A stretch of 23,820 nt of DNA, from positions 1-23,820 of IMG/VR virus record IMGVR_UViG_3300034082_000779. One strand, 5' to 3'. Each line of letters begins with the position of its first letter. Position 1 is the stretch's first letter. The translations under genes and the position numbers were made by a program. Below the pieces are notes generated by a model. It had not been told where the DNA came from, made no database searches, and saw nothing but the letters and a program-made list of their open reading frames with translations. Positions 1 to 23,820 of this stretch are shown here, in pieces. The stretch comes from a virus.

Positions 1-771
1 GATTTCACCGAGCATGAAGTTTCCTGGAGCGGCATACTTCGTGACTTCAATGAATTCAGGCCAGTCACGGAGCGAGCGGCTCTGTGATGGGTGAACGAAG
101 CACACGTAGGTGTCGCCAAGGCGTGGGATGTTCTGACCAGCAAGGATTTCAACTGCGTCCTTGATAGTTGCAGGCGAGAGGTAACCAGGAGCCGATGCTG
201 AACCAGCGCTTGAGTACTCGTAAGGAGCGATTGAGCCACGGGTTGAGCCGTTGGTCGTACGACCGAAGACTACCGATGGAGCAACTGCTGAACCGCCGCC
301 GAATGGAACGCCTGCCGAGTACAGCGTGTTGCGTGCCTGAACGTCCATGGACTGTGCCATGTGACGACCGAGCAAGCGGCTGGACGAAGCCATAACGTCA
401 TCAAACGATGCGTTCAAGAGAAGTTCGGTTACTGCAACCGACTTACCTTGTTCTTTAACGGTGATTTGAATCTGCGATGCAGTCAACGCCGTTGGTTCCA
501 TGCGGGTACCTTCGGTGAGTTCTGAACCACTTGCGCCAACCGAAAGGTTGTTGTAACGCATGAAGTTGACGGTGAGTCCTGGCATTACACCAAGTTCTGT
601 CTTCTTCACTGCGAACTGTTCAAAACGCAGGACTGGCATTGCCTGGAACAAGATTTCTTTGGACCAGATTTGCTGAATTGCTGGGGAGAGGGCGGTTGCC
701 GAGCCGTAGCCGTTTGGACTAATGCTTGCGGAACTGGTTACTGCTCCACCTGTTGGGGCTGGAAAAGCCAT
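1..771 (-). CDS. Major capsid protein, N4-gp56-like (3' part cut by window edge)
   Basis: The first 257 residues are visible; the C-terminus lies beyond position 1. The protein should form the icosahedral head shell. The order of features matches what I know of the N4-gp56 family of major capsid proteins: an N-terminal arm with IWSKEILFQAMPVLRFEQF, a GSELTEGTRMEP stretch near residues 90-105, then QITVKEQGKSVAVTELLL and a helical AQSMDVQARNTLYSAGVPFG region. The ATG at 769-771 follows a perfect AGGAGG six bases upstream, a strong ribosome site fitting a highly expressed protein. It sits directly downstream of the scaffold-like gene and the portal, the usual head-gene order. Family assignment is from remembered pattern, not a search. 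Confidence 0.88.
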   Translation of the reverse strand, partial: MAFPAPTGGAVTSSASISPNGYGSATALSPAIQQIWSKEILFQAMPVLRFEQFAVKKTELGVMPGLTVNFMRYNNLSVGASGSELTEGTRMEPTALTASQIQITVKEQGKSVAVTELLLNASFDDVMASSSRLLGRHMAQSMDVQARNTLYSAGVPFGGGSAVAPSVVFGRTTNGSTRGSIAPYEYSSAGSASAPGYLSPATIKDAVEILAGQNIPRLGDTYVCFVHPSQSRSLRDWPEFIEVTKYAAPGNFMLGEI

Positions 772-816
772 GTTCTAATCCTCCTAGGATTAAGTGTTGA
801 TATTAGGTTTTAGAAC
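772..816 (-). promoter_or_regulatory. Inverted repeats around the capsid ribosome site
   Basis: The 38-base gap between the scaffold-like and capsid genes holds two inverted repeats. The inner one (777-782 with 786-791) has a perfect 6 bp stem and a 3-base loop, and it contains the AGGAGG ribosome site in its loop and 3' arm. The outer one pairs GTTCTAA at 772-778 with TTAGAAC at 810-816. In the mRNA the inner hairpin could partly cover the Shine-Dalgarno sequence or mark an RNA end. There is no U-tract, so a classical terminator is unlikely. Any regulatory effect is inference. Confidence 0.35.
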
Positions 817-1607
817 CGACCCCTATTGGGGCGGGCATTAAGTAGCCGATCTCGCATTTTTGCATACTGATCCATTGTCATGTTACGGATGTCATCCGCA
901 TTCAACGTTTGGTATTCCGTCTGAGTTTCCATTGGCCCTACAGGAGGCGCCGTTACTGGTGCCCCCCTCAAACGACCTTGCTGTTGCGCAGTCGCCTGTT
1001 GGATTGATTCCATAATAGCATTACTTCGGTCACGAAGTACACTAATTGATGTTTCAATCTCATCTTCCGTATTACCCGATACGAGATCAATCAATTCAGG
1101 GATGATTTCTTCCTGAGTTTCCTGAAGTCGGCGGTTACGGTAAGAATTGATTTCCTGAAGACGGCGCTCTTTTTCAATGATTGCCTCTTGGGCTTGGCGC
1201 TGTCCTTCAATCTCCTCAAAACGACGCTTGTATTCACCGTCAATTTCCTGGAGTTTTACGTTGAACTCTTCTTCACGCTTAAGGAGTAGTTCCTTGGCGC
1301 TTAGTTCGTCAACTTCTCGCTGGCGCAAGATGTCGGATTCTTTAGCCGCACGTGCTTCAGCCTCTTTTTTAGCGGCCTCACGTTCGGCGGAGATTACGCT
1401 CATCTGCTCTTCCATGCTCTTTACACGGGTATCCGCTTCTTCAAGACGCTTATACATCTTGTCTTTTTCTTGCTTGCGGATGCTTTCAACTTCATCTTCG
1501 GTAAATACCTTGGATGTTTTCATTGCCGACTCTACGAACTGTTCCACCATTGGGGCGTCCGCAGGTACGCTGATAATGTCCCCTTCGGGACTGGTATTTC
1601 TTGCCAT
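810..1607 (-). CDS. Probable head scaffolding protein (coiled coil)
   Basis: 265 residues. After a short N-terminal segment, about residues 40-175 are dominated by Lys, Glu, Arg and Gln with heptad-like spacing (for example KMYKRLEEADTRVKSMEEQ and KERRLQEINSYRNRRLQETQ), which predicts a long coiled coil. The C-terminal third is more neutral, rich in Gln and Pro, and ends in a basic stretch (MRDRLLNARPNRGRF). Charge-rich helical proteins between portal and major capsid genes are typically scaffolds that guide procapsid assembly, and a basic C-terminus is a common capsid-binding end. The function therefore rests on composition and position. The start has AAGGAA six bases or so upstream. No protease motif is visible in it. 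Confidence 0.7.
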   Translation of the reverse strand: MARNTSPEGDIISVPADAPMVEQFVESAMKTSKVFTEDEVESIRKQEKDKMYKRLEEADTRVKSMEEQMSVISAEREAAKKEAEARAAKESDILRQREVDELSAKELLLKREEEFNVKLQEIDGEYKRRFEEIEGQRQAQEAIIEKERRLQEINSYRNRRLQETQEEIIPELIDLVSGNTEDEIETSISVLRDRSNAIMESIQQATAQQQGRLRGAPVTAPPVGPMETQTEYQTLNADDIRNMTMDQYAKMRDRLLNARPNRGRF

Positions 1608-1656
1608 GTCTGTTCCTTAATGTGTTGTTTGGCGAATAATAACTGTTTTTTTAAAC

Positions 1657-3345
1657 TTAATTGTCTTCGTCTGGGTTACGGCGCTGGGCGAACCTTGCTC
1701 CGTATGCCCGTGAAACTATCTTGTTTACTAACTCTTCTTCAATCGGTGGAACCCCTGGTAAAGGACCATTGCCACCGTCTGACGAAGTTACATTACCATC
1801 TCCAGGTGAGGTGGGTGCGGGAGCCGCTCCACCGTCTGGAGTCGCAACCATTCCAGTAGCCAACATAATGGCTTGCTGAATTTGGGCACGCATCATGTCA
1901 AGAGATCCCTGATCCAGGGCGTCTTCTTGAAGTTCTTCAAAGATTTCAAGCATCTTTTCGTTCGGGAATTCCTCACCAAGTAGACGTAGAGCGCCACGCT
2001 TGGACTCAAGACCAAGAGCCATCTTGGCTTGTACTTCATTGAGTTTGATGAGTTGATCAACAGGCAATGGTTCAGGCCAGTGAACTGTTGTTTTATAAGT
2101 CACAGGGTCACCAGGATTTAACTGCGGTAACTGGTCTGTCTCAGGTTCAGCAGCAAGCAATGGGTTGTAGGTCAACCACTCAGGTTGGAAGATAGCAACA
2201 GTACGAATGATCAATTCGTTTACACGCTCAAGACCCTTTGTAAAGTGGATCTTTTTCATCATGAAACGGTTCATCATTGGCTGGTATTGAATAGCCAAAG
2301 CAACACCTGAGGTGTTAGACACTGGCTGGAATTGACCCAACGCAGTTTCAGGAACACCTGTCATTTCGTGCATGGTGCGCTTAATAAATGCGATGTACTC
2401 CAAAGCGCCAGCCATCTCACCACGAGACTCAAGGTTGAATACGTTTGCGTCTTTAGGAAGACCTGCCCAAACCTTCTTAGGTCCACGCTCTAGTTGAGAA
2501 GCCTTTGCACCAGTGATGATGGTCACAGGAGCGGCGTGGTAGTTAATGATGTCCGAGACTTCAACCATCTTTTCATTGAGTTCACGGTTGAGAGGGATGA
2601 TGTCCCAAATGTCTGACTGACCCCAAGGTGACGACGAGATAGTGGAGTTAGGAATGTGGACAATAGGGATCGTTCCCAAAACGTTGTCGTACTGGTCAAT
2701 GAGTTCGTCGTTAATAAACTGTTGAACTGTTTCATCAGTGAGAATCTCAGTAAATGTATAAACCTGACGAGTACCTTCTGGTGATGTTCCCCAGAAACGA
2801 TACTTAAGTTTGAATCTAATGATTCTGTCACGGTCGTGTGGGTGATACTCAGGGAAGCAGTGTGCTGGGTTCAAAGGAATAATGCGCACACGACCTTCAT
2901 GTGGGATTCCAGCAGGGTCTACAAACGGTTCTTCAAAAGCAACTTTGACAAAGGCGTCACCAGTTACAGAAGCAAGTTGACCTAGTTCCCAAAGAACGTA
3001 ATGCTTGTTGTTGTCTTGATCCCAAACTCTATGGAGTAGGTGCGGGATAATCGCACCGTTCTGCTCAGGGACTTTAAATTGAACGCCCTTACCAAAACAA
3101 AAGTTGGTGATGTAGTCCGACATGGTGCGGACATAGTTCATGTAGAACTGTGACTCACCCATCTCACGGCGGTATGACCAGTGGTGACCTAGGTACCAAG
3201 CCCAAGCGGCGCCGTACCTGTTTAGGCGAGGTCCATGGACTTCAAACTCTTCGTCTGCGAGTTCAACTAACCCAAGCGGGGATATAGCAACTGTTAGGTC
3301 GCTTGAAGATGCTCTATATGATGGCGACCAAAAATCAACTGCCAT
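1657..3345 (-). CDS. Phage portal protein
   Basis: 562 residues, a normal portal length. The portal is the dodecameric ring at one head vertex through which DNA is packaged and to which the tail attaches. Supporting features are the location upstream of scaffold and capsid genes, an alpha/beta N-terminal half with aromatic stretches (GAAWAWYLGHHWSYRREMGE, YITNFCFGKGVQF), a central region with GVPETALGQFQPVSNTSGVALA resembling the portal stem/crown transition, and a helical C-terminal part with a Pro/Gly-rich tail. The start ATG at 3343-3345 has only a weak purine stretch (AGGGG) about 11 bases upstream, and a stop codon lies just before it in frame, so this start is the only reasonable ATG. 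The exact portal family cannot be fixed by eye. Confidence 0.85.
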   Translation of the reverse strand: MAVDFWSPSYRASSSDLTVAISPLGLVELADEEFEVHGPRLNRYGAAWAWYLGHHWSYRREMGESQFYMNYVRTMSDYITNFCFGKGVQFKVPEQNGAIIPHLLHRVWDQDNNKHYVLWELGQLASVTGDAFVKVAFEEPFVDPAGIPHEGRVRIIPLNPAHCFPEYHPHDRDRIIRFKLKYRFWGTSPEGTRQVYTFTEILTDETVQQFINDELIDQYDNVLGTIPIVHIPNSTISSSPWGQSDIWDIIPLNRELNEKMVEVSDIINYHAAPVTIITGAKASQLERGPKKVWAGLPKDANVFNLESRGEMAGALEYIAFIKRTMHEMTGVPETALGQFQPVSNTSGVALAIQYQPMMNRFMMKKIHFTKGLERVNELIIRTVAIFQPEWLTYNPLLAAEPETDQLPQLNPGDPVTYKTTVHWPEPLPVDQLIKLNEVQAKMALGLESKRGALRLLGEEFPNEKMLEIFEELQEDALDQGSLDMMRAQIQQAIMLATGMVATPDGGAAPAPTSPGDGNVTSSDGGNGPLPGVPPIEEELVNKIVSRAYGARFAQRRNPDEDN

Positions 3346-3446
3346 TAGGACATGTGCCCCTATTCAAATTTGTAGGTGTATAAATTGTAGCCTGAGATAA
3401 CAATAGCGTGTTGTGAGTCGGTGTGGGAGGAGGTATCGTGGGTGCC
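3346..3446. promoter_or_regulatory. Divergent intergenic region, possible promoters
   Basis: About 100 bases separate the portal gene (minus) from the lone plus-strand ORF. It is AT-rich compared with the flanks. On the minus strand TTGTTA (3398-3403) is followed 15 bases later by TATACA (3377-3382), a sub-optimal sigma70-like pair that could drive portal, scaffold and capsid. A hexamer, CTACAA on the minus strand, occurs twice 15 bases apart (3370-3375 and 3385-3390). On the plus strand a strong AGGAGGT lies at 3428-3434. The promoter call is weak; the ribosome site is clear. Confidence 0.3.
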
Positions 3447-3620
3447 ATGAAAGTAGACACTTGGAAACTAAAACTAGATTCAGTTCAACCAGAAGTATGT
3501 GACTTGTGCGGTGGAGAACGCCGTTGGGGTATAGGAAAAGGAAGGTTTCACTTTTGTGACAAGCACAATACGTGGATGACTTACTTCTTCTTACGGTTTA
3601 GAAGTTCTTCAGAAGCGTAA
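3447..3620 (+). CDS. Small zinc-ribbon-like protein, only plus-strand gene
   Basis: 57 residues from the ATG at 3447, or 60 from a GTG at 3438. AGGAGGT at 3428-3434 is 12 bases before the ATG and 3 before the GTG, so the start is undecided. The sequence has two metal-ligand pairs, CDLC and, about 17 residues later, CDKH, with Trp and Phe between, as in a small treble-clef or zinc-ribbon fold. It fills the only sizeable gap in the minus-strand array, is divergent from the portal gene and overlaps the 3' end of the gene at 3581-4165 tail to tail by 40 bases. The motif spacing plus a strong ribosome site argue for a real gene. Small HNH-like or regulatory zinc proteins look like this, but no nuclease motif is complete. 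Function unknown. Confidence 0.55.
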   Translation: MKVDTWKLKLDSVQPEVCDLCGGERRWGIGKGRFHFCDKHNTWMTYFFLRFRSSSEA

Positions 3621-4165
3621 ACTCCAGCCATCTCTTCTCGGCTAGGCGTGATCTTCACAGTCTTACCTGCTTGAGAAACCGCTGGTTTCATTGGGTCCTT
3701 TGCAGTTCCAGTTGACCAGTCTTGACCTGAGTGCAGGCTTTCTGGAATATCAATACTTCCAGCGTAACCACCTGTTTCATTGACCTCACCAATTGCTTGC
3801 TGACGATTACGAGCACCTTTTGTGTAGGCAGTCATAAACCCTTCATCTGTGCGGGGGAGTGCCTCTGAGACGTCCTGGGTACCTTCTCCTTCAGAAGGCA
3901 CCCAACCACCGTGGTAGACGTCAGAGCCACTAAGAAGCCCTTTAAACTTCCTTTGGTACCGACTAATCGCACGGGACTGAACAGGGGCTTTAATGGTTTC
4001 TTCTACCCGCTCTTTAGGCAAAGCCACCATGTAGGAGTCTTTAGCCTTAGAGCCAGCGTTTGGACCATAAGCACGGACAGACCAACCAGAAGAACCTTCT
4101 TGGGCGATCTCTGCGTTCACAGATGAGGTAAGTTCCCCAACCTGCTTTTTACGCATTTTTGCCAT
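3581..4165 (-). CDS. Phage protein of unknown function, basic
   Basis: 194 residues, not recognised. It is rich in Lys, Ser and Gly with basic ends (MAKMRKKQV at the start, LLNRKKK at the end). It has no signal peptide or membrane segment, and few hydrophobic runs, so much of it may be extended or disordered. A stretch around residues 50-80 (KERVEETIKAPVQSRAISRY) looks helical. Its ATG overlaps the stop codon of the small membrane-protein gene by one base (TAATG), so translation is coupled. Position just before the portal would suit a minor head or connector protein, but nothing in the sequence proves it. Confidence 0.75.
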   Translation of the reverse strand: MAKMRKKQVGELTSSVNAEIAQEGSSGWSVRAYGPNAGSKAKDSYMVALPKERVEETIKAPVQSRAISRYQRKFKGLLSGSDVYHGGWVPSEGEGTQDVSEALPRTDEGFMTAYTKGARNRQQAIGEVNETGGYAGSIDIPESLHSGQDWSTGTAKDPMKPAVSQAGKTVKITPSREEMAGVYASEELLNRKKK

Positions 4166-4446
4166 TACTTTTTATCGGCGGCTTTCTTCGCAGGTGCTTT
4201 CTTTGCAGGAGCCTTCTTAACAGGAACATTCGTCAAAGCGGCTTCTACTTCTGCAACTGCTGGCACACGACCAAAAGCGCCATCCTTAGGGTTGATTGCT
4301 CGCAAGGCTACTGGAGCAAGAGCCGCCAATAGTGAGTAAGCAAGCGTCTGCGGGTCAGTTACACCTGACATGTAGAGAGCAAGACCAGCACCGAGTACTG
4401 AACGTCCGTACGATGCGAGCATGCCTTTTAATTGTTCTGTGTTCAT
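4165..4446 (-). CDS. Small membrane protein with Lys/Ala/Pro tail, holin candidate
   Basis: 93 residues. Two short hydrophobic segments (about 15-28, VLGAGLALYMSGV, and 35-51, TLAYSLLAALAPVALRA) are separated by a turn with polar TDPQ, followed by a soluble part and a tail of repeated KKAPAKKA units. Two membrane passes and a strongly basic cytoplasmic tail are the architecture of small class II holins, which form lesions that release endolysin. The gene is preceded by AAGGAG four bases before the ATG. It is not next to the endolysin (11369-12136), so the role is tentative; a membrane anchor for another phage protein is an alternative. The Lys/Ala/Pro repeat resembles histone-H1-like tails and could also contact DNA. 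Confidence 0.7.
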   Translation of the reverse strand: MNTEQLKGMLASYGRSVLGAGLALYMSGVTDPQTLAYSLLAALAPVALRAINPKDGAFGRVPAVAEVEAALTNVPVKKAPAKKAPAKKAADKK

Positions 4447-4473
4447 AAAACTCCTTGAATAGGTTTAGATTGA

Positions 4474-5106
4474 TTATACCGTTTTACGGGTTCTGGTGCT
4501 TTCTTGTCCTTGAACATACGTTTGGTATGGGGGACCTGTATACGGGTCAAACCGAGCCGCAATATTAAGAGCCTTAAGGGCACTCGTTTTAGCCTGCTGG
4601 GCTGTCCACTTCTTTTTGTTCATCATGACCTGTAGGGCACCTAGGGCGTAATGCGCCCCAGACCCTATGGCATAGATACCACTGGATTCTGAGCACCATG
4701 CGTAATCACCGTCAACCATGTAGATAACGCCATTGACTACCACAATGATGCTGGATCCTTGTTCTGCAATGTGCTGTTTGTTTTCATTGAGGTCTGGGAT
4801 TGAGTAACCCTGTGCATCAAAGCACTCACGCAATGAAGGAATGAACTTGGCAGTAAAGAACTGATCAAGTCTTTTTCCTTTTAGATTTGGAGGGACTGCT
4901 GGGGGCTGAAAGACATGGTGCAAGATATTGATTGCACGCACATCTCCAGCCGCTCCTAGCAAGTACTTACCATTAGTAGACACCTTGCTTGAACCTTCAC
5001 GAAGCGTTCCAGTTTGAGCAAGACCGTCAGCAAACATAGTTGAGATACGTGAGTCAACACATACCACAGCAAAGCCGTCACCTTGAATGCCAACGATTGT
5101 TGTCAT
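4474..5106 (-). CDS. Proteasome beta/HslV-like Ntn-hydrolase
   Basis: 210 residues. The start MTTIVGIQGDG is the typical beginning of a proteasome beta or HslV subunit once Met is removed, leaving Thr as N-terminal nucleophile. Asp18 in CVDSRIS corresponds to Asp17 of the family. Lys41 in GSSKVS, followed by YLLGAAGD, is the likely counterpart of Lys33 with a longer loop before it. AIGSGAHYALGAL near residue 150 matches the conserved GSG helix start, and AARFDPYTGPPY near 185-195 carries the Asp of the Ser/Asp pair. All expected active-site elements are present, so it may be a working threonine peptidase, assembling as rings. Its gene overlaps the phosphoesterase gene by one base (TAATG). Possible roles are head-protein processing, host proteome control or interplay with a host proteasome; none is shown by the sequence. 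Confidence 0.82.
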   Translation of the reverse strand: MTTIVGIQGDGFAVVCVDSRISTMFADGLAQTGTLREGSSKVSTNGKYLLGAAGDVRAINILHHVFQPPAVPPNLKGKRLDQFFTAKFIPSLRECFDAQGYSIPDLNENKQHIAEQGSSIIVVVNGVIYMVDGDYAWCSESSGIYAIGSGAHYALGALQVMMNKKKWTAQQAKTSALKALNIAARFDPYTGPPYQTYVQGQESTRTRKTV

Positions 5107-6260
5107 TAGTCTGCTTGGTATTCTTTACCTTGGTACATTCCCCATCCGTTGTAGATAGGAATGACGTCGTAAGAGAAACGATGTTGGTTGTCATCTTCGT
5201 AACGAACTATTCCTAAACCTTGTTGCCAGTTTTCGTGACGAGTCAACGGGCGTCCGTCAAGATCTACACCGCCTCTAGTGGAGGGAATAGCGCCGTCAAT
5301 GCGAGCAAGACAACCAGGAGAAGCAGCCATGATGGTGCGTGGACCATCAAAGTCTTCACGTGTTTTAAACGCCGTTTCAATGCGGTGAATATGCCCATAG
5401 ATAACACTCGTCTTCTCTTGGTTGAGATAGATGTGCGCAGTTGAACCTGACGACTTCACACGATCGCCGTGGATGATTCGGAGTTTCTCATTGACCCAGT
5501 AATCAGATGCTGGGTATCCTGGCTTGTAAACAACATTGAAATCGTCCATACGACAAAGGTATGGAACACTCAAAACAGGCCATGATTCTGGGGTGTTTCC
5601 CTTGCGCAAACCATAAGCGGCTGATGCATTTACCAAGAGGTACTTAGGCATACGCTCTTCGTGGTTACCAGCAAGCCATACGATTTCTGCATCAGGAGCC
5701 GCAGAACGCACCTGTGCACAGAACACTGTTGCACGATCAATTGATGCTTGCGTAGTTTGTGCATACGCAGGGTATGTCAAGTACTTACCCATCTCAGGGA
5801 AGTCCAAGTTGTCACCAACACAAATAACAGCATCAGGATTCACTTCTTCAATGATCTTGAGTGCAACACTAAGTGCCTTCTCATCATGAGTTGGTTCTAG
5901 TGTTCCATCACGTCCACGGTAATAACCGATTTGAATGTCAGGAACAACAACACATGTTTTAAATGTTGATGCTTTCTTTACTTTTGCTTTAGGCGTTGGC
6001 ATTTTGATTGCAGGACCTTGTGTAACAACAGGCCACTCAGGACCAGTTTCCCACTTAGGAGAAAACTGAATAGCGGCGAGGTCATGGATATGCGCCTCAC
6101 CTTCTGAGTCCTTTGACATTGCTTGGTACAACTTGACACGCTTGATGTCACCAATTTCATTAATGTCAATGTTCTTGCTTTCAAGCATTTCAACTAATTT
6201 GCCAAGCAACTTACTTTTGTCTTGTGGTGCGGTTGTTAACGCTTTTGCTAGTTCACTCAT
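5106..6260 (-). CDS. Calcineurin-like metallophosphoesterase
   Basis: 384 residues from the ATG at 6258-6260, chosen because AAGGAG lies seven bases upstream and the ATG overlaps the preceding stop as ATGA; a longer form from 6287 lacks such a signal. The first ~100 residues are a helical, Lys-rich extension (possible partner- or DNA-binding part). The catalytic domain carries the two-metal motif series: D108 in PDIQ (Gln replacing the usual His), GDN at 149-151, GNHE at 199-202, HGD at 264-266 and GHIH at 289-292. This is the order found in Mre11/SbcD-like nucleases and other metallophosphatases. The substrate cannot be read off. The C-terminal part has NWQQGLGIVRY, which I have seen in phage phosphoesterases. 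Coupled to the HTH-like gene before and the Ntn-hydrolase after. Confidence 0.9.
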   Translation of the reverse strand: MSELAKALTTAPQDKSKLLGKLVEMLESKNIDINEIGDIKRVKLYQAMSKDSEGEAHIHDLAAIQFSPKWETGPEWPVVTQGPAIKMPTPKAKVKKASTFKTCVVVPDIQIGYYRGRDGTLEPTHDEKALSVALKIIEEVNPDAVICVGDNLDFPEMGKYLTYPAYAQTTQASIDRATVFCAQVRSAAPDAEIVWLAGNHEERMPKYLLVNASAAYGLRKGNTPESWPVLSVPYLCRMDDFNVVYKPGYPASDYWVNEKLRIIHGDRVKSSGSTAHIYLNQEKTSVIYGHIHRIETAFKTREDFDGPRTIMAASPGCLARIDGAIPSTRGGVDLDGRPLTRHENWQQGLGIVRYEDDNQHRFSYDVIPIYNGWGMYQGKEYQAD

Positions 6261-6556
6261 TGTGCATCTCCTTGGTAACAGCAACACTCTTTGTTGACGT
6301 GTCGCTGGATCGTACTTATACTCACGTTGTAACCATGTTGACGCATAACTTTAGTAAGCCATGATGCGCTGTATGATTTGCTTTTACCTAAACCGTTGTC
6401 CTCACGAATGAGTTCAATTGCACGGTTTATTGCTTCTTGTTCATCAGCAGACATTTTGTCTACTATTCTGGTGAACTTACATGCGTCTGCCGAAAGATTA
6501 GTTCGGGGAGAAAGCAGGGCGTCCAGCAGTGTTATTTTCTGCTCTTGTTGTTTCAC
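6257..6556 (-). CDS. Small helix-turn-helix-like protein
   Basis: 99 residues from a GTG. An N-terminal helical part (KITLLDALLS) is followed by a charged helix (SADEQEAINRAIELI) and then a segment at about 62-88 that reads like a helix-turn-helix (SASWLTKVMRQHGY, then VSISTIQRHV) with a basic recognition helix. Three adjacent cysteines (CCC, 91-93) follow and might bind metal or be incidental. It overlaps the phosphoesterase start by four bases (ATGA). Likely a DNA-binding regulator or accessory subunit of the phosphoesterase; a small terminase role is possible, since none is recognisable elsewhere, but it is not next to the large terminase. Confidence 0.75.
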   Translation of the reverse strand: MKQQEQKITLLDALLSPRTNLSADACKFTRIVDKMSADEQEAINRAIELIREDNGLGKSKSYSASWLTKVMRQHGYNVSISTIQRHVNKECCCYQGDAQ

Positions 6557-6604
6557 AAATACCTAACCTTTTCCAATTCAGAATTACGGTCAGGAATATC
6601 CTAG

Positions 6605-6621
6605 CACCCAGTTCATGGGTG
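6605..6621. repeat. Perfect 6 bp inverted repeat in intergenic gap
   Basis: CACCCA and TGGGTG with a five-base loop sit in the 74-base gap between the small membrane-protein gene (ends 6631) and the HTH-like gene (starts 6556). There is no T-run on either side, so it is not a standard intrinsic terminator. It could be an RNA stability element or an operator. The same hexamer pair, in opposite order, occurs at 12206-12220. Confidence 0.3.
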
Positions 6622-6630
6622 TGTCATGTA

Positions 6631-6867
6631 TCACTTCTTAGCGTCTAGGTGCCAATCAATGTGGTTCTCAAGACGTTCGGATACTGCTTCTACTTTGTCT
6701 CCGACGCTGTCAACACTGCGTCTTACACTCTTTAAATGAAGCATGACCATTCCGTGGTCATTGCGGTTCTCTCTACGGAGTTCTTTTAGTTGTCTAATTC
6801 CTGCGCCAACAACTCCAGCAACAGTGGTAATGAGGGTGGCGATAATAAGTGCCCATGCATCGGTCAT
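6631..6867 (-). CDS. Small membrane protein with coiled coil, holin-like
   Basis: 78 residues. A single hydrophobic N-terminal segment (about 4-24, AWALIIATLITTVAGVVGAGI) is followed by a basic patch (RQLKELRRENR) and an amphipathic helix (SVRRSVDSVGDKVEAVSERLENHI) that should form a coiled coil in the cytoplasm. One N-terminal anchor plus a soluble helix is seen in many actinophage proteins annotated as holin or holin-like. It starts two bases after the previous stop, so it belongs to the same transcript. With the protein at 4165-4446 it is one of two lysis-pore candidates in the window; it could instead be a structural membrane anchor. Confidence 0.75.
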   Translation of the reverse strand: MTDAWALIIATLITTVAGVVGAGIRQLKELRRENRNDHGMVMLHLKSVRRSVDSVGDKVEAVSERLENHIDWHLDAKK

Positions 6868-6869
6868 AC

Positions 6870-7628
6870 TTAATCAACTATTCCCCTCTGTCGGCGCCAG
6901 TTTACCCAGCCTACAGCCTGTGCTTGGCTTGGGAGCATCCCCAAGTTACCAGCGGCATTACGATGCGCTTCAGAAAATGTGTTGTATCTAGTAGGAGTCT
7001 GTAGCCCACGGTCAGCACTTCCAAGTACACGACCAACAGTAATATCGTGAGCATGACGATCAACTGTCACGGCTTCAGGGTCATCTGGGTTAACAATGTT
7101 TTTAAAGAAGTTCCCTGTTTTCCTGTCCATTGGTAAATATTGTTCTGGCTGTGCGGAACCCTCAAGGACTGAACGAGCCTGTGATACCTGCCGCCCAGTT
7201 ACAAAACCACCACTAGCGGTTCCAGTATCCCTTAATTGGCGTGCCATACGCTGGTTGTCATTCCAACCAACCTGCGAACTTAGGATTGCAATAGCGCCAG
7301 CCCCACGGCGTACATCGCCTTTTCCAATTTCAGTTGCAAAATCATGGGCACGCTTATACCAGTCCATACCAGATTTAACATCTTCTGGACTAGCCGTTTT
7401 TACGGCGTGGGTGACGTTATGAACCATGCGATTAAATTGGCTTGGATGTAACTTATCCATACGAGCACCCAATGCATTAGTAGGGTCCCAAGCACCAATG
7501 TTCTTACTTCCCTCTTTTGGAAGTACTCGCTTATAACCATGTGCTACAGGATCAAAGCCACGACCAGTAGGAAGGCTTAGTTCTCCACTGTTTTCTGGTA
7601 CATACAAATCGCCAGTATCCTTAGCCAT
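6870..7628 (-). CDS. Unknown phage protein with glycosylase-like VDRH motif
   Basis: 252 residues. The N-terminal ~50 residues look extended. The middle is helical (NRMVHNVTHAVKTASPEDV, DWYKRAHDFATEIGKG), followed by GAGAIAILSSQVGWNDNQRMA and, about 70 residues later, EAVTVDRHAHDITVGRVLG. This AILSxQxxWxxN plus VTVDRxA arrangement recalls a phage family with HhH-GPD (base-excision glycosylase-like) folds, in which the Asp of a VDxH motif is catalytic; I believe actinophage proteins annotated DUF7178 look like this, but could not check. No helix-hairpin-helix with a clear GxG hairpin or Fe-S cysteines is visible. The start overlaps the preceding stop by one base (TGATG). A role in DNA repair or in injected-DNA protection would be a guess. 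Confidence 0.7.
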   Translation of the reverse strand: MAKDTGDLYVPENSGELSLPTGRGFDPVAHGYKRVLPKEGSKNIGAWDPTNALGARMDKLHPSQFNRMVHNVTHAVKTASPEDVKSGMDWYKRAHDFATEIGKGDVRRGAGAIAILSSQVGWNDNQRMARQLRDTGTASGGFVTGRQVSQARSVLEGSAQPEQYLPMDRKTGNFFKNIVNPDDPEAVTVDRHAHDITVGRVLGSADRGLQTPTRYNTFSEAHRNAAGNLGMLPSQAQAVGWVNWRRQRGIVD

Positions 7629-8086
7629 CAGATGCCGTCCTTGTTTTCAGGGTTAGCCTCTGCGTACGCACGGGTACCTTGACCACGTCGTCGCATTGGG
7701 TCTTGTGGGCGGTGGTTCATACGAACACCTGTAGAAGTTTTATTTAAACCAGATCGCATAGGCTTAAACAGATCAAGCGCATCTTGGTAACCAACACCAA
7801 GTCCTGACATGTTGCGCTTCATGTCAATACCACCCCTAGGTCCTGGGGTTTTTCCAATTAGTGGATTGCGGTCGCTTGTACCGTAATCAGGGCGTCGGTA
7901 CTGTTGATGGGTGTCGTGGAATTGTTGTTTACGGGATTTCATTGCCCCCGTAAAGAATCCTGCCCCAGCATAAACTTGACCAATCGCTATCCCAGACTGG
8001 GTATTAGTAGGGGGAGTCGTTGGACTCCCCCCACTTTCAACAGCGCTGTCAGTTGTGCTGGCGCCTGCATCGGCGCCGCCTTCCAT
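7628..8086 (-). CDS. Low-complexity basic phage protein, unknown
   Basis: 152 residues, not recognised. The N-terminal 35 residues are Gly/Ser/Thr/Pro-rich and probably disordered. A short hydrophobic patch (GIAIGQVYAGAGFFTGAM) follows, then a strongly basic, Arg/Pro/Gly-rich part with RKQQFHDTHQQYRRPDYG and MRRRGQGTRAYAEANPEN near the end. High positive charge with little predicted fold suits a nucleic-acid-contacting or virion-internal protein. It is translationally coupled to the VDRH-motif gene that follows (TGATG) and starts two bases after the stop of the preceding small gene. Confidence 0.7.
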   Translation of the reverse strand: MEGGADAGASTTDSAVESGGSPTTPPTNTQSGIAIGQVYAGAGFFTGAMKSRKQQFHDTHQQYRRPDYGTSDRNPLIGKTPGPRGGIDMKRNMSGLGVGYQDALDLFKPMRSGLNKTSTGVRMNHRPQDPMRRRGQGTRAYAEANPENKDGI

Positions 8087-8088
8087 AA

Positions 8089-8490
8089 CTAGTCGTTAAC
8101 GACTGTTGGATTCATGCGGTTCATTTTACCGCCGCTGTTTTGCTCGTACTCAAATGCTGGCATGCCGTCGCCTGACATTGAACCTTGAACGAATTCTGAA
8201 AGAACCGCAGGTGCTTCAATCCATGAAGCCGAACCTACGTGAGCACGCTCACGCATTGTCTCTTCAGGGTACTTGTAGAACATCTCTGGGTTGTTGTGGT
8301 TCTGACGACCAGGAGCCGACGATGGGTCAGCATATGCACCACGAGCAAAGTCGTTAGGTACATCTGTGTCAGTTGCTACGCCTTCTTCAAAGCGAAGTGG
8401 TCCACGGTTGCCTGGGATACTTGGCGCCATTGAACGCTCAAAAACGTTCGGTGAGCGCTCTGGGAATTGTGGTGCTGGTGCTACGTTCAC
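8089..8490 (-). CDS. Small acidic/proline-rich phage protein, unknown
   Basis: 133 residues from a GTG at 8488-8490; GGAGG lies five bases upstream, which decides the start. Composition is rich in Pro, Asn, Glu and Met with few hydrophobic runs (APQFPERSPNVFERSMAP, NHNNPEMFYKYPEETMRERA), so it is likely extended or folds only in a complex. A short hydrophobic-aromatic stretch (ASWIEAPAVLSEFVQG) might be a helix. First gene after the large terminase. A minor head or connector protein would fit the place, without sequence proof. Confidence 0.7.
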   Translation of the reverse strand: MNVAPAPQFPERSPNVFERSMAPSIPGNRGPLRFEEGVATDTDVPNDFARGAYADPSSAPGRQNHNNPEMFYKYPEETMRERAHVGSASWIEAPAVLSEFVQGSMSGDGMPAFEYEQNSGGKMNRMNPTVVND

Positions 8491-8536
8491 GTAAGCCTCC
8501 GTAATAGGGGTTTTTTAACTTGTTACTAGAGTACCA

Positions 8537-10096
8537 TTAATTAAAGAATGGATTTTCTGCTACTTGGATCGTAGGCAGGGTGTCATGCATGGACATGAAA
8601 CAGGCAATAGCCAAGGAGTCTGGGTAGTCGTCAAAAGCGCCCTTTTCATCAGGTGCTTCAGCCAACATATACGGACCACGGTAGGTCTTTTCTAGGTCGC
8701 TCATCTGCTGATTAAAACGTTTCCATCCACGGGTACGCCGTGCTTTAGAGTGCCCTGGAATTATTAATTGATCTCTCTGAATCAACTCTGTAAGATGTAC
8801 CCATCTCTCATGCTGTGCCTTGGAGTCTGATGAGACTGCAACAACATCTATGTCTGGCAGAAGTACTTGGAAGCGTTCGGCTACAGCACCACCAACACCT
8901 TGAGAGTCAATGCCGATTCTGATCGGGTCATAGTTTCTCAAGAAGTCAATGATCTGGAAGTACTGGGATTCCCACTCTTCGTTGTTAATCTCCAACCAGT
9001 TAAGAACACGATGCTCATGGAAGCCGAAAGGGTCTGGATGGTCCCAGTCAACCCAACAGACCGTCACTACGGTGGAGTCATTAGATCGGGCAACGTCAAT
9101 ACCGACTACTACAGGGGTACGCCACCACTGCTTCACAAGAGCCATAGAGGGGTCATACAGGCGTTCTAAGCGCTCATCGGTTACAAACATACCTCGGTCA
9201 AGCACCCACTTGTTGCAGTAGGACATCTGGAACTCATCTGAGTCCTCACCGATCCGCAACTTCTCCTTGGCAATAAACTTGGCGTAGTTAGGGTTGTACT
9301 TTGAAGCAACACGGTAGTCATACTCAAAGTGACATGGGCGTGTCTTTTTACCGTTAACCATACGTCGCTTGTTGTATTGGATCATCTTGTAGAAGTAAGA
9401 CTTGTTACGGGTAGCCGTTCCTGTCAAACAGATACTGCCGTTGTTAAACGCCAACATCGGTTTAATTGATTTGGCGATCATGTACTCGTCGGCTTCCTGA
9501 GCCTCGTCAATCATGACGAAGTGGTACGTCTTTGATTCAATCTTTGCCTTTGGGTTACAAGTCTGCATACGGCAGAGTGAGCCAGAGTGCTTCAAAGTAA
9601 TGATGCGACCTTTACCACGAGCACCACCTGAGGTTGCTTTGTCATCAATCTCAGGATCCAGCAAGAAGTCCATTGCGTGGTCGCTAGTAAGTTTGCCAAC
9701 GATACGACTGAATACCGTATCTGCTTGGTCTTCTACTGGGGCGAACACGCCACACCAAAAGCCTTTTTCAAACTTGTCAAGCCATGTTGGATAGACCTTT
9801 GCTAACTTAGGTAAGATCACCATGAGCGAAGCCATGACGTTAGAGAGCACCTCAGATTTACCTGACTGACGTGTAGCCACTACCGTCATTTCTTCACCGT
9901 CACCAAGGATGACAGACTCAATTAATCGGTAGGCAATTGGTACCTGATACGGGAATAGTTCCACATCGCAGAACTCTTCGGTAAACACAATGATGCGCTT
10001 TACCAGCACGTCTATGAATTCGGCTGAAGTTTCGTCCAGTTCTTCGGCTACGTCCTCGGCTAAGAGGTTATCGTCTAGTTCTTCGTCTGTTAGCAC
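8537..10096 (-). CDS. Terminase large subunit
   Basis: 519 residues; ATP-driven motor and nuclease that packages and cuts phage DNA at the portal. The ATPase part has a Walker A-like VATRQSGKS (K80), a Walker B with acidic pair at VMIDEAQ (D197, E198) and a coupling motif LTGTATR (224-230). The C-terminal RNase H-like nuclease shows its three acidic sites at VGIDVARSNDST (D334), IGIDSQGVGG (D397) and FDDYPDSLAIA (D493 with D489/D490 near). Length is usual for the family. The start is a GTG at 10094-10096 with no good Shine-Dalgarno; an in-frame stop shortly upstream leaves no better choice. A 46-base gap separates it from the next gene. The packaging type (headful or cohesive-end) cannot be judged here. 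Confidence 0.95.
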   Translation of the reverse strand: MLTDEELDDNLLAEDVAEELDETSAEFIDVLVKRIIVFTEEFCDVELFPYQVPIAYRLIESVILGDGEEMTVVATRQSGKSEVLSNVMASLMVILPKLAKVYPTWLDKFEKGFWCGVFAPVEDQADTVFSRIVGKLTSDHAMDFLLDPEIDDKATSGGARGKGRIITLKHSGSLCRMQTCNPKAKIESKTYHFVMIDEAQEADEYMIAKSIKPMLAFNNGSICLTGTATRNKSYFYKMIQYNKRRMVNGKKTRPCHFEYDYRVASKYNPNYAKFIAKEKLRIGEDSDEFQMSYCNKWVLDRGMFVTDERLERLYDPSMALVKQWWRTPVVVGIDVARSNDSTVVTVCWVDWDHPDPFGFHEHRVLNWLEINNEEWESQYFQIIDFLRNYDPIRIGIDSQGVGGAVAERFQVLLPDIDVVAVSSDSKAQHERWVHLTELIQRDQLIIPGHSKARRTRGWKRFNQQMSDLEKTYRGPYMLAEAPDEKGAFDDYPDSLAIACFMSMHDTLPTIQVAENPFFN

Positions 10097-10114
10097 AGAC
10101 CAATCATAGACTAA

Positions 10115-10384
10115 TTAGTAATCGGTTTTATCAAACTTGAGTTGGAGTTGCGATTCGTCGTTAAAGATTGGGCGTCGTGGGCGCAATTCTGAGATCAGGG
10201 CGGCTGAGTCCTCAATGATCATAATGAGGCTTTTGAGGTCCACAGATACGCTCTCAGGGTCTTCTTCAGAGGTCTGGAAGACCTTTGGGGAATATGATTC
10301 AGTGACCAAGAAAAGGTCATGAACTGCATTAATAAGGCGTCGCTTTTCGGTTGCTTCTAGGTTGTTGATAGTTGGTTTTGACAT
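10115..10384 (-). CDS. Small helical acidic protein upstream of terminase
   Basis: 89 residues from the ATG at 10382-10384 (MSKPTINN). Upstream in-frame starts at 10417 or 10450 would overlap the previous gene and add an unlikely leader, but the chosen ATG lacks a clear ribosome site, so the start is uncertain. It is predicted mostly helical (EKRRLINAVHDLFLVTES, SVDLKSLIMIIEDSAALISE) with a charged tail. Being immediately before the large terminase, it occupies the usual small-terminase slot, yet no helix-turn-helix is apparent. Function unknown. Confidence 0.65.
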   Translation of the reverse strand: MSKPTINNLEATEKRRLINAVHDLFLVTESYSPKVFQTSEEDPESVSVDLKSLIMIIEDSAALISELRPRRPIFNDESQLQLKFDKTDY

Positions 10385-10403
10385 GAATTTGATAGTACCA
10401 CTT

Positions 10404-10640
10404 CTATTTGGTGGCATCAACCCGTCTCTGTAATTCTTCCCAAATATCATCTAGAGCCTTAATGAACTCTGTTACTTCACCTTCAGGACCACCGTGATAA
10501 CGCCAACGGTCAAACGAAGCGCCGAGACCCATGATGGTGGTATCAAACCATTGGAGGAGGGAGGCTCGGTCTAGGTTCTGTACACGCTTAGGTACATCTC
10601 TTCTGGCTGTTTGCTCTTCTTCTTTTTTAAAGAAACCCAT
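10404..10640 (-). CDS. Small helical phage protein, unknown
   Basis: 78 residues from MGFFKKEEEQ. The ATG at 10638-10640 overlaps the previous stop by one base (TGATG), which favours it over an ATG two codons upstream. The protein is highly charged, with a basic N-terminal part, then helices with RASLLQWFDTTIMGLGASFD and an acidic amphipathic C-terminal helix (TEFIKALDDIWEELQRRV). The FxRWRYHGGPEGE segment is distinctive, but I do not recognise a family. Member of a run of three small genes between the KTSC protein and the terminase. Confidence 0.7.
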   Translation of the reverse strand: MGFFKKEEEQTARRDVPKRVQNLDRASLLQWFDTTIMGLGASFDRWRYHGGPEGEVTEFIKALDDIWEELQRRVDATK

Positions 10641-10906
10641 CACCACATTCCAATCTCTTGTGCAGGGGTATTCATTTCACGACCACCTATCGCTTGTAGA
10701 ACACCGTCTGTTTCATCTTTCATTTGTACACGCTTACAGTAACCTATCTGTAGAGTGTACTTGCGAGTGCGCAACTGGATACCTTTACCATGTCTCCATG
10801 GGTAATCGGTTTCTCTCATAATGCCTTTACACATCAAAGGTGTATTGCAATTTGCAAAATCTCTGGCAATCCAATACAGGCGTCCAATAGCATGGACCCT
10901 ATTCAT
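10640..10906 (-). CDS. Small conserved-looking phage protein with cysteines
   Basis: 88 residues. It carries three cysteines (FANCNTPLMCKG, GYCKRV), an aromatic/basic core (KGIQLRTRKYTLQIGYC) that reads as two beta strands, and a helical end (TDGVLQAIGGREM). I have the impression that similar small proteins occur in other actinophages, without known function. Two Cys-based pairs are too irregular to call a zinc finger. It starts two bases after the KTSC gene and overlaps the next gene by one base. Confidence 0.65.
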   Translation of the reverse strand: MNRVHAIGRLYWIARDFANCNTPLMCKGIMRETDYPWRHGKGIQLRTRKYTLQIGYCKRVQMKDETDGVLQAIGGREMNTPAQEIGMW

Positions 10907-10908
10907 AA

Positions 10909-11364
10909 CTACATCTGAGATTGTACGAAAAACGTGCTCTCTTCATCGCCTGACGCCCTACTGTTTGGAAAGTTATTAAGTACCGAGTTAATATAGCGCC
11001 CTTTTGATTGAGCAGACGCAAACGATTGATAAATATGTTCTGGGACGTTCAAGTATTTCCAAGGGGTGCCGTTCTTAATAAAACGAACAAAGAGTATGCC
11101 GTTATATCCAATTGCTCCAGATGTACCTTCAGTAGCGACATATCGGAAGGCTTCTACACGACTACTCTCGTCAGAGGCATGGTAGTAAGTGGTATTTGGA
11201 TCCCATTGAATTGGGATCATTTCTGATGGTTTAAACTTCGTCTCGTTTACACGAGTACGAGTACGCTCTTCTTGAATAGCATATTGACCTGAGTAGTAAT
11301 TTAATCCCTCAGCCAAACGATCTTTTGCTGATCTACTTAGTCCTGGTTTAGGTCTTGGTGCCAC
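10909..11364 (-). CDS. KTSC-domain protein
   Basis: 151 residues from a GTG at 11362-11364. Residues about 66-132 match the KTSC domain pattern: ESSRVEAFRYVATEG, then GILFVRFIKNGTPWKYLNVP, HIYQSFASAQSKGRYINSVL, ending NNFPNS. KTSC domains are found alone in small bacterial and phage proteins and fused to lysyl-tRNA synthetase-like or nucleic-acid proteins; the biochemical role is not established. The N-terminal ~60 residues are basic (RPKPGLSRSAKDRLAEG) and the C-terminal 15 are polar. It lies four bases after the endolysin stop, so the two are co-transcribed. Confidence 0.85.
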   Translation of the reverse strand: MAPRPKPGLSRSAKDRLAEGLNYYSGQYAIQEERTRTRVNETKFKPSEMIPIQWDPNTTYYHASDESSRVEAFRYVATEGTSGAIGYNGILFVRFIKNGTPWKYLNVPEHIYQSFASAQSKGRYINSVLNNFPNSRASGDEESTFFVQSQM

Positions 11365-11368
11365 TTAT

Positions 11369-12136
11369 TTATTTTAGTCCTAAAATTTGCTTTACTTTTG
11401 GACCGACAACAAAGTCCGCACCAAGTTTGTTAGCAACCTTAAACGCCTTCACGGCTTCATCCGTTGCTGAGTCTTTTTGACCAGTGACTTCACCCTTGTA
11501 GAAGCCTTTTGCCTTGAGGGCTTCTTGAAGTTTCTTGATGTCATCCCCACCTGCTGGGGCGGGGGCTGGAGCCGTACCTACTGGTGCAGTTACCCCATTG
11601 GCATCCATCCATGCTTTTACTGATGCTGGGATATTGTCGCCACATACATAACGAAGGTGCCATGGCTCGCTTGGGACAACTTCCCATGAGAAACCAAATT
11701 CCTTCACGTTTGCAATCAACCAGTTGAGGCGCTTTGGCTCTGATGCTGAGTGAATGTCAACCGCCAAGCCGAGGTTATGCTGCGATTTACCAGGCGTGGC
11801 AAGCATCGCCATACCTTTCTTGAGGTACCAAGTCTTGCCTTCAAATGTCTTGGTGCTGGTTCCGTCCACTTTGTCAAGTGTGTAGCGGGTCAAAAATCCT
11901 CGTTTTTGCAACTCGTAATCTCTATATGTATCGCCGCTGGAAGTCGGTTTTAGTTCAACGCCTTCAGCCTTAGCCTTTTCAACCATTGCGGTCCATGCAG
12001 ATGCGGCAATCCAGTGCATCTTTCCGCCACCAGGAATAGCCTTCAAAAGGTTCGCAGGGAGTTTTCCTGGTTCAATACCTTTGAGGTCTTTTGGAAGTAC
12101 TACTGGAACAATATAATCCCATGCAAGTTTGCCCAT
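11369..12136 (-). CDS. Endolysin: M15 (VanY-like) peptidase with peptidoglycan-binding domain
   Basis: 255 residues. The catalytic domain (about 40-180) has the M15 zinc and catalytic set: S-x-x-x-YRDY near 68-74, H120 and D127 in SQHNLGLAVDIH, and E157/H160 in EPWHLRY. A Pro/Ala linker (APVGTAPAPAPAGG) leads to a C-terminal PG_binding_1-type domain (about 197-255, DDIKKLQEALKAKGFYKGEV). It should cleave D-Ala-containing peptide cross-links or stems in peptidoglycan at the end of infection. There is no signal peptide, so export would depend on a holin. The reverse domain order is common too; here catalysis comes first. A purine-rich GGTGGA precedes the start at moderate distance. Confidence 0.93.
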   Translation of the reverse strand: MGKLAWDYIVPVVLPKDLKGIEPGKLPANLLKAIPGGGKMHWIAASAWTAMVEKAKAEGVELKPTSSGDTYRDYELQKRGFLTRYTLDKVDGTSTKTFEGKTWYLKKGMAMLATPGKSQHNLGLAVDIHSASEPKRLNWLIANVKEFGFSWEVVPSEPWHLRYVCGDNIPASVKAWMDANGVTAPVGTAPAPAPAGGDDIKKLQEALKAKGFYKGEVTGQKDSATDEAVKAFKVANKLGADFVVGPKVKQILGLK

Positions 12137-12202
12137 GATTTTCCACCATCTTTCCTGTTACACACACAGCGTTGTCTTGGCACTATTTTACACCACGTAG
12201 GG

Positions 12203-12544
12203 TTATGGGTGATGCACCCAATTTAGGGAGTCTTCATCCCAATGCCAGTGTCCTTCTTCGGGCATTGGGGTTGGTGGTTGCCAGTCGTAGTTTTGGTCAA
12301 GAGACCAAGACGGAAATGGTTGTGGGGCAATAAAAACATCAGCCGTCTCGTTATATGTAAACCCAATACCAGCATATTGCTTGCGGATGTTGTTGTTATA
12401 ACTAGTGCGGACACACTTTTGTCCCATAAATTCTCCGTAGTGGGTTTCCCAATCGGAAATGCCATCAACTACTTCGTCCTCGTTGCGCCCAACAATTACT
12501 TGAGTCACGATGTTGTTTTCATCTAGGAATGCATAGTGTGCCAT
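12203..12544 (-). CDS. Small virion protein following the glycine-rich adhesin
   Basis: 114 residues from MAHYAFLDENN. The ATG at 12542-12544 overlaps the adhesin stop by one base (TAATG), preferred over a start two codons upstream. The pattern is MAHYAFLDENNIVTQVIVG, then WETHYGE, CVRTSYNNN, KQYAGIGFTYNETADVFI, PFPSWSLDQNYDWQPPTP. I know this layout from many marine and freshwater phages, where such proteins sit next to tail-fibre genes and are unannotated or called virion structural. Trp- and Pro-rich, beta-like; ends HWHWDEDSLNWVHHP. Likely partners with the preceding adhesin as a tip or assembly factor (inference). Confidence 0.85.
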   Translation of the reverse strand: MAHYAFLDENNIVTQVIVGRNEDEVVDGISDWETHYGEFMGQKCVRTSYNNNIRKQYAGIGFTYNETADVFIAPQPFPSWSLDQNYDWQPPTPMPEEGHWHWDEDSLNWVHHP

Positions 12545-14259
12545 TACCAAGTCACCGTTCCAGTTCCACCAGTAAATGTATAAACCCTGTAACCCGCACG
12601 ACTAACTGTGCTAACCGAATATGCTAAACCAGCACTAATGCTGGTTATCGCACGAGATGTGCTTGGGTACGCAATGATTACGATACCTGAACCACCAGTT
12701 GTTGTGCCACCAGAGTCACTGGCGCAACCACCACCACCACCAAGGTTTGTTCCACCACCTGTTGATGGGGTACCACCAAAGTTATAGTTAGAACCATTAC
12801 CACCACCGCCTGCGCCACCTGATGGTTGAGATGTACCGCCACCGTTTTTATGGGAGTGCCCACCTCCACCACCAGCACGGGCAACCGAACTACCAGTTAT
12901 AGAACTAGCACGACCCGATCCACCGTTACCACCTTGGTTGGCTACGCCAGCCTGACCTGCGGCGCCTGCGCCACCGCCACCGCCAGCGCCATCGTGACCT
13001 GTGTTGTAGTCAGCGCCAGATCCTGTAGCACCACCAGCGTTACCATAACCAGTTCCTCCTGATGGACTGGACTGGTTAGTTCCACCTCCACCACCACCTC
13101 CTGAACCACCAGTGGTTCCAGAAAGTCCACCACCGTTACCAGTTGCAATACCAAATACTGAGTTACCACCGCTACTTCCAGAACCACCACCGCCAACAGT
13201 GACAGTTAGTGTCCCACCAAGACTTTGGGTACCTTCAACGTATCCGCCTCCGCCTCCGCCTCCGTAACCAGAGCCAGCGCCACCACCACCTACAACTAGG
13301 TACTCTGCCACTGGCGCTGTTGTGAATGAGAATCCAGCAGATTGTGGTCCAATACCGTAAGCATTCTTAGGGCGCAAATAAACTACGTAAGACGATGCGG
13401 CAGTCAAACCACTTAGGTTCAATGGGCTACTAGATACACCAGCGTTAAGCCAACTAGTCAAATAATAGTCGTATCCAGTTATTGCGCCACCGCCAGCGGT
13501 AGTGGAAAAGTTAACTGTTGCTGTTGTGCTTCCAACGGACACAGACGAGATGGTGGTCGTTCCAGTTGGTGGTCCAAGTGTTGTAAACCCAACACCAGTT
13601 GATCCAGGACCTGAACCATACGAGTTAACTCCACGAAGATACACGGTGTATGCGGTGTTTTGGGACAACCCAGAAACAGTTACAGGGCTTACAGCATCTG
13701 CTGGAGACAGAGCAGTCCAAGAAGAGTTGTTGAATGAATACTCGTAGTTGGTCAAACTTGTGCTGCTCGCCGCTGCGGTAAATGATATTGAAACCGATGT
13801 ATCTGTTTGAATTGCCGACAGGCTTGATGGGGCAGAGGTTGGTACACCTTGTGAAGTAAACGAAACTGGTGATGATTCAACGTCACTTACTCCAACATCG
13901 TTTACAGCCTTTAATTTAATTAAGTAAGCAGTGTTTTGTGTAAGACCAGTAACTGTAATTGGCGAAACACCGTCTGCGGGAGACAACGCAGTATACGCAC
14001 TATAAGTAGACCCGCCGTTTGTTGAGATTGCGTACTGATAGTTGGTAATAGTTGCGCCACCAGTATCAGTTGGGGCAGTAAATGCAATGCTTACAGATGT
14101 GTTAGCAGGTGTTGCTGATAGGGAAGTTGGGGCATTTTGGGGGGCGCTAACGCCAACCCATATTGAATGTACTTGCCCAGAATTAGTACGAATACCACGA
14201 GGACTTAAATGGGTAGCAACTTGCTTCCCACCCTCAGTTTTCCTATTAAACGCTACCAT
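12544..14259 (-). CDS. Fibronectin III and glycine-rich tail adhesin
   Basis: 571 residues. After a ~40 residue N-terminal attachment part come three fibronectin type III domains (about 42-137, 141-228, 231-312), recognisable by NTxYxxxLxAVN/RGVN/RPKN-type strands (VTGLTQNTAYLIKLKAVND, VSGLSQNTAYTVYLRGVNS). From about 315 to 530 the protein is a glycine-rich low-complexity domain (EYLVVGGGGAGSGYGGGGGG onwards), ending with SGIVIIAYPS and a beta-rich tail closing GGTGTVTW. Glycine-rich tips form polyglycine helix bundles in some phage adhesins such as Tevenvirinae gp38; a receptor-binding function here is inferred by analogy. Strong GGN/GGT repetition explains many spurious reading frames on both strands. 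Coupled to the small companion gene by TAATG. Confidence 0.85.
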   Translation of the reverse strand: MVAFNRKTEGGKQVATHLSPRGIRTNSGQVHSIWVGVSAPQNAPTSLSATPANTSVSIAFTAPTDTGGATITNYQYAISTNGGSTYSAYTALSPADGVSPITVTGLTQNTAYLIKLKAVNDVGVSDVESSPVSFTSQGVPTSAPSSLSAIQTDTSVSISFTAAASSTSLTNYEYSFNNSSWTALSPADAVSPVTVSGLSQNTAYTVYLRGVNSYGSGPGSTGVGFTTLGPPTGTTTISSVSVGSTTATVNFSTTAGGGAITGYDYYLTSWLNAGVSSSPLNLSGLTAASSYVVYLRPKNAYGIGPQSAGFSFTTAPVAEYLVVGGGGAGSGYGGGGGGGYVEGTQSLGGTLTVTVGGGGSGSSGGNSVFGIATGNGGGLSGTTGGSGGGGGGGTNQSSPSGGTGYGNAGGATGSGADYNTGHDGAGGGGGAGAAGQAGVANQGGNGGSGRASSITGSSVARAGGGGGHSHKNGGGTSQPSGGAGGGGNGSNYNFGGTPSTGGGTNLGGGGGCASDSGGTTTGGSGIVIIAYPSTSRAITSISAGLAYSVSTVSRAGYRVYTFTGGTGTVTW

Positions 14260-14268
14260 GACAGCGCC

Positions 14269-14616
14269 TTAAGCGATTCGGTTAACGTATCCGCTTATCT
14301 GAATTGCGTTAGCGGCGGCAGCACAATAAGCACGAACAACTGTTCCACCAGTCAAAAGAAGACCTGGAACAATTAGATACAACCCGTTTTGTGCTTTAAC
14401 GGTGAATTCAATGTCATCATCTGTTGCCGTTGTTCCGCCCCATTGAATAGTGAGCAAGCGATCCGTTGCGGTGTCGTTAACGGCATATAGCCAAATCTCA
14501 TCCAATGCGGTTGCGTGGGCTGTGTGGATAAGCGTTCCAGCGGAGGCTGTTGCCACAACCTTGATCTGCCTACCGTTTGTTGAACCGCTAAGGGTTGTTT
14601 TGCTATAGGTTGCCAT
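14269..14616 (-). CDS. Small beta-rich tail protein
   Basis: 115 residues. It has no signal peptide and appears to be built of beta strands (TNGRQIKVVATASAGTLIH, EIWLYAVNDTATDRLLTIQW, GLYLIVPGLLLTGG), ending AIQISGYVNRIA. Its pattern of short strands around NDTATDRLLTI resembles the gene at 22448-22786 (NTDTVDRTVTL), suggesting the two are distant paralogs, perhaps tail decoration or baseplate-associated proteins. It lies between a tipless short fibre and the large adhesin, eight to nine bases from each neighbour. Function is inferred only from position. Confidence 0.75.
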   Translation of the reverse strand: MATYSKTTLSGSTNGRQIKVVATASAGTLIHTAHATALDEIWLYAVNDTATDRLLTIQWGGTTATDDDIEFTVKAQNGLYLIVPGLLLTGGTVVRAYCAAAANAIQISGYVNRIA

Positions 14617-14624
14617 GGTTGCGC

Positions 14625-14918
14625 CTAACTGAAGAGTTGCTTACTAATAATTGCTTGGTCACTAGCCCAAACGTCTGCATCAATCTTATCAAGAGTAACA
14701 GATCCTGTGGCTAACTTACCCGAGGTAACAGCCCCAGTACCTAACTTGTTGACAGTCACAGATCCTGTGGCTAACTTGTCTTCGGTAACAGACCCTGTTC
14801 CTATTGACTGGGCGCTTTGAACAAGGCTCCAAGACACACCGTCATATTGCCAAGTGGTGTTTCCAGAGGTAAAGGTGTCGTTAACCGATGGGGAGTTGGG
14901 GAAATCAATCGCTGGCAT
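14625..14918 (-). CDS. Short tipless fibre: DFPNSP module plus 10-residue repeats
   Basis: 97 residues. The N-terminal ~33 residues are the module MPAIDFPNSPSVNDTFTSG...WQYDG..W, present at the start of five fibre genes in this array. It is followed by four copies of a 10-residue repeat (TGSVTEDKLA, TGSVTVNKLG, TGAVTSGKLA, TGSVTLDKID), with a 20-base exact DNA repeat at 14698-14717 and 14758-14777. The protein then stops after WASDQAIISKQLFS without the INGAM...AEL C-terminal domain. It may be a remnant of a longer fibre or a true adaptor. Its start lies 14 bases inside the preceding small gene. Confidence 0.8.
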   Translation of the reverse strand: MPAIDFPNSPSVNDTFTSGNTTWQYDGVSWSLVQSAQSIGTGSVTEDKLATGSVTVNKLGTGAVTSGKLATGSVTLDKIDADVWASDQAIISKQLFS

Positions 14919-15081
14919 CAGGGTTCCATTCTTCTGGAGTGTTGCCTTCTTCTAACCACGCTAGGTATTGTTGGTAATCGGAGTTAGCAAGCGATAAAGG
15001 GATTGACACTTCTCGTTCCCTATCAAACACACCAACAATTTCTTGTGTTGCAGGAGATTTTACAATAATATACTTTTTCAT
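14905..15081 (-). CDS. Small fibre-linked protein, copy 5 (58 aa)
   Basis: 58 residues, MKKYIIVKSPATQE onwards, ending EEWNPDASD. The C-terminal half has the core shared by all five copies in the array ([20 protein letters not shown]); the N-terminal half is unlike the others. It follows the AEL-ending fibre at 15081-16406 with a one-base overlap (TAATG) and its last 14 bases contain the start of the next short fibre. No Shine-Dalgarno of its own is needed if translation is coupled. Similar short proteins near phage tail fibres are known as hypothetical; a fibre-assembly or capping role is inferred from the strict linkage. Confidence 0.85.
   Translation of the reverse strand: MKKYIIVKSPATQEIVGVFDREREVSIPLSLANSDYQQYLAWLEEGNTPEEWNPDASD
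14956..14989. repeat. 34-base exact direct repeat, copy A
   Basis: Identical to 19408-19441 by reading. It encodes the shared core of small fibre-linked copies 5 and 3 and lies in the middle of each gene. Confidence 0.8.
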
Positions 15082-16406
15082 TATAATTCCGCCGAGGCTT
15101 CAATGTTTGCCCAATATGAATAACTGGCTGGGTCAGCGTTAAACGATGCCGTAGTAGACAACCCGCTATTTGTGTATTTTACAAGTATGCCAATGCCATA
15201 TACGCTCAAACCTTCTCCCGAAGCAATAACATAACTTTCCTGCCCGCCACCATAGGCATCAACAAAACCAACACCATTTCCGTTATAGAGCGCAACAGTC
15301 GGTTCAGCCCGCATAGTTACAGGGAAAGCACAGTAGCCAGTAGCAATCATTTGGTAAGCATTTAGTCTTCTAAAATGGGCGTGTCTTGAGTTGAAATCTG
15401 TGGCTAACCCAGTGGTGCTTCGCCAATAGTACCGCTGACACTTCGCAAGTGTTGTACCAATGTCTTCAAACTCAAATGGTGTAGCAACAGAACCAGCCTC
15501 CAACTGCACACCCGTAATATCAAAAGTTCCAGTAGCGTTTGCAGGAAAAACAAGAATAAACGAAACAGAACTATTGGATGTAATAGTTTTACCCGATACT
15601 GATGGCATGGTGAAACTCACGGAGAATCGTTGCCAACTTGAAGTAAAACTAAAGTTTGTTGAGTTTGCTTGAACAGCACCTGAACCGCTAGTACCAAACT
15701 CTTGGTATGTTTGCCAGTTGACAGTTCTTGAAGCATCTGCTTTACCATAAAAACTCAATGTCACAGTTTGACCATTGAGTTTTCGCACATCCTCAATTTT
15801 TGAAAACATACCGTTTGTTGTTGAACCAGTACCAGCAACAGTAATAGCAACACGCATATAGTTTGAAACATTTAAACCAGTTGGATTGTCACCAGTAAAA
15901 GTCTGTTGACTGATTGTTCGTGTTGCACCAGAACCGTCATAGTACATGAACCATCGGTCTGCGGTAAAGGTTGCGTTAGCAGGACTACTAAACGAAGTAC
16001 CTCGTTGCCAAATCTTGAAGTCCCCGTTTACAACCATATTACGACCAGACGTAACAGCCGTAGTCGCAGTTAATTTTGAATCCAACTGGGTTTGAATCGC
16101 TGAAGTAACACCATCCACATATCCAATTTCCGTGGCAGAAACAGTGCCAATAGAGGTTGTGGAAGGGAGTGTGACTGTGCCCGTGAACGTAGGGTTTGCT
16201 TCAATTTTGGCTACAGTTACTGCGTTATTGGTAATCTTTGCAGTAGTAACAGCATTTGAGGCAAGTTGAGTATCCGTGATTGACGCATCTGGGATTGTCG
16301 GAACAACACCTTGAAGAACCCAACCAGTACCGTTGTACTGCCAGTTTTTACCACCAGCAGAAAAGGTTGCGCCGTTAGTAGGAGAGTTAGGGAAATCAAT
16401 TGCCAT
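15081..16406 (-). CDS. Tail fibre with conserved C-terminal domain ending AEL
   Basis: 441 residues. N-terminal DFPNSP module (1-33), 10-residue SIT/AVT repeats (about 40-70), a tail-fibre repeat PTFTGTVTLPSTTSIGTV with YVDGVTSAIQTQLDSK, then the domain RNMVVNGDFKIWQRGTSFSS...TADRW, a beta-sandwich region, [20 protein letters not shown] and CQRYYW. Between FPVTMRAEPT and the final SAEL lies the part that differs most among paralogs. Such mosaic fibres are receptor-binding proteins of tailed phages. AGGA lies six bases before the ATG, inside the previous gene's end. Overlaps the small gene by one base. Confidence 0.9.
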   Translation of the reverse strand: MAIDFPNSPTNGATFSAGGKNWQYNGTGWVLQGVVPTIPDASITDTQLASNAVTTAKITNNAVTVAKIEANPTFTGTVTLPSTTSIGTVSATEIGYVDGVTSAIQTQLDSKLTATTAVTSGRNMVVNGDFKIWQRGTSFSSPANATFTADRWFMYYDGSGATRTISQQTFTGDNPTGLNVSNYMRVAITVAGTGSTTNGMFSKIEDVRKLNGQTVTLSFYGKADASRTVNWQTYQEFGTSGSGAVQANSTNFSFTSSWQRFSVSFTMPSVSGKTITSNSSVSFILVFPANATGTFDITGVQLEAGSVATPFEFEDIGTTLAKCQRYYWRSTTGLATDFNSRHAHFRRLNAYQMIATGYCAFPVTMRAEPTVALYNGNGVGFVDAYGGGQESYVIASGEGLSVYGIGILVKYTNSGLSTTASFNADPASYSYWANIEASAEL

Positions 16407-16409
16407 TTG

Positions 16410-17138
16410 TTATCCTGCAATTTCTTGCAATGTGATGTATGAAATAGAACCAAACGCTTGAACATACGCTGTATTAATACCATCGGTACTAGCGTATGTA
16501 GTCTTATATGTTACTGCGCTTGTGGTTGCTGGAGAATCTAAGTAAGTAACACCGACAGTTCCAGAGTACCCCCAACCAGTCCCAGCCGTGTAACCAACTC
16601 TTCTAGCAAACCCAGAAATAATTGTTGAATCTCTAACAAGGTTTAAATCAACAGAAGTGTTCTGTATTTTTGTAACACCATTTTGTGCAACGGTGACAAG
16701 TACCTTACTTGAAGCAGATGACGGAGTAATAGTTGCTGAAAGACCAGTGTCTGCAAAGGTTGCGGTGGCTGATGAAGCCTGTGCGGTAGCCGTACCAGTA
16801 ACAACTTGTAGTACTGAACCTGTTTTGGTTGCGGCTGCTAACTGTCGCCAAGCCGAACCATTCCAAATAGCCAAAATGTCCGTGTTGGTTTCGTAGATCA
16901 TCTGTCCTTCAAATGGCGACCCTGGCCTTGTTGAACTGGTGCAAATAGTGATACCCGATACGGTGGAAGCAAGTTTTGCCTGGGTTACTGACCCGTTGAT
17001 TATCTCACTTTCACCTACAGAAGAAACTCCAATTGCTGAGTTATTAAACTCCCAAATAGAGCCGTTCCATGTCCAAGTACGTGAGCCAACAACGTAGGTC
17101 TGACCGTTAGTTGGGGAGGATGGGAAGGTAAGAGGCAT
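16410..17138 (-). CDS. Tail fibre variant with a different C-terminus
   Basis: 242 residues. N-terminal MPLTFPSSPTNGQTY...WTWNG..W module (a variant of DFPNSP), one SVTQAKLAS repeat, then a second module STRPGSPFEGQMIYETNT with WNGSAWRQL, also found in the fibres at 19530 and 20740. The C-terminal ~120 residues (VLQVVTGTATAQASS to ISYITLQEIAG) have no INGAM/CQRYYW/AEL domain and probably form a separate beta-rich tip. It is not followed by one of the small fibre-linked proteins: the next gene downstream is another fibre. Starts one base after the preceding small gene stops. Confidence 0.87.
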   Translation of the reverse strand: MPLTFPSSPTNGQTYVVGSRTWTWNGSIWEFNNSAIGVSSVGESEIINGSVTQAKLASTVSGITICTSSTRPGSPFEGQMIYETNTDILAIWNGSAWRQLAAATKTGSVLQVVTGTATAQASSATATFADTGLSATITPSSASSKVLVTVAQNGVTKIQNTSVDLNLVRDSTIISGFARRVGYTAGTGWGYSGTVGVTYLDSPATTSAVTYKTTYASTDGINTAYVQAFGSISYITLQEIAG

Positions 17139-17139
17139 A

Positions 17140-17301
17140 CTAACTATTATCCCATTCTTCGGCTACATTGCCTTCAGCAACCCACGCTAAGTATTGCTGG
17201 TAGTCAGAGTTAGCAGGGTCATCGGGGATAGATATACGTTTATCAGCATCAATTGCTATAACTGAATGTCTATCTTGATAATTCACAATATAATAAATCA
17301 T
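17140..17301 (-). CDS. Small fibre-linked protein, copy 4 (53 aa)
   Basis: 53 residues, MIYYIVNYQDRHSVIA onwards, ending VAEEWDNS. It has the shared core [17 protein letters not shown], with a copy-specific N-terminal half. The start overlaps the stop of the fibre at 17298-19370 by four bases (ATGA); one base separates its stop from the next fibre. The shortest copy: the SPDxx end seen in three others is missing. The tight coupling means that it should be made in proportion to its upstream fibre. Confidence 0.85.
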   Translation of the reverse strand: MIYYIVNYQDRHSVIAIDADKRISIPDDPANSDYQQYLAWVAEGNVAEEWDNS

Positions 17302-19370
17302 AATTCTGCACTCACGTCAAGATAGTCAATTGCGTTACTTGAGTCAATAACCCAAAACAAACTCTCACCTGCTGTTGTGGTATTTTCTGTGTTTACATCT
17401 ATGGATATTCTGTCCAAGCCAGATGAGTTAAAGTTTACTGAAGCAAGACCCCTGTTTGCTAAACCGCCTGTATATAGACGGTGAGTTCCTCCAATTGTTA
17501 TTGTTGGTTTGGTCCTCATAGATACAGGTAATGCAAGTGTTAAACGTCTTATTCCTGGGCTTGTTCCTCCAGTACCAACGCCAACACATAAACCAATATT
17601 TGGTGATATTGCTCCACTTACTTTCCAAAAATACCGTTGGCATTTAGCAAGAGTTGTGCTGTAATCCTCAAACTCAAATGGTGTAGCAACAGCACCAGCC
17701 TCAAGTTGAACACCAGTAATCTGATAATAATTGCTAGTTGCGGCTGCGAGGTTAACTTGACCAACAGCACGATTGGCGGTTGTATTGGATGCCCAGGTCG
17801 TCTGCAATGTTCCAGATGTAAGACCGCTTCCAGCACCCATCCAAAAAGTTACCTGTAATGATTTGGCGTTATCGTTATCAAATGCTCCAGTTGCATCAGC
17901 AGTAAATATGAGGGTTTTCTTTTCCCATGTTGCTGAGGATGAAATTGTGTATTGCAGAGCAGTTTGTCTTGTATTATCAACATCAAATAATTCAGCAACA
18001 TATGTGCCAGTAACATTTGATTTTACCCAAAAAGATAGAGCGAACTGTTTTGCAGATGCAGTTCCTTTGGCGAATTGTTGAAGATTTTGACCTTCAATAT
18101 ATGTAACAACAGCAAGGTTATTTGTTCCAGTTGGTGAAGCATTAGCAGTAGTGCATAACATTTTTAAAGATTTACGAAAACCAGAACCAGTTGGTGCATC
18201 ACTTTCTACAGATTGAGTCCATGTTCCAAGTCCGCTTACTGCCCCTAACCACCTGTCGGCAGTGTAATAACCATCTGCGGTAATGCTTGCTGTAGATGTT
18301 CCTCGCTGGTGAACTTGCATCGCACCGTTAATAACCGCATTACGGTTTGATAGCGACTGGCTAGACCATGAAAGACCAGTAGCAGTAGAGGAATCAGCCA
18401 TCAATACAGAACCGTTAGCACCAACAGTCAAGTTGTCTACTGCGTTATCTGCTGTACCGACAAGTAAGTCACCTTTAGCGTCAATTGCTTGAAGCAAGAG
18501 GTTTACTGGGGCGGCACCAACTTCTACCCAAGCAGAACCGTAGTAAACATAAGTACCACCAGTATCAGAGTTAAACCAAATCTGACCACCGATAGGTGAG
18601 TTAGGTGCAGTCGTAGAAACGGTGGCACCCATTGCTGTTGCGCCAATTTCAATCCATGACGAGTCGTAATACACAAAAGTTTGTGCTGTATCTGACTCAA
18701 ACCACAAAGACCCAACTTCAGGCGAAACAGGGGCGGTATCTGAGATGGTTGCTCCACCAGCACCAAAGTCGGTGTAGTTGGTGCCGTCATTGGTGAATTG
18801 CCATTTATCGGTGGTTTCATTCCAACGTATTTGAACATTGGTGGATGATCCACGTTCAATCTCAATACCAGCGTTTTCTGTTGGGGAACCACTCGCATTG
18901 TTGTTTAGAACAATAATATTGTCGTTTACTGTTACTGTCTCAGTGTTTATGGTTGTGGTTGTTCCACTAACAGTAAAATCACCACTAACAGTCAGGTCAT
19001 TACTTACCGTCACAGTCCCCGTAAATGTAGGGGCCGACAGCGGTGCTTTGGCGTTTAGTTGCGTTTGGATAGCGGATGTCACCCCGTCTACGTAACCCAG
19101 TTCTGTAGAGGTGATTGTTCCAATAGAAGTATCAGAAGGTAGTACAACTGTCCCTGTAAATGTTGGTGAAGCGGTGTTTGCTGGGGTGTACCCAATGTTG
19201 GTTACAGCCGCACCAGAAGCAAGTTTTGCCCCAGTAATAGACGCATTAGCAATACTTAGATTGGCAGGTGTCTGGACAATATCCCAAGACGTTCCGTTAA
19301 AGGTCCAAGCCTTACCATTTGACTCAAAGTAATCATTAAGTGCTGGGGAGTTAGGGAAGTCAATTGCCAT
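17298..19370 (-). CDS. Large mosaic tail fibre ending AEL
   Basis: 690 residues, the longest fibre. In order: DFPNSP module (1-33), SIT repeats, PTFTGTVVLPSDTSIGTI and YVDGVTSAIQTQLNAK repeat, LTVSGDFTVSGTTTTINTE with TVNDNIIVLN (a module I know from cyanophage fibres), two tandem copies of a ~38-residue SDTAPVSPEVGSLWF / STTAPNSPIGGQIWF unit ending in YYxSxWxEIGA, AIDAKGDLLVGTADN, then RNAVINGAMQVHQRGTS, TADRW, a carbohydrate-binding-like beta sandwich, [30 protein letters not shown]-like ALPVSMRTKPT and the final SAEL. The order shows module shuffling. Starts 11 bases inside the previous small gene. Confidence 0.92.
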   Translation of the reverse strand: MAIDFPNSPALNDYFESNGKAWTFNGTSWDIVQTPANLSIANASITGAKLASGAAVTNIGYTPANTASPTFTGTVVLPSDTSIGTITSTELGYVDGVTSAIQTQLNAKAPLSAPTFTGTVTVSNDLTVSGDFTVSGTTTTINTETVTVNDNIIVLNNNASGSPTENAGIEIERGSSTNVQIRWNETTDKWQFTNDGTNYTDFGAGGATISDTAPVSPEVGSLWFESDTAQTFVYYDSSWIEIGATAMGATVSTTAPNSPIGGQIWFNSDTGGTYVYYGSAWVEVGAAPVNLLLQAIDAKGDLLVGTADNAVDNLTVGANGSVLMADSSTATGLSWSSQSLSNRNAVINGAMQVHQRGTSTASITADGYYTADRWLGAVSGLGTWTQSVESDAPTGSGFRKSLKMLCTTANASPTGTNNLAVVTYIEGQNLQQFAKGTASAKQFALSFWVKSNVTGTYVAELFDVDNTRQTALQYTISSSATWEKKTLIFTADATGAFDNDNAKSLQVTFWMGAGSGLTSGTLQTTWASNTTANRAVGQVNLAAATSNYYQITGVQLEAGAVATPFEFEDYSTTLAKCQRYFWKVSGAISPNIGLCVGVGTGGTSPGIRRLTLALPVSMRTKPTITIGGTHRLYTGGLANRGLASVNFNSSGLDRISIDVNTENTTTAGESLFWVIDSSNAIDYLDVSAEL
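17668..17713. repeat. 46-base exact direct repeat, copy A
   Basis: Identical to 23775-23820, where the match reaches the window edge and may continue. It encodes [13 protein letters not shown]. Related, less exact copies of this block lie at about 15463-15517, 19864-19918 and 21128-21182. Confidence 0.8.
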
Positions 19371-19533
19371 CTGGACTCCATTCCTCTGTCACGTTACCTT
19401 CAGCAACCCACGCTAGGTATTGTTGGTAATCGGAGTTAGCAGGGTCAAATGGGATAGCAGACATGTCATCTATTCTCCACACAACAGGTGCCTCACCATC
19501 GTCAAAAAGGTTTTTACATTTCCTGTATCTCAT
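19360..19533 (-). CDS. Small fibre-linked protein, copy 3 (57 aa)
   Basis: 57 residues, [16 protein letters not shown] onwards, ending EEWSPDGN. Shared core [19 protein letters not shown] with a copy-specific N-terminal half that includes one Cys and a VVWRIDD strand. The ATG overlaps the stop of the fibre at 19530-20582 by four bases (ATGA). Its last 11 bases are also the start of the 690-residue fibre (ATGGCAATTGA read in two frames). The DNA for the core is shared with copy 5 as a 34-base exact repeat. Confidence 0.85.
   Translation of the reverse strand: MRYRKCKNLFDDGEAPVVWRIDDMSAIPFDPANSDYQQYLAWVAEGNVTEEWSPDGN
19408..19441. repeat. 34-base exact direct repeat, copy B
   Basis: Partner of 14956-14989, about 4.45 kb away in the same orientation. 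Recombination between them would delete or duplicate two fibre/small-gene pairs with the fibre between. Confidence 0.8.
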
Positions 19534-20582
19534 AACTCAGCCCTTGCTTCTATAACAACGTTCTTGACTGTTATACCTTGCCCTGAAGTCCAGGAGGCAC
19601 CAGTTTTTGTAAACAATAACTCTGTTCCATCTGTGCTTGTGTCTCTAGATGGTAAACCAGAATAGAAACCATTAATAGTTTCATCCGCTAAACCGTTCAT
19701 TGTTGGACCGTTACTAATGTAACCAAAAGTTGGTATGGCTCTCATTGTTACTGGAAACGGAACAGAAACGATTGGAATACTCCCACCGCCACCTACACCT
19801 CCACCAGCGTATATTGCATTACGCCAGTAGTAACGCTTACACTTCAACAATGTTGTTCCGAAGTCTTCAAACTCAAACGGTGTTGCAACTGAACCTTCTT
19901 CAAGTTGAATCCCAGTAATTTCAAAGTTACCTGCATATGAACCACTATTCAAAAAAGGAACAATAGTCATCGCAAGGTTTGCACCCAAAGGGCTAACACC
20001 AATAGTAAAGGTTTTTGAGTACCTAGCCCATGAAGTAGTTGGAACTGGCAAAGCATAATCCAAAACAATTTGATTATTGTTTGTAAGGTTTGTGTCACAG
20101 AAAGCAGCATAAAAACTTAGATTAGATGTAACAGTTGTTGAAGTTCTTGCATAAAAAGAAATTGTCCAAGTAGAGCCAACTGTAAATAATCCTGCGAGTC
20201 CAGCGGCAGGCAATTCAATCGCATGACGCACGGCAGGGTTTCCAGTGCTATTGGCAATACGCAAACAATAAGGAAATTGTCCAGTCCCAGTTTGTCTTGT
20301 CACCGTCCCTGCATCAACAAGAAACCTGTCTGCCGTGTAACTGGATGATGCGGTGAAACTTGTTCCTCGCTGCCAGACACTCATTGCACCGTTAATAACT
20401 TTGTTTCTGCCACCAGCAATAGGAGCCAACACAGTCCACTGTGTACCATCCCATACAGCCGTTTGATCTACATCAGTCATGTATATGACTTGACCGTCAT
20501 ACGGTGACGCAGGACGAGTAGATGACGTACACACACCAGGCTTAACAATTGACTGTGCGCCAACAACACTAGATAGTGGCAT
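19530..20582 (-). CDS. Tail fibre without DFPNSP module, ending AEL
   Basis: 350 residues from [10 protein letters not shown]. An upstream in-frame start at 20660 would read through the core of the preceding small gene in another frame, so I reject it; the chosen ATG lies in the same ATGCC stop/start overlap used elsewhere in the array. The N-terminus goes straight to [20 protein letters not shown] with [17 protein letters not shown], then [62 protein letters not shown], a variable segment and ARAEL. About 100 residues at the front are nearly the same as in the fibre at 20740, implying recent duplication. Confidence 0.88.
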
Positions 20583-20739
20583 CTGGACTCCATTCTTCTG
20601 CTGTGTTACCTTCAGCAACCCATGCAAGGTATTGCTGGTAGTCAGAGTTGGCAGGGTCAAACGGAATTATTGCGTTGTCTTCCAATCTCCGAACTTGGTT
20701 CATAGGACCCCAAGGGGCATCAGGGAATAATTTGTACAT
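20569..20739 (-). CDS. Small fibre-linked protein, copy 2 (56 aa)
   Basis: 56 residues, [16 protein letters not shown] onwards, ending EEWSPDATI. It has the core [19 protein letters not shown]. Its ATG follows the stop of the fibre at 20740-21900 with no base between (TAAATG), and its 3' end overlaps the start of the next fibre by 14 bases. The 49 bases at its 3' end are an exact copy of the 3' end of copy 1 (see the repeats). Confidence 0.85.
20577..20625. repeat. 49-base exact direct repeat, copy A
   Basis: Identical to 23252-23300 by base-by-base reading. It covers the 3' end of small fibre-linked copy 2 and the start codon of the fibre that follows. Confidence 0.85.
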
Positions 20740-21900
20740 TTACAACTCCGCCGATGCTGTGTAAGCATAAAAAATAGTGAAATATCCAGTAGATGTGCTA
20801 CCGCCAATTGATGCTGCTATATTAAATCCGTTTTGATTTATCTGTTGGGCTGATACATATCCAACGGCTGTAGAACCGTCACCGTTTGTTGCATTTGAAG
20901 CCGCCGCCGTACTGCCCGTAGCAGGGGCATATTGAACTACGGTAGGGGTTGCTCTTTTGGGAACCTTAAAGAAAACACCTGAACCAATACGATTGTAAGC
21001 GGCTGGGGTATTGGTATAAATACCTAAACCTATTGATTCGTCCAATGTAGAAGCAGTCCCAGGGGTTGTTCCAATGTTGTATGACTTTTCAAAATATCGT
21101 TGGCATTTCCGCAAAGTGGTTCCGAAGTCTTCGTGTTCAAACGGTGTAGCAACAGCACCTTCTTCAAGTTGAATACCAGTAATCTCAAAATAGTCTGAAG
21201 CGCCAGCAGTACCAGCAGGAATAAAGCCTATTTGGACACCAATCTCCGTGGCTGTTGATGAAATTGCTCCAGTAGCAGTAAACCTTTGCCAAGATGTTGT
21301 TAGCGTTGGACCGCTGCTAATTGGATTTGCCAAACCAGTGTATGCACCACCACCCAAATTGTTTTGGTCTGTTCCAGTTCCAGTCCAAACACTTACACTC
21401 AAAGCAGTTGTGCTAGAAATCCCCGAACTTGCACGAGCATAAAAAGACAAAGTAGCATTTTTCCCTGCTAACCGAACCGAGTTAATAGTTTCTTGTGGTG
21501 AAAAGAAAACCGATGAAACAATAGAAGTCTGACCTGATGTTCTTTGAATACGAAGACAGTTTCTAAATTGTGGGAGTGTTGCTCCACACAACTGTTGGCT
21601 CATTGTTGTGGTAAATCCGTTGTTATAAAACCACCAGCGGTCAGGTCCAACATAACTACCGCCACCTACACCAAGAGTTCCAGAGTTAGTTCCCCGTTGC
21701 CATACATTCATCGCACCATTAATCAAAATGTTTCTGTTACCAGCAATTGGGGCAAGAACAGTCCATTGCGTCCCGTCCCAAACAGCGGTTTGGTCTACAT
21801 CAGTCATATAAATAACCTGACCATCAAACGGGTTCACAGGACGATTAGTTGAGAGGCAGACTCCAGGACGCACGCCTTGTGTCGTAGCAGAAATAGTCAT
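20740..21900 (-). CDS. Tail fibre without DFPNSP module, ending AEL
   Basis: 386 residues. A very short leader (MTISATTQGVRPGVC) leads to [18 protein letters not shown] with [18 protein letters not shown], then ILINGAMNVWQRGTNSGT, VGPDRWWF, a beta-sandwich region, [20 protein letters not shown] (His in place of the usual Phe), CQRYFEKS and a long variable tip to TASAEL. The FPVTMR strand is changed to FFKVPKRATPT. Overlaps the collar gene by four bases (ATGA). One of the five fibres that are followed by a small linked gene. Confidence 0.9.
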   Translation of the reverse strand: MTISATTQGVRPGVCLSTNRPVNPFDGQVIYMTDVDQTAVWDGTQWTVLAPIAGNRNILINGAMNVWQRGTNSGTLGVGGGSYVGPDRWWFYNNGFTTTMSQQLCGATLPQFRNCLRIQRTSGQTSIVSSVFFSPQETINSVRLAGKNATLSFYARASSGISSTTALSVSVWTGTGTDQNNLGGGAYTGLANPISSGPTLTTSWQRFTATGAISSTATEIGVQIGFIPAGTAGASDYFEITGIQLEEGAVATPFEHEDFGTTLRKCQRYFEKSYNIGTTPGTASTLDESIGLGIYTNTPAAYNRIGSGVFFKVPKRATPTVVQYAPATGSTAAASNATNGDGSTAVGYVSAQQINQNGFNIAASIGGSTSTGYFTIFYAYTASAEL

Positions 21901-22448
21901 TGGGTTGCCTTAATGATGTAGTTCAAAACTAGTGTTGGCTGTGTGTTGGAGTGTGCGCTGCCAGAACCAGTATTAGCAGTTTTCAGATATCCAGAACCCG
22001 CTTTATCAACAACGTTTCCACCACTGACAGCCCAAATAATATCGCCGTTAGTGTTTACTGTTCCGCCAGAAGTTGTAACAAAACCATAGTTGTGTAAGTG
22101 GCTTGGGAGTTGCGCTTCAGTCAACGTATGTGTCTGCGCTCCACCAGTAGCACCCAAAGTATTAGAAGCAGAAAGAACCGTACTCGTCAAACGTGAAGCA
22201 GCCGAACCACCCATGTTGTCAACACCAGCAGGAACACGCCCACGCAAATCGGGAAGATTAAAAGTTGTTGACCCGTCACCCGAACCATAAGTCGTACTCA
22301 ACGCATTGAACAACGCTGAATAATCTGTACGGCTAACAGCCTGACCAGCACACATCAACCAGCCAGCAGGCGCATTAACACCAGCGAACGCCGATACCAC
22401 CCCAACAGGAACCTGCGAAGGTACGCCCAATCCAACAGACAATCCCAT
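21897..22448 (-). CDS. Phage tail collar domain protein
   Basis: 183 residues. Residues about 15-75 match the tail-collar domain: GVVSAFAGVNAPAGWLMCAG, then YSALFNALSTTYGSGDGSTT and FNLPDLRGRVPAGVD. The rest carries HTLTEAQLPSHLHNYG and ends in SNTQPTLVLNYIIKATQ, the usual end of collar/fibre-tip proteins that trimerise and may bind metal through His residues. It likely forms a short fibre tip or a hinge. Coupled on both sides: TAATG with the preceding gene and ATGA with the following fibre. Confidence 0.92.
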   Translation of the reverse strand: MGLSVGLGVPSQVPVGVVSAFAGVNAPAGWLMCAGQAVSRTDYSALFNALSTTYGSGDGSTTFNLPDLRGRVPAGVDNMGGSAASRLTSTVLSASNTLGATGGAQTHTLTEAQLPSHLHNYGFVTTSGGTVNTNGDIIWAVSGGNVVDKAGSGYLKTANTGSGSAHSNTQPTLVLNYIIKATQ

Positions 22449-22786
22449 TAGGCAGTCTGCTTCTCCCAGCCAACGGCGGTTACCGTGACTTTGGCGGCTG
22501 TGTCTGACAATCCTTGTAATGTCTCACCAGCGGCTAGAACAATAGCGGTATCCCAGACCATGAGATCGTTTGCGCCAATAGGGAGCGCCGACATGATGCG
22601 GTTAGCGGCTGTAGCCGCAGACCCAATAGCCAACGTCACAGTACGGTCAACCGTATCCGTGTTTGCAATGATTATTTGCTTAATGATGTCAGCGTACCCA
22701 GTTGCGGCTGTAACAATTGTGGTCGTAGATGTGCCTAATTGGACTGGGCCACCAAGCCGTGCTTCGTTTCTGTCTCCGATTGCCAT
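22448..22786 (-). CDS. Small beta-rich tail protein
   Basis: 112 residues. AGGAGC four bases before the ATG. Beta-strand-rich, Ala/Thr/Ile-rich (IIKQIIIANTDTVDRTVTLAIG, LPIGANDLMVWDTAIVLAAG), ending TVTAVGWEKQTA. Resembles the protein at 14269-14616 in size and in the NT/ND-T-x-DR-x-(L/V)T motif. Probably a tail-associated structural protein. It starts with no gap after the preceding short fibre (TAAATG) and overlaps the collar gene by one base. Confidence 0.75.
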   Translation of the reverse strand: MAIGDRNEARLGGPVQLGTSTTTIVTAATGYADIIKQIIIANTDTVDRTVTLAIGSAATAANRIMSALPIGANDLMVWDTAIVLAAGETLQGLSDTAAKVTVTAVGWEKQTA

Positions 22787-23257
22787 TTACGCTCCTATGG
22801 TCATAGTCATAATTGCACCTTCTGTAGTGGTTGAAAGACCACCAGACGGAGGGATGATTGACCATTTTACACCCGAAGTGGTAGACGAGTCAGCGGTCAG
22901 AACGTAGGCGTTAGATGCTCCAGCCGCTAGTTTTGCCGCCGTAATAGCGTTTGTGGCTATTTTTGCTGTGGTAACAGCGTCACTAGCAAGTTTGGCATCA
23001 GTAACGGCAAGTGCGGCTATTTTTGCAGTAGTGACTGCATCAGTAGCAAGTTTTGTCTCCGTAACGGCGTTTGCGGCTACTTTTATAGCAGTAACTGAGT
23101 CCGTAGCAAGTTTGTCAGCGGTTACTTCACCCGTAGCAATAACGTAGGTTGCTGGGGTACTAAGTATCCAAGCAGAGCCGTTGTAGACCCAGCGCTTACC
23201 CCCAGATACAAAAGCGTCATTAGTTGACGGGCTATTGGGAAAATCAATCGCTGGCAT
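22787..23257 (-). CDS. Short tipless fibre with seven 10-residue repeats
   Basis: 156 residues from MPAIDFPNSPSTND; a longer form starting at 23293 runs through the preceding small gene in another frame and is rejected. Residues 1-33 are the DFPNSP module (DFPNSP...WVYNGSAW). Residues about 44-113 are seven 10-residue repeats of the type AVTxxKLAxD. A conserved end, AYVLTADSSTTSGVKWSI, is followed by GAIMTMTIGA and stop, with no INGAM or AEL domain. Such repeats form trimeric beta-helix or coiled shafts. Starts 14 bases inside the preceding small gene. Confidence 0.85.
   Translation of the reverse strand: MPAIDFPNSPSTNDAFVSGGKRWVYNGSAWILSTPATYVIATGEVTADKLATDSVTAIKVAANAVTETKLATDAVTTAKIAALAVTDAKLASDAVTTAKIATNAITAAKLAAGASNAYVLTADSSTTSGVKWSIIPPSGGLSTTTEGAIMTMTIGA
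22919..23131. repeat. Tandem 30 bp repeats in the short fibre gene
   Basis: Seven degenerate 30-base units encode the 10-residue AVTxxKLAxD repeats. On the plus strand the phrase GTAACxGC...GCAAGTTT recurs with that period. Copy number of such units can change by slippage or unequal recombination, changing shaft length. Confidence 0.7.
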
Positions 23258-23429
23258 CTGGACTCCATTCTTCTGCTGTGTTACCTTCAGCAACCCATGC
23301 GTCGTATGCGGCTTTGTTTGGGTTGTCGTCAGTTAAAGGGAATGACATGAAACCACCGTCATGTAATCTTTTCATGATATGGCGTTGGACTTCTCCCATT
23401 ATTGTTGGTATATCAGAATAATAAAACAT
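23244..23429 (-). CDS. Small fibre-linked protein, copy 1 (61 aa)
   Basis: 61 residues from the ATG at 23427-23429 (MFYYSDIPTIMGEV), which overlaps the upstream fibre stop by one base (TGATG); a GTG one codon earlier is less likely. This copy is the most divergent: the core reads [20 protein letters not shown], keeping AWVAEGN and EEWSPD but not DYQQYL. It ends SPDASD, and its last 14 bases hold the next fibre's start. Confidence 0.85.
   Translation of the reverse strand: MFYYSDIPTIMGEVQRHIMKRLHDGGFMSFPLTDDNPNKAAYDAWVAEGNTAEEWSPDASD
23252..23300. repeat. 49-base exact direct repeat, copy B
   Basis: Partner of 20577-20625, 2.7 kb away. It covers the 3' end of small fibre-linked copy 1 and the ATG of the short tipless fibre, so it sits exactly at a module junction. 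Confidence 0.85.
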
Positions 23430-23820
23430 CACAACTCCGCACTAAATCCAAGGTAACTTGAACCACCATTATGAATAATGTAATAGGTTCTAAAAGCGGT
23501 AAAACCAGTTGCGGTTGCCGCTATTCCAACCGTATTTTCAGTACTTACTGTTCCGTCTAAACCAAAAGTATAAAAAACCTGAGCAGCGTTAAACAGGTCA
23601 AACGCTCGTAAAGAACCAGCGTCTATGGATGTTGGCGCAACTCTCATGCTTACTGGAAGCGGAATAACACCATACAAATTACTTCCTGTTTGTGCGGTCA
23701 ATAATCCATAGTTTTTTTCACCGCTTCTTCGCTGGTAGTAACGCTGACACTTTTGCAAAGTCACACCAATGTCTTCAAACTCAAATGGTGTAGCAACAGC
23801 ACCAGCCTCAAGTTGAACAC
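23429..23820 (-). CDS. Tail fibre ending AEL (N-terminal part beyond window)
   Basis: Only the C-terminal ~130 residues are in the window; the frame is open to position 23820, so an apparent start at 23764 is internal. The visible part begins in [15 protein letters not shown] and continues with CQRYYQRRS, IPLPVSMRVAPT, a variable tip and the end LGFSAEL. It is the fifth fibre with this domain. The first 46 bases visible (23775-23820) are identical to 17668-17713 in the 690-residue fibre. Confidence 0.88.
   Translation of the reverse strand, partial: VQLEAGAVATPFEFEDIGVTLQKCQRYYQRRSGEKNYGLLTAQTGSNLYGVIPLPVSMRVAPTSIDAGSLRAFDLFNAAQVFYTFGLDGTVSTENTVGIAATATGFTAFRTYYIIHNGGSSYLGFSAEL
23775..23820. 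repeat. 46-base exact direct repeat, copy B
   Basis: Partner of 17668-17713, 6.1 kb apart and in the same orientation, at the boundary between the common beta-sandwich and the variable tip of the fibre. Confidence 0.8.

Follow-up and report, generated by a model that had tools for sequence, protein, structure and literature searches.

What a tail-fibre protein does without a receptor-binding tip is the question raised by two mini-fibre genes in the window analysed here, an entire linear IMG/VR contig of 23,820 bases in which the tail genes concerned all lie on the minus strand (Table 1). Both genes are intact ORFs that begin MPAIDFPNSP, the first with an ATG start and four decad repeats, and their N-module and repeats are common to other fibres of the window. 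The initial annotation had described intact frames, the DFPNSP module and decad repeats, with a gene for a small beta-rich protein after each mini-fibre; our ORF analysis bears this out, with a gap of 8 nt between mini-fibre 1 and its beta gene and a gap of 0 for mini-fibre 2. Each mini-fibre starts inside the end of a small ORF (14908-15081 and 23244-23432, respectively), and two of the small ORFs that lie ahead of mini-fibres matched no Pfam family at E 0.5. The mini-fibres were also said to stop without a receptor-binding domain. Pfam and PHROG searches indeed found no tip domain in either, but that description overlooked a conserved, partner-specific tag at the C-terminus.

We propose that the mini-fibres are proximal anchors and that the beta protein, here called the hub, is a predicted joint linking the C-terminal tag of the anchor to the N-terminal tag of a distal piece, a reading that we consider fairly probable. 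The DFPNSP N-module would most likely attach the mini-fibre to the virion, the decad repeats would form a short shaft, and the last 12-14 residues would serve as a class-specific docking peptide, received by the small, all-beta, jelly-roll-like protein of the next gene. The hub, probably a symmetric oligomer to judge from its fold neighbours, would also take up the N-terminal peptide of the third gene's product, which in the window is an fn3/glycine-rich protein of 571 aa in one cassette and a collar protein in the other, and which would bind the receptor. With the hub as a joint, unrelated proximal and distal pieces could be exchanged whenever their peptides match. More tentatively, and with slightly more doubt than belief, we suggest a widespread plug-and-socket code built on a superfamily of free-standing, jelly-roll-like joints in several classes. 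Each class would read its own C- and N-terminal peptides, and phages ranging from those of environmental contigs to T4-like cyanophages would assemble fibres out of exchangeable segments, in some cases through two consecutive joints. Our literature search, which covered mostly titles and the openings of abstracts, brought up no description that we recognised of such an anchor-hub-distal cassette.

Table 1. Genes and terminal peptides of the two proposed anchor-hub-distal cassettes in the window
Feature	Position	Strand	Description
Anchor 1 (mini-fibre 1)	14625..14918	(-)	97 aa; N-module (1-33), then decad repeats (38-79) and tag 1 at the C-terminus
C-terminal tag 1 of anchor 1	14628..14669	(-)	WASDQAIISKQLFS; ends 61/87 distinct proteins before beta-1 relatives
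Hub 1 (beta-1)	14269..14616	(-)	115 aa, all-beta; phrog_30535 (unknown function), E 1.2e-32
Distal protein 1	12544..14259	(-)	571 aa; fn3 domains and a glycine-rich domain behind the N-terminal motif; presumed adhesin; phrog_2295
N-terminal tag of distal protein 1	14152..14259	(-)	MVAFNRKTEGGKQVATHLSPRGIRTNSGQVHSIWVG; LxPRxxR-type motif
Anchor 2 (mini-fibre 2)	22787..23257	(-)	156 aa; N-module, about 8 decad repeats and a last segment of 40 aa that ends in tag 2
C-terminal tag 2 of anchor 2	22790..22825	(-)	TEGAIMTMTIGA; ends 57/104 distinct proteins before beta-2-like genes
Hub 2 (beta-2)	22448..22786	(-)	112 aa; phrog_1276 (unknown function), E 6.4e-6
Distal protein 2	21897..22448	(-)	183 aa with a phage collar domain; second half resembles the C-terminal domain of T4 gp10
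N-terminal tag of distal protein 2	22425..22448	(-)	MGLSVGLG; M[GASP][LIVFMS]x(2-4)[LYI]G start

Relatives were taken from viral contigs: 80 of the 435 found for beta-1, 76 for mini-fibre 1, 73 for beta-2 and 80 of at least 464 for mini-fibre 2. For the tags, we compared the protein encoded just before each beta relative and counted distinct pairs; 11 further hubs without a usable upstream ORF stand outside these counts. Relatives of the mini-fibres and of the beta genes adjoin in other contigs too, so the pair proposed in the initial annotation recurs and is more than a chance arrangement, but the unit appears to comprise three genes, the third of which had been overlooked. The tag-bearing gene before the beta protein ranges from fewer than 60 to 873 aa, with the tag at the very C-terminus, as the pattern itself demands, and among these tag-bearing relatives we saw no full-length fibre with a tip at the same locus. 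Short anchors are frequent: no more than 160 aa are encoded by 33 of the 60 distinct upstream ORFs with tag 1 and by 26 of the 55 with tag 2, although contig ends truncate some of these. At four loci (L146, L155, L157 and L158), anchors of 54 aa carry the DFPNSP module almost directly on a ..LMGA tail.

Anchor 1 ends in tag 1 (..SDQAIISKQLFS) and anchor 2 in tag 2 (..TEGAIMTMTIGA), and either tag is found again on proteins whose N-modules and shafts are unrelated, provided that the gene of the same beta protein comes next. Counts of the tags, as of the N-terminal motifs described below, are descriptive and not an independent test, because the patterns were written after seeing the same data. 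Tag 1 had no match in 26 of the 87 distinct beta-1 pairs, of which, read by eye, nine have a MATTNDAM-type module upstream, 11 a looser ..FS/..FG tail and six neither. The nine MATTNDAM-type upstream proteins may not be anchors. Tag 2 was absent from 47 of the 104 beta-2-like pairs, and by hand count three other tails recur among the 47, accounting for 33 (LMGA-type 25, MEVM/I four, WMGV four) and leaving 14 with none of them. Read in the reverse direction across 14,554 ORFs, 63 distinct tag-1 tails stood before beta-1 in 55 cases, before beta-2 in none and before neither in eight, and all 44 distinct tag-2 tails were followed by a beta-2-like gene.

The tag goes with the hub and not with the N-module. 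Grouped by BLAST on residues 1-45, the 187 distinct upstream proteins gave 22 N-module groups with at least two members and 18 singletons, with tag 1 on up to nine groups and tag 2 on up to 11; these group numbers are upper bounds, since some groups are ORFs cut by contig ends. N-modules 0, 1, 2 and 7 were each found with both hub classes. Tag similarity correlated with hub similarity (r 0.69, 163 thinned pairs), and for unrelated N-modules r was 0.66, a value reached in 0 of 1000 permutations, against 0.08 for a control segment lying 30-44 residues from the protein end. Mean tag similarity was 0.14 for pairs with different N-modules and the same hub class (5794 pairs) and -0.06 for pairs with the same N-module and different hub classes (594 pairs). 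Within classes, tag and hub co-varied for tag 2 (r 0.35, 0 of 1000 permutations); within beta-1 the co-variation was not significant (r 0.07, 157 of 1000 permutations).

The tag codons are under protein-level constraint. Nearest-neighbour pN/pS was 0.095/0.465 for tag 1 (55 records) against 0.353/0.576 for the control segment, and 0.058/0.379 for tag 2 (44 records) against 0.130/0.501. The last three codons of tag 2 also hold AGGAG (22792-22796), the likely ribosome site of hub 2, and GGA lies within the last tag-2 codons in 42 of 44 cases; the last three residues of tag 2 are therefore weak evidence, as their codons hold a GGAG ribosome site that may fix them. In the tag-1 examples presented, the ribosome site is readable in the intergenic gap, not in the tag.

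A second peptide lies on the other side of the hub, at the start of the third gene's product. The window fits both N-terminal motifs, with MVAFNRKTEGGKQVATHLSPRGIRTNSGQVHSIW.. after hub 1 and MGLSVGLG.. after hub 2. With patterns written on the same data, the LxPRxxR-type motif was counted in 49 of the 94 proteins that follow beta-1, in none of the 106 that follow beta-2-like hubs and in 51 of 3148 background ORFs. M[GASP][LIVFMS]x(2-4)[LYI]G starts 46 of the 51 proteins that follow tag-2 hubs, 7 of the 55 behind other beta-2-like hubs, none of the 94 that follow beta-1 and 33 of 3148 in the background. A pattern-free comparison of the third-gene N-terminus with the hub, across unrelated bodies, gave r 0.56, with 0.15 for the control and 0 of 1000 permutations. 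The bodies of these proteins differ (glycine-rich, collar and others), yet the N-terminal motif is class-specific, and this points to a joint, and not the tip, as the role of the beta protein. By count, 72 of 94 proteins after beta-1 are glycine-rich but only 49 of 106 after beta-2-like hubs, where 7 are collar proteins; a separate grouping placed 9 proteins downstream of beta-2 with distal protein 2. The glycine-rich background of 463 of 2311 is inflated, since the loci are rich in fibres. In the window, Pfam assigns fn3 (1.9e-19) to distal protein 1, with Gly_rich_2 at 4.8e-4 (20.6 bits, under the cut-off of 24.3), and distal protein 2 matches PF07484 (E 4.3e-24, above cut-off) and PF21939 Gp10_C (E 1e-6, 30.2 bits, above the cut-off of 27). 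The glycine-rich gene is followed at 12203-12550 by a gene for a 115-aa protein of phrog_7759 (E 1.1e-37), a family of unknown function.

The two hubs match different PHROG families. Residues 1-114 of hub 1 align to positions 1-123 of the 125 of phrog_30535, and hub 2 matches positions 13-112 of the 325 of phrog_1276, that is, the hub part alone; at E 0.01 phrog_1276 matched in 0 of 14 control genomes, and at E up to 1 in one (Thermotoga maritima). Neither hub matches any Pfam family at E 0.1, known chaperone models included, nor any of the Pfam gp10 models. A sequence search of the PDB gave two insignificant matches for A1 (best E 0.28) and none for A3. The suggestion that the two beta proteins are paralogous finds weak backing: BLASTP gave no match between them at E=10, but a single hhalign comparison returned a probability of 68% (E 5e-5), the beta-1 HMM was matched at 3e-4 by one distinct beta-2 protein found at five overlapping loci, and several fold neighbours are common to both. 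From these profile comparisons, the hubs are probably remote homologues.

The beta-1 model is all-beta (pLDDT 95.7), and its fold is likely jelly-roll-like to judge from its neighbours. Ena3A comes closest (Z 8.2, 99 residues, rmsd 2.7), and the others include Chlamydia Pgp3, a Helicobacter phage cement protein, nucleoplasmin cores and C1q-type heads, as well as carbohydrate-binding modules at Z of about 6 to 7. Hub 2, modelled as a read-through with anchor 2, has a pLDDT mostly above 90, and its neighbours overlap the beta-1 list in part, led by plant HDT2 (Z 8.8, 95 residues, rmsd 2.9) and including the HFTV1 turret (Z 8.3, 98 residues, rmsd 2.7). With a best Foldseek E of 2e-3 in the PDB and VIA Z of about 8 to 9 at best, we draw no function from the fold, because such Z are common to many unrelated beta proteins and show only a common arrangement. 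In the read-through monomer model, hub 2 and the N-module are confident and the tag is undocked, with low confidence.

Several loci vary the basic layout. In L009 and L010, which are near-duplicates, and in L204, an anchor, a hub, a rod, a second hub and a distal protein follow in series. L174 has a tag-1 anchor directly followed by a glycine-rich protein with the N-terminal tag and no hub of its own, and a full beta-1 cassette lies just downstream; from the gene order, it looks as if two cassettes share one hub. This stretch (L174:8179-11383) consists of a 59-aa DFPNSP ORF and two tandem anchor/glycine-rich cassettes, with a hub gene in the second only. A stricter beta-1 N-terminal pattern matched 40 times in the loci: 37 times after a hub, once directly after a tag ORF, in L174, and twice in what look like chance matches. 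Among the fetched viral loci, we found no natural fusion, in the sense of a hub domain lying over 50 residues into an ORF. EBPR podovirus 3 gp13 joins a shaft-like segment to a beta-1 domain (29%, E 1e-10), with a free hub adjoining, and a scan with this protein found one locus.

Related layouts occur in named phages. In Pontimonas phage phiPsal1, an 86-aa protein ending DNALMLMGG precedes the hub. The T4-like cyanophage P-SSM2 has three hub-containing fibre loci (L319, L355 and L358), in one of which the hub is joined to a further C-terminal domain. Its hub gene 294 sits between fibre genes 293 and 295. PSSM2_022, flanked by the fibre genes 021 and 023, covers phrog_1276 in full (325 positions); free hubs cover the first 112 or so of these, the first third. 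By eye, P-SSM2 293 (..VTPLILALGGE) - 294 - 295, P-SSM2 021 (..LTPLILALR) - 022 - 023 and S-SCSM1 26 (..VTPFILALGGN) - 27 - 28 appear to have the same layout with other tags, and the third proteins (P-SSM2 295, P-SSM2 023 and S-SCSM1 28) have SGR near the start in common. Likewise by eye, P-SSM2 301 (..EFFVGQI), S-CAM1 229 (..FTFWAGAM) and AcaML1 50 (..RAFFYAQM) are each followed by a hub and then by a protein starting MGR. The hub SSCSM1_27 of cyanophage S-SCSM1, a remote relative of the window hubs (phrog_1276 match, E 5e-12), is annotated as 'virion protein' and lies between fibre genes 26 and 28, which carry the same flag. The part of the S-SCSM1 paper available to us reports 45 virion proteins by mass spectrometry (PMC9602691); by our hand count the record flags 48 CDS, so that flag and paper agree closely but not exactly.

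Exceptions also exist. No shared tag is evident at the hubs of HMO-2011, Melnitz, ctKpZ937 and Pam2, and PA-SR01 has its pre-hub gene on the opposite strand. A genome scan for beta-1 relatives gave 29 loci. Two of these keep the fibre setting, L326 bearing tag 1 and L325 a similar tail, and one, L353, is fragmentary. The bins that hold the remaining 26 are titled Chloroflexi, Chloroflexota, Anaerolineae or Anaerolineales; at these loci the upstream protein is another one, of MAWTTPKTDW type in 20 of them by reading, the downstream gene differs and tag 1 is missing. The beta-1 family is therefore not always used in tagged cassettes. These relatives (L327-L352) are 44-54% identical to beta-1, several bins hold more than one copy, and they lie mostly between the MAWTTPKTDW-type protein and a ..GDHVQVLVDGYDITGDSN.. 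type protein. They are perhaps tail genes of prophages or tailocins.

The main rival to the joint reading takes the beta protein for an assembly chaperone specific to the fibre, or for a transient cap, which recognises the C-terminal tag and leaves before the virion matures, as Tfa-type chaperones do; we regard this as unlikely but worth serious attention. Chaperone genes often adjoin fibre genes, and a tag at the fibre end would suit such a role. Precedents come from the accessible portions of two papers, in which a beta-sandwich domain of Pam3 gp25 embraces the distal part of the fibre (PMC9608196) and Alteromonas chaperones are proposed as transient caps (PMC10579305). Against a chaperone, the hub goes together with the next gene's N-terminal motif as well, two named phages have it joined to a shaft segment or to an additional C-terminal domain, a remote relative is recorded as a virion protein, and three loci place two hubs in series between rods. 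Another role, along the lines of the docking suggested in the initial annotation, would make the beta protein a receptor-binding tip on a tipless shaft, with the third gene as an independent fibre. Direct adjacency, the tag and the carbohydrate-binding modules among the fold neighbours are consistent with it, but beta-1 is more conserved than one would expect of a host-recognition tip (mean column identity 66% over 71 aligned sequences) and the third gene bears a hub-specific N-terminal motif; we consider a tip rather improbable.

We give still less credit to the idea that tag, hub gene and third-gene start form one recombination block, whose conserved ends are breakpoints and bind nothing. 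The tag and the N-terminal motif do flank the hub gene, the anchor differs before near-identical beta-1 hubs (L008, L009 and L013), and the ribosome site explains part of tag 2, but the tag codons are more constrained at the protein level than the neighbouring segment, and in L174 tag 1 and the N-terminal motif persist with no hub gene between them. That the mini-fibres are decaying remnants of full-length fibres, as the initial annotation also considered, is highly improbable, and we rejected it. Their N-module and repeats, shared with other fibres of the window, would fit such an origin, but the frames are intact, short anchors recur, and pN is well under pS in both genes against their nearest relative, IMGVR 3300032295_001098 (0.018/0.159 for mini-fibre 1 and 0.013/0.117 for mini-fibre 2), indicating purifying selection. 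The alternative it offered, a functional short shaft onto which the beta protein docks, gains indirect support from the recurrence of the pair, from this selection and from the way the tag tracks the beta class across unrelated fibres.

The joint reading has parallels in known systems. In the T4 long tail fibre (gp34-gp35-gp36-gp37), the small joint protein gp35 is encoded between the proximal and distal fibre genes. The window hub gene likewise lies between proximal and distal pieces, but gp35 is one dedicated protein whereas hubs come in classes with exchangeable partners, and the likeness is one of gene layout only. In Salmonella phage S16 and T2-type phages, the separately encoded gp38 adhesin, with a glycine-rich domain, is attached to the end of gp37. 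The window similarly encodes an adhesin candidate with a putative glycine-rich domain apart from the shaft; unlike gp38, which sits on the shaft itself, it has a separate beta protein in between and tags on both partners. S16 gp38 is described in the accessible part of PMC9608196. In the anchor-branch systems of G7C, K1-5 and Klebsiella phages, according to the excerpt of PMC6872550 available to us, fibres are joined via short conserved terminal peptides to a docking domain, an N-terminal peptide docking to the T4gp10-like domain of another protein. The window differs by adding a C-terminal peptide and a free-standing hub, with peptides on both sides of it; the hubs themselves have no gp10 match, but the collar protein matches PF21939. 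As with Tfa-type chaperones and Pam3 gp25, to go by the portions of PMC9608196 and PMC10579305 at hand, a small protein encoded beside the fibre gene would act at the distal end, but a Tfa-type chaperone leaves the fibre, whereas the two-sided motifs and one virion record point to a structural joint. In the Bacillus spore systems ExsF/BclA and F-ENA/F-Anchor, the available section of a preprint (PMC11952670) describes terminal peptides of long filaments that dock in clefts of a small trimeric joint. Those systems lie on the spore surface and use N-terminal peptides; we found no sequence relation to them, and the resemblance in fold (Ena3A) is weak.

Should the tags prove to be docking peptides, about a dozen residues would tell which partner a fibre piece has, and many short 'truncated' fibre genes of viral metagenomes would be explained. 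Exchange of host-recognition parts between unrelated phages would then be directly testable, and a function would be suggested for phrog_30535 and phrog_1276.

The window holds further features. The fibres at 15081-16406, 17298-19370, 19530-20660, 20740-21900 and 23429-23818, the last of which runs off the contig, share an [S/R]AEL ending, and behind each comes an overlapping small ORF; in the fetched loci plus the window 25 of 30 distinct AEL-ending ORFs of at least 150 aa are followed by such an ORF. The AEL ending and the small ORF are possibly another tag/partner system or a chaperone, and part of AEL may be a ribosome site. Additionally, the window encodes a KTSC domain protein at 10909-11364 (PF13619, E 3.3e-12).
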